DNA from: Akkermansiaceae bacterium
GTDB taxonomy: Bacteria > Verrucomicrobiota > Verrucomicrobiia > Verrucomicrobiales > Akkermansiaceae
Direction: 5' to 3'
NCBI GenBank assembly: GCA_029253285.1
Contig: JAQWZU010000067.1
Location: forward strand, 1 to 64,000
Length of the DNA stretch: 64,000 nucleotides
Positions 1 through 64,000 of the stretch are shown here, piece after piece (position 1 is the first letter of the stretch; each line of letters begins with the position of its first letter). Under the pieces are notes generated by a model, which saw only the letters and a program-made list of their open reading frames with translations, made no database searches and was not told the origin of the DNA. The translations under genes were made by a program, and so were the position numbers.

Positions 1-2664
1 CGCCATCGTCCTTACGGACCCAAGAACTATCCCGCTGAACTCACCAAGCTCGCCGAGATGATGGTGCTTCGGGATCAAGCTGTCTGGGCCGCGCTCCACG
101 GAGTCGCTTTCGATCTCGCCGACGACGACGCCCAAACCTCTCCGCTTCCCAATTTTGGAGAACCCAAAAAGACCTACCTTCCCGCCATAGGCACCGCGAA
201 GAAAATTAAAGTCCCCGAGGGCTACGGGATCGAGCTCTTCGCTTCCGACGAACAATTCCCCGACCTCGCCAATCCCGTCCAACTTTCCTTCGACAACAAA
301 GGCCGCCTCTGGGTCGCCACCATGCCCAGCTACCCCCACTACAAACCGGGCGATGCCAAACCCAACGATAAACTCCTCATTCTCGAGGACACCAACGGCG
401 ACGGCCGTGCTGACAAACAAACAATCTTCGCCGACGAACTCCACCTTCCCATGGGCTTCGAATTTAGCCCCCACGGTGTCTATGTCTCGCAAGGCTACTC
501 GCTCGTGCACCTCCGAGACACCGACGGCGACGACCGTGCCGACGAAACCGAAATCGTCCTCAGCGGCTTTGACGACCACGACACCCACCACGCCATCTCC
601 GGATTCTGCGCCGACCCATCCGGCGCGATCTACATGGGCGAAGGCACCTTCCTTCACAGCAATGTCGAAACCGCCTACGGCACCATTCGCAGCTCAAACG
701 GGGGCTTCTTCCGCTACAATCCCGCCCGCCGACACCTCGAGCGCAGCGTTCGACTTTCCATCCCAAATCCCTGGGGCATCGCCTTCGATGAATGGGGACA
801 AGACTTCTTCGCCGACACCTCCGACCCCAATATGCGCTGGATGCTCCCCGGCTCCGTCCGCGTCGGATATGGCAACTTCGCTCCCAATCCACCGAACCTC
901 CTAGAAGTAAAAGTCCGCCCCACTTCCGGACTCGAGATCGTCTCGAGCCGTCACTTCCCCGACGAGGTCCAGGGCGACATTCTCATCAACAACACCATCG
1001 GATTTCTCGGCACCAAACAACACACTCTCACCGACGACGGCACGGGATTCAAAAGCACCTTTCGACAGGATCTCGTCCACGGATCCGATCCCAACTTTCG
1101 CCCCGTCGACATGGAATTCGCACCCGACGGATCGCTCTATCTCGTCGACTGGCACAATGCCCTCATCGGCCACATGCAACATAGTGCCCGCGACCCCGAT
1201 CGCGATCACCAACACGGCCGCGTCTTCCGTATCACCTACCTCGACCGCCCACTCGTCGAACCCGCAAGGATCCACGGGGCTCCCATCGCCACTCTCCTCG
1301 AAAACCTTAAACTCCCCGAATACCGCACCCGCTATCGCACCCGCCGCGAACTCCGTGGCCGCGATGCCGACGAAGTCATTTCGGCAATCAACAAGTGGAC
1401 CGCCAAAAACAGAGGCAATGAGCATCACCTCCTCGAGGCCCTCTGGGTCGCTTGGGGACTCAACCGGGTCGATGAAACCGAGGACCTCTTGAAAACGCTT
1501 CTCGCCGCCAAAGACTTCCATGCCCGCGCCGCCGCCGTCCGTGTTCTTCGCTACAGCGGACACCAAGTCCCAGACCAAGTAAACCTCCTCAAAACCGCCG
1601 CCTCTGACAAACACGGTCGCGTAAGAATGGAAGCCATCGCCGCCGCCTCATGGCTCGGCAAAGAAGAAGGCCTCGCCGTTCTCGCAGCCACCCCTGTCGC
1701 CAAGCCCAAAGAAGAAAAACCGTCCCCACTCACGGCGACCCTGGACAAACAAAGAGTCCTCCACGTCCCCGCTCCACCCACAAAGGTCGACACTGTCACC
1801 ATCTCCATTCCCGGAAGCGGAAAGACCCTTAACCTCTCCGAAGTCGAAATCATCAGCGCGAAAAAGAACATCGCCTCAAAAGCCAAAGCCACTCAATCCT
1901 CGAGATACGACGACATCTTTATCGCCGAGCTTCTCACCGATGGAGATAAAAAGACTTTCGCGCACAGCAAACAGAACGACCACAACCCGAGCTTCATTTT
2001 TACTTTCAAAAATCCCGTGAAGATTGATTCAGTGAGAATCTCCAACCGCACCGGCTACGAGAAACGATTCGACGAAGGGCAGATCTCCTTTTCCCTCTCC
2101 GGAAAGCCTCTCCTTACTATCAAGGCCAAGACAAAGGCCCAGTCCAACGATTCAAACTCCTGGCTCACCCCCGTCTACACCACCGCCAAAGCCTACCTGG
2201 AAGGAAAGACCATCGAAGCCGAGAAAGCCCCCGAATACACCACCCACTTAAAAGGACCCGACAAGGTCATCTTCGACAAAGGCGCCGAGGTCTTCAACCG
2301 CGAAGGTCATTGTATCACTTGTCACCAGTCCGACGGCAAAGGTCTCCCCGCCGCCCAATTCCCACCCATCGCCGGCAGCGAATGGATCACCGGCAGCGAA
2401 GAACGACTCATTAAACTCACCCTCCATGGACTCCAAGGTCCGATCGAAGTCAAAGGCACGCACTACCCCGGCGTCGTTCCCATGACGCCCTTCAAAATGC
2501 TCTCCGACGAAGAAATCTCCGCCGTCCTCACCTTCGTCAGAAACACCTTCGGCAACAAAGCCTCCGTCATCACTCCAACAAGCGTCAAAAAAGTCCGCGA
2601 AGAAACAAAAAGCCAATCCAGCTTTTATTTGGCAGCAGATTTACTGAAGGAACATCCAGAATAG
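1..2664 (+). CDS. PVC-type haem-binding dehydrogenase, 5' end outside the window
   Basis: The reading frame is open from base 1, so the protein starts upstream; the first internal ATG (58) lies inside the frame and is not a convincing start. The visible 887 residues begin with a beta-propeller of the Pirellula/Verrucomicrobium membrane-bound dehydrogenase type (motifs such as EGYGIELFASD, NPWGIAFDEWGQ, VDWHNALIGH, then DPDRDHQHGRVFRI), followed by HEAT-like helices around residues 440-580, a discoidin-like beta domain around 590-740, and a class I cytochrome c domain with the haem motif CITCH at about 771-775 and a later Met-rich PMTPFKM segment that could supply the axial ligand. Such proteins are exported and thought to pass electrons from a sugar or alcohol substrate to haem; the substrate is unknown. 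The DUF1549/DUF1553 and DUF1501 genes downstream probably belong to the same unit. Confidence 0.88.
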   Translation, partial: RHRPYGPKNYPAELTKLAEMMVLRDQAVWAALHGVAFDLADDDAQTSPLPNFGEPKKTYLPAIGTAKKIKVPEGYGIELFASDEQFPDLANPVQLSFDNKGRLWVATMPSYPHYKPGDAKPNDKLLILEDTNGDGRADKQTIFADELHLPMGFEFSPHGVYVSQGYSLVHLRDTDGDDRADETEIVLSGFDDHDTHHAISGFCADPSGAIYMGEGTFLHSNVETAYGTIRSSNGGFFRYNPARRHLERSVRLSIPNPWGIAFDEWGQDFFADTSDPNMRWMLPGSVRVGYGNFAPNPPNLLEVKVRPTSGLEIVSSRHFPDEVQGDILINNTIGFLGTKQHTLTDDGTGFKSTFRQDLVHGSDPNFRPVDMEFAPDGSLYLVDWHNALIGHMQHSARDPDRDHQHGRVFRITYLDRPLVEPARIHGAPIATLLENLKLPEYRTRYRTRRELRGRDADEVISAINKWTAKNRGNEHHLLEALWVAWGLNRVDETEDLLKTLLAAKDFHARAAAVRVLRYSGHQVPDQVNLLKTAASDKHGRVRMEAIAAASWLGKEEGLAVLAATPVAKPKEEKPSPLTATLDKQRVLHVPAPPTKVDTVTISIPGSGKTLNLSEVEIISAKKNIASKAKATQSSRYDDIFIAELLTDGDKKTFAHSKQNDHNPSFIFTFKNPVKIDSVRISNRTGYEKRFDEGQISFSLSGKPLLTIKAKTKAQSNDSNSWLTPVYTTAKAYLEGKTIEAEKAPEYTTHLKGPDKVIFDKGAEVFNREGHCITCHQSDGKGLPAAQFPPIAGSEWITGSEERLIKLTLHGLQGPIEVKGTHYPGVVPMTPFKMLSDEEISAVLTFVRNTFGNKASVITPTSVKKVREETKSQSSFYLAADLLKEHPE

Positions 2665-2807
2665 AAAGCAGCTTGCACCCTAGGGTAGGGTCGACCATTC
2701 CAAACCGATCTCGACCGTTGAGGTCACCAACCAAAGCCCCAACGAACTCCCCCACGAAATGATGGGCAAGGTGATACAAACTCGCTGAAATTTGCGTAAT
2801 ACCTTCG

Positions 2808-5408
2808 GTGCGATTCGTCTTTTTCCTCTTCATCTGCTCTGCCCTGACCAATGCCGCAGAGCCGACTTGGTGGTCACTGAAAAAACTCTCCCGACCTGAA
2901 CTTCCTGAGAGATCCGAGGCAAATTCCATCGACCGCTTCATTCGGGAGAAGCAGAACACCCTCAATCTCACTCCGGCGAAGACCGCCGACAAAGGCACTC
3001 TCGCCCGTCGCCTCGCCTACGATCTTTGGGGAATGCCCCTCTCGCCCAAACGACTCGAGGCTTTCCTGAAAGACACTCGCCCCGAAGCCTACTCCGATCT
3101 CGTCGACGAACTCCTCGCCTCGCCTCGCTATGGCGAACGATGGGCCCGGCATTGGCTCGATGTCGCGCACTACGGCGAGAGCCACGGCTACGACAAAGAC
3201 CAACCCCGCCCCCATGCCTGGCCATACCGCGACTACGTCATACGCTCCTTCAACCAAGATAAACCATACTCTCGCTTCGTGCGTGAACAGATTGCCGGAG
3301 ACATCCTCTGGCCCGAAACCGAAGACGGAATTGTCGCCACCGGATTTCTCTCCGCCGGCCCCTGGGATCTCATCGGGCACGAAGAAGTTCCCGAAAGCAA
3401 AATCGACGGCAAGGTCGCCCGCCATCTCGACCGCGACGACATGGTCACCGCCACCATAACCACCTTTTGTTCGCTCACCGCGCAGTGCGCCCAATGCCAC
3501 GATCATAAGGCCGACCCGGTGAGCATGAAGGATTACTATTCCCTGCAAGCCGTCTTCGCTGCTCTCGACCGCACCAATCGCGAATACGACCTCGATCCAG
3601 CCGTCGCCGATAAACGAGCCGCTCTCCAAAAGGACCAAAGCACCCGAAAAATCCGTCTCGCGAACGCCGAAAAAGCACTCGAGAAAATCAAGACTCCCGA
3701 GATCAAAAAGCTCGATGCCGAAATTGCCAATCTCCGCAAGTCATCCGGCAAAGATCACCTCGGCTATCACAGTCAGGTCTCCAACAAACAAGACACGGTC
3801 AAGTGGGTTCAACTCGACCTCGGAAAATCCATGCCCATCGACCGCATTAAAATTCTCGGTGCTCGCGAATACGGCTTCGATGACTTTGGCTTTCCCCATC
3901 GCTTTAAAGTCGAAGCATCCAACAAAGCTGACTTTTCCAGATCTGCCATTCTCGCCGACTTCCAGGAAAATGATCGTCCCCGTCCCGGCAGTCAGCCTGT
4001 CATATTCGAAGGGCAAAGCAGCGTCAGCCGATACATCCGCTTTACCGCCACCAAACTCTGGAGCCGCCGACACAAAGGCAAACCTCTCACCAACAATTGG
4101 ATTTTCGCTCTCGATGAAATGACCGTCACCAGCGATGGAAAACAAGTCCCGGTCAAGAAAGTCACCGCGCTCGATTCCATCGAAGCCCTCCCGCGCTGGG
4201 GCCGCACCAATCTCATCGACGGACCTCCCGCCGACCCCAACACCGATCTCGCATCGCTTGTCGCCAAGCGCGACGAATTCCTCAAAAAGGTCGCCGCCAT
4301 AGAGCTTGCGAAGATCGAAACCGGCCGCCAAAAAGTCGAAACCCTGACCAAAGAACTTTCCGCCCTTCCCAAACCCCGCCTCGCTTACGTCGGTGCCGTC
4401 CACACAGGAAAAGGCAACTTCATCGGACGCGGCCATCTCAACGGCCAACCACGTGATATTCACATTCTCGATCGCGGCGACGTCACCCAGCCCCTCGACA
4501 AAGTCCCTCCCAATCCCGTCCCCGGCATTGTCATGGGCATGGATCAATTCGACCTCCCAAAAGACCACACCGAAGGCGACCGCCGCGTCGCCCTCGCCAA
4601 TTGGATCACTCATCCCGACAACACCCTCACCTGGCGCAGCATCGTCAACCGTATCTGGCAATACCACTTCGGCACCGGCCTCGTTGAAACCGCCAACGAC
4701 TTCGGCCAAATCGGCGAGAAGCCTTCGCACCCCAAACTCCTCGACTGGCTTGCCGTGGAATTCCGCGACAAGGGAGGCTCGATGAAATCCCTCCACCGAA
4801 TCATTCTCAACAGCGACACCTACAAGCAAAGCTCGCTCCACTCCCCCTCCAACGCCGCCATCGACAACTCCAACAAATTCCTCTGGCGGCAAAACCGTCG
4901 CCGCCTCGATGCCGAGTCCATCCGCGACAGCGTTCTCATCGTCGCCGGAAAAATGGATTTCAAAATGGGCGGGCCCTCTTTTCAGGATTTCATCATCGAG
5001 AAGCCCCAGCATTCGCCGCATTACAAATACAACAAAGCCGATCCCGACAACGCCGCGACACACCGTCGCTCGATCTATCGCTTTCTCGTCCGCTCCCAGC
5101 CACAACCCTTCATGGACGCCCTCGACTGCGCAGACCCCTCTCTACACGTCGACCGACGGGGTGAAACCACCACCGCCCTCCAAGCTCTCGCTCTCATGAA
5201 CAACAAGTTCATGGTGCGCATGGCAGAACACTTCGCTGCAAAAATCGCCAACCAACCAGATCCCATCGGCACCGCCATCCAACTCACCCTTGGACGCAAT
5301 ATCACCAAGGATGAACGCGTCCTGTTAGAGGCCTATCAAAAGAAACACGGCCTTCCTTCGACCTGCCGGATCATTTTTAACCTCAGCGAATTTTCCTACG
5401 TGGACTAG
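2808..5408 (+). CDS. DUF1549/DUF1553 (PSCyt2/PSD1) exported protein with inserted discoidin-like domain
   Basis: The start is a GTG at 2808, directly followed by a signal peptide (hydrophobic stretch, Ala cleavage region at residue 16-18). Residues about 35-245 are DUF1549, with the hallmark GERWARHWLD and a CxxCH-like motif CAQCH at 227-231 followed by DHK. Residues about 315-420 look like an F5/8-type (discoidin) beta-sandwich, with WVQLDLGKSMPIDRIKI. The C-terminal part (about 590-860) is DUF1553, with WRSIVNRIWQYHFG and a late RRRLDAESIRDS motif. Unlike the paralogue at 49575-52307 it lacks the N-terminal PSCyt1 cytochrome domain; the separate upstream haem dehydrogenase may take that role. 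The biochemical function of the family is unproven. It is followed after 4 bases by the DUF1501 gene. Confidence 0.88.
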   Translation: MRFVFFLFICSALTNAAEPTWWSLKKLSRPELPERSEANSIDRFIREKQNTLNLTPAKTADKGTLARRLAYDLWGMPLSPKRLEAFLKDTRPEAYSDLVDELLASPRYGERWARHWLDVAHYGESHGYDKDQPRPHAWPYRDYVIRSFNQDKPYSRFVREQIAGDILWPETEDGIVATGFLSAGPWDLIGHEEVPESKIDGKVARHLDRDDMVTATITTFCSLTAQCAQCHDHKADPVSMKDYYSLQAVFAALDRTNREYDLDPAVADKRAALQKDQSTRKIRLANAEKALEKIKTPEIKKLDAEIANLRKSSGKDHLGYHSQVSNKQDTVKWVQLDLGKSMPIDRIKILGAREYGFDDFGFPHRFKVEASNKADFSRSAILADFQENDRPRPGSQPVIFEGQSSVSRYIRFTATKLWSRRHKGKPLTNNWIFALDEMTVTSDGKQVPVKKVTALDSIEALPRWGRTNLIDGPPADPNTDLASLVAKRDEFLKKVAAIELAKIETGRQKVETLTKELSALPKPRLAYVGAVHTGKGNFIGRGHLNGQPRDIHILDRGDVTQPLDKVPPNPVPGIVMGMDQFDLPKDHTEGDRRVALANWITHPDNTLTWRSIVNRIWQYHFGTGLVETANDFGQIGEKPSHPKLLDWLAVEFRDKGGSMKSLHRIILNSDTYKQSSLHSPSNAAIDNSNKFLWRQNRRRLDAESIRDSVLIVAGKMDFKMGGPSFQDFIIEKPQHSPHYKYNKADPDNAATHRRSIYRFLVRSQPQPFMDALDCADPSLHVDRRGETTTALQALALMNNKFMVRMAEHFAAKIANQPDPIGTAIQLTLGRNITKDERVLLEAYQKKHGLPSTCRIIFNLSEFSYVD

Positions 5409-5412
5409 AATC

Positions 5413-6831
5413 ATGACCAATCGACGCGACTTTCTTTGGCAATCCGGCGGCGGCCTCGGCGGGATTGCGCTCGCCTCGATGATGGGAAAAGAAGCGCAGT
5501 TCCCCCCCAAAGCCAAACGCGTCGTCCAACTCTTCATGAGTGGCGCCGCCAGCCATCTCGATCTCTTCGACTTCAAGCCAGAGCTCATCAAACGCCACGG
5601 CGAAAAATCCGACTTCGGAGAACACGTCGAAGCCTTCCAAAATGGACTCGGCCCGTGGAAAAAACCGGTCTGGGAATTCTCACCTCACGGGCAAAGCGGC
5701 AAGATGCTCGGCGAGACCGTGGCCCCACTGGGCGAGGTCGTCGATGACATCGCCTTCATCCATAATCTGACCGGAAAAACCGGCGTGCACAGTCAGGCCA
5801 CCTATCTGCAAGCGACCGGCTTCGACCGCCCCGGCTTCCCCGGCATGGGCTCGTGGGTCAGCTACGGGCTCGGCAGCATGAACGACAACCTCCCTACCTT
5901 CGTCGTCCTCCCCGACCATCGCGGCTTCGCTTCCAATGGTCCCAAAAATTGGTCTTCCGCCTTCCTCCCCGCCGTCAATCAAGGAACGATCATTCGCCCC
6001 GGGACCAAGGAGCCCATCACGCATCTCAACCCACCCGAAAGCGCGGCATATCTCACGCCGCAAGCCGAGACCGATGCCGGACGTCTTCTGGCCAAACTCA
6101 ATGGCGAGCACTTCGCGCAACGCGCATCCGATTCCCGTCTCGACGCCCGGATCAAAAGCTACGAACTCGCCGCCCGCATGCAACTCGCCGCGCCCGAGGC
6201 TTTGGACATCTCCGGAGAGCCCGACTACATCCGAAAGATGTATGGCCTCGAACCCGATGGGCGATCCTGGCCCAAGGAGATTAACTGGAAGGAAGAAGCC
6301 GACTACTTCGGTCGCAAGTGCCTCACCGCCCGACGCCTCCTCGAACGCGGCGTTCGTTTCGTGCAAGTCTGGTCCGGCAATGACAACGGCTTCCCGCGTC
6401 GCAATTGGGACAGCCACGAAGATATCGAGCGAGACCACGGGCCGCTCTCACGCGGCATGGCCATCGGAGCCGCCGCTCTGATCAAGGACCTCAAACAACG
6501 CGGCATGCTTGACGACACCCTCATCCTCTGGACCACCGAATTCGGTCGCATGCCATCGACCCAAGGCAGCAAAGGCCGCGACCACAACCCGCACGTCTTC
6601 ACCAACTGGCTCGCCGGCGGCGGAATCAAAGGCGGAATCTCCCACGGCGAAAGCGACCAATGGGGCTACAAACCCGCCGACCGCAAAAACCCCACCCAGG
6701 TCTACGATATCCACGCCACCATCCTCCACCAACTCGGGCTCGACCACGAACGACTCACCTTCCGCAAAGACAGTATCGACCGCCGCCTCACCGACGTGCA
6801 CGGTCACCTCATTGAGGAAATTCTCGCGTAG
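5413..6831 (+). CDS. DUF1501 family protein, Tat-type leader
   Basis: 472 residues. The N-terminus has a twin-arginine-like motif (N-R4-R5-D-F-L) and a short Gly/Ala-rich hydrophobic stretch, suggesting Tat export. The rest is DUF1501, a member of the alkaline-phosphatase-like fold related to sulfatases: FMSGAASHLDLFDFKP near the start, WDSHEDIERDHGPLSRG, the TTEFGRMPSTQG motif and the ending YDIHATILHQLGLDHERL are all present. It starts 4 bases after the DUF1549/DUF1553 gene, the usual pairing in Planctomycetes and Verrucomicrobia, and the two products are assumed to act together in the periplasm on an unknown substrate. A second DUF1501 gene lies at 48070-49563. Confidence 0.9.
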   Translation: MTNRRDFLWQSGGGLGGIALASMMGKEAQFPPKAKRVVQLFMSGAASHLDLFDFKPELIKRHGEKSDFGEHVEAFQNGLGPWKKPVWEFSPHGQSGKMLGETVAPLGEVVDDIAFIHNLTGKTGVHSQATYLQATGFDRPGFPGMGSWVSYGLGSMNDNLPTFVVLPDHRGFASNGPKNWSSAFLPAVNQGTIIRPGTKEPITHLNPPESAAYLTPQAETDAGRLLAKLNGEHFAQRASDSRLDARIKSYELAARMQLAAPEALDISGEPDYIRKMYGLEPDGRSWPKEINWKEEADYFGRKCLTARRLLERGVRFVQVWSGNDNGFPRRNWDSHEDIERDHGPLSRGMAIGAAALIKDLKQRGMLDDTLILWTTEFGRMPSTQGSKGRDHNPHVFTNWLAGGGIKGGISHGESDQWGYKPADRKNPTQVYDIHATILHQLGLDHERLTFRKDSIDRRLTDVHGHLIEEILA

Positions 6832-6960
6832 TCACCTGCCAGAGTTTTCCAGCGCCAAAGCCCTCCCAGAAAAAAGATTTAAGGGGCAAAAGGCCCACAT
6901 CACCAGAGCAGGCTTATGAGGTAGACCTTCAGTCCAAAGAACTTTCAATATCAACCTCTG

Positions 6961-7986
6961 TTAGGGTTTCTCCAATTTAGGAAAGCCTGCAGTGAAAGCT
7001 GCTGGCTTCCCGAATGGGATAAAAGCAGCTTCGATCTCTTTCTCTTCTTTGGCCAGTTCAAGCGCGGCCTCGGGGGAGGAAACTCGCAAAGCGGTAGCCC
7101 AAGCATCGGCTAACATGGCTGATCGGGCAAGGATGGTCACATTGCGGCGATCTGTCTTCGGTTTACGGCTTGAGGGATTAATCAAGTGGGCGTGGCGCAC
7201 TCCGTTCTTCTCGAAGAACTGGTAGCTGTCACCTGAAGTCGAGAGCGCGGTATTGCTGAGTCTTAATACCCCGAGCAATTGGCGGGACGGTCGCTCGATA
7301 CCTACGGTCCAACCAGCTTTTCCGGGAGGCGCTTCGGCGAACACCATCTCTCCGCCAATAATTACCGCAGCCTGTTTGATCCCGGCTTTCTTAAGAATTA
7401 TCATCAATTGGTCCGCGATGTATCCTTTCGCGACTCCTCCGAGATCGATTTTTAAAGTTTGACGGAGCAAAACACTTTTGGACCGGGGATTGAGAACGAC
7501 ATCTCGGTAGGAGGCATGACTTTCCCTGATGCTGGCTTCTTCTTGGGGCAGCTTTTTCTCACGCCACTTGCGGCTCACGCGTCCCAAGGTGATATCGAAA
7601 GCCCCACCGGTGGAGGCTGAGATTTCCTGAGCTTGAGCAATGACATCGAAGAGATCATCGCTCACCTTGTAGGCTACTTTGATCGGCTTGGCGCAAAGTT
7701 GGGAGACCTCGCTATCAGGAAGATAATCTGAGAAGGTTCTATTAAGATTCTCGATTCGCTCAAAGCATTGTTTCGCGAGCTTTTGCGAATGCTCCTTGTC
7801 CTTCGAATGAAATGCGATCTGAACGATTGTCCCCAGGTGTGGCTCCGAAAAATACTGTCTCGTTTTCTCAGCCTCTCCCCCTTGCTGGGCAGACAAAGCA
7901 GTCCCTCCCAAACACAAACAAGCCGTGCTCTTCACGAGCACGGCCAATGAATGATAAAAATTCCAGGTGGCTAAGGATCTACTCAT
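6961..7986 (-). CDS. apbE: FAD:protein FMN transferase (ApbE)
   Basis: ApbE transfers FMN from FAD onto a Thr or Ser of exported flavoproteins, typically NqrB/NqrC, RnfG or FMN-binding reductases. The family motifs are all here: an N-terminal signal segment, FSDYLPDSEVSQL, the GGAFDITLGR block, IDLGGVAKGYIAD, ALSTSGD, HLINP and the Mg-binding MLADAWATA segment. A GTG at 7998 gives a slightly longer frame, but the ATG at 7986 follows a GGAGGA ribosome-binding sequence and overlaps the stop of the preceding gene, which suggests translational coupling. It is the last gene of a minus-strand set with a Gfo/Idh/MocA oxidoreductase and an FGE-like protein. No obvious flavinylated target (FMN-binding domain) lies in the window. 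Confidence 0.93.
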   Translation of the reverse strand: MSRSLATWNFYHSLAVLVKSTACLCLGGTALSAQQGGEAEKTRQYFSEPHLGTIVQIAFHSKDKEHSQKLAKQCFERIENLNRTFSDYLPDSEVSQLCAKPIKVAYKVSDDLFDVIAQAQEISASTGGAFDITLGRVSRKWREKKLPQEEASIRESHASYRDVVLNPRSKSVLLRQTLKIDLGGVAKGYIADQLMIILKKAGIKQAAVIIGGEMVFAEAPPGKAGWTVGIERPSRQLLGVLRLSNTALSTSGDSYQFFEKNGVRHAHLINPSSRKPKTDRRNVTILARSAMLADAWATALRVSSPEAALELAKEEKEIEAAFIPFGKPAAFTAGFPKLEKP

Positions 7987-9109
7987 CTTCCTCCACACCG
8001 GAATTCCAGTAGTGATACATTTCCTCCACCGTTGGAATTTTCTCAGGGCGCACGATCCTCAGGCCAAGCCAGGGAGTATTGGTATGATACCACTGACTTC
8101 GAGGTCTCTGCGGGTCTGATATTTTCCACATTGGCGTGGATTGATGGCGTGCGGCGGCGGAAACCTCGGCAAGTGAATGCTGCCAGTGCCCGCCCTTCGT
8201 CACATGTGGGTAGGGCTTCGTCGCTTTAACCCATGGGTTGACCACCTTGTCTTTCCCAAAGTATTCCTTTCGGTTTGGAACATACTGATCCAGCGTCCAC
8301 TCTAGGACGTTTCCGTGCATGTCATGAAATCCCAGGGCATTGGGCTTTTTCTTTCCCGGGACATTGTAGTGCGATGAGGCGTCACCGCCGAACCAAGCAA
8401 ATTCCCCGGCTTTCCCGGCATCATCGCCCCAGGCGTTGACACTTCCTTCTCCAGCACGGCAGGCAAATTCCCACTCAGCTTCGGTGGGCAGACGATAGAA
8501 ATGGCCCGTTTGGAAACTGATCCACTGACAATACTTGTTCGCGGAATGTTGCGTCATGCTCAAGGCCGGATGGCCGTCGCGCTTCATCCCGAAAGTCATC
8601 GGGTGATACGGCGGGGTCGGACGGGCAATGAATTCAATATCGTTCTCGATTTGCTCCCGCATGAAATCCAAGGGCAGCCCATCCTTCTGACGGGGAATCG
8701 GCGACAACATGAAAGGCTCGTAGGCCTCCCAGGAAATCTCATGCTTGGCCATCCAGAATGGTGACAGAGTCACCTTAAGAACATCGTCCTCTTTTTCGCC
8801 ACGCCAGGTAAATTCGCCACCCTTGACCGGAAGCATCTCGATCTTGTCGCCAGACGCGAGGGTATCTTCAAAAGCAACCAACTTCTCGTCTTCGCCGTTA
8901 TGAGTCTTTTTCTTGATCTCTTGATAATCCACAATTTTTTTATGGATCACCTTGGCAAGGCGCATTTGCTCTTCATCAAACCCGTCCAAAGCCAGGGCAG
9001 GCTTGATATCAGCAGCAGGTCCCGCCTGAGCCATCGACCCCGCGCAAAGCAAAGTCAGGACAGAGGTGAGAACGGATAATTTTTGAGAGTCGCGAACGGA
9101 CCGGGTCAT
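7979..9109 (-). CDS. Formylglycine-generating-enzyme-like (SUMF1/FGE) exported protein, probably non-catalytic
   Basis: 376 residues from the ATG at 9109, which lies 4 bases after the upstream stop; a longer frame from 9151 would overlap the Gfo/Idh gene by 38 bases. A signal peptide (LSVLTSVLTLLCAGSMAQA) precedes an FGE-sulfatase (SUMF1) domain with PVKGGEFTWRG, FWMAKHEISWEAYEPFM, FYRLPTEAEWEFACRAG, MHGNVLEWTLDQ and GLRIVRP. In true FGEs the segment after the GG motif carries two cysteines that oxidise the sulfatase Cys; here it reads GGHWQHSLAEVSAAARH with no cysteine. It is therefore better seen as a C-type-lectin-fold binding or other enzymatic relative than as a sulfatase activator, although sulfatases are encoded nearby. 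Confidence 0.85.
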   Translation of the reverse strand: MTRSVRDSQKLSVLTSVLTLLCAGSMAQAGPAADIKPALALDGFDEEQMRLAKVIHKKIVDYQEIKKKTHNGEDEKLVAFEDTLASGDKIEMLPVKGGEFTWRGEKEDDVLKVTLSPFWMAKHEISWEAYEPFMLSPIPRQKDGLPLDFMREQIENDIEFIARPTPPYHPMTFGMKRDGHPALSMTQHSANKYCQWISFQTGHFYRLPTEAEWEFACRAGEGSVNAWGDDAGKAGEFAWFGGDASSHYNVPGKKKPNALGFHDMHGNVLEWTLDQYVPNRKEYFGKDKVVNPWVKATKPYPHVTKGGHWQHSLAEVSAAARHQSTPMWKISDPQRPRSQWYHTNTPWLGLRIVRPEKIPTVEEMYHYWNSGVEEDE

Positions 9110-9113
9110 CACA

Positions 9114-10439
9114 CTAGAGGAATTTCGTTTTGCCGGGAACAGCAGATTCACGCGGCGTGAAGGGGGTCTCCAGAGTCAGATTCTTCACGTCCTTCAACAG
9201 GACGTCCTCGGAGGCCATGATCTGCTTATCGGTAATAAGCTGTCCGGTATATGCCGCGCTACGTCCCATCATGGCAATCGCGTGGCTGTTTGCGGTGTAG
9301 TCAATCACGTCGTTGTAGGCCTTACCTTCGCGGATGTGCTTCATGAAAATCTCGTGCTCCTGCTTGTAGCCCAAGCCACTTTTACCTTCCCAGATTTTCT
9401 TGCCGTCCACCTCGATGAAGGCATTGCTTCCCTTCGCAACCGCACGTCCTTTGGTTCCGAGAATGGTGTCCCCGGAGTCAGCGTATGTTCCTTTGATTTG
9501 GCGACCGAAGAAACTCGCAGTGCGACCATCTGAATACTCATAGCGGAAATTGCAGCTGTCCCAGTTATTGGCACCGAGCACCGGATCGATGTTTGCTCCG
9601 TTTGCGTAGCAACGGACTGGCATCTGGTCGCCCATGAACCATCCCATTCTATCGATCCCGTGAATGTGGTACTCAAGAACTCCGTCACCGCTAAGCTCGA
9701 GGAAGTTCTGCCAAAAACGAAGTGCCCACTCCATGTCAGACATGCCGGGAGGCTTGAACTTGGGATCGGGCATACGGTTGGGGCGTCCCCCACCACAGTA
9801 GGATGAGGACACGTTCACGATATCGCCGATGACACCATCTTTGAGGCGCTTGTCCATGTCCATCAAGTGAGGGGTGTAACGCCAGACAAGTCCGGTAAGA
9901 ACCGACTGACCGGCAGCTTTGGCTTTCTTCGCCGTCTCCACCACACTGTGGAGTCCGGGAATATCGAGAGCGAAGGGCTTCTCAATGAAGACGTGCTTCC
10001 CTGCTGCAACGGCTGCCTCGAACTGCATCGGGCGAAAGTTTGGCGTAGTGGTGAGCAGAACAATATCCACTCCACTGTCGATCACCTTCTGGTAGGCATC
10101 AAAACCAACAAACTCGCGCTTCCCTCCGTCGGTATCGACACGGCCTGAAAACTTCTTGGAGATCCCTTTAATCTTATCCATGCGTTTTTCGACAACATCA
10201 CCGACAGCCCAGAGCACAGTGTCCGAGTCGGCTTCCAGGATATTCGCTACGGCACCAGCGCCACGACCACCAAGCCCAACAACGCCCACTTTATACTTTG
10301 CTTTAGGCTCTTTCTCGGCAGCGCTAACAAGCGGGACAGCGAGAGTTGATAAGCCTGCGGCAGCGCCTCCAAGAGCCCCTTTTTTGACAAAGCTGCGACG
10401 GGATGAAAGTGACTGGTTTTCTGTTGATTGATCTGACAT
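9114..10439 (-). CDS. Gfo/Idh/MocA family oxidoreductase with Tat signal
   Basis: 441 residues. The N-terminus has a twin-arginine signal (S-S-R14-R15-S-F-V-K-K, then an Ala/Gly-rich hydrophobic stretch ending VSAAEKE). A Rossmann fold follows, with the nucleotide loop GVVGLGGRGAG at about 53-63 and the EKPFALD motif that carries the family's catalytic lysine, then the alpha/beta sugar-binding domain (GVLEYHIHGIDRMGWFMGD). Members oxidise or reduce sugars, inositols or related polyols with NAD(P); exported forms carry tightly bound cofactor. It is the first gene of the Gfo/Idh - FGE-like - ApbE set. A perfect inverted repeat sits 14 bases before the start codon. Confidence 0.92.
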   Translation of the reverse strand: MSDQSTENQSLSSRRSFVKKGALGGAAAGLSTLAVPLVSAAEKEPKAKYKVGVVGLGGRGAGAVANILEADSDTVLWAVGDVVEKRMDKIKGISKKFSGRVDTDGGKREFVGFDAYQKVIDSGVDIVLLTTTPNFRPMQFEAAVAAGKHVFIEKPFALDIPGLHSVVETAKKAKAAGQSVLTGLVWRYTPHLMDMDKRLKDGVIGDIVNVSSSYCGGGRPNRMPDPKFKPPGMSDMEWALRFWQNFLELSGDGVLEYHIHGIDRMGWFMGDQMPVRCYANGANIDPVLGANNWDSCNFRYEYSDGRTASFFGRQIKGTYADSGDTILGTKGRAVAKGSNAFIEVDGKKIWEGKSGLGYKQEHEIFMKHIREGKAYNDVIDYTANSHAIAMMGRSAAYTGQLITDKQIMASEDVLLKDVKNLTLETPFTPRESAVPGKTKFL

Positions 10440-10452
10440 GGTATTAAGGTTC

Positions 10453-10474
10453 GGATATCTACGGGCAGATATCC
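10453..10474. promoter_or_regulatory. Perfect inverted repeat upstream of the Gfo/Idh gene
   Basis: GGATATCT, a 6-base spacer, then AGATATCC. The 8-base arms are exact. It lies 14 bases before the minus-strand start codon at 10439, so it could be a dimeric-repressor operator overlapping the leader or an RNA hairpin close to the ribosome-binding region. No protein partner can be named. The rest of the region 10475-10684 between the divergent genes is AT-rich with two copies of ATGAAAAAG and presumably carries both promoters. Confidence 0.45.
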
Positions 10475-10684
10475 AGATTCCTGACAGCTTTTAAATGAAA
10501 AAGTTTGTTTCTTTATGAAAAAGACAAAAACGACTTTCCCTCGAGGAAGATCATATTTGCTCCCGTCAGAAAATTGATCGGCTTAATTGTAAAATCGAAG
10601 CTTCCTCGGCGTATGCTGAAGAATCATTTCCTATAGCTGCTTGTCGTGGCCCTTCAATTGGGAAAGACTGCTCCAGAAATACGC

Positions 10685-11587
10685 ATGAAACCTTGGATTC
10701 TCTTACTACTTCTCACCTCTCTGGCGAAAGGTGACGCGCTTACCTTCCAAAACAACGACCGCGTTGTGCTTCTCGGAAATACCGTTGTCGAACGCGCCCA
10801 GAAATACGGCCATCTCGAAACAGCCCTCACCCTCGCGGCGGGCGAAAAGAACCTGCGCTTCCGCAATCTCGGATGGAGCGGCGATACCGTCTATGGCGAC
10901 GCTCGCAGCTACTTCGGGCCACCGCAGGAGGGCTTCGACCGACTGAAGGCCGATCTCGGTCGCATTAAACCCAACGTCGTCATCATTTGCTACGGCGCGG
11001 TCGCATCCTTCGAAGGCGACGATGGCCTCATGGATTTCATCGAAGGCTACAACCGACTCCTCGACATGGTCAACAGCGCGGCCAACCCGCGGGCCATCGT
11101 TCTCGTCTCCCCGCCTCCGGCCGAGTCCCTCGGCACTCCCATGCCCGACATGAGCAAGCAAAACGAGCGTCTAGAAACTTACCGCGCAGCCATTTCAAAG
11201 CTCGCCTCGATCCGCAAAATTCACTTCGCCGACCTCTTCGGCGAAATGAAGGGAAGCAACACCGGCCTCACCGACAACGGGCTGCACTACACCGAGAAAG
11301 GCTACGCCGTCCTCTCCTCCAAACTGGTCAAAGCGATGGGCCTTACTCCGCCCACCGCGAAGCAAATCTCCAGTAAGTCCGGGCAAGACCTCCGCGCCAA
11401 GATAGTCGGAAAGAACAAGCTCTTCTTCTTCCACTGGCGACCAGCCAACGAAACCTACCTCCGTCTTTTCCGTAAACATGAACAAGGTAACAACGCCAAA
11501 GAACTCGAAAAGTTCATCCCCATCATCGAGGCCCGCGAATCCGAAATCGACGGCCTGAAAACTGCAACTCTCAAGGAAAAGTCATGA
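10685..11587 (+). CDS. SGNH/GDSL-like exported protein with altered nucleophile motif
   Basis: The ATG at 10685 begins a signal peptide; the frame also allows 10646, but that adds a 13-residue charged leader. The 300-residue product has an SGNH-hydrolase fold: block I VVLLGNTVVE (31-33 GNT), block II FRNLGWSGDTV, block III CYGAVASFEG and block V DNGLHYTEKGY (H201). Typical members have GDS in block I with Ser as nucleophile; here the motif reads GNT. This variant may be an acyl-binding or Thr-dependent relative. Residues after about 225 form a helical tail with a WRPANETYLR segment. The stop overlaps the next start by 4 bases (ATGA), so it is translationally coupled to the haem dehydrogenase. 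Confidence 0.82.
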   Translation: MKPWILLLLLTSLAKGDALTFQNNDRVVLLGNTVVERAQKYGHLETALTLAAGEKNLRFRNLGWSGDTVYGDARSYFGPPQEGFDRLKADLGRIKPNVVIICYGAVASFEGDDGLMDFIEGYNRLLDMVNSAANPRAIVLVSPPPAESLGTPMPDMSKQNERLETYRAAISKLASIRKIHFADLFGEMKGSNTGLTDNGLHYTEKGYAVLSSKLVKAMGLTPPTAKQISSKSGQDLRAKIVGKNKLFFFHWRPANETYLRLFRKHEQGNNAKELEKFIPIIEARESEIDGLKTATLKEKS

Positions 11588-14500
11588 TCTCTCGCCTCGC
11601 TCTCAGCCTCGCTCTCAGCCTCGCTCTCTCCTGCCTCGTCGCCTCGGCCCAAAACGGCCTCACCGACATTCCCGACCCGGATGTTTCGAAACAGATTGCA
11701 GGTTTCAATCTGCCTGAAGGCATGGAGATCAATCTCTTCGCCTCCGATCCCATGATCGCCAAGCCTGTCCAAATGAACTGGGATTCCCGGGGTCGTCTTT
11801 GGCTGGTCTCCAGCGGAATGTATCCCCACATTATTCCCGGCGCAGAAGAAAATGACAAAGTTCTCGTCCTCGAAGATGCCAACAGCGATGGCGTTGCCGA
11901 CAAGAGCACCGTCTTCGCAGACAACCTTCATATCCCCACCGGTGTCATCCCAGGGGACGGCGGGGCCTATGTTGCCAATTCCACCGAGATCCTCTTTCTC
12001 AAGGACACCAACGGCGACCTCGTTTCCGACGAACGCCGCACGGTTCTCTCCGGCTTTGGCACCGAGGACACCCACCATATTGTCCACACTTTCGAGCACG
12101 GCCCGGATGGCATGCTCTACTTCAGCCAGTCGATTTACATTCACAGCCACCTCGAGACCCCGCACGGCGTGCGTCGCCTCATGGGCGGTGGCACTTGGCA
12201 CTTCCGACCCGAAACCCAGCAAGCCGAAGTTCTCTACAAAGGCCTCGTCAATCCCTGGGGTTTCGTCTTCGACGACTACGGTCAAACCTTCGCTACCGAT
12301 GGCGCGGGAGGCCACGGAATCAACTTCGTCTTCCCCCGCTCGGTCCACGTGACCTCACCCGGAGCCAAGCGAATCCTCAAAGGCCTCAATCCCGGCCAAC
12401 CCAAACTCTGCGGACTCGAGATCCTCTCCGGCACGCACGTTCCCAGCAAGATGCGCGGTGTCATGATCGCCCCCGACTTCCGCGGGCATCGCATCAATGC
12501 CTACCGCCTCGCTCCGAACGGCAGCACCTACACCTCGACCCGCATCGATGACTTCATCAGCTCATCGCACCGTGCCTTCCGCCCCATCGATGTCAAAATG
12601 GGTCCCGACGGCGCGATCTACATTGCCGACTGGTATAACCCCATCATTCAACACGGCGAAGTCGACTTCCGCGACCCCCGCCGCGACCATACCCACGGTC
12701 GGATTTGGCGCGTCACTTATAAGGATCGCCCCCTCGCCAAGAAGCCTGACTTTCAAAAATCCTCGGTCAAAGAACTCCTCGACCTCCAGGTCTCCCCGGA
12801 ACGTTTCAACCGCGAATACGCCCGACGCGAACTTCGTCACCGTGGAAGCGACGCTGTCCTGCCCGATCTTCAAAAATGGGCCTTAGATCAAGGTGATGAT
12901 CTCGCCGGACTGCAAGCAATGTGGACTTTGCAGGCACTCAACACCACCAACATCAAATTAGTCGAACGCCTCGCTTCTTCCAAGAAGGCCCGCATTCGCG
13001 CGGCCGCCCTGAGGTTCCTCTATCATCGTCAGGACGAAGTTCCTTCAGCGGCCAAGATCATCTCGAAGTCCATTCACGACGAGAACGCGCAAGTCCGCCT
13101 TTGGGCCATTTGCTGTCTCGCTCAAAAGCCCTCCACGCAATCTGTCGCCCTCGCGCTCGAAGCTCTTGATCACGAAGTCGACGAGCCTCTCGACTTCGCG
13201 CTCTGGTCCATCGTCCGCGAACACGAAGCCCATTGGGTGCCCGCCTTCGAGAGAGGCGAAATGAACTTCGATAACAAACTTCCGCGACTCCTCTTCGCGA
13301 TCGCGGCTCTTGAGAAACCCATCGCGCTCAACTCCATCATGGCCGGCTTAAGTGATGGCTCTCTCAAAGGAGCGGAACAAAGTTCGGCCATCTCTGCGAT
13401 CGGCAAGGTCGGCACGTCCAAGGATCTGAACCTGCTTCTCTCGCTGGCTGCTGACAAAAAGATTCCGCAACTGCACACCCTGAACGTCCTCATCGACTCC
13501 AAGAAGATTCGCAAAATTCAGCCCTCAAAAGGAACAGAGCGCCTCCTCGATTTCCTTAAATCCCAAGATCAGGCGACTTATCAAAAAACCGCCCTCCTCG
13601 CCGGCCTCTGGCGAATCGAGTCCGCCCGTCAAAAACTCATCGCGACCTTCAGCGACCCCAAGACCAGCGGATCAAAACGTCAAGCCGCTGCGGAAGGTTT
13701 ACGGAACTTCGGCGGAAAAGCAGCCGTCGCAACATTCGAAAAGTTCGCCCGTGAAAGCCAAACCGATGACATCAAGGCTCTCGCCGTCAAAGAACTCGCC
13801 AATCTTGATCCCGGCCGCGCCGCCAAGGCCGCCGTCGCGCTGCTCGCGAAAGACGAAGCGGGACAGGACCGCTACCGCCTCTTCGATGTCTTCCTGAAAA
13901 ACCCAAAGGCCTCCACCTCCCTAGCTAATGCCATCAAAGGACAAAAGCTGCCGGCCAAGATTGCCAGCCTCGGAATGCAACGCGCCGGCACCTCCGGCAA
14001 GCCACCCGAGAATCTCATCAAAGCCTTACAAACCGCCGGCAATCTCAAGCCCATGGCGCAGCAACTCAGTAAGGAAGAAATGACCATGCTCGTCCAGCGT
14101 GTCCAAGCCGACGGCAACCCCCACAATGGCGAGCGCGTCTATCGCAGTTTCAATCTTCAGTGCGTTGCCTGCCACGCCATCGGAGGAGTGGGCAGCCCCA
14201 TTGGCCCCGACCTGGTGAGCATTGGATCAAGTGCTCCCGTCGACTACCTCATCACCTCGCTCCTCAATCCGAATGACAAAATCAAGGAAGGCTACCACAC
14301 CACCTTGGTGACCACCAAGAATGGCGACACCTTCACCGGCGGATTGGTCAGCGAAGGCGATCAGGAAATCACCCTCCGCGACAACTCCGGCCGCATGACC
14401 AAAATCGCCAAGGCCGATGTGAAATCAAAAATTATCAGCCCAGTCTCTATGATGCCTCCCGGCCTGACGGCCAGCCTGCGCGAAGATGAATTCATCGATC

Positions 14501-14976
14501 TCGTCCGCTTTCTCTCCGAGCTCGGAAAAGAAGGTGACTTCAAAGTCGACTCCCGTCCCGTCATTCGCGATTGGATGGCGCTGCAACCACACAAGCGAAC
14601 CCGCGATGACATCGGACATTACGGGCCCAAGATCTTCGCTGAGAAATTCGAGGACTATTCCTGGACTCCCGTCGGCAGCATGGTTAGCGGAGCGCTTCCG
14701 CCGAAAGATCTTCCGCCCGTCCTCGGTCGTGGTAAAACCCGTTGGGGTGTCGTGCGCTTTGGAGTGGATCAACCTGCCAAGGGCGCCTTTTCCCTCAAGA
14801 TCAACGAGAGCCACCTGATGCACCTTTTTGACGGTGAGAAGGAAATTAAACTTCCCGAAAAAGGCCCTGCAACAGTGGAGTTCAAAGCGGGAACTGATCC
14901 CCAACGTTTCACCATCGCGGTCAATTCGGTTTACCGCTCCGCCAACATCCTCGTCGAAGTCGTCACTCCAAAATAA
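11584..14976 (+). CDS. PVC-type haem-binding dehydrogenase with HEAT repeats
   Basis: 1130 residues with a signal peptide made of LALS repeats. Residues about 30-390 are the Pirellula/Verrucomicrobium membrane-bound dehydrogenase propeller (EGMEINLFASDP, NPWGFVFDDYGQ, IADWYNPIIQHGEVDFRDPRRDHTHGRIWRV). Residues about 400-830 are HEAT-like helical repeats. A haem-binding domain of the PVC type follows, with CVACH at 860-864, GPDLVSIG and the YHTTLVTTKNGDTFTGG strand pair. The C-terminal 130 residues form a small beta domain with no clear match. It is similar in plan to the first gene of the window but longer. It is the core of the 10685-20142 set and probably passes electrons to the five-haem cytochrome encoded at 16433. 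Confidence 0.9.
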   Translation: MISRLALSLALSLALSCLVASAQNGLTDIPDPDVSKQIAGFNLPEGMEINLFASDPMIAKPVQMNWDSRGRLWLVSSGMYPHIIPGAEENDKVLVLEDANSDGVADKSTVFADNLHIPTGVIPGDGGAYVANSTEILFLKDTNGDLVSDERRTVLSGFGTEDTHHIVHTFEHGPDGMLYFSQSIYIHSHLETPHGVRRLMGGGTWHFRPETQQAEVLYKGLVNPWGFVFDDYGQTFATDGAGGHGINFVFPRSVHVTSPGAKRILKGLNPGQPKLCGLEILSGTHVPSKMRGVMIAPDFRGHRINAYRLAPNGSTYTSTRIDDFISSSHRAFRPIDVKMGPDGAIYIADWYNPIIQHGEVDFRDPRRDHTHGRIWRVTYKDRPLAKKPDFQKSSVKELLDLQVSPERFNREYARRELRHRGSDAVLPDLQKWALDQGDDLAGLQAMWTLQALNTTNIKLVERLASSKKARIRAAALRFLYHRQDEVPSAAKIISKSIHDENAQVRLWAICCLAQKPSTQSVALALEALDHEVDEPLDFALWSIVREHEAHWVPAFERGEMNFDNKLPRLLFAIAALEKPIALNSIMAGLSDGSLKGAEQSSAISAIGKVGTSKDLNLLLSLAADKKIPQLHTLNVLIDSKKIRKIQPSKGTERLLDFLKSQDQATYQKTALLAGLWRIESARQKLIATFSDPKTSGSKRQAAAEGLRNFGGKAAVATFEKFARESQTDDIKALAVKELANLDPGRAAKAAVALLAKDEAGQDRYRLFDVFLKNPKASTSLANAIKGQKLPAKIASLGMQRAGTSGKPPENLIKALQTAGNLKPMAQQLSKEEMTMLVQRVQADGNPHNGERVYRSFNLQCVACHAIGGVGSPIGPDLVSIGSSAPVDYLITSLLNPNDKIKEGYHTTLVTTKNGDTFTGGLVSEGDQEITLRDNSGRMTKIAKADVKSKIISPVSMMPPGLTASLREDEFIDLVRFLSELGKEGDFKVDSRPVIRDWMALQPHKRTRDDIGHYGPKIFAEKFEDYSWTPVGSMVSGALPPKDLPPVLGRGKTRWGVVRFGVDQPAKGAFSLKINESHLMHLFDGEKEIKLPEKGPATVEFKAGTDPQRFTIAVNSVYRSANILVEVVTPK
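11594..11628 (+). repeat. 12-base tandem repeat inside the signal peptide
   Basis: About 2.9 copies of GCCTCGCTCTCA, in frame, encode three LALS units in the hydrophobic core of the signal peptide. Gain or loss of one unit would keep the frame and change core length by four residues. Confidence 0.75.
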
Positions 14977-14983
14977 CAGTCTC

Positions 14984-16177
14984 ATGAAATCAGCCTGTCT
15001 TGTCATCCCCGTCGGGTTGGTCGTGGCCCTCGTCGCCGCCAATTCCGATCAGGCCAAACCATCCCACTCCAAGCTCATCCTCAGCAAAGGCGTTTACACC
15101 GAGGGTGCGTCCTTCGGCGACGTTGATGGCGATGGCGTCCCCGACCTCCTCGCCGGACCACTTTGGTTCAAAGGTCCAAAATACGACACCCAACATCGCT
15201 ACCGCCCCGGCGACGCGACTCCCGCCAAAGGATACAAGCACAGTTCGTTCCAAAGCTGGGTCTTCGACGCCAACGGCGACGGGAGATCCGACATCTTCCA
15301 GATCGCGCACACCGGCCGCTTCCAACTCGACCTTTATCTGCAACCTGAGAGGCCTTCCGAGAATTGGCCGGTTCATCGCGTCGCCGCCGAGATCGGAAAT
15401 GAATCCCCCGAAATGGGCGACCTCACCGGCGACGGAAAACTCGAACTCATCGCGATGAAAGATGGCAAATTTGGCTTCTTCACGCCCGACGTGAAAGCTC
15501 CCGAGAAGCCGTGGAAATTTCATGTCATTTCCAAAGTCCGCACCAAGTCACCCTACTACCACGGCCTCGGCTTCGGCGATCTCAATGGCGACGGCCGCAC
15601 CGACCTCCTCGAAAAAGGAGGATGGTATGAAGGCCCCAAAGATCCCACTTCCGGCAAAGAGTGGACCTTCCATAACTATAAATTCTCCGACCCCGGCGGC
15701 GCACAGATGCTCGTCTTTGATATCGATGGAGACGGCGACAACGACATCGTCTCCAGCCTCCGGGCGCACTCCTGGGGATTGGCCTGGTATGAAAACACCC
15801 TCATCGACGGCAAGGTCTCGCTAGAGAAGCACATCATCATCCCTGAAGGCGACAAGCCTCCGGCCGAAGGGCTCGGTTTCTCCCAGGCTCACGCCCTCGC
15901 CGCCGGCGACTTCAATGGCGACGGCATCACCGACTTCGCCACCGGCAAACGCTACTGGGCCCACAACGGCCGGGACCCCGGCGCCGACGGCCCGGCTGTC
16001 ATCTACTGGTTCGAAACCAAACGCGGTAAAGACAGCGTCGAATTCATCCCCCACCTCCTCGACAGCGACTCCGGCGTCGGCACTCAACTGGCCGTCACCG
16101 ACTTCAACAAAGACGGCCGCACCGACCTCGGCGTCGGAAACAAAAAAGGCGTCTTCATTTTTGAGAGCCAGAAGTAA
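14984..16177 (+). CDS. FG-GAP/VCBS repeat exported protein
   Basis: The ATG at 14984 lies 7 bases after the preceding stop and starts a signal peptide (MKSACLVIPVGLVVALVAA); the frame is open further upstream but overlaps the previous gene. The 397-residue product is an FG-GAP/VCBS-type beta-propeller with seven calcium-loop motifs of the form D-x-[DNT]-x-D-G: DVDGDGVPD, DANGDGRSD, DLTGDGKLE, DLNGDGRTD, DIDGDGDND, DFNGDGITD and DFNKDGRTD. GGWYEGP and GLAWYENT are typical of the PVC versions. No catalytic residues are evident. It is co-directional with the haem dehydrogenase and cytochrome genes and may be a structural or binding partner. Confidence 0.85.
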   Translation: MKSACLVIPVGLVVALVAANSDQAKPSHSKLILSKGVYTEGASFGDVDGDGVPDLLAGPLWFKGPKYDTQHRYRPGDATPAKGYKHSSFQSWVFDANGDGRSDIFQIAHTGRFQLDLYLQPERPSENWPVHRVAAEIGNESPEMGDLTGDGKLELIAMKDGKFGFFTPDVKAPEKPWKFHVISKVRTKSPYYHGLGFGDLNGDGRTDLLEKGGWYEGPKDPTSGKEWTFHNYKFSDPGGAQMLVFDIDGDGDNDIVSSLRAHSWGLAWYENTLIDGKVSLEKHIIIPEGDKPPAEGLGFSQAHALAAGDFNGDGITDFATGKRYWAHNGRDPGADGPAVIYWFETKRGKDSVEFIPHLLDSDSGVGTQLAVTDFNKDGRTDLGVGNKKGVFIFESQK

Positions 16178-16230
16178 GGCGGCGACGGCTTCCAGCCACC
16201 GAGCCATCCTAAGGTTCCCCTATGATAATT

Positions 16231-16250
16231 TTAGCGAGAAGCTAATTTTA
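16231..16250 (+). terminator. Possible weak terminator after the FG-GAP gene
   Basis: TTAGC, loop GAGAA, GCTAA, then TTTTA. The 5-base stem is AT-rich and weak. The remaining intergenic sequence to 16432 shows nothing else that I can support and probably holds the promoter of the five-haem cytochrome gene. Confidence 0.35.
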
Positions 16251-16432
16251 ATCTAGTTGAGGAAGATGTCCGCCAATCTTCCTTGGTCACATCGCTTCTG
16301 CAGCTCTTTTCATTTCCTTCGAAGAACAGTCCTCGAGAGATTCGCGAAAATTGGCTGAGATTCGCGGACAGAAAATCTCTCCAGAGGCGTTTTAGGCATT
16401 GCATATTTTTTAGGATAGAGACCTTGTAAGTC

Positions 16433-18670
16433 ATGCTTCTTCGAAGATCTCTCTTCTTGCTGACTCTTTCCATCGCTGGGATGTCCGGAGCCCCCGTCAT
16501 CCCGGGTCTTCATCACGATCATCCGCTGAACGAAAAGCAGACCGGCCTCGTTCTCACTCGGGAACTTCGTTGCGCTTCCTGCCACGATGAGCTGGACGCG
16601 GGCCAGATAAAGTCCGCCCCCGATCTTCGCGAAGTAGGCTCACGACTCAACCGGAGCTACCTTCAGCAATTCATCGCCAACCCGCATACCGTCCATCCCG
16701 GCACCACGATGCCGGACATGCTTGCGGGACAATCAGATGAAGAGCGAAAGAACATCAGCGAGTCCATTGCCCACTATCTTTCCTCACTGAAAAGTGACCA
16801 GGCCGGCCCAACCAAGGGAGCCAAGGCACTTCCCAGCGGCCACGAGCTTTATCATAAGATCGGTTGTGTTGCCTGCCACTCTCCCAAGGACGAAAACGGA
16901 AAAGACGAAAACCCCACCGGCGTAATCAGCCTTTCCCATCTCAGTGGGAAATACCAAGCCGGAGCGCTGGGCGATTTCCTCTTCGATCCCCTCAAAGCCC
17001 GCCCCGCCGGACGCATGCCCGACATGCATCTCAGCAAAGACGAAGCGGCCACGCTCGCCAAGTATCTCGAAGGCGAGGCGAAAGCTCCGACGTCCGATCG
17101 GCTGGACCCGCAGATGGTCGCCGCAGGAAAGGCCAACTTCGCCAAGTTTAATTGCGTCTCCTGCCATCAAGTCGATGACGCGCCTCCCAAGAAAGCGATT
17201 GCCTTGGCCGACTTCGACAAGGGCTGCCTATCGCCCGAACCAAAAACCTCACCCAACTATCAGTTGGACAAAGGCCAAATCGAAGCGATTCAGGCCGCTC
17301 TCGAAAAACCCGGCGCTCCCGTCGCTCCGGCGGATCAGGTCAAACTTCGCCTGACACAACTTAACTGCATCGCCTGCCATGTCCGCGATGACTTTGGCGG
17401 CGTGGCTCCACATCTCGATGTTCATTTCAACTCGAGCGAGGAAGCTCTCGGCAATGACGCCCGAATTCCTCCCCCGCTCACTTTGATCGGGGCCAAACTT
17501 CGCCCGGAGTGGTTGAACAAAGTTCTCTACGACGGTGAATCCGTTCGCCCCTACATGCACACCCGCATGCCCCAGTATGGAGAGGAAAGTCTCGCCGGAC
17601 TCCCTGAGCTCTTTGCGAAAGTCGATCACATCAAGCCCGTCGACCTCCCCGAGCCAGATCGCGAATCGAAACCCCAAATGCGCAACGGCGCCCATCTTCT
17701 CCTTGGAGACAAAGGACTTAACTGCATCAGCTGTCACAATTTCAACGGCAAGGAATCACCCGGCATGAAAGGCCTCGATCTCATGACCACCTTCCAGCGG
17801 CTTCAGCCCGGTTGGTTTTACGACTTCATGCAGAACCCCGCGAAGCACCGCCCCGGCATCATCATGCCATCCTACTGGCCCGGCGGCAAAGCGGTGCAAC
17901 CCGATATCCTCGAAGGCGACACCCACCGCCAACTGCAAGCACTCTGGCGGAACTTCTCCCTCGGACGTTCGGCTCGCGACCCGTCCGGACTACGCACTTC
18001 AAACACACCCCTAGCCGTCACCGACAAAACCCGCACCTATCGCGGACGAAGCCGCGTGGCTGGATACCGCGGGATCGCTGTGGGATTCCCCGGCGGAATG
18101 AACTACGCCTTCAACGCGCAAAACGGCGCACTTTCGTCCATCTGGAATGGACAATTCGTGACCGCCAATTGGCGATCCCAAGGAGCGGGTGATTTTAATC
18201 CCGCCGAACGTGCGATCCAACTTGCCCAGGATGTTGGCTTCATGAAACTCGCCAACGACGAGGGAAAATGGCCACTCCGCCCGACCGCGACCAAAGAAAA
18301 CCCCGTCAATGCCGACCCGCTCTATCCACGAAATCGCGGGTATCAGTTCAAAGGGTATTCGTTCGACGAATCCGGCACGCCTACCTTCTCCTATCAATGC
18401 CACGAGGTAGCTATCGAGGACAAAACAACTTCCCCGGAAAATCGCCTTCACCGGACTTTGAGTTTTTCCACGGAGAAGGAAACAACGCTCTACTTCCGCG
18501 CGCTCACTGGAAAGGTTAAGAAGATCTCCGACACCGTTTACCAAAGTGAGCAGCTCGAAATCACTCTTCCTGCCGGGACCATTCTTCTGCGCGAGAATGA
18601 AGTCCTCCTCAAGATCTCCGTCCCATCCGGCAATTCCACGATCACCATCGACTACCAACTTCTGCCATGA
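16433..18670 (+). CDS. Exported multihaem (five CxxCH) cytochrome c
   Basis: 745 residues with an N-terminal signal peptide. Five haem motifs are visible: CASCH (47), CVACH (145), CVSCH (241), CIACH (312) and CISCH (431). The spacing is roughly one per 70-120 residues, so the first 500 residues look like successive class I cytochrome domains, with repeated PDM-type Met segments (TMPDMLAG, RMPDMHLS, TRMPQYG, IIMPSYWPGG) as likely axial ligands. Residues from about 530 to the end form a haem-free beta-rich domain. It is an electron carrier in the cell envelope, probably serving the propeller dehydrogenases on either side. Its stop overlaps the next start (ATGA), so it is coupled to the following propeller protein. 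Confidence 0.9.
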   Translation: MLLRRSLFLLTLSIAGMSGAPVIPGLHHDHPLNEKQTGLVLTRELRCASCHDELDAGQIKSAPDLREVGSRLNRSYLQQFIANPHTVHPGTTMPDMLAGQSDEERKNISESIAHYLSSLKSDQAGPTKGAKALPSGHELYHKIGCVACHSPKDENGKDENPTGVISLSHLSGKYQAGALGDFLFDPLKARPAGRMPDMHLSKDEAATLAKYLEGEAKAPTSDRLDPQMVAAGKANFAKFNCVSCHQVDDAPPKKAIALADFDKGCLSPEPKTSPNYQLDKGQIEAIQAALEKPGAPVAPADQVKLRLTQLNCIACHVRDDFGGVAPHLDVHFNSSEEALGNDARIPPPLTLIGAKLRPEWLNKVLYDGESVRPYMHTRMPQYGEESLAGLPELFAKVDHIKPVDLPEPDRESKPQMRNGAHLLLGDKGLNCISCHNFNGKESPGMKGLDLMTTFQRLQPGWFYDFMQNPAKHRPGIIMPSYWPGGKAVQPDILEGDTHRQLQALWRNFSLGRSARDPSGLRTSNTPLAVTDKTRTYRGRSRVAGYRGIAVGFPGGMNYAFNAQNGALSSIWNGQFVTANWRSQGAGDFNPAERAIQLAQDVGFMKLANDEGKWPLRPTATKENPVNADPLYPRNRGYQFKGYSFDESGTPTFSYQCHEVAIEDKTTSPENRLHRTLSFSTEKETTLYFRALTGKVKKISDTVYQSEQLEITLPAGTILLRENEVLLKISVPSGNSTITIDYQLLP

Positions 18671-20142
18671 ACAGACTTTTCAAAACCAGTCTCTTTTCCC
18701 TACTCCTCACTCCTCTCGCCGCCGAAGAAGTAGGCGACCGCTGGGGCACCGCCGATCGCGAGCGGGAGTTTTATCGCATCGTCGACATTCCCATCCCAAA
18801 GGGCGAAGTCATCGAAGCCGGAGCTTTCACCGTTCTCCCCGATGACCGCATCGCGGTGGGCACCCGACGTGGCGATATTTTCATTGTCTCCGGAATGGAC
18901 GATCCAAGACCGCAACCGACCTATCATCGCTTCGCCACCGGACTTGACGAGATCTTTGGACTCTCCTGGAAAGACGATTCTTTTTACGTCACCCAAAGCG
19001 GCGAGCTCACCCGCATCTCCGACACCAGTGGTAACGGCAAGGCAGACCGCTTCGACGTGGTCTCCGACGCCTGGGGTTACGGCACTTATCACGAATACGC
19101 CTTCGGCTCCGAGTTCGGCCCCGAAGGAAATCTCTACATCGCCCTTGGACTTTCCAAGTCCTACAACTCATGGGAACTCTTCCGCGGCTGGGCTCTGAAA
19201 GTCACACCTGAAGGAAAGACCATTCCCATCGCCAGCGGCCTCCGCAGCCCCGGCGGAATCGGCTTCAATGAACAAGGCGCGCTGTGCTATATTGAAAGCC
19301 AAGGCCCCTGGAATTCCTCCTGCAGTCTGAAGTTCATCAAAGAAGGCGGCTTCATGGGCCACCCCGCGAGCTACAATTGGTATCCCTACGCCAAGAACCT
19401 TGGCAAGGCCCCGACCGAGCCGAATACCCCGTCGAGCATCCTCGCCGAAAAAGAACGCGTTCCCCAACTCGATCCCTACGCCGTGATCTTTCCTTACATC
19501 CGCATGGGACGCTCCCTTGGTGGCTTTGTCCTCAATAAGACCAAAGGGAAATTTGGCCCCTTCGAAGACCAGATGTTCCTCGGCGACTACACCCAGTCCA
19601 TCGTCGTCCGCGCCACGACCGAACAAGTCAACGGGGTCTGGCAGGGTGCCTGCTATCCTTTCCGGGAAGGACTTTCCACCGGCATCCTCAACGTGCAATT
19701 CACCCCGCAGGGCCGCCTCCTCTGCGGCGGCACCAATCGCGGCTGGCCGGTGCGCGGCCTGAAAGCTTATGCCCTCGAACGACTCGAATGGACCGGCCGC
19801 ATGCCCTTCGAAATCGAAGAAGTCACCATCACGCCAAAAGGCTTTAAGATCGCTTTCACCAAACCCGTCGATCAAGCCACCGGCAACGACCCTGCTTCCT
19901 ATCTCGTCTCTACCTTCACCCACAAATACCACCGTGGCTACGGCGGCCCCGAGATCGATCAAACCACCCCCAAGGTCACTTCGGCAACTCTCGCCAAAGA
20001 CGGCCTCTCAGCCGTCATCAAACTGGACACCTTGAAGAAAGGCCACGTTCACGAATTCGACCTCGCCGCCCTTCGTTCAACCGACGGGGGAGAACTTCTC
20101 CATCGCCACGCGTATTACACCGTAAACGAGGTGCCCAAGTGA
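18667..20142 (+). CDS. Exported beta-propeller (sorbosone-dehydrogenase-like/DUF7133-type)
   Basis: 491 residues. The signal peptide is short (MNRLFKTSLFSLLLTPLAA). The body is a six-bladed-propeller-like fold related to glucose/sorbosone dehydrogenases and to the PVC membrane-bound dehydrogenase: VLPDDRIAVGTRRGDIFIV, GLDEIFGLSWKDDSFYV, GLRSPGGIGFNEQG, GDYTQSIVVRAT and CGGTNRGWPVRG. There is no CxxCH, so haem would come from a partner, most simply the multihaem protein encoded immediately upstream with which it overlaps by 4 bases. The C-terminal 110 residues form an Ig-like beta domain (EIEEVTITPKGFKIAFTKPVD). The substrate is unknown. Confidence 0.85.
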   Translation: MNRLFKTSLFSLLLTPLAAEEVGDRWGTADREREFYRIVDIPIPKGEVIEAGAFTVLPDDRIAVGTRRGDIFIVSGMDDPRPQPTYHRFATGLDEIFGLSWKDDSFYVTQSGELTRISDTSGNGKADRFDVVSDAWGYGTYHEYAFGSEFGPEGNLYIALGLSKSYNSWELFRGWALKVTPEGKTIPIASGLRSPGGIGFNEQGALCYIESQGPWNSSCSLKFIKEGGFMGHPASYNWYPYAKNLGKAPTEPNTPSSILAEKERVPQLDPYAVIFPYIRMGRSLGGFVLNKTKGKFGPFEDQMFLGDYTQSIVVRATTEQVNGVWQGACYPFREGLSTGILNVQFTPQGRLLCGGTNRGWPVRGLKAYALERLEWTGRMPFEIEEVTITPKGFKIAFTKPVDQATGNDPASYLVSTFTHKYHRGYGGPEIDQTTPKVTSATLAKDGLSAVIKLDTLKKGHVHEFDLAALRSTDGGELLHRHAYYTVNEVPK

Positions 20143-20240
20143 CCGAAAGGCTCGCTGCTTCAGCGATTCGCCCATGATCTTCCTTCTCGGAGTGACATTT
20201 TTGTCGGGAGTCCTCCAAGGGTTTCCGTTAGGCTTGCCGT

Positions 20241-21014
20241 ATGATTCGAATCGCCACCTGCCTTGCCCTCCTGCTATCCCCGTTTTCCTTCGCTGAAGAA
20301 AGTAAGTTCATTTCACTCTTCAATGGCAAGGACCTCTCCGGCTGGACTCCCAAAATCGCAGGGCATCCCTGTGGCGAGAACACCTTCGATACCTTCCGCG
20401 TCGAAGATGGCATCCTAAAATGCGAATACGACAAATACGAAAAGTTTAACAAGCAGTTCGGCCACCTCTACACCAATAAGGCCTACTCACACTATATCCT
20501 CCGTATGGAATACAAGTTCATCGGAAAAATGATGGCCGACGCACCCAGCTACGTGAACTTAAACAGCGGGATCATGGTGCATTCCCAATCGCCGCAGAGC
20601 ATGGATCTCAACCAGGGATTCCCCGTGAGTATGGAATTCCAATTCCTCGCCGACGAAGGAAAAGGTAAGCGCCCAACCGGCAACGTCTGCACTCCGGGAA
20701 CCAATCTCGTCATGAATGACCAGGTCGTTACCAAGCACATCGTCCAATCGTCTTCCCCCACTATCCCGGCTGACCAGTGGGTCAAAATCGAAATCGAAGT
20801 TCGCGGACACGACGAAATCATCCACCGCGTTAACGGCAAGGAAGTCCTCCGCTACCAAAAACCCCAACTCGACCCCAAAGGCCGCGTCGTCTCGGCTAAG
20901 GCCTTGATCAAAAAGGGCGCGCCCCTCGCTCTCAGCACCGGTTACATCGCCCTGCAGGCTGAAGGCCAACCCGTTTGGTTTCGGAATATCAAAATTAAGG
21001 AGCTGAAGAAATAG
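20241..21014 (+). CDS. DUF1080 (3-keto-disaccharide hydrolase-like) exported protein
   Basis: 257 residues with a signal peptide ending SFAEE. The domain begins ISLFNGKDLSGWTPK, the signature of DUF1080 (concanavalin-like jelly roll), and continues with FRVEDGILKCEYD, LRMEYKF and NSGIMVHSQSP, ending WFRNIKIKEL. The family is widespread and highly expanded in Planctomycetes and Verrucomicrobia and includes 3-keto-glycoside hydrolases, which fits with neighbouring sugar oxidoreductases. It follows the propeller gene after 98 bases and may be the last gene of the 10685-21014 set. Confidence 0.9.
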   Translation: MIRIATCLALLLSPFSFAEESKFISLFNGKDLSGWTPKIAGHPCGENTFDTFRVEDGILKCEYDKYEKFNKQFGHLYTNKAYSHYILRMEYKFIGKMMADAPSYVNLNSGIMVHSQSPQSMDLNQGFPVSMEFQFLADEGKGKRPTGNVCTPGTNLVMNDQVVTKHIVQSSSPTIPADQWVKIEIEVRGHDEIIHRVNGKEVLRYQKPQLDPKGRVVSAKALIKKGAPLALSTGYIALQAEGQPVWFRNIKIKELKK

Positions 21015-21050
21015 CTACGGTCCCTGGGTTACTTTGATCCTTACAAATTT

Positions 21051-21242
21051 TTAATCGATCGAAGCAAAGATGGTCTTCGGCCAGGAATCGCCCAGTGCCG
21101 TGTCGCTGGCAGACAATGACTCCCAACCACTCTGGGGCACACCGCTGGCATTGAAATCGACCCTTAAGGTAAACCCAGATGCTGAAGTCAATCCGGTGAG
21201 ACACAAGACCAAGGACTTTTGAAAGAGGGAATTCGAAGTCAT
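21051..21242 (-). pseudogene. Truncated N-terminus of a secreted protein
   Basis: A 63-codon frame starts with a convincing signal peptide (FQKSLVLCLTGLTSASGF) and continues as LRVDFNASGVPQSGWESL, the opening typical of large secreted jelly-roll proteins of this phylum, but stops at TAA after only about 40 mature residues. No continuation was found downstream in another minus-strand frame before the DUF1080 gene. It is most simply the remnant of a longer gene. The rest of the stretch 21015-21324 holds nothing else I recognise. Confidence 0.4.
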
Positions 21243-21324
21243 CGGGCGAGCAAGCTAGTCCAGAAATTGGAACCCTTGTGCAAAAGACCGGCTCCTCTTG
21301 ATCTGCAGTATTTTCAAAGAACCC

Positions 21325-23067
21325 TCAGTCAATCCGCTCCAAGGTCAGTAGGCGAAACTCCATCGCTTCCGGGCCAGGTATTTCCAAAGCCTTTAGGGTC
21401 AAGGTCCCCGTTCCCTTCTCCAGTTCGATCTCCCCAATTGAGGTCGCCTTGAAATCCTTCACATACGATTCCATTCGCGGTGAACGGTCGTGTTCCGCTC
21501 CCGTTGCCGGAACGTCATGGGCTTCGGAAATTTCGAGAGGAAGCCGCGCCTCCTTGTAGCTCAACTCACATTTCGCACCTGCTTCTTTGGCGGCATAATA
21601 AAGAGTAACCTTGTGCTTCCCGGTCGCCAAGACCTCGACATCGAAGGTGATCTTATCATCCTTGCTCGTCCAATTGGTAAAGTATGAACAATTGGGAAAA
21701 CGGTTGGATCGCTTGATCCCGCCATGTGCTTTTCCATCACGAGCCGGAAGCTGGGTCATGATGCTCTCCGGGTGCGCGATCGCAAATGAGCGCTTGTCCG
21801 AATAATAGTTTGGCATGAATTCCCCACGGTGTGCCTTCGCCACCTCGCTTAGTCTCTTCACGGCCTTCGGCCTGTCATGCAAAGGAGTCCGCTGTTCCGG
21901 ATCGGATTTCATATCGTAAAGCTTCCCCTTTTGATCCAAACGAAAATGCTGGGTCCGCACACTGATCTTATCTTTCCAATGATTGACCAAAACACGATCG
22001 ACCGCCTCAACCTTCTCCCCTAACAAAAGAGGCTTGAGACTTTCCCCATCCAAGGGTTTCGACTTTTCTCGAGATACGCCCGTCAAATCACACAGCGTCG
22101 GCAACAAATCCTGCACACTCGATATCTGCGGAATCTTCCTTCCCGCCTTCACGCCATTCTTCCAGCGAAGATAGAGCGGACTCCGAACGCCACCTTCATC
22201 CGTACTTCCCTTCCGCCCCTTCATACCACCATTCCAGCGCACGCCATTCGGGCCATTATCGTGAAACCACACCACGATGGTATCGTCGGCCACTTTGAGC
22301 TCTTCGAGCTGCTTCAGCATCCGACCAACGTTCCAATCCAAATTCTCACACATCGCGAGCGCACATCGCTTATGATTATCAGCCTTCTTTGATTCCTTCT
22401 GCTGCTGGTTGGAAAACTTGAGTTCCTTCTTGGCAAACTTCTTCCAAAACTCTTCCGGCACCTGCATCGGAGAATGCGGCGTGTTGTAAGGCACGTAGGC
22501 AAAGAAGGGTTTTCCTTCCTTCACTGACTTATCGATGAAGGACATCGCCTTGTTCGTAAAATCATCCGTGCAAAAACCCTCTCCCTTCACAATTCGCCCA
22601 TTGTGTTCCAAGAGCGGATCGAAGTAGTTCCCCCAATGCCCGCTACAGAAGCCGTAAAACTCCCCAAAGCCCCGACCGTTGGGATGATAGGGATACTGCA
22701 TGCCATTGTGCCACTTCCCAAAAGCTCCCGTGCGATACCCCGCCGCCTTAAAATGATCAGCCACCGTCACTTCATCGAGATCCATCCGCTCGCCACCTGC
22801 CGAAGTTGAATACACTCCGCTCCTTGCATGATGCCGGCCCGTCAAAAACTCCGCCCGCGTCGGCGAACACACCGCACAGACAAAGAACCGCTCAAAGCTC
22901 GCTCCATCCCGCGCCAGCGAATCAATATTCGGCGTCGCCAGATCGCCATTCCCCGAACTCGACAAATCACCCCACCCTTGGTCGTCGCTGAGAAAGACGA
23001 GCACGTTGGGCGACTTCCCCAACAGCGGGAGACTGCAAGCCAGCAGAAAAATCAGACGAACGATCAT
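21325..23067 (-). CDS. Sulfatase (arylsulfatase type) with C-terminal beta domain
   Basis: 580 residues with a signal peptide. The sulfatase fold is clear: metal-binding SDDQGWGD near residue 27, the Cys-type maturation motif C67-S-P-T-R (Cys converted to formylglycine), GKWHNG, and the second metal site HDNGPNG. A C-terminal carbohydrate-binding-like beta domain covers about 460-580. It would remove sulfate esters from an external sulfated carbohydrate. The FGE-like protein encoded at 7979 probably cannot mature it because it lacks the active cysteines. The gene is downstream of the DUF6428 gene on the same strand, 32 bases away. Confidence 0.93.
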   Translation of the reverse strand: MIVRLIFLLACSLPLLGKSPNVLVFLSDDQGWGDLSSSGNGDLATPNIDSLARDGASFERFFVCAVCSPTRAEFLTGRHHARSGVYSTSAGGERMDLDEVTVADHFKAAGYRTGAFGKWHNGMQYPYHPNGRGFGEFYGFCSGHWGNYFDPLLEHNGRIVKGEGFCTDDFTNKAMSFIDKSVKEGKPFFAYVPYNTPHSPMQVPEEFWKKFAKKELKFSNQQQKESKKADNHKRCALAMCENLDWNVGRMLKQLEELKVADDTIVVWFHDNGPNGVRWNGGMKGRKGSTDEGGVRSPLYLRWKNGVKAGRKIPQISSVQDLLPTLCDLTGVSREKSKPLDGESLKPLLLGEKVEAVDRVLVNHWKDKISVRTQHFRLDQKGKLYDMKSDPEQRTPLHDRPKAVKRLSEVAKAHRGEFMPNYYSDKRSFAIAHPESIMTQLPARDGKAHGGIKRSNRFPNCSYFTNWTSKDDKITFDVEVLATGKHKVTLYYAAKEAGAKCELSYKEARLPLEISEAHDVPATGAEHDRSPRMESYVKDFKATSIGEIELEKGTGTLTLKALEIPGPEAMEFRLLTLERID

Positions 23068-23099
23068 CGCCTTAAAACGACGTCATCCGCGCGGGTATT

Positions 23100-23570
23100 T
23101 CAACAACATCCGCTCGACCCGCAACAATCGGCCAAAGGCTTATCCGAAAACTCCGGAATGCCACATTTGTCCTTCGCCAGACAATCGGTGTGCTTTTTCT
23201 CCAACTTCAAAAGCAACGCCTCATTCTGCACTTCCACCTCCACCAGCGGATACTGCGAAATCACCCCGTTTTCATACTCAATCTCCACCGGTAAAAAGTC
23301 TCCCGGCATCACCGAAGCTCCCATTTCGAGAATCTTTAACAACCTCTCCGCTCCAATCCGATGCTCCACATCCGTCGCCACCCAAGCCTGAAGCAAACAC
23401 CAGGAAGCCACTCGCTTGGTCCCACCGCAATCGATGAAGTCCTTCCTTACTCCTCCCACCTCGGTGACATGAAAATGCTGTGGCACCGCCTCTCCGCTCG
23501 GAAGCACCAACTGCAAACTTTTCCCTGGATTCTCTCCAAGAACCTCTTTCAGCGCCTTCACATCAATCAT
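23100..23570 (-). CDS. DUF6428 family protein with Cys-rich C-terminus
   Basis: 156 residues from the ATG at 23570; the frame extends to 23642, but the family begins at about this Met (MIDVKALKEVLGENPGKSLQL). Core motifs are AVPQHFHVTEVGGVRKDFIDCGG, LLQAWVATDVEHRI, LPVEIEYENGVISQYP. The tail reads DCLAKDKCGIPEF and ends DCCGSSGCC, giving six cysteines in the last 30 residues, a likely metal- or metalloid-binding site. DUF6428 genes are, as I recall, often next to arsR/arsC; none is seen here. The gene ends in TGA; read-through was considered and rejected. Confidence 0.8.
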   Translation of the reverse strand: MIDVKALKEVLGENPGKSLQLVLPSGEAVPQHFHVTEVGGVRKDFIDCGGTKRVASWCLLQAWVATDVEHRIGAERLLKILEMGASVMPGDFLPVEIEYENGVISQYPLVEVEVQNEALLLKLEKKHTDCLAKDKCGIPEFSDKPLADCCGSSGCC

Positions 23571-23670
23571 GAGCCCACTATCAACCTCTTTCTCAATATT
23601 TAAAGTGCAACTTATCGAGATGAAGGATTGCCTATCTGCCACTTAGCTGAAACAAGCCTTCCGCTCTCAT

Positions 23671-24714
23671 ATGGGCACTTTCCGACTCATGAGCAATTCC
23701 ACCGACCTGCCGACGATCAAAGAATGGAAAAAGATCGTCGCACCGCACACCAAGCCCTCGATCGCAAAAGCCACTTGGCAGGTCATCAACTCCATCGGCC
23801 TCTATTTCGCACTCTGGGCCGCGATGTATTTCACGGTGCAATTCTCCTACCTGCTCACTTTCGCCCTGGCTGTTCTTGGTGGCGGTCTCCTGATCCGGGT
23901 CTTCATTATCTTCCACGACTGTGGTCACGGCTCTTTCTTTAAATCCCGCCGCGCCAACCACATCACCGGTTTCATCGCAGGCCTCCTCACCTTCACACCT
24001 TACTTCCACTGGCGATGGGAGCACTCGGTGCATCATGGCGCCTCCGGCGATCTCGACCGGCGAGGCACCGGCGATGTCTGGACCATGACTGTCGAAGAAT
24101 ACCTCTCTGACTCCCGACCCAAGCGCCTTGCCTATCGCCTCGTTCGTAATCCCCTCATTCTCTTTTTCATCACCCCGATCATTCTTTTCGTCATTCGCGA
24201 ACGCTTCCCCTCCAAAGGAGCCAGCAAGCGGGATCGCAATTCCGTCCTCTGGATGAATCTCGCTATCGTCTCCCTCGCCGCCGCGCTCATCTCAGTCTTC
24301 GGCTGGCAGCATTATCTTTTCATCCAGGGCACCACAATCGGCTTCGCCGCCATGGGAGGCGTCTGGCTCTTCTATGTGCAGCACCAATACGAAGGCGTCT
24401 ACTGGGAGCGCAAAGATGAATGGGACTTCACCGCCGCCGCCCTCGAGGGCAGCTCCTTCTACAAACTCCCAAAAATCCTCCAGTGGTTCTCCGGCAACAT
24501 CGGCTACCATCACATTCACCACCTCAGCTCAATGATTCCTAACTATAATCTTGAGCAGTGCCATAACTCACACGAAATCTTCACCAGGGTGGAGCCCGTG
24601 ACCTTCTGGAAAGGATTCAAATCCCTCAACTTCCGCCTCTGGGACGAGGAAGAACGTAAACTCGTCAGCTTCCGTGCCATCAGAAAACGCGAGCGCAAGC
24701 CAAGGGCTGCTTAA
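23671..24714 (+). CDS. Membrane fatty-acid desaturase
   Basis: 347 residues, four to five membrane segments, and the three histidine boxes of the acyl-lipid/acyl-CoA desaturase family: H82-DCG-H86, H118-SV-HH122 and H280-H-I-HH284. These bind the di-iron centre that introduces a double bond into a membrane fatty-acyl chain. The sequence resembles delta-12/omega-6-type enzymes (NSHEIFTRVEPVTF), but regiochemistry cannot be assigned. Either ATG 23671 or 23689 could be the start; neither has a strong ribosome-binding site. The gene is divergent from DUF6428 and its stop codon overlaps, tail to tail, that of the amidohydrolase gene (TTAA at 24711-24714). Confidence 0.93.
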   Translation: MGTFRLMSNSTDLPTIKEWKKIVAPHTKPSIAKATWQVINSIGLYFALWAAMYFTVQFSYLLTFALAVLGGGLLIRVFIIFHDCGHGSFFKSRRANHITGFIAGLLTFTPYFHWRWEHSVHHGASGDLDRRGTGDVWTMTVEEYLSDSRPKRLAYRLVRNPLILFFITPIILFVIRERFPSKGASKRDRNSVLWMNLAIVSLAAALISVFGWQHYLFIQGTTIGFAAMGGVWLFYVQHQYEGVYWERKDEWDFTAAALEGSSFYKLPKILQWFSGNIGYHHIHHLSSMIPNYNLEQCHNSHEIFTRVEPVTFWKGFKSLNFRLWDEEERKLVSFRAIRKRERKPRAA

Positions 24715-25793
24715 TCGGCAATCCCCAAAAACCCCCGGCTCATCTCGAAGACTTCCTTCTTCGCCCCCAGGGCCGCCTTTAGTTTGACATCGCGATCCCA
24801 CGAATTCTTCGTCCTGAAAATTCGCCAAAGCTCTCCCAGTTTCAAATTCAAAGGATACTGTAAGGGCGTCACCAGCGGTGTGTTGGTAAGCGGATAATCC
24901 GTGCCATACATCAAGCGACCATTCAGGCGTTCGTCATTCAACACCACCGGCAAATACTTCCGACGATTACTCTGCGTCAGCGTGGAAATATCGGCTACGA
25001 GATTAGGAAACTCCGGCATCATTTCCAACAAGCGCTCGACATTGTCCTGCCCCCCCGATTCCCCCGAGCTCGCCACGTGAGCCGCGATCACTTTCACCCC
25101 GCACTCCAGGGCGAATCTCAAGAGCCGGGGATCACCCAGCGCATTGTTCGTTTGCGAAAAAGAATCCTCATCGCCCACATGCGTCAGCAGCGGAAGATCC
25201 AACTCCACCAACTTCCGATAGTACTCTTCATACCGCTTTTCCGACGGATCGATATTCTGAATATTCGGCAACCACTTCACCAGGACCGCTCCGTTCTCTT
25301 TCGACCACTCTAATTCCTCCAGGGCATCTTTTCGATTCGGATGCACGCTCGAAGCAAAGTAGAGCTCGGGGAAATTCTTCACGCCTTCCCCTACAAAACG
25401 ATTGGGCACGAAGACTTCCCCTCCTTCTCGATCCAATTCCCCCTCCGCGGTATACGGTGCATCCATCGCCAAAATCACCGCGCCATCGACATACTCTGAT
25501 TCCTGAATCGACTTCGCAATAATCCCCATCAACAACTCATCGCCTTCTTCGTTCACCTTCTTCTCATTGCTCCCGAAAATCTTCAAATAGAGCCCAAACT
25601 TCCAGCTATTGCGCAGCGCGTCCGAAATCCAGGCCCCGCTCCCACCCGCGCCGATTCCCGCGGTATGACAATGCATATCAATAATCCCCTTCGGCGGCTC
25701 AACCGCCTCCTCCCCGATCACTCCTCGAAACATCATCAGGCGCAAAAGAAACAGCGCCACGATTAAACCGCAAATGATCAGAAAGGGAGTCAT
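24711..25793 (-). CDS. Membrane-anchored amidohydrolase-family metal hydrolase
   Basis: 360 residues. An N-terminal transmembrane anchor (LIICGLIVALFLLRLMMF) precedes an amidohydrolase-2 type TIM barrel. Metal ligands visible are the H41-x-H43 pair in IDMHCHT, a histidine in LLTHVGDEDS, one in VIAAHVASSGE, and the aspartate in MYGTDYP. This architecture resembles the decarboxylase/lactonase branch of the superfamily. The substrate is unknown. The start overlaps the RapA-like stop by 4 bases, so the two are probably co-transcribed and translationally coupled, although no functional link is evident. Confidence 0.85.
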   Translation of the reverse strand: MTPFLIICGLIVALFLLRLMMFRGVIGEEAVEPPKGIIDMHCHTAGIGAGGSGAWISDALRNSWKFGLYLKIFGSNEKKVNEEGDELLMGIIAKSIQESEYVDGAVILAMDAPYTAEGELDREGGEVFVPNRFVGEGVKNFPELYFASSVHPNRKDALEELEWSKENGAVLVKWLPNIQNIDPSEKRYEEYYRKLVELDLPLLTHVGDEDSFSQTNNALGDPRLLRFALECGVKVIAAHVASSGESGGQDNVERLLEMMPEFPNLVADISTLTQSNRRKYLPVVLNDERLNGRLMYGTDYPLTNTPLVTPLQYPLNLKLGELWRIFRTKNSWDRDVKLKAALGAKKEVFEMSRGFLGIAD

Positions 25794-28513
25794 CCCTGAG
25801 TCTTATAGATCAAACGTAAGGCATCCAGACGAATACGCGCTCCCTTGAGAGCTTTCTCAAGATCCTCCTGTCGCGTCTTTACCATCTCGATCTCGTGATC
25901 GCCAATCATAGGGTTCACTTCGGCCAAATCCCGCAAGCGATCCAACTCCGCGCTCAACGACACTTTCATCGTCTCGACCGCCTTGGTCACCACCGTCTTG
26001 CGGCGGGCTTTCACAAGTCCACCCAACTGCTTCAACATGCCCGGAATCAGCTCCTGGGTCACCTGAGGTTGCCCCAAAAACTTACGATGCTTACCGGGTC
26101 GACAAACTGCCCGAATCAACTTTGCGTCGCTCGTCAGATCATTCCCCTTAAAGTCCACCGCCACCCGAATCGGCACCGCCGGCAGGAAGTGATCGGTCTG
26201 CAAGGAAGCCGGAGCAATACACTCCACAACATAGTAAGCCTCCATGATCACCGAAGTCTCACCCGGCGTCTCCCAGACTCCAAAGGCACTATTCCCGGCC
26301 TCGCCCGACAACAATAAATCAATCGCCGAAACCACCATGGGATGATCCGCCGACATAAAGCCCATCTCTTCCCGACTCAGGGCCTTATCCCGATCAAAAG
26401 TCACCGCCATTCCTTCTTCCGGCAAATCCGGAAAAGCATCGGTGATGACATTCCCCGGTTTCAACAAATAATCCCGGTCATCAAGCTCCTCCACTTCGAG
26501 CCCGAAAAAGTCAAAAGTCCGCGCAATCCAATCTTCAAAATTTCGATCCCGATCCCACGTGTCCATCCTCTCGAGAACTTCGTCGATCTCACCACCCCCA
26601 TTCGAGGTTAGCGCAAGCAAACGATCGTGCCCGCGTTCCATCTCAGCTTCGGTTTCATCACGCAAAACCTTCGAGGCCGCGATAAACTCATCAAGCGTAT
26701 CCGTCTTCAAAGCCTGCAAGCGCTTCACCAAGATCTGCGCACCTTGCAAATTCTTCTCAAAGGCATTCAGTCCTTCGGAATACCACCGAGCATAACGCTC
26801 GCACCGCTGTCCCTTCACAAAAGGCACATGAATATGAATTGTCTCGGTCTGGCCAATCCGATCCAGTCGCCCGATCCGTTGTTCCAGCAATTCCGGATTC
26901 TCCGGCAAATCAAAAAGCACCAAATGATGGGCAAACTGGAAATTCCGCCCTTCACTTCCAATCTCGGAACACAAAAGAACACGCGCTCCTTCCTCCTCGG
27001 AAAAGTAGGCCGCATTGCGATCCCGCTGAAGTAAGGTCAGTTCTTCGTGGAACTGCGCCAGGTTCACCGCCACCCGATCCAGCACCGCCACTGCAATCTC
27101 CTCGACCAACTCGAGCGTCTTACAAATCAACAAGACCTTCTCGTCCGGATTCTTCTCCAAAAACTCCACCAGCCAATCGATCTTAGGCGCAAAATCATCA
27201 TCACCTTTCAACTCGATCAAATTCTGCTTCCGCTCCGGAAAGCCGCTCAGCTGCTTTCGGGTATTTCGAAACATCACCCGACCGGTCCCAAAGGAATCGA
27301 GCAAATCCGAAACCACTTCATCACGCATTCCCTCCTCTTCAATCTTCGTAAGCCCATCCGCCAAACGAGGCGAACGTTTCGCAAATGCCTCAACCGTGGC
27401 ATCTCCCACAGACTCTCCCGACTTCACAACATCAATGACATCCGCCACCTCTTCATAGTGCGCCGACTCTTCCAGGAAATCCTCCAAATCATTGTAACGA
27501 TCCGGGTCAAGCAACTGCAATCGCGCAAAGTGCCCCTCCGCACCCAACTGCTGCGGCGTCGCGGTGAGCAAGAGAACCGAAGCCGTTTCCGCAGCCAGCA
27601 CTTGCACCAATTCGTATTCCTCACTTGCCTCCTCGGGCGTCCACTCCAAGTGATGAGCCTCATCCACGATTAACAAATCCCACCCCGCCTCGATCACCTG
27701 TGGCATTCTTTCTGGGTTCGCGATTAAAAAGTCCGCGCTGCACAACACCAATTGGCTATCCAAAAAGGGATTCGCCTCCGGATCATTATGGGTAATCGAC
27801 GCACACCGCGCCTCGTCAAAGAGCGAGAAAGTCAGATTAAATCTCCGATACAGCTCCACAAACCATTGATGAGTCAACGCCTCCGGCACCAAAATCAACA
27901 CTCGCTCGGCTCGCCCGGTCAACTGGAGACGATGCAAAATCAAGCACGCCTCAATCGTCTTCCCCAATCCCACTTCATCCGCCAGCAATACCCGGGGCGC
28001 AATTCGTGAGGCCACTTCGTTCACAATCGCGATCTGATGCGGAATCAAATCCATTCGTCCACCCAAAAACCCCCTAACCGGTGACTTGCGAATCTGACTA
28101 CTCCGGAAAAGCGATTCCGCACGCAGATTAAAAGTCCGTAATTCATCAACCTGCCCGCTCAGCAAACGATCTTCCGGCTTTGAAAAACTGATGGTATCCG
28201 AAAGCTCCGCTTCCTCGATGGCCCGCTCGCCCGCGTGATAAGTCAATAAACCCTCCTTCTCCTCCACCCGATCAATCGTCACCGTCACTCCATCATGCAA
28301 AAGAACTTCATCCCCCGCCTTAAATTGCACCCGCATAATCGGCGCCGTCTCCAGCGAATACGTCCGCTTCTCCTCTGTCGCCGTGAACAGAATACTCACC
28401 TGCCCGTTCTCCTTCTCCAACAAAATCCCCAAACCCAATTCAGGCTCGGTCTTGCTAATCCATCTCTGACCCGGCGCAATCGCAGTGTGACTCACGCTGT
28501 TCGATACATCCAC
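25790..28513 (-). CDS. rapA: RapA-like Swi2/Snf2 ATPase (RNA polymerase recycling)
   Basis: 907 residues from a GTG at 28513. The N-terminal 110 residues form Tudor-like beta domains (PGQRWISKTEPELGLG...). The Snf2 helicase core has ADEVGLGKTIEA (Walker A at 182-186), the DEAH box IVDEAHHLEW (284-287), LLLTATPQQLG and, in the second RecA domain, GSEGRNFQFAHHLVLFDLP and QRIGRLDRIGQ. The C-terminal 350 residues match the RapA C-terminal region (LRDETEAEMERGHDRLLAL). E. coli RapA has 968 residues and releases stalled or post-termination RNA polymerase from DNA. A generic Snf2 remodeller is the alternative, but the N- and C-terminal domains favour RapA. Confidence 0.88.
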   Translation of the reverse strand: MDVSNSVSHTAIAPGQRWISKTEPELGLGILLEKENGQVSILFTATEEKRTYSLETAPIMRVQFKAGDEVLLHDGVTVTIDRVEEKEGLLTYHAGERAIEEAELSDTISFSKPEDRLLSGQVDELRTFNLRAESLFRSSQIRKSPVRGFLGGRMDLIPHQIAIVNEVASRIAPRVLLADEVGLGKTIEACLILHRLQLTGRAERVLILVPEALTHQWFVELYRRFNLTFSLFDEARCASITHNDPEANPFLDSQLVLCSADFLIANPERMPQVIEAGWDLLIVDEAHHLEWTPEEASEEYELVQVLAAETASVLLLTATPQQLGAEGHFARLQLLDPDRYNDLEDFLEESAHYEEVADVIDVVKSGESVGDATVEAFAKRSPRLADGLTKIEEEGMRDEVVSDLLDSFGTGRVMFRNTRKQLSGFPERKQNLIELKGDDDFAPKIDWLVEFLEKNPDEKVLLICKTLELVEEIAVAVLDRVAVNLAQFHEELTLLQRDRNAAYFSEEEGARVLLCSEIGSEGRNFQFAHHLVLFDLPENPELLEQRIGRLDRIGQTETIHIHVPFVKGQRCERYARWYSEGLNAFEKNLQGAQILVKRLQALKTDTLDEFIAASKVLRDETEAEMERGHDRLLALTSNGGGEIDEVLERMDTWDRDRNFEDWIARTFDFFGLEVEELDDRDYLLKPGNVITDAFPDLPEEGMAVTFDRDKALSREEMGFMSADHPMVVSAIDLLLSGEAGNSAFGVWETPGETSVIMEAYYVVECIAPASLQTDHFLPAVPIRVAVDFKGNDLTSDAKLIRAVCRPGKHRKFLGQPQVTQELIPGMLKQLGGLVKARRKTVVTKAVETMKVSLSAELDRLRDLAEVNPMIGDHEIEMVKTRQEDLEKALKGARIRLDALRLIYKTQG

Positions 28514-28641
28514 CCCACCAAGATGTCGAGACGCACCCGAGAGGAATTATGATCCACCCGTTAGCCTATATGCTTCCACCAATTTCCCACATTGCCTTTA
28601 ATGTTCATCAACAGACCAAGAATGAGTCAATCCAACGACTC

Positions 28642-29838
28642 CTATAGCACTCCAAGCTCTTTCCCGACTTCCACAAATGCCTCAAGGCCTCGATCCAAAT
28701 GCTCCTTGGTATGCGCCGCTGAGATCTGGGTCCGGATCCTCGCCCGTCCTTTTGGAACGACCGGGAAGAAAAAGCCAATCGCGTAGATTCCCCTCTCCAT
28801 CAATCCTGCCGAGAACCGCTGGGACAATTCCGCCTCACCTAAAATCACCGGCGTAATCGGATGCTCCGCCCCCGACACTTCAAAGCCCGTCGATTCTATC
28901 TGCTCCCGGAAATACCGCGCGTTTTCTTTCGCCCGATCCGCCAAGTCCGTCGAAGCCGTCAACATCTCCAGCACCTTGAGCGACGCCGCCGCGATTGGAG
29001 GTGCGATACTATTGGAAAACAAATACGGCCGCGATCTCTGACGAAGCAAATCCACGATCTCCTTCTTCCCCGAAGTGTATCCGCCTGAGGCACCTCCGAG
29101 CGCTTTTCCCAAAGTCCCCGTCGTCAAATCAATCTTCCCAAAAAGACCACAATGCTCATGCGTCCCGCTCCCGCGCGCGCCCAGGAATCCCGTGGCATGA
29201 CAGTCATCAAAGTGCACCAAAGCGCCATATTTTTCCGCCAGCGCATGAACGCCCGCGAGATCGGCAATCACTCCGTCCATCGAAAAGACCCCATCCGTCG
29301 TGATCAACTTGTGTCGCGCTCCGTCGGCATCCGCCTGCTTCAGCTTTCCCTCCAAATCCGCGAGATCATTGTTGGCGTAGCGATAGCGCTTCGCTTTGCA
29401 CAAACGCACGCCATCAATAATCGAGGCATGATTGAGCGAATCCGAAATCACGGCATCCTCCGCCGTTAACAAGGTTTCGAAAAGCCCGCCGTTGGCATCG
29501 AAACACGAGGGGTAGAGAATGGTATCCTCCGTTCCAAGAAACTCCGTGAGCGCCTCTTCCAGCCGACGATGTAAGGTCTGCGTACCGCAAATAAACCGAA
29601 CCGAAGAAAGCCCAAAGCCATATTCATCGATCGCCTCTCTCGCCGCTTCCCGAACCTCAGGGTGATTCGATAGCCCAAGGTAGTTGTTCGCGCACATATT
29701 GATCACCCGTCGACCGTCATCGAGCGTAATCTCCGCGTCCTGGGGCGACCTGATCTGGCTTTCTCTTTTATAAAGGCCATCGCGCTCAATCTCCTCCAAG
29801 GTTGTGGCAAGCTGAGTCTGAAATTCAGAAGTATACAT
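28642..29838 (-). CDS. kbl: Glycine C-acetyltransferase (2-amino-3-ketobutyrate CoA ligase)
   Basis: 398 residues, the family's usual length. It belongs to the alpha-oxoamine synthases: [43 protein letters not shown], the [10 protein letters not shown] aspartate-histidine pair and the PLP lysine in GTLGK245ALGG. It cleaves 2-amino-3-oxobutyrate with CoA to glycine and acetyl-CoA. It is 18 bases downstream of tdh, so the two genes form the two-step threonine degradation operon; the unstable intermediate is passed between the enzymes. Confidence 0.97.
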
Positions 29839-29856
29839 AATTTTTAAGGTGATATT

Positions 29857-30891
29857 TTACCCAAGGTCGGACCATTGCAGAAGAACTTTCCCACAGGAGC
29901 CCCCTTTCATTGCCGCGAAGCCTTCTTCGAAATCGGCGTAGTGAAAACGATGAGTGATCACGGGCGAAATATCGAGGCCCGACTGGATCATCGAGGTCAT
30001 CTGATACCAGGTCTCGTACATCTTCCGGCCATAGATTCCCTTGATCGTCAGCGAATTAAAAATGACCTGATTCCAGTCAATCGTGACATTCGGCCCGGGA
30101 ATTCCCAACAGGGCAATCTGCCCACTATGCCGCATATTGGAAATCAAGTCATTGAAGGCATGATGATTTCCGGACATTTCCAAACCGACATCAAATCCCT
30201 CCTTCATTCCCAATTCATCTTGTACGTCCGATAATTTTTCCTTCCCCACATTGACGGCCCTCGTTGCTCCAAGCGTCCTGGCTAGCTCGAGGCGTGTCTC
30301 GTCCAGATCGGTAATCACGACGTGTCTCGCACCCGCATGTTTCGCGATCGCCACTGACATGATTCCGATTGGACCCGCCCCGGTAACGAGCACGTCCTCG
30401 CCCAGTAGGGGAAACGTCAGCGCCGTATGGGTGGCATTTCCAAGGGGATCAAAAATCGCCGCTTCATCTCGTGAGATCTCCGGGGCCAGCTTCCAAACAT
30501 TTGTCGCCGGCAGCGCGAGATACTCCGCGAAGGCACCCGGCGAAGTCACCCCCACGCCCTTGGTGTCCTTGCAGTAATGCCGTCGTCCCGCCAGACAGTT
30601 GCGACACCTTCCACAAATCAAATGCCCTTCCCCGGAAACAACATCACCCACTTTCAAATAATCCACCTCCCCGCCGACCTCGACAATGTCCCCCACAAAT
30701 TCATGCCCCGTCACCAAGGGCACCGGAATGGTCTTGGCCGCCCATTCATCCCAATTGTAAATGTGTAGGTCAGTACCACAGATCCCCGTACGATCTACTT
30801 TGATCAAGACGTCCCGAGGTCCAATTGAGGGCTCAGGAACATCCGACAAAGTCAAGCCAGGCGCAGAGTCGTTTTTAACAAGTGCTTTCAC
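29857..30891 (-). CDS. tdh: L-threonine 3-dehydrogenase
   Basis: 344 residues starting at a GTG. This is a zinc medium-chain dehydrogenase with the catalytic zinc ligands C38 (GICGTDLH) and H63-E64 (GHEF), the structural zinc cysteines at 93, 96, 99 and 107 ([15 protein letters not shown]), and the NAD-binding motif [11 protein letters not shown]. The NWDEWA segment after CGTDLHIY is characteristic of bacterial Tdh. It oxidises threonine to 2-amino-3-oxobutyrate, which Kbl converts to glycine and acetyl-CoA. It is divergent from the selenoprotein gene at 31082, with a 190-base shared promoter region. Confidence 0.97.
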
Positions 30892-31081
30892 TATAATTCA
30901 ATTTCGATTTCCGAGAACCATCCTTTGATCTGGATTTTAGAGACACGCAAGCCGCGATTCTTGAAAATGTATGACAGGGTATTCAGATCCCTCTCACACT
31001 TCTTCGCAACAAAGTGCAAACTCCATGGTTTCCTCCTCCAACTACTGAAACATTCTGCTAATCATTCCTCAACTACTCCTA

Positions 31082-32101
31082 ATGAAAACTTTCGCCCTCC
31101 TTCTCTCAATTTCTATCGCGACTCTCTCCGCGCAACGAGGCCCAAGACCTCATGAGATTGCCGAATCACCCGCTGAAATCGGCTCATCAGGCTTCGTCTG
31201 GTATCCCATCCTTGAAGACGGACTCGCCGAAGCCAAACGCTCCAAGCGTCCGATCTTCTTCATGGCCGCCGCTTCACAGTGTAGCGGGGTTTCCGGAGTC
31301 TTCTGACCCGGCTACACTCACACGGCGTACCGTGAGTACACCCAGGAAGATGTTATCAAAGCGAGCCGCGACTTTGTCTGTATTCGCATCGACTCCTACG
31401 AAAGCGAAGAGGCTCAGAAAATTGTCCGCAGCCATCTCAACGGAAGATTTGAAAACACCGCCTTCTGCATCCTTTCCCCTGATGGCAAAGAACGCCTGAC
31501 TCGAAGCGGACGTGGACCCGGACAGGTTTTTAGAGGAGACCTTGCGAGCTCCCTCAACACCATTTCCAAAAAATATCGGAGTAGAGACAAAGGCGCCGCA
31601 GTCCCGGATTTCCCCACATTCAAGCTCAGCCTGAACGTCTCTTCCGCCGACCAACGCCTCCTCCTTCTCGTCACCGGGAATGACAAGGAACTCAAAACCG
31701 CCCGCAAGCATCTCCAACCATTCGCAGAGCACCCGGACATCATTGGCCGCTTCCACTACGATTTTGAAAGTGACGAAAAAACTTGGTCGAAGGTCTTGAG
31801 CAAAAGTAAATCAGGCTCCCGGATCATGATTGTTGCAGCTGACGCCTTCGGACAAAAAGGCGAAGTCATCAAAAGCTTCCCTCTCAATGTCAAACTGAGT
31901 GATCTGAAAGACGCTCTCCTCAAGGCCAACGAAACCTACGCCAAGAACACGACGAAGAAAAACTACGGCAACCACATTCAGAAGGGCCGTCGCAATGGCG
32001 TGACCTGGGAAATGCCCATGGAGTATGGTGAAGACCGGGACGGAGACGGAAAAATCGACCATCGTGGAGGAGCTGGTCGTCCGGGGCCACGCCGCCGGTA
32101 G
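31082..32101 (+). CDS. Thioredoxin-like exported selenoprotein, UGA at codon 75
   Basis: Read through one in-frame TGA (31304-31306), the frame gives 339 residues plus the selenocysteine, ending at TAG 32101. A signal peptide (MKTFALLLSISIATLSA) is followed by FVWYPILEDGLAEAKRSKRP and a thioredoxin-like segment IFFMAAASQC67SGVSGVF-U75-PGYTHTAYREYTQEDV; Cys67 and Sec75 are the likely redox residues. FVCIRIDSYESEEAQKIV, FENTAFCILSPDGK and later thioredoxin-like strands follow, so conservation of a structured domain continues far past the TGA. The C-terminus has a calcium-loop-like DRDGDGKIDHRG. A SECIS-like hairpin follows the TGA. Exported thiol/selenol oxidoreductase is the inferred role; a nonsense mutation is the alternative. 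Confidence 0.82.
31304..31340 (+). promoter_or_regulatory. SECIS-like element of the thioredoxin-like selenoprotein
   Basis: The in-frame TGA is at 31304-31306. The hairpin runs 31316-31337: ACUCAC with a 2-base bulge (AC), then GG, loop CGUA (31326-31329), CC and GUGAGU. That gives eight base pairs; the bulge position is ambiguous because of the AC repeat. Nineteen bases separate the TGA from the loop, and the loop has a G at its second position, as in the bacterial SECIS consensus as I recall it. Confidence 0.7.
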
Positions 32102-32104
32102 GAA

Positions 32105-35100
32105 CTATCGTTCTGCCACCTTCAATCGGTAGAATATTTTTTCGCCCACTTCGACAGGCTTCCCAAAAGTCATCAACTCCCGCCCATCAACCGGAACGGC
32201 CCGTGACACCATGGTCAATGATTCGTCGCTCCCCCAATCTTCCAGATTCGTCGAACTCTCCACAATCAACCTGGCCTGATCAGCTCCGACCTTCACTGGA
32301 AACTGAAACCGCAATTCGCCTCCATCTTCCGAAAAGAGAATTGCCAATCTTCCATCACGCCGGTCTCCGACATCCGTCCCGATGGCATACTCGAAAAAGT
32401 CATCCAACTTATCACCATCGGAATCAACTCCGGTAAGACTACCAAAAGCAAGCGTCGCCCCACTTCCCGGAGTTCCCCCCGCAAGCATGCTCACTCGCCA
32501 ATTTGAAGCATCCCGATGATCCGGATTTGTATCCGGTAATATCAAAGTCAAACTATGTCCCACTCCATCCGCACCCTTGGGCCAGGGAGCGGCATCGTTG
32601 AAGGCAAAGTCATGAATCACCGAACCATCGGCAGCCCGCAAATCGATCCACTCGCCATCATTGTTCAAGCTGCCCGAAAAAGTCCCTACTACTTTATCTA
32701 CTACGGCAGGATACGCCGCGGCGAAATCATCGAGATCCTTCACTAACAAGATCCGCTCCCCGGGCACAAGCACCCACAAGCGCGTGCTTGTTCCTTCATC
32801 AAAGGAAAATTCAACGCCGTCTCGAAATTCCACACCCCGCAGGTCCACCGGGAGATCTCCGACATTCATCAACTCTACGAACTCCTCCTCAGTCTCCGCA
32901 TTCAACGGATGATAATACAGCTCACTGATAACGAGATTCTCACTGCTCGCCGGTTCCGTTCCGACATAAAACGCCGCACTGCTCAGCGCACTCCATTCTC
33001 CGCCGCTTAAGGCGCGGGCATTCACAATAAACGAAGCACCCAAGGGAACTGCGCCACTGTAAACAAATCCCCCGCCATCCTTCGGGTCGCTTCCATCGAT
33101 GGTATAGCGAATCTCTCCAGCTGGCGCCGTCATCGTCAAATTAAATCCCGGCGGAACGTTGCCTCCAAATTGACTCATCACCGGCGCCTCGACGGAGGGA
33201 TAGAGATTTTGATTCCTGAATTGATTTAAGACCGTCGCAGTACGTCCCGGGATGTAGTTACTCAACTGGTAATTCACTTCCGTCTGCCACTCCGAATTCA
33301 CCGTATATGGATTTCCGGCTCGCTGAGCGTCCCCCCACCTCGCCGATTCCGCAATCAGGGGGGTGCGCAATTCATCCACGAAGCCCTGGAAGGTTGCCGC
33401 AACACTCGGCGGAGTCAGCGCTCCGCTATTAAAGAAATGACGATGGATGCGATCCGCAAATAACAATCGATAATCCGCATTGGCCCGTAATTTCTGATGC
33501 ACCCCTGTCGCACGACCTGCATTGTTTTTGGTGGTATTATTTACCGTCGGTCCCAGCAAAGTCCGCTCGGAATCCCAAGTGAAAAACTTAAAGGTCTCGC
33601 CCTCTCCTCTCAAGCGCCCCGCCTGCCAGTTGTTGGTATCCCAGTCCGAGTTGCCGTTGTAAAAATTCACCAACAACCAATCGATCATGTTCTCCAAATC
33701 GAGATATTCTTGAATTCCATCGTAGTTTTCCGGCAAAGCCATATTGGTTTCCGAGATCGCCAGGACCTGATCCCACGGATCTACCGAACCATCGACCGCT
33801 TCGATGCCTGGTCGAGGTGATGACTTAATGACATCCCAATCTTCCTTCTCCCCGCCAAAGGCCTGCACCATGGAATCGGATTCGATTCGCTCGATTGTAT
33901 TGAACAAGCCCCAATACATTCCATTGAGATACACATGAATATGACCCTGCCTTGTCGCGGGTTGCCCCATTTCACCCTGAAGACGCCGCGCCAACTGGTC
34001 TCGAATATAGAGCGCCTCTTCCCGTTGAGGAGCACTGGGATGAAACCAAGAGTCACCATTCTGACCACGAAGCAAATAGCTGTTCACTTCGTCATCCTCG
34101 CTTCCCTCTCCAAAGATCGGAAACTTCAAAGTCGACTCCCCGTAGCTACTCCTAAAAACCAGCCGCATGTTGTGTTTCTTTCGTGAGGTTGTCCGACTGG
34201 CATTACCAAAAATACGCATCCCCGCATCGAGTTGAATTTCTTCACCATGGGGAAAATCAAAGAACTCCGCCGAAACTCTTCGCTCCCACGCCGGCCCACG
34301 GGCGATCACTGAATTGGAATAAATCCCACCAATCGCCGGATTGGTATTACTGTTAAACCAATCATCGACCTCCATCACCAGGGACAAGGTCGGGAGACCC
34401 CGCAAAGCCGCCTTGATCTGAGCCGTTGTCCCAATACTCCCTCCACTCGCCATGGAGTAGTCAGCTGTCACCGACGGCTGCCAGGTCGTAGGATAGCCCG
34501 CCGGATTCGGGGGCTGATTCACCACGTCATCTAGAAAAAGGTAAGTGTGCGTCATCACCTTTAGGGGAACAGCACCGGGAAAAAACGCACTCGCCCGCAA
34601 GGTCGTGGTCGTAGAAATTGAAATCGGAGCGGTGTAGAGAATCCCATTGTCTGGAGATGGCTCACTGGCATCCGTGGTATAATATATCTCAGCACCCACA
34701 GCCTCGGTTGAGAGGGCCACATTGAACGGCGCCGTAAAAAAGCCACGGGTAATATCTGCCACCACCTCCTCATCGGTGAGCGAATCAGCAGCCGTCGAGG
34801 CATTGGCCGCCAGCGGAGTCGGATTCACAAAATAACCCGGCCCATTCCCGGATAATCCCCACGATACTCCCACATTCTGCTCGGGATACTCAGGAGAAAA
34901 CTCATGGTGAATCGTTACCCCGTCCGGCTCGACCAAGGCAAGGTATTCCCCCTCTCGGGCCAATCCAAAATTGGCGTGTAATTCCCCCGCAGCCCCGATC
35001 CGGTCCTTGCCACTGGCGAAGATCATAAGATATCCGTTCCCATTCACTTGCGCGTTCGGGATTTCCCACTTCGATAAATTCGCCGGGTCATCGGTGAGAT

Positions 35101-35527
35101 ACCAACCCGCGAGATTTCCACCCAGTCCTCCCAAATTTCTCAACTCGATCCAGTCGGACTCGTCACCGTCTTCGTCCTGGATTGGTCCGGCATTTCTCGC
35201 TTGGATTTCGTTCAATCGAATCGGTCCGAAGACGGAAACCTCGATCGTTACTGAGCTTGACTCGGTATCAATCCCATCCGAAGCAGTCAACGTATACACC
35301 GTCGTTTCCGGGGGAGCCAAGATCCCGCTTCCAGATCTTGCCGGTATCGAGCCAATCCCCGGCTCCAAAGTCAAAGACGTCACGCCTTGATTCAAGGTCC
35401 AACTGATCGTCACCGCTTCCCCAGGATCAACCTCGGAAGGAGAAGCCTGGAAACTACTGATCAAGGGCAATCCTAGTGCACTGGCACACAAGCACGCCCA
35501 GCTGCAAATGAGTAGGAATATTCTCAT
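32105..35527 (-). CDS. Giant exported protein with lamin-tail and CotH-kinase domains
   Basis: 1140 residues with a signal peptide (MRIFLLICSWACLCASALG). In order: an Ig-like domain (VTISWTLNQG), a lamin-tail domain (IRLNEIQARN...DESDWIELRNLGG...GWYLTDDP), a chitobiase-C-like strand domain (GAEIYYTTDASEPS), a CotH-kinase domain at roughly 370-760 (IHVYLNGMYWGLFNTIERI, WDVIKSSPR, FKFFTWDSERTLLG), a second chitobiase-like domain (EIRYTIDGSDPKDGG) and a second lamin-tail domain (LVISELYYHPLNAETEEEFVELMNVG). It ends with the FFEYAIGTD region typical of Verrucomicrobial secreted proteins. CotH kinases phosphorylate spore-coat proteins in Bacillus; the function here is unknown. The gene is 3 bases from, and convergent with, the selenoprotein gene. 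Confidence 0.85.
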   Translation of the reverse strand: MRIFLLICSWACLCASALGLPLISSFQASPSEVDPGEAVTISWTLNQGVTSLTLEPGIGSIPARSGSGILAPPETTVYTLTASDGIDTESSSVTIEVSVFGPIRLNEIQARNAGPIQDEDGDESDWIELRNLGGLGGNLAGWYLTDDPANLSKWEIPNAQVNGNGYLMIFASGKDRIGAAGELHANFGLAREGEYLALVEPDGVTIHHEFSPEYPEQNVGVSWGLSGNGPGYFVNPTPLAANASTAADSLTDEEVVADITRGFFTAPFNVALSTEAVGAEIYYTTDASEPSPDNGILYTAPISISTTTTLRASAFFPGAVPLKVMTHTYLFLDDVVNQPPNPAGYPTTWQPSVTADYSMASGGSIGTTAQIKAALRGLPTLSLVMEVDDWFNSNTNPAIGGIYSNSVIARGPAWERRVSAEFFDFPHGEEIQLDAGMRIFGNASRTTSRKKHNMRLVFRSSYGESTLKFPIFGEGSEDDEVNSYLLRGQNGDSWFHPSAPQREEALYIRDQLARRLQGEMGQPATRQGHIHVYLNGMYWGLFNTIERIESDSMVQAFGGEKEDWDVIKSSPRPGIEAVDGSVDPWDQVLAISETNMALPENYDGIQEYLDLENMIDWLLVNFYNGNSDWDTNNWQAGRLRGEGETFKFFTWDSERTLLGPTVNNTTKNNAGRATGVHQKLRANADYRLLFADRIHRHFFNSGALTPPSVAATFQGFVDELRTPLIAESARWGDAQRAGNPYTVNSEWQTEVNYQLSNYIPGRTATVLNQFRNQNLYPSVEAPVMSQFGGNVPPGFNLTMTAPAGEIRYTIDGSDPKDGGGFVYSGAVPLGASFIVNARALSGGEWSALSSAAFYVGTEPASSENLVISELYYHPLNAETEEEFVELMNVGDLPVDLRGVEFRDGVEFSFDEGTSTRLWVLVPGERILLVKDLDDFAAAYPAVVDKVVGTFSGSLNNDGEWIDLRAADGSVIHDFAFNDAAPWPKGADGVGHSLTLILPDTNPDHRDASNWRVSMLAGGTPGSGATLAFGSLTGVDSDGDKLDDFFEYAIGTDVGDRRDGRLAILFSEDGGELRFQFPVKVGADQARLIVESSTNLEDWGSDESLTMVSRAVPVDGRELMTFGKPVEVGEKIFYRLKVAER

Positions 35528-35606
35528 CGAAGCTAATTAGTCATCACATGCATGACGGGATTCTTGCCGTCCCCGATATTTTCGAGGACAGCATTTAGAA
35601 ATCCGC

Positions 35607-38600
35607 CTATGGAACGAATACAACATTCACGCGGAAGTATTGCGGGATACTTGTATCCGGCAGGAAAATCGGAAAAGGCACCGAGACGAGCTCGTAGTCG
35701 GAGTTCGCACCGACCGGAGACACTAGGACATCCACTAGATCCGCACTCGCATACCAGTTATCGAGATCAGAGCTAAACTGGGGAACATAACGCACACTCC
35801 CCGAACCTCCATGATCAATCCTCCGGACGAACACCCCTCTGAAGGCACCGCCGTCCAAATCCACAATCGGAATTCCATTAGCCGAACCATCGATAGCCAG
35901 ACTGGCACTATCATCGGAATTTGGATCCGTACCAAAACCGAATTCCAGAAGATTGTTCAAACCATCCAAATCACCGGCATCCGAGAAGTCCGAACCATCT
36001 CCGGTATTCGAAGCCGAACCAAAATACTGAAATCTCCATGAGCCAATGGCATTGGTAGACCCGATCGTGAGCAAGATATCATTTCCATCTCCGCCCTCAT
36101 AATCCACCAGTCCGGACAATCCTGATCCTAGGAAGTTTGTCGTAAAGGGATCGCCGAAAGCAAAGGTGCCGGTGACATCATCTGCGTCATCATTGGATAC
36201 GACAACAATGGATGAAGGAGATCCCTCGACAGTCGGCGACTGGGTTACCAAAAGAGACCCGGTGGACAAGTCGATCGTTCCCGTCACCGCAATTTGATCC
36301 CAGTCCGTTCCTCCGGCTCCGGTGGTATTATTAACATCGATGGCGAGTGTTCCATTCAAGTCGAGTGTTCCCACGGAGAGCGTCCCGATGCCAGTCCCTC
36401 CAGGAGAAAGATTACCGTTACTTTGAATCGTTACGTTCGAGTCAGTTGAACCTGTTCCCGCAAGAGTGGAATTGTTGACGAGATAGTTTCCGCCTCCGGT
36501 GTGGCTTCCGTTCAAGAACACGGTCCCTCCATTAATATTGCCCCCAATAGTTGTTAATCCAGTGTAAGTATTTGTTCCAGAGAGAGTGAGCTCGCCATTA
36601 TCGAAGTTATTTTGGAGAAGCACATTTGCCAGGCCGGTGATATTCCCAGTGACGGTCCAACTCCCGTTGTCCTTACCTTCACTTCCTTCGAAATTCAGAT
36701 TAGAGGCAGATGTTGGCAGACTAATATTCCCGCTGATCACTAAATCCACTCCATCAAGCCCCACATTACTGTAACCCCGGGCACTACTGTTGATATTGGT
36801 AATGTCTCCGGCGATCTCAAAGCCAATCAAACCGCCGCAACGGAATCCGCCACCATCGATTTCAAAATCATTGGGAATCACAATACCAGCTGTGCCAGCC
36901 CGGAGCTGTGACCCGCGCGATTGAACGACACCAGCCCCAAGATCGTCATTGTGGTTGACCACTACAAATCCTTGTTTAACTCCAGTCTCTCCATCGAAAA
37001 AGCTGCTCGCTCCATCTCCCAATATGAATCTCCCGGTAAAGGTATTTCCTTCGGGACCATCAAGAACGAGGGTTCCATCTCCCAAGGTGCGAACCTCCCC
37101 GTCTCCACTGATCTGACCCGAGCAAGTTTGGGATTTATCGACATCGGTATTGAATTCCAAAATCCCCGGGCTGTTGACCACAATCGGGCCATTCCCATCC
37201 AGGCTGGATTGGAATCCGAGTGCATTGACGAAACCTACCCTAAAGGCGCCATCGCTGATAGTCGTCGTTCCCGAATAGGTCACGGGATTATGAAGAATAA
37301 ATCGCCCTGTTCCGACTTTCGTCAAATTGCCGCTACCCGATATGCCACATTGCACAATGGCATCATTGTCGTCTCCTAACACCAACGTTTCCGCCCCAAG
37401 ATCAATACTGGGGGTCTCCGAGGCTGCGAGGGAAGCGATCGTTATAAGACTCCCTCCGCTTCCAGTGAGCTGCAGAGTAACTGTATCAGTGAGCGAGACT
37501 GCTTCGTTCGAATAATCTCCACTATTCACGATCACCGTTCCGTTGGACTGAACCGCCGACAGCGCTTCTCCAATTGTTGCGAACGCATTGTAACTCATTG
37601 TGGCCGGAGAGACCGCAGAACCGCTATCGGCATCCGCGATTGCTGAGCCCACAGCGGTGCCCGAAAAATCATCGTCCACATAAATTGGATCGGGAACGGT
37701 TTCAGAAACGAGGATCGTGCCGACCGTAGGGCCGCCGCCATCTTCGTCACCATCCTCGATCAATACCAAAATCACCGTCGGATCAGTTGGAACAAAGCCC
37801 GGGACAAATTCAACTGCCGCGAGCGCTGCAGTCACAGTGGAAGGGTCTCCGGTCACCGTCCATTCTCCTGAGGCATTATCAAATGATTCTCCATTCCCAC
37901 TCGCGGCCGTGAGCTCACCTTCGAGTCCAGTCTCATAATTTTGAATACTCAAGGTCACCGTGACTTGATCGACTGCTCCAATGCTTGCAAAAATACCCAC
38001 ACCATCAGACTCATTCCAAAATTTCAAGCTCGATACTGCGGCGGATCCTCCGGAAAGGACCTTGATATCAAGATCAGTAAAGGGAGACCCTGGTGTATTG
38101 GTATTCCCCCCGGTTCCAGTTCCCACATTGATTCCTACGTTGACGGTATGGTCCCCAACCCAGTTACTGCTGTCATTACTCGCCAAGTTCGCTGTCGCAG
38201 ACGCCGCTCCGTTAACAGAGAAGGTCACCGAGTCACTGGCATCACTCAGAATCATCGCTAGACGAACCGGAGCTCCTGGAACCAGAGCAATAGTAGAGAG
38301 AGGAACAACAATCGTATTGTCACCCAACCAGCTTAGGTCGGTAAAGACTCCCACAGCTGAAAGATCATCAGTCGGAACATCCGCGGGTAGACCACCAGAC
38401 TTCACCAGGAGGTGCGGAATACCATTCACCAATAGAATAGAACTTCCATTACTACTCCCGCCAATCTCCCAAACAAGGACAGTTCCCGTGAGATCAGCTG
38501 CTTGGACCGTGAAATCTATTTCAATCGAGTACCCTGATGCAACCGCAAGTGCAGCACCAGTTGCATCGATGTCAAAAGTGCCATCGTCCGAGGCCCGTCC

Positions 38601-40940
38601 ATCGCTGAACGTAGAAATGTTGCTCAGTCCCGCATAATAGACCAGTGGCGTTCCCAATCCGATCAGCGAGGATCGAGTTGAGTCATCGGGATCAAATACC
38701 GCGATGTCGTTCAAGGGAATGTTCCCCGTAAATGATCCAACCGCCACCTGGGCCAAGTTCGTGCCGGTGGGGCTGCTATTCCCATCACTGATGAGAACGA
38801 TCGCACTGGAAGGGGATCCAGCGATGGGAGAGACCTGTCCTCCACTCATCGAACCAATACTGGCAATGAGGGTTTCATTTCCCTCAAAGGCCCCGTCGAG
38901 TAAAGTGGCGACACTCAAGGTGGCAGAGGTCGAACCAGCCGGCATGTCCACCGAAGCAACCGAGGTGAAATCACTGCCATCGCTGGCGATACCGGAAAAG
39001 TTGATATCTACCGTAAGATTCGAACCGACAGGTGCCACCGTAGCATTGAGAGTCCATTCAGCGGGGTCTCCCTCCGTAACGTCACCATCGCTCGTAATCG
39101 TAACCACTGAATCAACGTATTTTACAACCACGACAAAACTTCCGCTATCCGAAGCCGAACCATCTGAAACCGTGAAGTCAAAACCTCCCGTCGCAGGAGA
39201 GGCGTCTCCGGTAAACTCAATCGTCTCATCATTCACCTCGAGCTGGGTAAAGGTGTCATTCAATCCGAGAGTTCCATTGACCGTATGACTGAGCGTTCCA
39301 CCGCTCGGGACGGAAGTAATTGTATAGGTCAGCGAGCTATCAGCAGTGTCACCGTCAAAGGTATCGAGGAATGAGTCATCAATTGTTCCAGTCGCTCCCG
39401 GCAAAAGTGTCAGCGTCGAATTGGTAACCACAAAGGGATCGTTATTGGGAATCAAACTGGAAATACTCAGGCCCCGAAGAGAGACCGAACTGGTCAACCC
39501 CAAGTTGCCACCACCAAGAGCTTCTGACGTCAATTCCACTACCTGCCCGCTTGAAAGAGATGCCAAGAGACCACCCCAGCTTCCACTCGTTCTGTTTCCG
39601 CCATTATCCCGATTATAAGCGGCGCCCCGACCACGTGCAATCTGACCGCCGGTTCCATCGATCTGCCATCCCTGCCAGGGAACAACTCGAATATGGTTGT
39701 CATTGGCAGTGTCACTTGAGGTGAAAATTGATCCGAAGAACAGATAGTCGTCAGTAGCGTTTACGGTCACCTGACTCGTTCCAGAAGTATGACTGAATGC
39801 AGAGCTCACATCATTAAGTGTGTCGAAAATAATCGGAGTGGTTGCAGCATTGTTGACTTCCTGACTCGCTCCATGAAGCAGCGAAATACTCTTCGCGGTA
39901 AAGGGGAGTTTCACAATCGTCAGAGCTGTTTCATTTCCCTGAATGGTCGAGGCAAAGCCTCCGGTCTCCATCTTCAATTCCACATTTAGAATTTGACCGG
40001 GAGTTGCAGAAACCAATGTCCCGATCGCTGTCACACCACTCTGGGTATCCTCACCATTTCCTTCTCCCCGGAGATAAGTCGTGGTTTTTGAGCCTTCGAC
40101 CTCAGCTCCATCTAGGGTCAAGCGTTGCTGGTAATTTGTCCGAGTGTTGTTGGCATCCCCTTTCTCTATGCGAGTGTTGGCAAAAACGAGATAAAGTCCT
40201 GCTTCGTTGAGCGTGACGTCGCTGGCACCAGCCGTAAAAGAAAAAGCCGTGCCCAACGAACTGCTTGCGGCGATTTGATCGTAGGCCACATCAACGGCAG
40301 TCGTCCCGACGGTCCCAGCTTGATTTGAAGAGCGCTGCACACTCAGGAAATCCCAATTATCGTCGAGTTTGAGTAATTGAACCGCCGTCCCATTCGCAAA
40401 CCGGGCCGGAACTACTGTCGTCACGCTGTTATCGTCCGAACGTCGGCTTTGAAGAGTCAGAATATCATCGTCATTCGCAACGGTGATGATCCCTCCACCT
40501 GACATCACGGTTGCATTAGCAGCGGATTGCCTCCGGATATATCCTTGAGAGCGCCCAATCGCCAATTCAGTACCTGCGAGAGTCAAATTCGTCAGAATTT
40601 CTGCCCGGGTAGTGCCCGCCGCAGCATCAAATCGGGCATCATACATCACCAAATGACGTCCGGCACTCAGGGCAATCTGCGTGGCATCTCCTCCGGAAGG
40701 ATTCAACTCGTAGGAACCTTCCACCAAAACACCTGTGTCAAAATCGTGAGTCAGAGTCGGCCCGAAAAGTCCATCTCCCAATGCCCGTGTCAATGGCTCG
40801 CCTCCACCAGCTTCGATGATGATTGCTTGATCACCAAAGGTTCCGCCAGGCGTGACCGCTCCGGGAGTGGTCGTGATGGCCATTGCCGAGGCAAGAGTGA
40901 AACTCAGCGCAAATCTTCGGGATATTCTATGTGTCTTCAT
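35607..40940 (-). CDS. Giant exported adhesin-like protein (Calx-beta, autotransporter-strand repeats)
   Basis: 1777 residues with a signal peptide (RRFALSFTLASAMAITTTPGA). Identifiable modules are a cadherin/CSPG-like repeat around 495-610 (TLLPGATGTIDDSF, then FDFTVSDGSASDSGSFVV), a Calx-beta domain around 615-720 (VTITSDGDVTEGDPAEWTL), a lectin-like jelly roll around 770-950, and two or more autotransporter-associated beta-strand repeats (LTKVGTGRFILHNPVTYSGTTTI, LTLSGTNTYTGLTTIGG). A GDLDGLNNLLEFGFGTDPNSDDS segment precedes the end. No C-terminal autotransporter barrel is seen, so secretion by another route is likely. It is probably a surface or matrix protein. Confidence 0.82.
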   Translation of the reverse strand: MKTHRISRRFALSFTLASAMAITTTPGAVTPGGTFGDQAIIIEAGGGEPLTRALGDGLFGPTLTHDFDTGVLVEGSYELNPSGGDATQIALSAGRHLVMYDARFDAAAGTTRAEILTNLTLAGTELAIGRSQGYIRRQSAANATVMSGGGIITVANDDDILTLQSRRSDDNSVTTVVPARFANGTAVQLLKLDDNWDFLSVQRSSNQAGTVGTTAVDVAYDQIAASSSLGTAFSFTAGASDVTLNEAGLYLVFANTRIEKGDANNTRTNYQQRLTLDGAEVEGSKTTTYLRGEGNGEDTQSGVTAIGTLVSATPGQILNVELKMETGGFASTIQGNETALTIVKLPFTAKSISLLHGASQEVNNAATTPIIFDTLNDVSSAFSHTSGTSQVTVNATDDYLFFGSIFTSSDTANDNHIRVVPWQGWQIDGTGGQIARGRGAAYNRDNGGNRTSGSWGGLLASLSSGQVVELTSEALGGGNLGLTSSVSLRGLSISSLIPNNDPFVVTNSTLTLLPGATGTIDDSFLDTFDGDTADSSLTYTITSVPSGGTLSHTVNGTLGLNDTFTQLEVNDETIEFTGDASPATGGFDFTVSDGSASDSGSFVVVVKYVDSVVTITSDGDVTEGDPAEWTLNATVAPVGSNLTVDINFSGIASDGSDFTSVASVDMPAGSTSATLSVATLLDGAFEGNETLIASIGSMSGGQVSPIAGSPSSAIVLISDGNSSPTGTNLAQVAVGSFTGNIPLNDIAVFDPDDSTRSSLIGLGTPLVYYAGLSNISTFSDGRASDDGTFDIDATGAALAVASGYSIEIDFTVQAADLTGTVLVWEIGGSSNGSSILLVNGIPHLLVKSGGLPADVPTDDLSAVGVFTDLSWLGDNTIVVPLSTIALVPGAPVRLAMILSDASDSVTFSVNGAASATANLASNDSSNWVGDHTVNVGINVGTGTGGNTNTPGSPFTDLDIKVLSGGSAAVSSLKFWNESDGVGIFASIGAVDQVTVTLSIQNYETGLEGELTAASGNGESFDNASGEWTVTGDPSTVTAALAAVEFVPGFVPTDPTVILVLIEDGDEDGGGPTVGTILVSETVPDPIYVDDDFSGTAVGSAIADADSGSAVSPATMSYNAFATIGEALSAVQSNGTVIVNSGDYSNEAVSLTDTVTLQLTGSGGSLITIASLAASETPSIDLGAETLVLGDDNDAIVQCGISGSGNLTKVGTGRFILHNPVTYSGTTTISDGAFRVGFVNALGFQSSLDGNGPIVVNSPGILEFNTDVDKSQTCSGQISGDGEVRTLGDGTLVLDGPEGNTFTGRFILGDGASSFFDGETGVKQGFVVVNHNDDLGAGVVQSRGSQLRAGTAGIVIPNDFEIDGGGFRCGGLIGFEIAGDITNINSSARGYSNVGLDGVDLVISGNISLPTSASNLNFEGSEGKDNGSWTVTGNITGLANVLLQNNFDNGELTLSGTNTYTGLTTIGGNINGGTVFLNGSHTGGGNYLVNNSTLAGTGSTDSNVTIQSNGNLSPGGTGIGTLSVGTLDLNGTLAIDVNNTTGAGGTDWDQIAVTGTIDLSTGSLLVTQSPTVEGSPSSIVVVSNDDADDVTGTFAFGDPFTTNFLGSGLSGLVDYEGGDGNDILLTIGSTNAIGSWRFQYFGSASNTGDGSDFSDAGDLDGLNNLLEFGFGTDPNSDDSASLAIDGSANGIPIVDLDGGAFRGVFVRRIDHGGSGSVRYVPQFSSDLDNWYASADLVDVLVSPVGANSDYELVSVPFPIFLPDTSIPQYFRVNVVFVP

Positions 40941-41316
40941 CGTATGGTTCGTTCTTTGTCATTCGGTCGGGAGCCATCCGTTCCGAAGTCTTCATCCGAC
41001 CAATATGAAGATCGTTCAAATTCCGTCAATCTGATTTCACCACCTGCCCAAATTCGAATAATTCCAACCATCCAAAACAATTTCAATCATCCAAAATAAT
41101 TTCACAAATCTGAAATTGAGTGACAGCCCGCATTATGAAAATGCCGTATTTCCTCACTCAAAAAATGAATTCCTTCAAGTTCCCGCTGACCTGTCTCTTC
41201 AAGGCAGACTCCGCAATGCCTAAAAATATTGTCAAAATAAAGGCCTTCACCAAAAGGGCCCATATCTCTCTTCTATCACAGAAGAAGCAACTCAATACTC
41301 TTCCCAATTGGAGGCT
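40941..41316. other. Intergenic region between two giant genes
   Basis: 376 AT-rich bases without a convincing gene. It holds two direct copies of a 16-base sequence, ATCCAAAA[C/T]AATTTCA, at 41070-41085 and 41089-41104, spaced 19 bases apart start to start, about 130-165 bases before the start of the 35607-40940 gene. They may be a regulator binding site. No confident promoter or terminator was found. Confidence 0.4.
41070..41104. repeat. Tandem 16-base direct repeat upstream of a giant gene
   Basis: Two copies of ATCCAAAA[C/T]AATTTCA with one mismatch and a 3-base gap (AAT-like spacer), start-to-start distance 19. The placement in the presumed promoter region of the minus-strand gene ending at 35607 suggests, but does not prove, a regulatory site. 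Confidence 0.45.
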
Positions 41317-44300
41317 CTAATTCACGACTCTTACTCTTAAGAAGACCTTGTCCGAGTTCCCAATCGTAACGAGCGGAAAGTTCCCGGAGTCCGTCTCCGT
41401 AGCCGGAGCATCGGCCGCCGAAACCGTTCCACCCAAGGCCGTCCAGATATTCATATCGGTCGAGAACTCAAGCTGATAGGTTTTTCCGGGAACGCTCCTC
41501 CAGATCAGGCTCCCCAAGGTGTCAGTCAAAGTGTAACTGGTCACTTCCAGAAGCGAGCTGGAATCATTGGCCGCAGTTCCCGCAAGGAACTCTGCAAGGT
41601 TTGTCCGCCCGTCTCCATCAAGATCAAGATCGCGGTCGGAAGCATCAATTGGGTTGAGGCCGTTGGCGATTTCGTAATCATTGGACATCCCGTCTTCGTC
41701 GGTATCGCCAAGGATGTTCTCGGTTGAGAAAGTCACGTCACTCATCTCAAATTGCTCCCCACCACTCACGCCGTCTCCACTGATCACGAGGGTCACATCG
41801 TCGACTTCCGCGGGAATCACGGCTGACATGATAAACAAATTATTCAGCAGGGCTTCGACGCCCAGTCCTTCGGGATTGAATTCATCCCGATTAGCATGTG
41901 CGCCATAATCCTCCCCTGCCGTCGCATAAACGCTTACCCCGTCTGCCAGATCCGTTCCTGCAGCGCCCTGATATCCATTAAGAAATCCATTAACCGGACC
42001 ATTGGCTCCATTCAAAGTCCCTGTCGTTGATGCTCCTCCATTCCCGATATCAAGTGAAGAAATGAGGTTCGCCGCCACAAGGGAACCATCGATGGTATAA
42101 ATCAGCTGGGCACGGAAACGATCTCCCGGCTCGAAGTTCGAAGTGGTGCTGGTTTCAGTCGCCCGGAATCTGGCGCTAAAGAAGACTTCCCCCAATGTCG
42201 ACAGATCGAGCGTTTCCGAGGTCACCGTCCGAAGAACCGTTCCTCCGTTGGAGAGAGTAAGAGTTCTTTCCACAGCATTATTGACCCACTGCGGAGCGGG
42301 ATCAATTGCCAAGTTAGTTCCGACATCTTCCAGGGTCCCTGACAAATCGCTCTGCCCAATGAGATAACGATTTGGCACCTGCACCGTCACAGTCTGTCTC
42401 GCCAGAGAGTAGCTGATATCAGCAAGATCAAAGGTAATCGACCCTGGAGTCAGGGGAGCAGGAACAGTGAAAGTCACCACCCCGAAGTCTCCGGATGCCG
42501 GGGAAATTTCTCCGTTACTCAGATCCCAACCTGGCCCACCGTTCGCCCCGGTAATTTCAAGATCGAAGGTAAGGGTGTCATCATCGAATCCCGGCCCATT
42601 TTCCACGCGGGTAACATTGGTCGGTCCGATCACAACAATGTTGGGGAGAGCCAAATCCAAAACCACGCTGGCAGTCTTCGACGGATCAAGGGCATCCGTC
42701 ACCGTCACGGTGTAAGGAGCGGCGAAGGGAAGGAAGGGTCCGAACATTACCGGCTTGGCATCGGGGTACAACCCCGCATTCGGATTGTCTGGAGAGGTCC
42801 ACCCGGTGCTCGCCCCCAGATTCACGCTGGTAATAAAGAGAGGTGCGGAAAATGTGTCGTCAGCCGGATTCGGCGTCCCTTGGTTATTAAAAATAGCAGG
42901 CCCGTTATAGGCCTGCAATTCAGGAGCCGCCTGGGAGAGCTTGAGATCCCTTACGGTAAAGGTCTCGTTACCCGAATTATTGATTCCCTCAAAAACCAAC
43001 TGGGCGGAATTGACACTCGCTGGAATAACGTGGTCCAGTATGTGGTTATATGTCCCGGCGCTCGGTGCCAGTTCATCAGCTGAAAGAATCCCGTCGACCG
43101 TAATAATATCGTGTCTGGAAATTAGGTTAATCGGATTTTCGGTTTCACCATCAAAGATAAGATAAGCGACAAACTCATCCGTTTCCTCAGTCCCGGTCGA
43201 TCCATCATCAACTTGAAGAGTTCCCGAAAACTGCACATCCGCCTGTCCGGTAAGATCAATCAAAGCTGATGACATCACAAAACGTGATCCGTCTCCGCCA
43301 GGCCGGTTCATCACTGCAGTGCGAGCGGCATCGTCAAAAGTCCATCCGGGAACACTGATTATTCCAGAAGTTGACACGGGCAGGTTTGTTCCCGCCAAAT
43401 CATCAGAAAGAACAATTCGCTGCGGAACTACCAAAACCGCCGAAGTGCAATTCGCATCACTCTGATCAGCGAATTCCAGCTCAAGCGTTCCACTTGCAAA
43501 CTCCGCGAGGGGAATTCCCGTGAAATTCACTGGCACATCATAAGCACCGGTTTGCCCCAGGAGCGAACTCCCAACCGGTCCGGTCACGACCCAGCCTGCG
43601 CCGCCCTCCCCTTCTAAAGAAACCGTCAAATTAACTCCAAAAGTATCGTCGGAGGGGTCACTCGCTGTCCCCTGAAAATCGCGGGTCGAGCTGGAAGCTC
43701 CTGCCGTAATAAAGCAATCCACCACTTCCGTCTGCAACTGAAGCGCCATGAAAAGATCCGAGCTGGCGGAACTCGAATTATGCACTGACACTGCAAGCGT
43801 GTGCGTCCCCGGAGTCAAACGTTCAATCGATTTTATCAAGGTCGCATTTCCTGCGATCGCGGGAGTGACTACCGCATTCCCCCCCGTCGTTGAGCCCTCG
43901 GGAAGCGAAAGCTCTGCCCTCCGGATCTGCGACTCCGAATTAGCCGTTCCAGCGGCTCCCTGCGCATAACTATCAGCCGCTGCTGTCACCATATTCACCC
44001 GCATTACCAATTCGCCATCCAGATAAACGAACCCTCCGTCATCAAAAATGTAGCGAATCACCGGATTTACATAAAAATTCCCATCATCCGGCACCGTGAA
44101 GGTCGTTCGAAAATACCCCGTCCAGCGCTGACCGCTTGGCGGACCCTCGATGTTGGTTCCAAACGCCGTAAATTCGGGCGGTGCCGGAAGACCATCTGTA
44201 AAATAGGTAATCCCGCCGTATCCCAGCGGTCCAGCTCCCGATCCTGCATCAAATTCCGCTCCCCTGGTTGTAAATGAAGGCCCGCCATAACTAGCATCAA

Positions 44301-44502
44301 ATTCCGCCGCTCCCGCAAACCAAGGCGTCGTGTCATCCGGATGAGGAGTCGTCGTTCCCGATCCTGTTGGAAGAACACCCGTATTAGGATGCATGTAATT
44401 CCAGTTCTGATTCCAATCGACCAAACTGTTTTGGGCTAGGAGAGATGCGAAAAATTGGGAGCCAATCGATATGGCAAACAAGGCGGGGGCTTTGAGCTTC
44501 AT
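41317..44502 (-). CDS. Giant exported protein with repeated Ig-like/jelly-roll domains and calcium-loop C-terminus
   Basis: 1061 residues from the ATG at 44502, where a signal peptide starts (MKLKAPALFAISIGSQFFASLLAQ); the frame extends to 44643, but the extra residues are not signal-like. After the leader comes a region with repeated FDDGGFVYLDGELVMRV and LTPGTHTLAVSVHNSS motifs resembling fibronectin/PA14-like domains. Several similar blocks follow, each with FSARF or FSGTL strands and GDRFRAQLIY or TDEFVAYLIF. The C-terminus carries thrombospondin-3-like calcium loops, GDTDEDGMSNDYEIANGLNP and DLDLDGDGRTNLAEFLAGT. It probably localises to the cell surface or is secreted. Confidence 0.78.
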   Translation of the reverse strand: MKLKAPALFAISIGSQFFASLLAQNSLVDWNQNWNYMHPNTGVLPTGSGTTTPHPDDTTPWFAGAAEFDASYGGPSFTTRGAEFDAGSGAGPLGYGGITYFTDGLPAPPEFTAFGTNIEGPPSGQRWTGYFRTTFTVPDDGNFYVNPVIRYIFDDGGFVYLDGELVMRVNMVTAAADSYAQGAAGTANSESQIRRAELSLPEGSTTGGNAVVTPAIAGNATLIKSIERLTPGTHTLAVSVHNSSSASSDLFMALQLQTEVVDCFITAGASSSTRDFQGTASDPSDDTFGVNLTVSLEGEGGAGWVVTGPVGSSLLGQTGAYDVPVNFTGIPLAEFASGTLELEFADQSDANCTSAVLVVPQRIVLSDDLAGTNLPVSTSGIISVPGWTFDDAARTAVMNRPGGDGSRFVMSSALIDLTGQADVQFSGTLQVDDGSTGTEETDEFVAYLIFDGETENPINLISRHDIITVDGILSADELAPSAGTYNHILDHVIPASVNSAQLVFEGINNSGNETFTVRDLKLSQAAPELQAYNGPAIFNNQGTPNPADDTFSAPLFITSVNLGASTGWTSPDNPNAGLYPDAKPVMFGPFLPFAAPYTVTVTDALDPSKTASVVLDLALPNIVVIGPTNVTRVENGPGFDDDTLTFDLEITGANGGPGWDLSNGEISPASGDFGVVTFTVPAPLTPGSITFDLADISYSLARQTVTVQVPNRYLIGQSDLSGTLEDVGTNLAIDPAPQWVNNAVERTLTLSNGGTVLRTVTSETLDLSTLGEVFFSARFRATETSTTSNFEPGDRFRAQLIYTIDGSLVAANLISSLDIGNGGASTTGTLNGANGPVNGFLNGYQGAAGTDLADGVSVYATAGEDYGAHANRDEFNPEGLGVEALLNNLFIMSAVIPAEVDDVTLVISGDGVSGGEQFEMSDVTFSTENILGDTDEDGMSNDYEIANGLNPIDASDRDLDLDGDGRTNLAEFLAGTAANDSSSLLEVTSYTLTDTLGSLIWRSVPGKTYQLEFSTDMNIWTALGGTVSAADAPATETDSGNFPLVTIGNSDKVFLRVRVVN

Positions 44503-44616
44503 CACGTTAAGTAAGATTTTGGGGCTAGGAGTCGCTTTTCGGAATAAATTCGACAATCTATGAAAGTCACTTTGAACACGATTTCCACCGTCTGACCATG
44601 CCAATTTAAAAAAGCT

Positions 44617-44641
44617 GACGGGAATTTCTTCTTTTCCCGTC
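44617..44641 (-). terminator. Terminator-like hairpin in the leader of the 41317-44502 gene
   Basis: Perfect 8-base arms GACGGGAA and TTCCCGTC flank a 9-base loop. On the minus strand the stem is followed by AGC and six T. It lies 115 bases upstream of the start codon, so if the promoter is further upstream it could act as an attenuator; otherwise it stops antisense transcription. The rest of 44503-44813 holds nothing else I can support. Confidence 0.45.
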
Positions 44642-44813
44642 ATCCCTCTAAATTCCTGCTGAAATAATCAGAGGCCATTTGCTCTCCAGCCCGAATTCGT
44701 CCAGCACCTGACTTCCTGTCGCCGATCGTCCCGCCATCGGGCTACCGACTCTCTTTCTCCGCTTCGAGCTGAACTAGTGGAAGAACAATGGGCGGAATTC
44801 GTATTGGTATGCC

Positions 44814-45866
44814 ATGTTCCGTCTCCTCATTATTTTCACCCTCTCCTACTCCCAACTTTCCGCCCGCACCTGGACCAAGGGCACTACCGTCAACTGGGTC
44901 ATCAAAAACCCCAAGGCCGTCGCCGTTTTCAATCAATCCACCGGCGAGAAAATCGGGGACCTCACCAAAGGCAAACTTTCCAAAAAGGTCGCAAACTTCC
45001 AGCTCCTCAACTACGTCATCCACGACGCCTCCGGCAACGACCTCGAAACCGGATCCACCAAAGTCGAGCACTACGACTACACTGCTGATTCCCTCCCTCA
45101 GGAAGTTCCCAAAGGCAAAGTCACTCAACACAGCTGGAACAAGAGCACCATCTATCCCGGCACCACCCGTGACTATCTCGTCTACGTCCCGGCCCAATAT
45201 GACGCCTCAAAGCCAGCCGCCCTCATGGTCTTTCAAGACGGACTCCGTCACGCCGCTCCCGACGGTCCACTCCGCGCCACCACCGTCTTCGACAACCTCA
45301 TCGCTAAAGGCGACATGCCCGTCACCATCGGTCTCTTCATCAACCCCGGTCGCCTCGCCAAACAAGAGCCCGGCGAAAAACCACGCAACCGTAGCGTCGA
45401 ATACGACTCCCTCGGCGACGCCTACGCCCAGTTCCTCACCGAAGAAATTCTTCCCGAAGTCAAGAAGAGCTACAACATCAGCGAAGACCCCAAGATGCGC
45501 GGCATCGCCGGTGGTTCCTCCGGTGGAATCTGTGCTTGGACGGTCTGCTGGGAGAAGCCCGACTCCTTCCGCAAGGCCCTCATCTGGGTCGGCACCTTCG
45601 TCGACATCCGCGGCGGCAATGCCTACCCCTCCCTCGTCCGCAAGACCGACAAGAAGCCCATCCGCGCCTACCTCCTCGCCGGAGAAAACGACCTCGACAA
45701 CAAATACGGCAACTGGCCCCTCGCCAACAAACAGATGGCCTCGTCTCTGAAGTTCAAAGACTACGACCACCACTTCGAATACGGCCAATGCTTCCACGGC
45801 TCCAAAGCTGCCGGCGCCCAACTCCCCGAAATGCTCCGCTGGCTCTGGCGAGATTGGAGAAAGTAG
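44814..45866 (+). CDS. Exported alpha/beta-hydrolase esterase
   Basis: 350 residues, signal peptide MFRLLIIFTLSYSQLSA. An N-terminal 110-residue beta domain precedes an esterase-D/IroE-like alpha/beta hydrolase fold: TRDYLVYVPAQYDASKPAALMVFQDG, a nucleophile elbow GGSSGG (the central serine the probable nucleophile), the GENDLDNKYGNW acidic residue and the CFHGSKAAG histidine. Such enzymes often deacetylate or cleave feruloyl or other esters on polysaccharides, fitting the sulfatases nearby. It is divergent from the 41317-44502 gene and not in an operon with the sulfatase cassette. Confidence 0.85.
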   Translation: MFRLLIIFTLSYSQLSARTWTKGTTVNWVIKNPKAVAVFNQSTGEKIGDLTKGKLSKKVANFQLLNYVIHDASGNDLETGSTKVEHYDYTADSLPQEVPKGKVTQHSWNKSTIYPGTTRDYLVYVPAQYDASKPAALMVFQDGLRHAAPDGPLRATTVFDNLIAKGDMPVTIGLFINPGRLAKQEPGEKPRNRSVEYDSLGDAYAQFLTEEILPEVKKSYNISEDPKMRGIAGGSSGGICAWTVCWEKPDSFRKALIWVGTFVDIRGGNAYPSLVRKTDKKPIRAYLLAGENDLDNKYGNWPLANKQMASSLKFKDYDHHFEYGQCFHGSKAAGAQLPEMLRWLWRDWRK

Positions 45867-46172
45867 CAGAGGCTCTTCAATCTCTGATACTTTTACCGGC
45901 TCTCGGACTCGCTCTATCGATATCCCAAAATCCCTGACAGTCGCTCAAATTCCCGAGCGCTGTCACTGTGGTTTCTCTACTACTAAATCTATCGATTGAG
46001 AGCGCTAACTTCTGGATAGGGCATCGCTTGCAAGACCGGGAAGGTTACAAGGAAATCCCTGACACTAACAATCTACCAAGAGTCTCCATCCAAGCGGCGA
46101 GGCGCCTCGACTCCTCATAATAACCTACGCTAATCAGCGTAATTTTCGGATAAAAACACCTGCAACCAAGGC
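45867..46172. other. Intergenic region with hairpins between convergent genes
   Basis: 306 bases with no gene found. Three structures are visible. At 45936-45964 a hairpin of GACAG(T)CGCTC, loop of 8, and GAGCGCTGTC gives ten pairs with one bulged T. At 46099-46110 there is a perfect 12-base palindrome, CGAGGCGCCTCG. At 46126-46141 a TACGCT/AGCGTA stem is followed by ATTTT. The last is the best terminator candidate for transcription from the esterase side or the sulfatase side. Confidence 0.5.
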
Positions 46173-47768
46173 CTACTTGATTAATCCTCGAAGCTTCTTA
46201 CTCAGCCTGTCCACGACCTTGGCGTTTTCCTTCGCGACATTCTTCGTCTCGTCCGGATCGCTCTTGTGATCGTAGAGCTCCACGAAGATCGGCTTGGATT
46301 TCTTATCACGATAATCGCGCCATTCGATGTAGCGGTAGCGATCGGTGCGGAGGGAGTATCCCATGAGGTGATTCTCAAATAGATCGCGGTCCCACTTGTC
46401 ACCCATCTGCTTAATGATGCGGGCCTCTACTTCCGTGATGAGCGGACCAAAGAAGGTCTCGCGCATTGCCGGAGCCAAGGGATTCGCTGCCCACTCCCGA
46501 AGCGCGGGATTGGGATACTGACTGAGGGCGAAATCCTTCACGCTCGCCTCGGGATTATCGAGAAGAGGCACAAGGGATTTCCCTTCGATGTGCTTGGGCG
46601 CGGGCACTCCGGCGAGGTCGCAAAGAGTGGGATACATATCGAGCAACTCAACGAGCGCCTCACTCTTCTTGCCGACCGCCTTGTCCTTGCCGGGAGCTTG
46701 AATAATGAAGGGCACCCGGGTAGAAATTTCATAGTTCGTCGCCTTCCCCCACACACCCATGTCACCGAGATGCCAGCCGTGGTCACCCCAGAGCATGATG
46801 ATAGTATTCTCGCGCTCACCCGACTTATCGAGTTCGTCGAGGACCAAGCCAATCTGCGCATCGACATATGACGCGCAAGCCAAGTAGGCGTGCATCAAGG
46901 TGCGTGAAAGCTCCGGCCCGATATCGCCGGTCTTGGGAATGCCGTGACGCACCCGCAACTCAAAGCTGGCATGCAACCCTGTAGCCGCTCCCCCTTCCGG
47001 TGGATTGGAATGCTTGGCATCGGAAATCTTTTCGCGATCATAGAGATCCCAGTATTTCTTGGGTGCGATGAAATGAAGGTGTGGCTTTGAAAACCCAAGA
47101 CCGACGAACAGAGGCTGGTTGGGCTTATTTTCGAAGTGCTGTTTCATCGTGGCAACGGCAAGGCGCGCCGAGTGTCCATCGACAAAGGAATGGTCCGGAA
47201 CATCTGCGGCCTCATATGCCGGACCACTGGCAGTCAGCCCACCAATCTTGGTGGGTCCATATTTTTCAAGCAAACGCTTGCGATTATCACGCTGAATATT
47301 GCGATTTCCCTCCAACCCATATCCGCCGGGAATAGGTTTCGTTTTGACCAACTTGTGCGCCGGCCCCCGCGACCAGGACTTCTCTTTGTCGTTAAACTTC
47401 CCATGGTAAATTTTTCCCATGTTCACCGTTTCGTAGCCATGCTTACGAAAGTGCTGCGGCAAAGTTGCGATGTCGGGGTTGGCATCGCGGAAGTAGGTGT
47501 AATTCTCGATCACGCCATTCGTATCCGGACGGGTCCCGGTCATGATTGAGGCCCTTGACGGCGAACAAATCGCCTGCTGGCAGTAGGCCCGGTTGAAGAG
47601 CAATCCCTTTGTGGCGAGCGTGTCGATATTAGGTGTAATCGCGATCGGCGAACCATAACATCCCATCTCGGGGCGCATGTCATCGATCGCAATGAAAAGA
47701 ATGTTGGGCTTCTTGGCAGCAAGCGAAGCAGCCGCCAAGCCGAAGATCAGAAGAGTGAGTTTTTTCAT
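46173..47768 (-). CDS. Sulfatase (iduronate-2-sulfatase-like)
   Basis: 531 residues with a signal peptide (KKLTLLIFGLAAASLAA). Sulfatase motifs are the metal site FIAIDDMRPEMGCYG, the maturation motif C68-S-P-S-R for formylglycine, GKIYHGKF, and the second metal site MLWGDHGWHLGDMGVWGK. The pattern with YTYFRDANPDIATLPQHF and LGDMGVW is typical of iduronate-2-sulfatase-like enzymes. It is the last gene of a minus-strand cassette, starting 9 bases after the stop of the small 47778 gene, and would remove sulfate from an extracellular sulfated glycan. Confidence 0.93.
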   Translation of the reverse strand: MKKLTLLIFGLAAASLAAKKPNILFIAIDDMRPEMGCYGSPIAITPNIDTLATKGLLFNRAYCQQAICSPSRASIMTGTRPDTNGVIENYTYFRDANPDIATLPQHFRKHGYETVNMGKIYHGKFNDKEKSWSRGPAHKLVKTKPIPGGYGLEGNRNIQRDNRKRLLEKYGPTKIGGLTASGPAYEAADVPDHSFVDGHSARLAVATMKQHFENKPNQPLFVGLGFSKPHLHFIAPKKYWDLYDREKISDAKHSNPPEGGAATGLHASFELRVRHGIPKTGDIGPELSRTLMHAYLACASYVDAQIGLVLDELDKSGERENTIIMLWGDHGWHLGDMGVWGKATNYEISTRVPFIIQAPGKDKAVGKKSEALVELLDMYPTLCDLAGVPAPKHIEGKSLVPLLDNPEASVKDFALSQYPNPALREWAANPLAPAMRETFFGPLITEVEARIIKQMGDKWDRDLFENHLMGYSLRTDRYRYIEWRDYRDKKSKPIFVELYDHKSDPDETKNVAKENAKVVDRLSKKLRGLIK

Positions 47769-47777
47769 GAAGAGATT

Positions 47778-48083
47778 CTATTTTTTGAGTAGGGGCGACC
47801 CCACCAATTCGAAGTGACCCACAAAAACCAGCTTTCCCTGGGACGCATTGGTGAAGAAAATGTTCTCCCGATTGTATTGCGACGGAACTCTCCTCTTCCA
47901 CTCACCATGGTGATCGCCATCCTCACCAAGATTTGGACTCTCTTGGGATCGGTCAGCGGTGAGTTTAACGGTGGAACTCTCAACCTCAAGAAGTGGAATA
48001 TCTCCCTGATTGCCCTGTTCAAACAAGGGCAGTGCTTCTCCGACAAGGAGACCCGGCAGAACCAGAGCGCTACGCAAGAACAT
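47778..48083 (-). CDS. Small exported protein, coupled to the DUF1501 gene
   Basis: 101 residues. The ATG at 48083 lies inside the end of the DUF1501 gene and overlaps it by 14 bases, and the stop at 47778 is 9 bases before the sulfatase start, so the ORF fits neatly in the operon. The N-terminus is signal-like (FLRSALVLPGLLVGEA). The remainder is acidic then basic and ends FFTNASQGKLVFVGHFELV and SPLLKK, suggesting a short beta-rich protein. I do not recognise the family. It could be a PSCyt/DUF1501-cassette accessory protein. Confidence 0.6.
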   Translation of the reverse strand: MFLRSALVLPGLLVGEALPLFEQGNQGDIPLLEVESSTVKLTADRSQESPNLGEDGDHHGEWKRRVPSQYNRENIFFTNASQGKLVFVGHFELVGSPLLKK

Positions 48084-49563
48084 CACTAATAACATGGCCA
48101 TGCACGTTGGTGAGACGACGCTCAAGGCCGTTGTGGTAGTATGAGAGTCGCTCGTGATCGAGGCCGAGAAGATGAAGAATCGTGGCGTTGAAATCATAGA
48201 CCGAGGTCGGATCTTTCTCAGCCTTGGCTCCGAAGCGATCCGATGTTCCATAGGAATACCCCTTCTTCACGCCGGCCCCCGCGAGGAAGCAGGTGAAGGC
48301 ATCAGGGTTGTGATCACGCCCAGTGCCATTGCCCTGTAAGAAAGGCATGCGTCCGAACTCGGTCGCCCAAACAACCAGGGTATCATCAAGCATGCCACGA
48401 CGTTTCATGTCGTGAATCAAGGCCGCCGTCGGCTGGTCCATGATCTCGGCCTGCATGGCATGCGTTTCGGAAATCTTGGAATGAGAATCCCAATTCGTGA
48501 TGCCATTTCCTCCGGCAGGGTCGGAGCCATTGAAGAGCTGCACCACGCGCACGCCTTTTTCGAGAAGCTTGCGGGCGAGAATACAGTTCTTGGCATACTC
48601 ACGCTTAAGTTCGGTTCCGGTATCCGTTCCGTATTCCTTGTGGATTGATTCCGGTTCGCCGGAAAGATCCATCATATCGGGAACAGAAACCTGCATCTGT
48701 CCCGCCAATTCATAACTAGCAATCCGCGCGGCAAGATCAGCGTCGCCCGGATAGCGATCAAGATGCTTGCCATTGAGACGCTTCAAGTATTCCGCGGTCG
48801 CCCGATCATCAGCGGCGGAATACCCCTTGGGACGACGCAAGTTCGCCGGGGGATTCTTGGCATTAAAATCCGTCCCCTGAAAAGCGGCTGGAAGGAAACC
48901 ATTTCCAAAATTGTTCTTTCCGGATCGCGCCAAACCACGCGGATCATTGATCGCCACGAAGGCCGGGAGATCTTGATTCTCCGAACCCAGCGCATAAGTC
49001 ACCCAGGCACCGAATGAAGGAAAACCCTCCATCGTAAACCCAGTGTTCATGAAGTTCTCGCCCTGCGGGTGTGCGCTTGTCTGCGTGTGCAGTGAGTGGA
49101 TAAAACAAAACTCATCGGCATGGGAACCGAGGTTCGGTAAAAGGTCCGAGATCATTTTCCCGCACTCCCCACGCGGTTTAAAATCCCAAAACGGCTTCGC
49201 GATATTTCCCGTCGGCCCCTCGAAGGTCACCGCGGGAATTCCCGGCGGCTTCTGCCCGTGAAATTTATAGAGGTCTGGTTTGTAGTCGAAGGTGTCGACG
49301 TGACTCACCGCACCTGGACAATAGATCACAAGGACTTTCTTAGCTTGGGCCTCAAAGTGACTGGGCCTCCTCACGTAGGGATTATCGGGATCAATTTCCG
49401 GGCGAATGGGTGTCTTTCCAGTGAAGTTTAGCGGATCGTCCTCCGCCTCCGCTCCAAGAAGTTGCGCCAGCCCAAGGCCGCCCAAAGAAAAGGCCGTGTT
49501 GCGCATGAAGCCACGACGATCGAGTAAGTTGCGGCCGAAAGGAGAAAGATGTTCTGGATTCAT
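48070..49563 (-). CDS. DUF1501 family protein with Tat signal
   Basis: 497 residues from the ATG at 49563; the frame also has a TTG at 49569. The twin-arginine motif is D-R16-R17-G-F-M-R, followed by TAFSLGGLGLAQLLGAEA. DUF1501 features are AQAKKVLVIYCPGAVSHVDTFDYKP, FIHSLHTQTSAHPQGENFMNTG, DSHSKISETHAMQAEIMD, ATEFGRMPFLQGN, GRDHNPDAFTCFLAGAGVKKGYSYG and the terminal LLGLDHERLSYY. It begins 11 bases after the PSCyt/PSD1 gene and overlaps the small ORF, so it is the middle of a four-gene cassette. It is a second, longer version of the protein encoded at 5413. Confidence 0.92.
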   Translation of the reverse strand: MNPEHLSPFGRNLLDRRGFMRNTAFSLGGLGLAQLLGAEAEDDPLNFTGKTPIRPEIDPDNPYVRRPSHFEAQAKKVLVIYCPGAVSHVDTFDYKPDLYKFHGQKPPGIPAVTFEGPTGNIAKPFWDFKPRGECGKMISDLLPNLGSHADEFCFIHSLHTQTSAHPQGENFMNTGFTMEGFPSFGAWVTYALGSENQDLPAFVAINDPRGLARSGKNNFGNGFLPAAFQGTDFNAKNPPANLRRPKGYSAADDRATAEYLKRLNGKHLDRYPGDADLAARIASYELAGQMQVSVPDMMDLSGEPESIHKEYGTDTGTELKREYAKNCILARKLLEKGVRVVQLFNGSDPAGGNGITNWDSHSKISETHAMQAEIMDQPTAALIHDMKRRGMLDDTLVVWATEFGRMPFLQGNGTGRDHNPDAFTCFLAGAGVKKGYSYGTSDRFGAKAEKDPTSVYDFNATILHLLGLDHERLSYYHNGLERRLTNVHGHVISDVLA

Positions 49564-49574
49564 GGTCAAGAGAT

Positions 49575-52307
49575 CTACGGAAGGTAGGCAAATTCATTTG
49601 AGTTAATCAAACTACGACAGACAATCGCGAGGCTATTGGATTTTGAGATTTCGAGACCAGCCTTCAGTTCGTCGACACCGGGCTGACGGCCCAAGACCAA
49701 TTCAAAGGCCCGCTGAATGGCCTTTCCAGCGTCGCCACCAGCTTCCTTGGCCGCACGCTCTGCGATCAACTCAGACTGCTCCACAACAAAGTCGCTGTTG
49801 AGCAGATTGAGAGCTTGTAGCGGGGTGGTAGATACCGGGCGCTTGGCCCTTACTTGCCCGCAGTCAGGAAAATCGAAGGCTGTAAAGATACGATCATCAA
49901 CCCGTCGCATGCGTTCCTGATAGAGCAAGCGACGCCAGGTGTCCGCCCCGTGGTTATCCGTGACCTCCCACTGGGCGTAAGTCTTTTTGACATTATGGAT
50001 GCGGTAGGAACGGCCACCGATCGAACGGTCAAGCTTCCCCGAAGCCTGCAAAATGCTATCGCGAATCACTTCCGCTTCCACTCTCTGCGGCGGATAGCGC
50101 CAGAGTAATGTCGACCCTGCATCCTTCTCCATTCCCCGGCTCCCAGGGAGACTGGATCTCTTAAAGGCATCCGACATCACGAGAAGCCTAATCATCGACT
50201 TCATGGACCACTTTTCCTTCACGAATTCCGAAGCCATCCAATCGAGCAATTCGGGATTACTCGGAGGAGCTCCAGCGAGACCGAAGTCACTTCCGGTCGG
50301 GACAATACCGGAGCCAAAAAGATGATGCCAAATCCGATTCACCATCACTCGCGAAGTGAGAGGGTTTTTTAGGTCAACGAGCCACTTCGCAAAGGCCATC
50401 CGACGCTTGGAATCAGGCGTGTTGGAATCAAGTCCCAGATCGCCGTCGAGAATCTTAAAGCTCGCGGGAGGGACTTCATCACGCGCGCTTTCGGGACTGC
50501 CGCGATGAAATACTTTCGTCACTCCCGGCTTCTTAAAGCGACCAATGAAGGAATGACGCGGACCTTCTTCCGCCAGTGATTCAATATGCTTGTGCAAGCT
50601 CTGCGACGCGGTTCTGGCCACGCCATTCTTCTTCAAGACATTTCGAGCCTTCATCGAGCCACCCAACTCCTGCCAGCTGCCGTCCTCTTGCTTCGCAAGA
50701 ATTCGGAAGGTGGGAAACTTCCCATTGGGGCCGCTGGTGAGATAATCCGTCTCGAAATAATACTCTCGATTTGAACTAAAGCGAAAACGGTTCACTTCCT
50801 GCGCCTCCTTAAAATTAATTTCCACCCAGGGCTTCTTCTTTCCACCCTTGGGCGCAAGGCCTTTCCACCCCATCGTGCCATACTCGCCGTCATTAGCCTT
50901 CCAGACTTTGCTTCCTTCAGTGATCAATTCGGGGTCTTCCACCAGAGTCGCGCCCTCGGAAGCGAGCGCAAGGTTCTTGCGATGATCTTGCGGACCAAAA
51001 ACCTCCAGTTCATCGATAAAGACCTTGGGCCAATCAAACTCCACCCGCAGAGCCGTCGTCTTGGTCCGGGGGAAGACAAGGTCGCTGTAGCCACCCCAAT
51101 TCTCCTCCCAGAACCCAAGTTCCTTCCGCAGGATATTGCGTTCCGAATTTAGCCGAGGATAAAGCTCCTGCGCTTTCTTACGACGCGGATGATCCTCAGA
51201 GAACTCCGGATAGCGTCCCCCAAACTCCACTCCCTGAAAAACCGCCGTCAGTGAATAATAATCCTGAATCGAAATCGGATCAAATTTATGATTGTGACAC
51301 CGAGCGCAGCTCACCGTCACTCCCAGCATCGACGCTCCCACTGTCTGCATAATCTCATCCATCCGGTCGGCCCGGGCCTGACGAATGGCAGTGGGCTCGC
51401 GGCCCACCGTGGCTGCCGGAACATGCGGGCCGGCGACGAGAAACCCGGTGGCCTCCCCCACTCCCAGCTGATCTCCCGCCAACTGCTCGGTCACGAATTG
51501 ATCATAGGGCACGTCATTGTTGAAAGCCCTCACCACATAATCTCGATAAATCCACGCACCCTTGCGATAGAGATTGGACTCCGATCCATTGGTCTCGGCC
51601 CAACGTATCACATCCAGCCAATGCTGTGCCCAGCGCTCGCCGAAATGAGGCGATGCCAGCAAACGATCGACCAGAGCCTCATACGCCCGCTGGGAATTTT
51701 GCGCTGAAGCCTTTTCGAAATCACTCACTTCCTCCGCAGTAGGCGGCAATCCCGTAAGCACAATACTCACCCGGCGAATCAACTCTCTCGGCGACGCCAT
51801 TTTGTTCGGAGTCAACTCAGCCTCTTTGAGCGCCTTATTTAGAAATCCATCTACCGGGTTAATCGTGCCCTCCGGCACCTCGGGCCGAACCACCGGCTGG
51901 AAGGACCAATGATCCGTGCCTTCCTCTTCGACAACCGCATTCATCTGCCCGGGCCACTCAGCCCCCTCCTCGATCCATTTCGAAATCAAGGCGATCTGAG
52001 CCGAGTTCAGCGGATCTCCTTTCGGCGGCATCGCCATGTCGGAATCTTCATCCGAAATGACCTCGATGAGAAAACTCTTCTTGGGATCGCTTGGCACAAT
52101 CGCCGGCAGTCCGGAATCCCCGCCCCTTAGCATCACCGCCCGCTGATCCAAGCGCAACTCCGACTTCTGCTTATCCGGTCCGTGACACTTGATGCAGCGC
52201 TCCTCGAAGATCGGTTTAATCTCCTTCTCGAAGTCGACCTTTTCTCCAATCGCGGGAGAAACCAAACAACACGCCAACAAAAGGCTGTGATAAGATCGTT
52301 CCATCAT
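49575..52307 (-). CDS. PSCyt1/DUF1549/DUF1553 exported c-type cytochrome
   Basis: 910 residues from the ATG at 52307, which starts a signal peptide (SYHSLLLACCLVSPAIG); the frame is open to 52370. An N-terminal PSCyt1 domain has the haem motif C38-I-K-C-H42 (EIKPIFEERCIKCHGPDKQKSELRLD, cut here into motifs) and a later AMPPKGDPL Met segment. DUF1549 follows (GERWAQHWLDVIRWAET, SCARCHNHKFDPIS), then a discoidin-like insert, then DUF1553 (LTSRVMVNRIWHHLFG, RRVDDRIFTAFDFPDCGQV). It is the complete version of the protein at 2808, which lacks the cytochrome domain. It heads the cassette with DUF1501, the small ORF and the sulfatase. Confidence 0.92.
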   Translation of the reverse strand: MMERSYHSLLLACCLVSPAIGEKVDFEKEIKPIFEERCIKCHGPDKQKSELRLDQRAVMLRGGDSGLPAIVPSDPKKSFLIEVISDEDSDMAMPPKGDPLNSAQIALISKWIEEGAEWPGQMNAVVEEEGTDHWSFQPVVRPEVPEGTINPVDGFLNKALKEAELTPNKMASPRELIRRVSIVLTGLPPTAEEVSDFEKASAQNSQRAYEALVDRLLASPHFGERWAQHWLDVIRWAETNGSESNLYRKGAWIYRDYVVRAFNNDVPYDQFVTEQLAGDQLGVGEATGFLVAGPHVPAATVGREPTAIRQARADRMDEIMQTVGASMLGVTVSCARCHNHKFDPISIQDYYSLTAVFQGVEFGGRYPEFSEDHPRRKKAQELYPRLNSERNILRKELGFWEENWGGYSDLVFPRTKTTALRVEFDWPKVFIDELEVFGPQDHRKNLALASEGATLVEDPELITEGSKVWKANDGEYGTMGWKGLAPKGGKKKPWVEINFKEAQEVNRFRFSSNREYYFETDYLTSGPNGKFPTFRILAKQEDGSWQELGGSMKARNVLKKNGVARTASQSLHKHIESLAEEGPRHSFIGRFKKPGVTKVFHRGSPESARDEVPPASFKILDGDLGLDSNTPDSKRRMAFAKWLVDLKNPLTSRVMVNRIWHHLFGSGIVPTGSDFGLAGAPPSNPELLDWMASEFVKEKWSMKSMIRLLVMSDAFKRSSLPGSRGMEKDAGSTLLWRYPPQRVEAEVIRDSILQASGKLDRSIGGRSYRIHNVKKTYAQWEVTDNHGADTWRRLLYQERMRRVDDRIFTAFDFPDCGQVRAKRPVSTTPLQALNLLNSDFVVEQSELIAERAAKEAGGDAGKAIQRAFELVLGRQPGVDELKAGLEISKSNSLAIVCRSLINSNEFAYLP

Positions 52308-52378
52308 GCTAATACTACCGCCAAGCCCTATCCTAACGCAATTTTTTCCAAAAATCGGAAATTTTGCCATCCGAATTC

Positions 52379-53095
52379 TCAGGACTTGGGCAGAGCGTAG
52401 ATTTTCAAGTCATCGATGATCGCTTTCTTGGGAACGGCAACCCGCAAAAGACGTTTGGTCGGATGCGCAATACCTTCCGACGAAAATGAGCCAACCTCTT
52501 TTTCGTTGATGGTCACGCTCATCGTATCACCCATAATCAAAACACTCAGCGAGTGCCACTTTCCGGCCTCCAGCGGATTAGGAAAACGCTTTGTCTTGTT
52601 TTTTAACAAGGCCTTGTGCTCCGGCGTGCTCTTCTTCGCTTTCCGAGCATCGTAAATCTCCTTGTTCATCATTCCGGTCTTCATGTCGTTGATCTGCACA
52701 CTCTTCGGGTTGATCTTCACCATACAAAGATGCCCTGCGTGCACTTCCTTAAATTTTAAGTCAGCAAAATTGAGCCCCAGACTATCCGCCTCGGTCGGCA
52801 GCATGAACTTCACCGTCACCTTGCCATCCTGAAACTCCGCCGGATGCACTACCGACACGGCGTGATCCGCTTCCGGATGAAAAGTAATGTGCATCGCGCC
52901 GTCTTTCAGATCGACCTGCTTGTTCCCTTTCGCCCGCTTTGCGCTATTGGATTTCCATCCCTTCCCAATTTCCTCCTTCGAATCATCCGACTCGTTTCGC
53001 TCGAACTGATCTTCGAAAAGAAGAATTTCTTTTGGGGCGGCAAAAGCGGTCACGCTTGTCGCAAGCATGGCAAAGAAGGAGAGAGTTGGTTTCAT
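52379..53095 (-). CDS. Exported jelly-roll protein, DUF1080-like
   Basis: 238 residues from ATG 53095, which has a GGAG ribosome-binding site 7 bases upstream; ATG 53107 is a less likely start. The signal peptide is followed by a concanavalin-like fold: LLFEDQFERNESDD, GAMHITFHPEADHAVSVVHP, GKVTVKFMLPTEADSLGLNF, WHSLSVLIMGDTMSVTINEKEVGSF, and VPKKAIIDDLKIYAL. This is the family-16-like or DUF1080-like group often annotated as a hypothetical or glycoside-hydrolase-like protein. It lies upstream of the PSCyt/PSD1 cassette on the same strand, 71 bases away, and may be co-transcribed. Confidence 0.75.
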   Translation of the reverse strand: MKPTLSFFAMLATSVTAFAAPKEILLFEDQFERNESDDSKEEIGKGWKSNSAKRAKGNKQVDLKDGAMHITFHPEADHAVSVVHPAEFQDGKVTVKFMLPTEADSLGLNFADLKFKEVHAGHLCMVKINPKSVQINDMKTGMMNKEIYDARKAKKSTPEHKALLKNKTKRFPNPLEAGKWHSLSVLIMGDTMSVTINEKEVGSFSSEGIAHPTKRLLRVAVPKKAIIDDLKIYALPKS

Positions 53096-53179
53096 AGACA
53101 ACTCCATATGCCCTCCAACAGGCCCACCCTGACAACTATTTTCTCCCTGATCGTAAAAGAGACGTAATCAGCTATCGAC

Positions 53180-53329
53180 CTAAAAGAAACTCCGAATCGA
53201 ATTCACACTGTGCGCAAATCGCCCCACCTCGTTCACCCCGTCAACGACCGGCTTCCCCGGATAATCGGAAGCGCAGGAAGCCAAAGAAAAAAACCCAAGG
53301 ATCAACAACAAAAATCGAACTCTATTCAT
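53180..53329 (-). CDS. Small lipoprotein
   Basis: 49 residues starting at the ATG at 53329. The sequence has a charged N-terminus (MNRVR), a hydrophobic stretch and a lipobox L16-A-S-C19, then a short mature part DYPGKPVVDGVNEVGRFA and a basic/aromatic end. It lies between the 52379 gene and the giant gene at 53380, with no overlap. No family assignment. Small lipoproteins of this size are common in the phylum. The rest of 53108-53379 shows nothing else. Confidence 0.6.
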   Translation of the reverse strand: MNRVRFLLLILGFFSLASCASDYPGKPVVDGVNEVGRFAHSVNSIRSFF

Positions 53330-53379
53330 TTCGATAACTAAAAACAGGAATTCCAACGATTGGAAATCAAAACCCGAAT

Positions 53380-56300
53380 TTATGGCAATCTCCTAAATCG
53401 ATAAAACCGGCGGGTCTCAGAAAGCACATCGGTAAGAGGAAGCGTCGTGCTGTCAGCCAAGACCGGCGAACCCAGCGCCTCCCAGTTCTCCAAATTCCCA
53501 CTTACCTCAGCTTCGTAGAGAAATCCCGGTTCGGCGATGACCGAAAAGGTGATGAGATTCCCGTCGATTGAATAGGTCGCACTTGGATCAACCGCAACCC
53601 GACCATTGGCAGCACCAGGACTCGGGAAAGCAAGGGCGGCAATTTCACCCTCCGAAAGCCCCATCGTCTTATCCGGTGACTGACGACCAAAATCCACCCG
53701 ATCAATCAACGAGCCATCGGGAGCGGAAAGCAAAATACTCTCTCCATCGACACCCAACTTAAAGGGCACATGAAGATCCGGACGGGCAGACAAATCATTC
53801 TGCAAGATCTCATCATCAGCCCAGACCCTTAAATACCCTTCACCGGGAATATTGAAGCCGTCGGGAATCTGAAACTTAAAAAGATCAGCGGGATCATCAC
53901 TCAAAAACCACCCCGAAAGATCCGCCGCTGACAGCCCGGGGTTTGCCAACTCAATCCAGTCGTCGAACCGGTCATCCACAGGATCGGCAACCGCACTTTG
54001 ATTGGAAGCCATCCATTCGTTAATGACAAGGCTCGGCCAGCTTTCCACCCCGGTGTAGGTGAGAGTCAGCACCTCACTGGCGATTTCCATCCCCTCCAAA
54101 TCGAGAGCCCGAATCAGAAGCAGATTCTCTCCCGGTTGCAGCACAAAAGGAGCAGACCAATCACCCACCGAAATCCAATCCAGGTTGAGCGGGATGCCAT
54201 TCACGTCGATCATCACCGCTCCCACCGGAGCTCTCCCCGACAAGGTGATGGTCTGCTCGGAGACCGATGAACCATCCGTTGGCGAAACAAGCTGGAAGGG
54301 TTCATTGACCGCATTGAGCTGAGGAAGAATGAAGGCTGCTCTCTGATCGATCCAGTTGGGAACCGAAAGACTGTAAGGTCCACTCGGAGAGAACGGAGAA
54401 GTAAACCCAAGCCCTGCATCCGCGTAAGCCGCTCGCTTCTTCTCGAGAGTTGGCGTCACTCCGGCACCCGAAAAGAAATTCCCGAACGATTCTTCCATCG
54501 TCCGCCAATAGGCCCTTACAAATGTCGGATTGTCGTACATCCGTCTTAGGTTGGCATCCACATTCGAAGGAAATAGTCCTTGGTTCACCGGATCGTTAAA
54601 GACCCCCAAACCGACATCAAAATCCCAAGTGAACTGCACCCATTTTCCTCCGTCGGGTTTATACAAATAGGTATTTTTCCAGTTGGTATTCCCAAAGGCA
54701 TCCCAGAACGAAGCAAGATCAATCAAGGCCCAGGTCCGCATCCAGTTTTCCATGTCGATGATCTCGAGCAGATTCTTCTCATAGTCTGGTCCGGAGTCAT
54801 CGGCCCGCGTCACCAAATCAATAATGCTTGTATCATCAAGACGGGTCCGGCTCCCCCGGGCCCGGGCGCCGGTGGTCCAGCGGTAGCGCGCCGCGCGGGT
54901 CTCTCCATCCGCTTCAAAAACATCGATGACATTTCGCACAAAGGGACGAGCCCGCACTCCGCTGTCACTCGTTTCGTTGTCATTACTCGTCTTGAAAAGC
55001 TCTCCCTTGTCTCCGGGGTAGTGGGAATTGGCCAACACTCCGTCAGGCTGCTCGGCATCGTGATAAATCGTGCGACGACGAATGCCGTTCATGTAGAGAT
55101 AGACGTCCCGACGATGCAAGGTGGGCAGCTTCAATCGATCCGCAAACCAATGCATCAATTGTTCCCGCTGATTCGTGACGTCCCGCACCGGGTAATCGAG
55201 CGTCAGCTTATCCGCCCCCAAAAATTCATCGCCCTCGGGCAATGTCACATCATAGGAAACCGAGCCGCTCGTTGGGAAACTGTGCGAGTCTTTATTGCCT
55301 CCATAAAATGCACCTGCATCATAAATTGCCCGAGCTCCATTATAAACAAAAGTAATCGGAAACGGATCATTGCTCCTGAAGGGCTGGGCATCCCATTCAC
55401 TCAGGGAAGCCTCCGTAATCCACATGCGATAGGTTCCAAACCCTTCCCCATTGTCGGGCTCACCAACCCGAGCCAAGGCCTCACGGTCGGGCGGATAAGA
55501 CGCACTCGCCGAGAGTGCATCGTCGGAAAGAACTTTAAACGCCACCAGCGAACCACTTGCCTGCCCCGGAATTGAGGCAGAATAAATCCCATCTCCCGGC
55601 GTTAAATCCGCGCCCGTTCCGTCATCGTTCATTGGCAAATCAGCCGTGGAGGAAGAGGGATCAATCCGGTAACGCAAAGTCACCGCTCCGATCCCATCGA
55701 AATCAGAAACCTGCGCATAAACATGAATATCCTCACCTGCCGCAGGGAGAATTGGTCGATGACTCAGCTCCTCAATCTGTGGCCCCGCATTAGTCACCGC
55801 CTGACTATTCACCGCCCCAGGCGTTCCCAGGTTAGCGGGAACATCCAGCTGACCCGCCGCCTCCAACCAATTGCCGCGAAAGCGCAGGATAAACTCAGGA
55901 TGCCCCGCCAACCAACGAACCCTGGCTCGCAGGGTCGCCTTCGATCCCGATGACAAAGTCTGGGAAAGAACAGTACGCGCCCGATTCGGACCAGGGTCTC
56001 CCCGACGACTTGCCACCAACTTCAATGAATTCGATCCCTCAAAGGACTCTCCCGTTTCCAGCTGTGATCGCCTTTGGTTCCCTTGAAAAAACCACCCCGA
56101 GGTTCCACTTTCAAAATCTCCATTCGCCAAAATGTTGGATCCACCGTCGGGAATCACTTCGACTTGATCGACCAGAGCCTCACCCGGCCCCAATAAAAAC
56201 ATCTGCACCTGATCCGCCGGCGCGGCGCTGTTTCCATGAGCCAGGGTTCCGTTGAATTCAACCGTGGTCCATCCCGCTTTGGCCGACTCATCACTATCGA

Positions 56301-58500
56301 CCCAATTCGATGCCCCAAACGAGCCCGCTCCGGAATCCCTTCTTTCCAGAGTTGCCCCGCGTCCGTCCGAGAATCGATGCCAGCGATCAGAGTCGCGGTA
56401 GCTCACCTCATCCTCAACTACCAAAAAGCCATCTTCCCAGCGGGACAATGCCACTCTCTCACCAGCATCAGAAAGCATCCCTTCGTAATCTCCTACCACT
56501 GAATTGGCATCCAGTCCGGGATGATTGGCCAAAGTTCGAGCCCGATCTTTCGCGATCACCAGAAATCCACCGGCGAGAATCTGCGTTCCGTTGGGAATCA
56601 CAAAATCAATCCCATCGGTAAAAGTCCATCCACTCAGATCTCTGGTCAGAAGCCCGGTATTATGAATCTCAATCCATTCGTCCGCATCATCGTGAGTGGG
56701 AGGATGAAACATCAGTTCATTGATCACAATCGATGGCTGTGACTGCGGCCGAAGAGGAGCATCGCTGCGCGGTCGCACGAATGGCACGCCGGTCGACGAA
56801 GCCGGAACGACCACCGCATCCAGAATCCGCAATCGGTCGGGGTCAGTCAGGTAAACCGCATCGCCTCCCGAACTTAGCGAAAAGCCCAACTCAGATTCCG
56901 TATAACGAATCGTCCCGCCAGCCGGGATCGTTGTGGCGGCAGGAATTTCAAAAAGCGCTAAAGAGTCTCGGGCGTCACTCAAGCCACAACCCGAGAGATC
57001 AACCGGGTAAGGCGCCCCATTTCGAAGCTCCACAAAATCCTCTGCCGGAGCCTCCGAGTTCGCCAAGACAGAGGAGACAAAGACCTGATCCAAATCGTCG
57101 CTCGGAATCGTATCGGAACTTCCCGGCGATCCCCCAATGGCGTGGCTGGCTTCCCACGCGCGAACATCATTTTCACCGTAAGAAGCTCTCGCCAGGATCA
57201 GAGAATGCCCCGCTCCATCCGCCGCTGCGGGCCACGAAAATTCATCGTTATAATTAAGCTCCTGCACGATAGCGTCCGATGGCTTGCGCAAACGAATCCT
57301 TCCACCTTGATTTGAGAGATTACCCTCCCACGGACCCGCGACTCCCGAGATGACATATTCGCTTTCCACATTTTCGGGGACTCTCGCGACTACCAAGAAC
57401 CCCTCCCCATGAACCTCCGATCCATTCGGAAAAACGAAATCCACATCCCCGCTCAATCGCCACCCCGAAATATCCTCCGCCCAAGGCTGTGAGTTAAAGA
57501 GTTCGATGAATTCCAGTTCCTTCCCGTCACTCCGCTGAGCGGGATGATAAAGCACCTCGGAGATCGTGATTCCGGACCGCCGGGATGATGGCCCCAGCGG
57601 CTCATAGCTCAATTCTTCCCGGGTCGGAAACTTCGGAATGTCGATCGTGATTTCCGCAGCCTCGGAATTAACGAAGCCATTCGCATTACTCACCCTCACG
57701 GTATAGTCGCCCGCTTGATCCCAGTCCTCGGCATTTAGAGTAAGGCTCTCGAGAGTCGCTCCAGGAATCGCCACTCCATCAAGATACCACTGAAAACTCA
57801 ATGGATCCGCCCCGACGACTTCCACTTCAATCTTGATTTCATCACCACCGTCCCATGTCGCCGTTGGCTCCGCAGTAATCTCGGGCGGTGCATCAGGATT
57901 TACTTCGGAGGCTAACAATCGAAACCCATTGATTGCCGACTGCGGAAGTCCCGCGGTATTCGTCACTTGAAATGCCCCGCTCGCCGTCGTCTCAATCTCG
58001 AAAACCATCGCAAAGGAATCATTATCCACCAAGGCATCCTGAAAATTTACTGAAGCCGACACCGGATCGCCCGTTCCCGAGGTTACCGTCCAGACTTTAT
58101 CCGACGCATTGGACGCCCCCGGATCCCAGGCAAAGAGCACAAACTGATACGAATGATTCGGATTCAAGCCGCTGAAGTCCAAAGTCAGCGCACCTGTGGG
58201 CGATGTCGCGATCAACAAATCTTCATACAATCGCTGATAGCTATATCCCGGAGGAGAACCATCCGAACTCCCCCGGTTTCCCGGAACTCCAAATCCCGAG
58301 CTCGTAGAGATCGCAACCGTCGTCATCCCTGAAGTCACTCCCGCATCCGTCGTGAAATCCGCCGAAGATTCCGTCCCCGAAAACGCCGAAGGCCAGAGGT
58401 CAAACCCCGCTTGATCATCCTGATTAAACTCGATCGACAGGATTTCCACCTGGGCCGTGGCCACGCAAGTGGAAGCCAGTAATCCAAGATATTTTTTCAT
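53380..58500 (-). CDS. Giant exported protein with lamin-tail repeats and divergent CotH-like domain
   Basis: 1706 residues with a signal peptide (MKKYLGLLASTCVATAQ). The N-terminal 200 residues are a jelly-roll with GLNPNHSYQFVLFAWDPG. An Ig-like domain follows (VEVVGADPLSFQWYLDGVAI), then at least four lamin-tail domains (ITISEVLYHPAQ; SVLANSEAPAEDFVELRNGAPYP; VINELMFHPPTHDDADEWIEIHNTG; LVINEWMASNQSAVADPVDDRFDDWIELAN), a CotH-like region around 1050-1400 (RDVYLYMNGIRRRTIYHDAEQPDG; VQFTWDFDVGLG), and a C-terminal FLYEAEVSGNLENWEAL segment. The CotH glycine/Tyr motif is altered compared with the 32105 protein. It is convergent with nothing; YbjN starts on the other strand immediately upstream. 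Confidence 0.83.
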   Translation of the reverse strand: MKKYLGLLASTCVATAQVEILSIEFNQDDQAGFDLWPSAFSGTESSADFTTDAGVTSGMTTVAISTSSGFGVPGNRGSSDGSPPGYSYQRLYEDLLIATSPTGALTLDFSGLNPNHSYQFVLFAWDPGASNASDKVWTVTSGTGDPVSASVNFQDALVDNDSFAMVFEIETTASGAFQVTNTAGLPQSAINGFRLLASEVNPDAPPEITAEPTATWDGGDEIKIEVEVVGADPLSFQWYLDGVAIPGATLESLTLNAEDWDQAGDYTVRVSNANGFVNSEAAEITIDIPKFPTREELSYEPLGPSSRRSGITISEVLYHPAQRSDGKELEFIELFNSQPWAEDISGWRLSGDVDFVFPNGSEVHGEGFLVVARVPENVESEYVISGVAGPWEGNLSNQGGRIRLRKPSDAIVQELNYNDEFSWPAAADGAGHSLILARASYGENDVRAWEASHAIGGSPGSSDTIPSDDLDQVFVSSVLANSEAPAEDFVELRNGAPYPVDLSGCGLSDARDSLALFEIPAATTIPAGGTIRYTESELGFSLSSGGDAVYLTDPDRLRILDAVVVPASSTGVPFVRPRSDAPLRPQSQPSIVINELMFHPPTHDDADEWIEIHNTGLLTRDLSGWTFTDGIDFVIPNGTQILAGGFLVIAKDRARTLANHPGLDANSVVGDYEGMLSDAGERVALSRWEDGFLVVEDEVSYRDSDRWHRFSDGRGATLERRDSGAGSFGASNWVDSDESAKAGWTTVEFNGTLAHGNSAAPADQVQMFLLGPGEALVDQVEVIPDGGSNILANGDFESGTSGWFFQGNQRRSQLETGESFEGSNSLKLVASRRGDPGPNRARTVLSQTLSSGSKATLRARVRWLAGHPEFILRFRGNWLEAAGQLDVPANLGTPGAVNSQAVTNAGPQIEELSHRPILPAAGEDIHVYAQVSDFDGIGAVTLRYRIDPSSSTADLPMNDDGTGADLTPGDGIYSASIPGQASGSLVAFKVLSDDALSASASYPPDREALARVGEPDNGEGFGTYRMWITEASLSEWDAQPFRSNDPFPITFVYNGARAIYDAGAFYGGNKDSHSFPTSGSVSYDVTLPEGDEFLGADKLTLDYPVRDVTNQREQLMHWFADRLKLPTLHRRDVYLYMNGIRRRTIYHDAEQPDGVLANSHYPGDKGELFKTSNDNETSDSGVRARPFVRNVIDVFEADGETRAARYRWTTGARARGSRTRLDDTSIIDLVTRADDSGPDYEKNLLEIIDMENWMRTWALIDLASFWDAFGNTNWKNTYLYKPDGGKWVQFTWDFDVGLGVFNDPVNQGLFPSNVDANLRRMYDNPTFVRAYWRTMEESFGNFFSGAGVTPTLEKKRAAYADAGLGFTSPFSPSGPYSLSVPNWIDQRAAFILPQLNAVNEPFQLVSPTDGSSVSEQTITLSGRAPVGAVMIDVNGIPLNLDWISVGDWSAPFVLQPGENLLLIRALDLEGMEIASEVLTLTYTGVESWPSLVINEWMASNQSAVADPVDDRFDDWIELANPGLSAADLSGWFLSDDPADLFKFQIPDGFNIPGEGYLRVWADDEILQNDLSARPDLHVPFKLGVDGESILLSAPDGSLIDRVDFGRQSPDKTMGLSEGEIAALAFPSPGAANGRVAVDPSATYSIDGNLITFSVIAEPGFLYEAEVSGNLENWEALGSPVLADSTTLPLTDVLSETRRFYRFRRLP

Positions 58501-58539
58501 TCCTAAGCTGCATCGTTGTCAATTCGCCGCTTGGTTCCA

Positions 58540-59109
58540 ATGACAAAACTCTTCCCTTCCTCTCCCGGTAATCTCATGGTTCCGTCGATGGCAATTTCCC
58601 GACAGCTTCATTCCGTCGCCGACGCCTTTGGACAGCAAGGCTGGCATTGCGAACCCGTGGAAGGCCGCGAGGTCCTTACCATGACCTTCGAAGCCCACCA
58701 TACCAGAGTTCATCTGCATGCCCAGGCCTTTCCCAATCTCAACGCCCTGGCTATCGTGGCGGAAAGCCCCATGGTCTTCGATGATCTTCGGCAAAGCTAC
58801 GCCCTCGAACTCATCATGCGGGCAAACAAACAACTTACCCTGGGCAACTTCGAATACGATCTGGACCGCCAACTTATCATTTTTCGCATCACCAACCTCT
58901 TCGACAAGGAGGTTTACGATTCCGACATCATTTCCTCTATGGTCCACTGCGCCATCGCCGAGCTCGATCGCATCGTTCCGCTGGCCAGCGTGATCAACCG
59001 CACGGGCGACGATCTCCTCGATGATCTCTCCATTCCTCTTTTATTAGAACGAGAGGATCTTCTCCCACCCGTGCCGGAATACGACGGCTCCGAGGAAGAG
59101 GAGCTCTAG
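58540..59109 (+). CDS. YbjN domain protein
   Basis: 189 residues from the ATG at 58540; TTG 58516 and ATG 58576 are alternatives. The fold is YbjN-like (type III chaperone-like alpha/beta): a region LHSVADAFGQQGWHCEPVEGREVLTMTF, FPNLNALAIVAESPM, LRQSYALELIMRANKQLTLGNFEYDLD and a C-terminal acidic tail. YbjN proteins are small cytoplasmic proteins with unclear roles in motility, stress or sensory regulation. The gene is divergent from the 53380 giant gene. The next gene is rpsU, 114 bases downstream. Confidence 0.8.
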   Translation: MTKLFPSSPGNLMVPSMAISRQLHSVADAFGQQGWHCEPVEGREVLTMTFEAHHTRVHLHAQAFPNLNALAIVAESPMVFDDLRQSYALELIMRANKQLTLGNFEYDLDRQLIIFRITNLFDKEVYDSDIISSMVHCAIAELDRIVPLASVINRTGDDLLDDLSIPLLLEREDLLPPVPEYDGSEEEEL

Positions 59110-59223
59110 AAATGTGAGTTTGTTAGGAAACCCGATGTATTTTTTGGATAAATGCAGGCTTGACGGGCCGCCCCACTACTCCTAGCGTCCCGCCCCCCAG
59201 CTGAACCCAGGGGATATTTCCAT

Positions 59224-59466
59224 ATGTCGAAACAAATTCGTGGCGTAGACGTCAAAAACGGAGAGACCGTAGATCGCGCTCTCAAAAGACTTAAAACCAA
59301 GCTCGATAGCGAAGGTATTCTTGAAGAAATCCGCCGTCGCCGCTCACACGAGAGCACGATTGATCGTAAGATCCGTAAGGCCCGCACCGCTCCAAAGCGC
59401 AACAAAGTCCGTTGGAAATTCCAGAGCGAGTCGCAGACCAGGGCTGCTGAGGCCGCTGCTGAATAA
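59224..59466 (+). CDS. rpsU: Ribosomal protein bS21
   Basis: 80 residues. The start has a good ribosome-binding site (AGGGGAT at about 10 bases). VKNGETVDRALKRLKTKLDSEGILEEIRRRRSHE is diagnostic of S21, followed by the basic RKIRKARTAPKRNKVRW segment. It binds the 30S platform near the anti-Shine-Dalgarno region. It is followed 33 bases later by a strong hairpin terminator, so it may be a single-gene transcript. Confidence 0.96.
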   Translation: MSKQIRGVDVKNGETVDRALKRLKTKLDSEGILEEIRRRRSHESTIDRKIRKARTAPKRNKVRWKFQSESQTRAAEAAAE

Positions 59467-59499
59467 ATCGACTGAAAAACTTTTAAAGGGTTCACGATG

Positions 59500-59535
59500 A
59501 ACGCCCCGGGATCAATTCCCAAGGGCGTTTTTCAT
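59500..59535 (+). terminator. Rho-independent terminator after rpsU
   Basis: AACGCCC pairs with GGGCGTT across a 16-base loop (which contains a smaller GGGA/TCCC pairing), followed by TTTTCATTTTT. It ends rpsU transcription before the selenoprotein gene. Confidence 0.8.
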
Positions 59536-59551
59536 TTTTCACGGAAAACTT

Positions 59552-59579
59552 AAGTGAAACGGGGTCGTTTTTATCACTT
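59552..59579. promoter_or_regulatory. Two-tier inverted repeat upstream of the two-UGA gene
   Basis: AAGTGA (59552-59557) pairs with TCACTT (59574-59579); inside it AACG pairs with CGTT around a GGGT loop. The structure sits 36 bases before the ATG at 59615. It could be a leader hairpin or operator; the T-run after CGTT also makes it a possible second rpsU terminator. Confidence 0.4.
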
Positions 59580-59614
59580 GCGCCCTCGCAGAATGCTTCT
59601 ACTTTCCCGCTGTC

Positions 59615-60169
59615 ATGAAACCTACCATCCTATTTGGAATGATTTGTGCTTTCGGAGCGTGCACCGCGCCCGCTCTCGCTGCACCTGTCGAAGCTGCTGA
59701 CGCATCTTCAATCTCGGGCTTCTCGGTCTCCTTCTCAGGGGGCGGATGAGGCGCTGCTGCAAAGGCCAGTTCGGCCTTAAAATCGCTTGAAGGCGTAGAC
59801 AAAGTTCTCCTCTCCGGCACGACTGCGTTTGTCACCGTCAAAGGAGAAACGACACTCTCCCGCACTGCCATTCGCAAAGCATTCGACCCCAAGGGACTCA
59901 AGGTCAAGGGACTCAAGAAAGCGTCAATTGCAAAGCCCAAGGAAGCATACCAGCTGGCGATCACCGGCGGCACATGAGCGCAGACCAATGAAAGAGTGCG
60001 TGGCACTCTCGAAAAGTTGGACGGTGTCGGTGCAGCCTTCGTAAACCGCGGTCAAGTCATGCTCCTCATGAGCACTGAAGAGACCTACAACGAAGAGGAA
60101 ATTGCCAAGATCTTGAAACGCTACAAATCGACAGTGAAGTCATCCTCCAAGGTGGCTTCCCCACTCTAG
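59615..60169 (+). CDS. Two-domain HMA-like exported selenoprotein with two UGA codons (45 and 121)
   Basis: 185 codons, no TAA or TAG before the final TAG at 60167-60169, and TGA only at codons 45 and 121. The first 23 residues are a signal peptide (MKPTILFGMICAFGAC, cut ALA-AP). Domain 1 reads FSVSFSGGG-U45-GAAAKASSALKSLEGVDKV, then AFVTVKGETTLSRTAIRKAFDPKGLKVKGL. Domain 2 reads AYQLAITGGT-U121-AQTNERVRGTLEKLDGV, then VMLLMSTEETYNEEEIAKILKRY. Both match the beta-alpha-beta-beta-alpha-beta pattern of heavy-metal-associated (MerP-like) domains, where U sits at the first Cys of the GMTCxxC motif and the second Cys is Ala/Thr. The role, metal or selenol redox, is unknown. Confidence 0.85.
59747..59780 (+). 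promoter_or_regulatory. SECIS-like element 1 of the two-UGA gene
   Basis: The TGA is 59747-59749. The hairpin AAGGCC (59762-59767), loop AGUUC, GGCCUU (59773-59778) has six perfect pairs. Eighteen bases separate the TGA from the loop, and the second loop base is G. This is among the cleanest SECIS-like structures one could expect for an undescribed gene. Confidence 0.75.
59975..60010 (+). promoter_or_regulatory. SECIS-like element 2 of the two-UGA gene
   Basis: The TGA is 59975-59977. AGAGUGC (59993-59999), loop GUG, GCACUCU (60003-60009) gives seven perfect pairs with a minimal 3-base loop starting with G. The loop begins after 22 intervening bases. Its sequence is unrelated to that of element 1, which argues against coincidence of a duplicated repeat. 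Confidence 0.75.
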
Positions 60170-60193
60170 ATTTTAAAGAAAGCATTTAACCTA

Positions 60194-60230
60194 AACCCCC
60201 GATGTGCCCGGCACGTCGGGGGTTTTTATT
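60194..60230 (+). terminator. Strong rho-independent terminator
   Basis: AACCCCCGATGTGC, 3-base loop, GCACGTCGGGGGTT, then TTTATTTTT. The 14-base stem has a single U-G pair. It lies 24 bases after the selenoprotein stop and 2 bases before the end of the convergent spermidine-synthase-like gene. Confidence 0.9.
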
Positions 60231-60231
60231 T

Positions 60232-60960
60232 TTAGCGCAATGCCAGAAAAAGGGTGTGGGTATACCGTTTTGCTTTGGGGTATGCCTTGGCCGGTATTGC
60301 CTCCACCTTCGAAAAGACCTGCTTCAGTGATTTGACAAAGCCTGGATCAGGATGGGCCGACCAATAGACGACGCGCCCTCTGGGGCGCAGAGCCGCTCGG
60401 GCGATTTCCAGTCCCCGCCGTTTATAAAGACGGGCATTTCCCTTCTGCACCAGCGGATCCGGGCTGTTATCAACGTCGAGTAGGATGACATCATAACGCT
60501 CACCTCCCTGCATAATCTTGAAAACATCCTTCAACTGAACGGAAACTCGGGAATCGTCCAACAAGCGTCCGTTAACTTCACCGAGATAGTCACGGTTCCA
60601 ATCAATCAGCTCCTGCAACAACTCCGCAACCACAATCTCGGAATCCTCCGAAACCAGCTCCAGGACCTTTCGCAGCGTGAATCCGAAGCCCAATCCTCCG
60701 ATGAGGACTCGCTGGGCCTTTTCCGATGGCTCGCAAGCCAGCTCTGCCATGGTCTGCTCGGAAGACGCCGCCGTGGTGCTCATCAAAGGCACTCCACCAA
60801 TTTTGAGGAAATGGTGACCGTCATGCTCCTGCAAAACAATGGTCTCACCATCGGGCGAAGTGCTGGTAGCGAGAGTAGTCGTCGGCTTCACGTTCACGAG
60901 CAAGCCATGGGTGGCGCGAAAGAAAAAGGACAATTCGGACCGATAAAACGGGTTCGACAA
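60232..60960 (-). CDS. Spermidine-synthase-like methyltransferase-fold protein
   Basis: 242 residues from ATG 60960; GTG at 60897 would give a 221-residue form closer to the family's usual start (VKPTTTLATSTSPDGETIVLQEHDG), and I cannot decide. The Rossmann methyltransferase-like core has RVLIGGLGFGFTLRKVLEL (nucleotide-loop motif), VVAELLQELIDWNRD, VILLDVDNSPDPLVQ and an Arg/Gly loop RAALRPRGRVVYWSAHPD. This is the SpeE-like group of small proteins related to spermidine synthase. A polyamine role is not proven, since key propylamine-binding residues were not checked. It is divergent from the DUF3311 gene. Confidence 0.8.
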   Translation of the reverse strand: MSNPFYRSELSFFFRATHGLLVNVKPTTTLATSTSPDGETIVLQEHDGHHFLKIGGVPLMSTTAASSEQTMAELACEPSEKAQRVLIGGLGFGFTLRKVLELVSEDSEIVVAELLQELIDWNRDYLGEVNGRLLDDSRVSVQLKDVFKIMQGGERYDVILLDVDNSPDPLVQKGNARLYKRRGLEIARAALRPRGRVVYWSAHPDPGFVKSLKQVFSKVEAIPAKAYPKAKRYTHTLFLALR

Positions 60961-61003
60961 ATGAAAGGCATTCGCGAATGCTGTTCGTAAGCAATTCTAC
61001 GTA

Positions 61004-61240
61004 ATGAACAAACCTGTCATTCTCATCATCTTTCTGGTGCTCGTTGTGCTGCATCAGGATTTCTGGAACTGGGACAACGCCAGTCTCGTCTTCGGCTTCA
61101 TGCCCGTTGGTCTTTTTTATCACGCCTGCTACTCGCTGGTCGCCGCCCTCTTCTGGGGCCTCGTGATGAAATTCGCCTGGCCCACCGAACTTGAGGAATG
61201 GGCCGAAGGAAACTCCAACGATGAGGAGGGCGCAGAATGA
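61004..61240 (+). CDS. DUF3311 small membrane protein
   Basis: 78 residues with two predicted membrane segments (VILIIFLVLVVLHQDFW and YHACYSLVAALFWGLVM) and an acidic tail. HQDFWNWDNASLVFGFMPVGLFYHACYS is the DUF3311 signature. These proteins occur almost always immediately upstream of a sodium:solute symporter, as here, where stop and start overlap by 4 bases (ATGA). It is presumed to be a small accessory subunit of that transporter. Confidence 0.92.
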   Translation: MNKPVILIIFLVLVVLHQDFWNWDNASLVFGFMPVGLFYHACYSLVAALFWGLVMKFAWPTELEEWAEGNSNDEEGAE

Positions 61241-62748
61241 CTACTGTCATCGTCATCGCGATCTACCTGGGTCTGCTTCTCGGACTGGCCCTGTTTTCCA
61301 AAACTCTCTTTCGGGGAACTTCGAAGGACTATTTTGTCGCCAGTCATTCCATTGGCCCCTTCATGCTCCTGATGTCGGTCTTTGGAACCACCATGACTGC
61401 GTTTGCCCTTGTAGGCTCGACGGGGAAAGCCTTTAGCAGCGGCATTGGAACCTACGGTCTCATGGCCTCCTCCTCCGGACTCATCCACGCTGCCTGCTTT
61501 TTACTTATTGGGATCAAACTCTGGGCCATCGGCAAACGCTATGGCTACGTCACCCAAATCCAGTATTTCCGGGCCCGTTTCGAATCCTCCAAATTCGGCT
61601 ACCTTCTCTTCCCCATCCTTGTTCTTCTTGTCGTCCCGTATCTCCTGATCGGTGTCGTCGGCGCAGCAAAAACCATCGAAGGAGTCACCAAGGCCAAAGG
61701 GCCCAATCCCGGGGTATTCCCGGAATGGACCGCAAATGGCGCCATCCCGCCCTGGTTCACCGGACTCGTCATTTGTATCGTCGTCCTCACTTATATTTTT
61801 GCAGGAGGATCCCGGGCCGCAGCCTGGGCCAACACCTTTCAGACCATCGTATTCATGGTAATGGGAGTTCTCGCCTTCTATCTAATCTCGGATAAACTCG
61901 GCGGAGTCGGAGCCGCCATTGAACAGGCCAAAGACACTCACAAAGTCCGAACAGTCGATGGACATGTCGGAGTTCCCCCGATGACCTTCCTAACATACAT
62001 GTTCATCCCTTTGAGTGTGGGGATGTTTCCCCACCTTTTTCAACACTGGCTTACCGCCAAAAGTGCCAAGAGCTTCAAGCTCACCGTGGTCGCCCATCCC
62101 ATCTGTATCGCCATTGTTTGGGTCCCCTGTGTTCTCATTGGCATCTGGGCTACCGGCCAGCTGCCCGCAGGGACCAATCCCGCCATCGTTCTTTCAATCA
62201 CGGTCAGCAAACTCATCTCCGACCCCATCATTGTCGGACTGGTAATGGCGGGTATTCTGGCAGCCATCATGTCTTCACTGGACTCCCAGTTCCTCTGTCT
62301 GGGCACGATGTTTACCAACGATATCGTTTTGCATAATTCGAAAAAGAAATTCACCGATCGTCAAATCATCTTGATGGCTCGTGGTTTCATCGTTCTCATC
62401 GTTCTCCTCATCTATCTCATCGCCCTCTACGAACTCTCGAAAGAAAAGCAGTATATTTTCTCTTTGGCAGTTTGGAGCTTCTCGGGATTTGCCGCACTCA
62501 CACCACTAATCATCGCCGCGCTTTACTGGAAGCGCGCCACTCTGACTGGAGCATACGCTTGCGTCATCTCAGTCTTTGTGAGCTGGATCACCTTCTTTGC
62601 CATGTCAGGATTCGGTGGAGAATACCTGCTGCCGGGGAAAATCGTCCCCGCAGCTGCGATGTGGTTTATCGGAGCCACCGCGATGATCGTTGGCTCACTG
62701 CTTTCACCGCCGCCAAGCGAGAAAACCCTCAACAAGTTCTTCGGCTAG
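61237..62748 (+). CDS. Sodium:solute symporter (SSS family)
   Basis: 503 residues, about 13 membrane segments. SSS-family features include the Na-site helix region FGTTMTAFALVGSTGKAFSSGIG, RYGYVTQIQYFRARF, and the GGSRAAAWANTFQTIVFMVMG segment characteristic of the family. The solute cannot be predicted; DUF3311-linked transporters are a separate subgroup whose substrates may be organic acids or sugars. It is coupled to the DUF3311 gene and followed by a short non-coding stretch, then the convergent HEAT-like gene. Confidence 0.95.
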   Translation: MTTVIVIAIYLGLLLGLALFSKTLFRGTSKDYFVASHSIGPFMLLMSVFGTTMTAFALVGSTGKAFSSGIGTYGLMASSSGLIHAACFLLIGIKLWAIGKRYGYVTQIQYFRARFESSKFGYLLFPILVLLVVPYLLIGVVGAAKTIEGVTKAKGPNPGVFPEWTANGAIPPWFTGLVICIVVLTYIFAGGSRAAAWANTFQTIVFMVMGVLAFYLISDKLGGVGAAIEQAKDTHKVRTVDGHVGVPPMTFLTYMFIPLSVGMFPHLFQHWLTAKSAKSFKLTVVAHPICIAIVWVPCVLIGIWATGQLPAGTNPAIVLSITVSKLISDPIIVGLVMAGILAAIMSSLDSQFLCLGTMFTNDIVLHNSKKKFTDRQIILMARGFIVLIVLLIYLIALYELSKEKQYIFSLAVWSFSGFAALTPLIIAALYWKRATLTGAYACVISVFVSWITFFAMSGFGGEYLLPGKIVPAAAMWFIGATAMIVGSLLSPPPSEKTLNKFFG

Positions 62749-62805
62749 GCACCACGAATCACTCACAACTCCAAAGGCCGTCTTCCTCCGGGGAGCCGGT
62801 CTTTC

Positions 62806-63999
62806 TTACTTTCGGGATTCGATGGCTGAGATCGCACGCGTCGCAAGGATCTTAATCTCGTCATCTTGATGATCCGTGTATTTTCCCAGGATCGGGAGAC
62901 TCTTTCTAGTGCCAATTTTCCGCAGAATCCCCAAGGCTGCCTTTTTCAATTCATCCGGAGATGTCTCAAGGTGATTGGTCAGGCGACTTTCGATCACAGG
63001 GCCCAATTTCGCGTAGTATTCCGACCAACGCTCCGGGCTCTTCCCCCACAAGCTATCAATCACCAACGCACTATCTTCCGAGCCATTCTCAAGAAGAAAC
63101 TCTACCAAGGATGTCGGAATAAAACGACCGATCTTACTCCAGCTGACAACGATACGCCCGACCGTGGTCACTGTCTCCTTGTCATCCTTAGCCCAAATTT
63201 GCAGTGCATGGCCAACGTCACCAACTAACTCAACATCACTTTCCTCACGAAGCAGTCGGATCAACTCCTCAATCATCCGGGGCATCTTACGGATCTCAAC
63301 CCCTTCGGGGGGAGGGCTGGCGAAACGTCCTACCGCCAGCTTTACGCGCCTCAAATTGACGTGATTCAGTTGATCCAGATTCACCAGGAAATAGGACGGT
63401 TTGGTAGGATCGGTCATCTGGCGTTGAACCTCCCGACTGGGCTCTGCGAAGATGCTCTTGTCCAATTCCACCTCGATCACTCTAATTTCAGGATGTGTTT
63501 TCACCTTCCCGAGAACCTCGCAGTGTTTCACAAAAGACTCAAATCGCTGCACCAACCCCGAGAACACGATAAAGCGATCTTTCCCCCCGTTCCGCTGATA
63601 GGCGGCAGGGGCCTCGTTGCTCGGAAGGGATAATTTACGCTGAAGGTACTCCTGAACAACCTGCACATCGTTCTCTTTTATATCCCCAATATAGATGCCG
63701 GTCACCATGGCCAACCCATCTTCCCCCTCTTCCTCATTGGCATGTTTTTCGATTTCCCTTTGCATCGGACGATAATCGACCCGCCTCTTTACCACCGATA
63801 CCTCACCCTCTCCTTGCTCGGGCAAATCTTCGCCGTTTCCGGGAAGCTCATTCTGACTGCCATCGTCAGCCCATTCTCCGGTGGAGGGTATTTTGTGAAT
63901 GGGCATTACAAAGACGAGAGCAATCAGACAAGCGGTCAGAAATAACGAAAACAGAAAGGACCGAGCCCTCCAGCCCTTGGCTCCAAAAATAATGAGCAC
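62806..63999 (-). CDS. Membrane-anchored protein with HEAT-like C-terminus, 5' edge at the window end
   Basis: 397 residues from a GTG at 63999, at the very edge of the window, so the true start may lie beyond. A membrane segment (SFLFSLFLTACLIALVFVMP) is followed by an acidic low-complexity linker, an unrecognised alpha/beta region (about 80-230) and helical repeats to the C-terminus (GKSPERWSEYYAKLGPVIESRL, ALGILRKIGTRKSLPILGKYTDH), with the look of HEAT/PBS lyase-like repeats. No function assigned. Confidence 0.7.
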   Translation of the reverse strand: MLIIFGAKGWRARSFLFSLFLTACLIALVFVMPIHKIPSTGEWADDGSQNELPGNGEDLPEQGEGEVSVVKRRVDYRPMQREIEKHANEEEGEDGLAMVTGIYIGDIKENDVQVVQEYLQRKLSLPSNEAPAAYQRNGGKDRFIVFSGLVQRFESFVKHCEVLGKVKTHPEIRVIEVELDKSIFAEPSREVQRQMTDPTKPSYFLVNLDQLNHVNLRRVKLAVGRFASPPPEGVEIRKMPRMIEELIRLLREESDVELVGDVGHALQIWAKDDKETVTTVGRIVVSWSKIGRFIPTSLVEFLLENGSEDSALVIDSLWGKSPERWSEYYAKLGPVIESRLTNHLETSPDELKKAALGILRKIGTRKSLPILGKYTDHQDDEIKILATRAISAIESRK

Positions 64000-64000
64000 A

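Follow-up and report, generated by a model that had tools for sequence, protein, structure and literature searches.

The window (the whole stretch of 64,000 nucleotides that was analysed) carries a gene for a double-selenocysteine (double-Sec) protein. This protein is small, is exported by marine bacteria of the Akkermansiaceae type and is made of two successive HMA-like domains with one in-frame UGA codon in each. From the comparison with its relatives, both UGA codons are almost certainly decoded as Sec, and the two selenols may act together on a soft metal or another electrophile in the periplasm.

A codon check of the frame agrees with an earlier note on this DNA, which had reported exactly two TGA codons and neither TAA nor TAG inside it. 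The only in-frame stops are the TGA codons 45 and 121, and the read-through product is MKPTILFGMICAFGACTAPALAAP...SGGGU45GAA48...TGGTU121AQT124N... (Table 1). The standard code reads UGA as a stop, and routine ORF calling breaks the frame into pieces, as would be expected if the gene were decayed or truncated, if the sequence were in error, or if UGA stood for another amino acid in the code of this organism. Against such readings, UGA ends other genes of the window normally, for example that at 61004-61240.

Table 1. Features of the double-Sec gene in the window
Feature	Position	Strand	Detail
CDS, double-Sec double-HMA protein	59615..60169	+	184 residues with UGA read as Sec; ATG start, TAG stop
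Predicted export signal (signal peptide, ...PALA|AP)	59615..59683	+	cleavage site by eye
HMA-like domain 1, residues about 32-106	59708..59932	+	predicted beta-alpha-beta-beta-alpha-beta; AlphaFold2, Foldseek, Pfam
UGA codon, predicted Sec45	59747..59749	+	first-Cys position of MTCxxC, helix 1 start, domain 1; TGA 53/53
Predicted SECIS hairpin 1	59761..59779	+	arms 59761-59767 / 59773-59779; loop AGTTC 59768-59772
HMA-like domain 2, residues about 110-180	59942..60154	+	AlphaFold2, Foldseek
UGA codon, predicted Sec121	59975..59977	+	first-Cys position, domain 2; TGA 53/53
Predicted SECIS hairpin 2	59992..60010	+	arms 59992-59998 / 60004-60010; loop CGTGG 59999-60003
Hairpin of 15 bp with T tract, resembling an intrinsic terminator, at the end of the gene	60193..60232	+	

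The family set comprises 53 distinct sequences, the window's own included, all from the same order (Verrucomicrobiales); every one of them has TGA in both columns and TGA nowhere else in the frame. A clearly similar gene is present in 29 of the 58 related genomes (the window's own counted), and each complete copy has two TGAs, one copy (L027) being interrupted by a contig end. Among 387 genomes of the order, the full-length gene was found in 50, with exactly two TGAs in 50/50, and a sample of 388 genomes of the phylum gave zero extra carriers beyond the order. For phyla outside that of the window, coverage came from the DNA pattern alone, which was written with TGA and retrieved 31 members and one chance match (L128) from the genome collection; the protein-level pattern scan of this collection gave no matches because its pattern specified Cys codons, and no plasmid homologue of the double-Sec protein was found. 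The carriers are Akkermansiaceae and related Verrucomicrobiales MAGs, together with the cultured Rubritalea profundi, which makes the family open to testing. The homologues are free of frameshifts and have both TGAs at the same sites, whereas the earlier note had named frameshifts, or stops at random positions, as what would speak against its reading. Invariant positions are few and are grouped round the Sec sites (G42, G44, U45, G68, G118 and U121). The dN/dS ratio is well below 1 before the first UGA, between the two and after the second, with values of 0.02-0.19 against close relatives and medians of 0.34-0.44 over all pairs, the pairs being partly saturated and the values indicative. This pattern indicates that purifying selection acts on all three segments, including those downstream of each TGA.

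At both sites the UGA is followed by a stem of 7 bp with a 5-base loop, which starts 11 bases past UGA 1 and 14 bases past UGA 2. Covariation was evaluated on 46 distinct sequences for site 1 and 33 for site 2. The stem cells are paired in 90.7% and 93.5% of cases, respectively, and changes on both sides of a pair were counted in 49 and 58 cells, against 15 and 18 expected from shuffles. The covariation score was reached by 0/500 shuffles, and it was lost in the control where the partner was slid by one base. Since the SECIS stems sit in coding sequence, a protein-preserving shuffle was used, in which synonymous codons were exchanged within columns and every protein remained unchanged; the observed pairing was reached in 0/1000 of these shuffles at either site, which indicates that stem pairing exceeds what coding explains. 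Only CGU, AGU, GGU and, in four cases, CGG occur as the loop codon, the loop reading NGU or NGG whatever residue is encoded; six codons are available for Ser and six for Arg, yet the choice is confined to NGU/CGG. Bacterial SECIS elements have GU in the apical loop as their hallmark, as in E. coli fdhF. The fixed spacing from the UGA to a covarying hairpin with GU in its loop thus identifies, by sequence criteria, a bacterial SECIS at both sites. In the window itself, site 1 has six of the seven pairs and, folded in isolation, an alternative structure scores better; the Rfam search returned nothing above a gathering score.

The four genes selA, selB, selC and selD, which the earlier note had named as a check of its reading, were all found in the genome of the window: selA at 490 bits, selB as an intact frame of 647 codons (SelB of 647 aa), selC as a tRNA-Sec with the anticodon TCA, and selD at 373 bits. 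The selD gene (L040, G000:C135:17623-18552) carries one in-frame TGA and corresponds to a Sec-containing selenophosphate synthetase. Among the related genomes that are at least 90% complete, 16 have the gene and selB, 7 have selB only, 16 have neither and 0 have the gene without selB (Fisher p 7e-6, uncorrected for kinship), and the three carriers lacking selB above cut-off are genomes that are 65-88% complete. In the 24 more distant carriers, selA is above cut-off in 22 and selB in 22, with both missing in 0. By sequence comparison, both UGAs are almost certainly decoded as Sec by SelA, SelB, SelC and SelD, one SECIS hairpin helping each. The view that this is not a selenoprotein gene is very improbable in the face of the complete conservation of both codons (53/53), the purifying selection on either side of them, the covarying SECIS and the full Sec machinery; a pseudogene, a frameshift or an alternative code is rejected on the grounds of conservation, selection and SECIS.

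The homologues with Cys in place of Sec, for which the earlier note had proposed a search, did not appear: no full-length Cys-for-Sec version was found in the 387 genomes of the order or in the 388 of the phylum, and Cys occurs at the Sec-equivalent site only in remoter HMA domains, such as those of L085. Cys homologues are a usual though not an obligatory feature of selenoproteins, and a recent paper states that every known selenoprotein now seems to have one (PMC12013277). The missing Cys homologue is unusual, but the Sec reading is not weakened, given the abundance of Sec/Sec homologues. As screens for selenoproteins depend on pairs of Cys and UGA, the double-Sec family would be expected to escape them since no full-length Cys homologue is apparent. 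L085 (G335:C202:10853-11257, minus strand) is a tandem HMA protein, likewise exported, whose two CxxC motifs are normal; it was rejected as a Cys orthologue, the tree placing it with the CxxC and UxxxC domains, outside the double-Sec family. Its genome also has a double-Sec form (L094), and L085 is the natural Cys counterpart for comparison with it.

The signal peptide and the two HMA-like domains that the earlier note had read from the letters were both recovered, as were its placing of each UGA at the first-Cys position of the HMA loop and the loss of the usual CxxC chelate. The N-terminal stretch resembles a signal peptide by eye, and residues 1-29 have low confidence in the AlphaFold2 model, as expected for such a segment. 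As several relatives (L094, L095, L097-L099) have a lipobox Cys where the signal peptide ends, the product appears, on inspection by eye, to be exported and in some species lipid-anchored. PF00403 (HMA) matches in two stretches (29.5 bits at E 1e-6, the gathering score being 24.8). AlphaFold2, run on the family alignment, predicts two successive beta-alpha-beta-beta-alpha-beta domains (mean pLDDT 82, pTM 0.71), for which the best PDB matches in Foldseek are the tandem HMA domains of ATP7B and CopA, and the profile search concurs. In this model Sec45 and Sec121 each open helix 1 of their domain, in the place that the first Cys takes in GMTCxxC. The GMxCxxC metal-binding motif is absent and is replaced by G-x-[GT]-U-x-x-[A/T], the second Cys being gone in both domains; domain 1 mostly has Ala, Gly or Ser in its place, domain 2 has Thr (Thr124 here, giving UxxT) in 45/53 proteins, and the Met of GMTC is changed to Gly. 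No Cys occurs from just before Sec45 to the C-terminus in 50/53 proteins. Since the second Cys of CxxC is gone, the mature protein would contain two selenols and no thiol, and it raises a sharp chemical question, its only Cys-type chalcogens being two selenols in two linked metal-carrier folds.

The domain tree separates both domains of the double-Sec family from the UxxxC and CxxC domains with a branch support of 98/93 and unites the domain 2 sequences in one clade (100/95); the tree, built on few alignment columns, is compatible with a single origin of the tandem. Other HMA selenoproteins are encoded in the same genomes. These exported single-HMA proteins, called here family B, have a UxxxC motif (GMTUGVGC, GLKUASGC), are widespread in the order and include many lipoproteins; one lies in the genome of the window (L165, G000:C11:11539-11853), and the loci are L165, L105-L120 and L166-L184. 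UxxC is rare among them (L117, L182, L184), and L115 and L167 are tandem forms with two Sec. At L168 (G335:C32:928-1521) and at L176 (G357:C188:234-854), two different UxxxC HMA selenoprotein genes adjoin in the same orientation.

Because both Sec are kept in 53/53 sequences, without a case in which a single one is lost or replaced, we infer that the two selenols act as a pair. Their most probable task would be the periplasmic capture of a species that is soft and thiophilic, such as the metal ions Cu(I), Ag(I) or Hg(II). Each domain would contribute one selenolate to hold the metal, whether inside a single molecule or across molecules, and when empty the protein might form a Se-Se bond. We give the capture of a soft metal or electrophile by paired selenolates about an even chance. 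The kinship with metal-binding HMA domains and the presence of UxxxC single-HMA proteins in the same genomes are in its favour, whereas the lack of a second chelating residue in either domain and the change of the Met of GMTC to Gly are not. The UxxT of domain 2 points the same way, being shared with redox selenoproteins, and no linked metal transporter, chaperone or regulator is conserved among the neighbours.

The selenols could instead act as periplasmic reductants of peroxides, disulfides or halogen oxidants, with a Sec45-Sec121 diselenide or selenenyl adduct formed on the way and the HMA fold serving as a scaffold only, and we regard this redox role as a tenable reading, somewhat short of an even chance. 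A Sec at the start of a helix should have a lowered pKa, the second Cys is lost, the two Sec are strictly co-conserved, and the UxxT found in domain 2 is listed for GPX-like, OsmC-like and Grx-like selenoproteins (PMC13188914). In four genomes of the genus, a peroxiredoxin-like gene (cluster 5) lies next to the double-Sec gene. This neighbour is however confined to few species, no redox partner gene is conserved, and the protein has no conserved His, Trp or Cys for catalysis. HMA folds are not known as oxidoreductases. The UxxT of domain 2 and the lost second Cys would lean to redox and the HMA ancestry to metal, and on this point, where the earlier note had preferred redox or one-selenol chemistry to simple metal binding, the sequence does not decide; we give a modest edge to the capture of a metal or electrophile over a purely redox (diselenide) role.

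The genomic context is no help on function because the gene stands alone, without conserved neighbours; a conserved operon that would reveal its role was looked for and rejected, as the neighbours vary even inside the genus. In the window the gene adjoins a 1706-residue exported protein (53380-58500, minus strand) with repeated stretches that resemble, by eye, lamin-tail and CotH-like sequences, and this neighbour is conserved in the closest relatives only. The protein could also be a selenium carrier or store, which would bind selenide or keep selenium in the periplasm for later use, as two Sec in a small exported protein present only in Sec-using lineages might suggest. We consider this improbable: 160 residues hold just two Sec, which occupy the ancestral ligand position and are not scattered, and the folds are under strong constraint. 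Returning to the paired selenolates, a more specific proposal can be put forward tentatively, namely that this is an obligate double-Sec family for which no counterpart with Cys exists. Its two HMA domains, by giving one selenolate each, would form a shared Se-M-Se (or Se-Se) site, and the metal-carrier fold would have become a thiol-free, selenium-only binding or redox device of the periplasm.

The earlier note had held that this is not a described selenoprotein family, and the published descriptions are in agreement with it. A 2026 review lists 119 prokaryotic selenoprotein families or subfamilies (PMC13188914), among which the HMA-type entries comprise a metal-binding protein of the UxxU kind and a UxxC cation ATPase, next to a putative mercuric transport protein (MerT); the 2008 ocean survey named a MerP selenoprotein (PMC2398784). 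Neither the 119-family table nor the ocean survey describes a protein of two domains with a single Sec in each, and a literature search, with many subscription papers outside its scope, gave no account of HMA-domain selenoproteins of Verrucomicrobiota. The nearest NCBIfam models score far under their cut-offs. Membership in the MerP/CopZ families was rejected at 16-27 bits against curated cut-offs of 85-95 bits (18.4 against 92.55 for MerP, TIGR02052), and membership in the UxxU metal-binding (seleno)protein family NF041115 at 21.1 bits against 95, no UxxU being present. Set apart by these descriptions and scores, the double-Sec protein looks like a previously unlisted selenoprotein family, which RefSeq may already name.

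Its closest structural and sequence matches in the PDB are the tandem HMA domains of P1B copper ATPases (domains 3-4 and 5-6 of ATP7B, and the N-terminus of Bacillus subtilis CopA), which share the two successive ferredoxin-like folds and have the ligand residue where helix 1 begins. Unlike them, the double-Sec protein is free-standing and exported, with one Sec per domain, no CxxC and no ATPase. The MerP/CopZ-type metallochaperones (TIGR02052, NF047957, NF033795) have the HMA fold, MerP being exported, and give the weak profile matches cited above, but they use CxxC, whereas the double-Sec protein has two domains and Sec only. NF041115, the MerT/CopZ selenoprotein NF045683 and the 'MerP' selenoprotein (PMC2398784) are likewise HMA-type selenoproteins with presumed metal binding; NF041115, however, places two Sec in a single motif of a single domain, and the double-Sec protein has one in each of two domains. 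Family B resembles it in the exported HMA fold and in the Sec at the first-Cys position, and differs in having a single domain, in retaining the second Cys at U+4 and in grouping with the CxxC domains in the tree.
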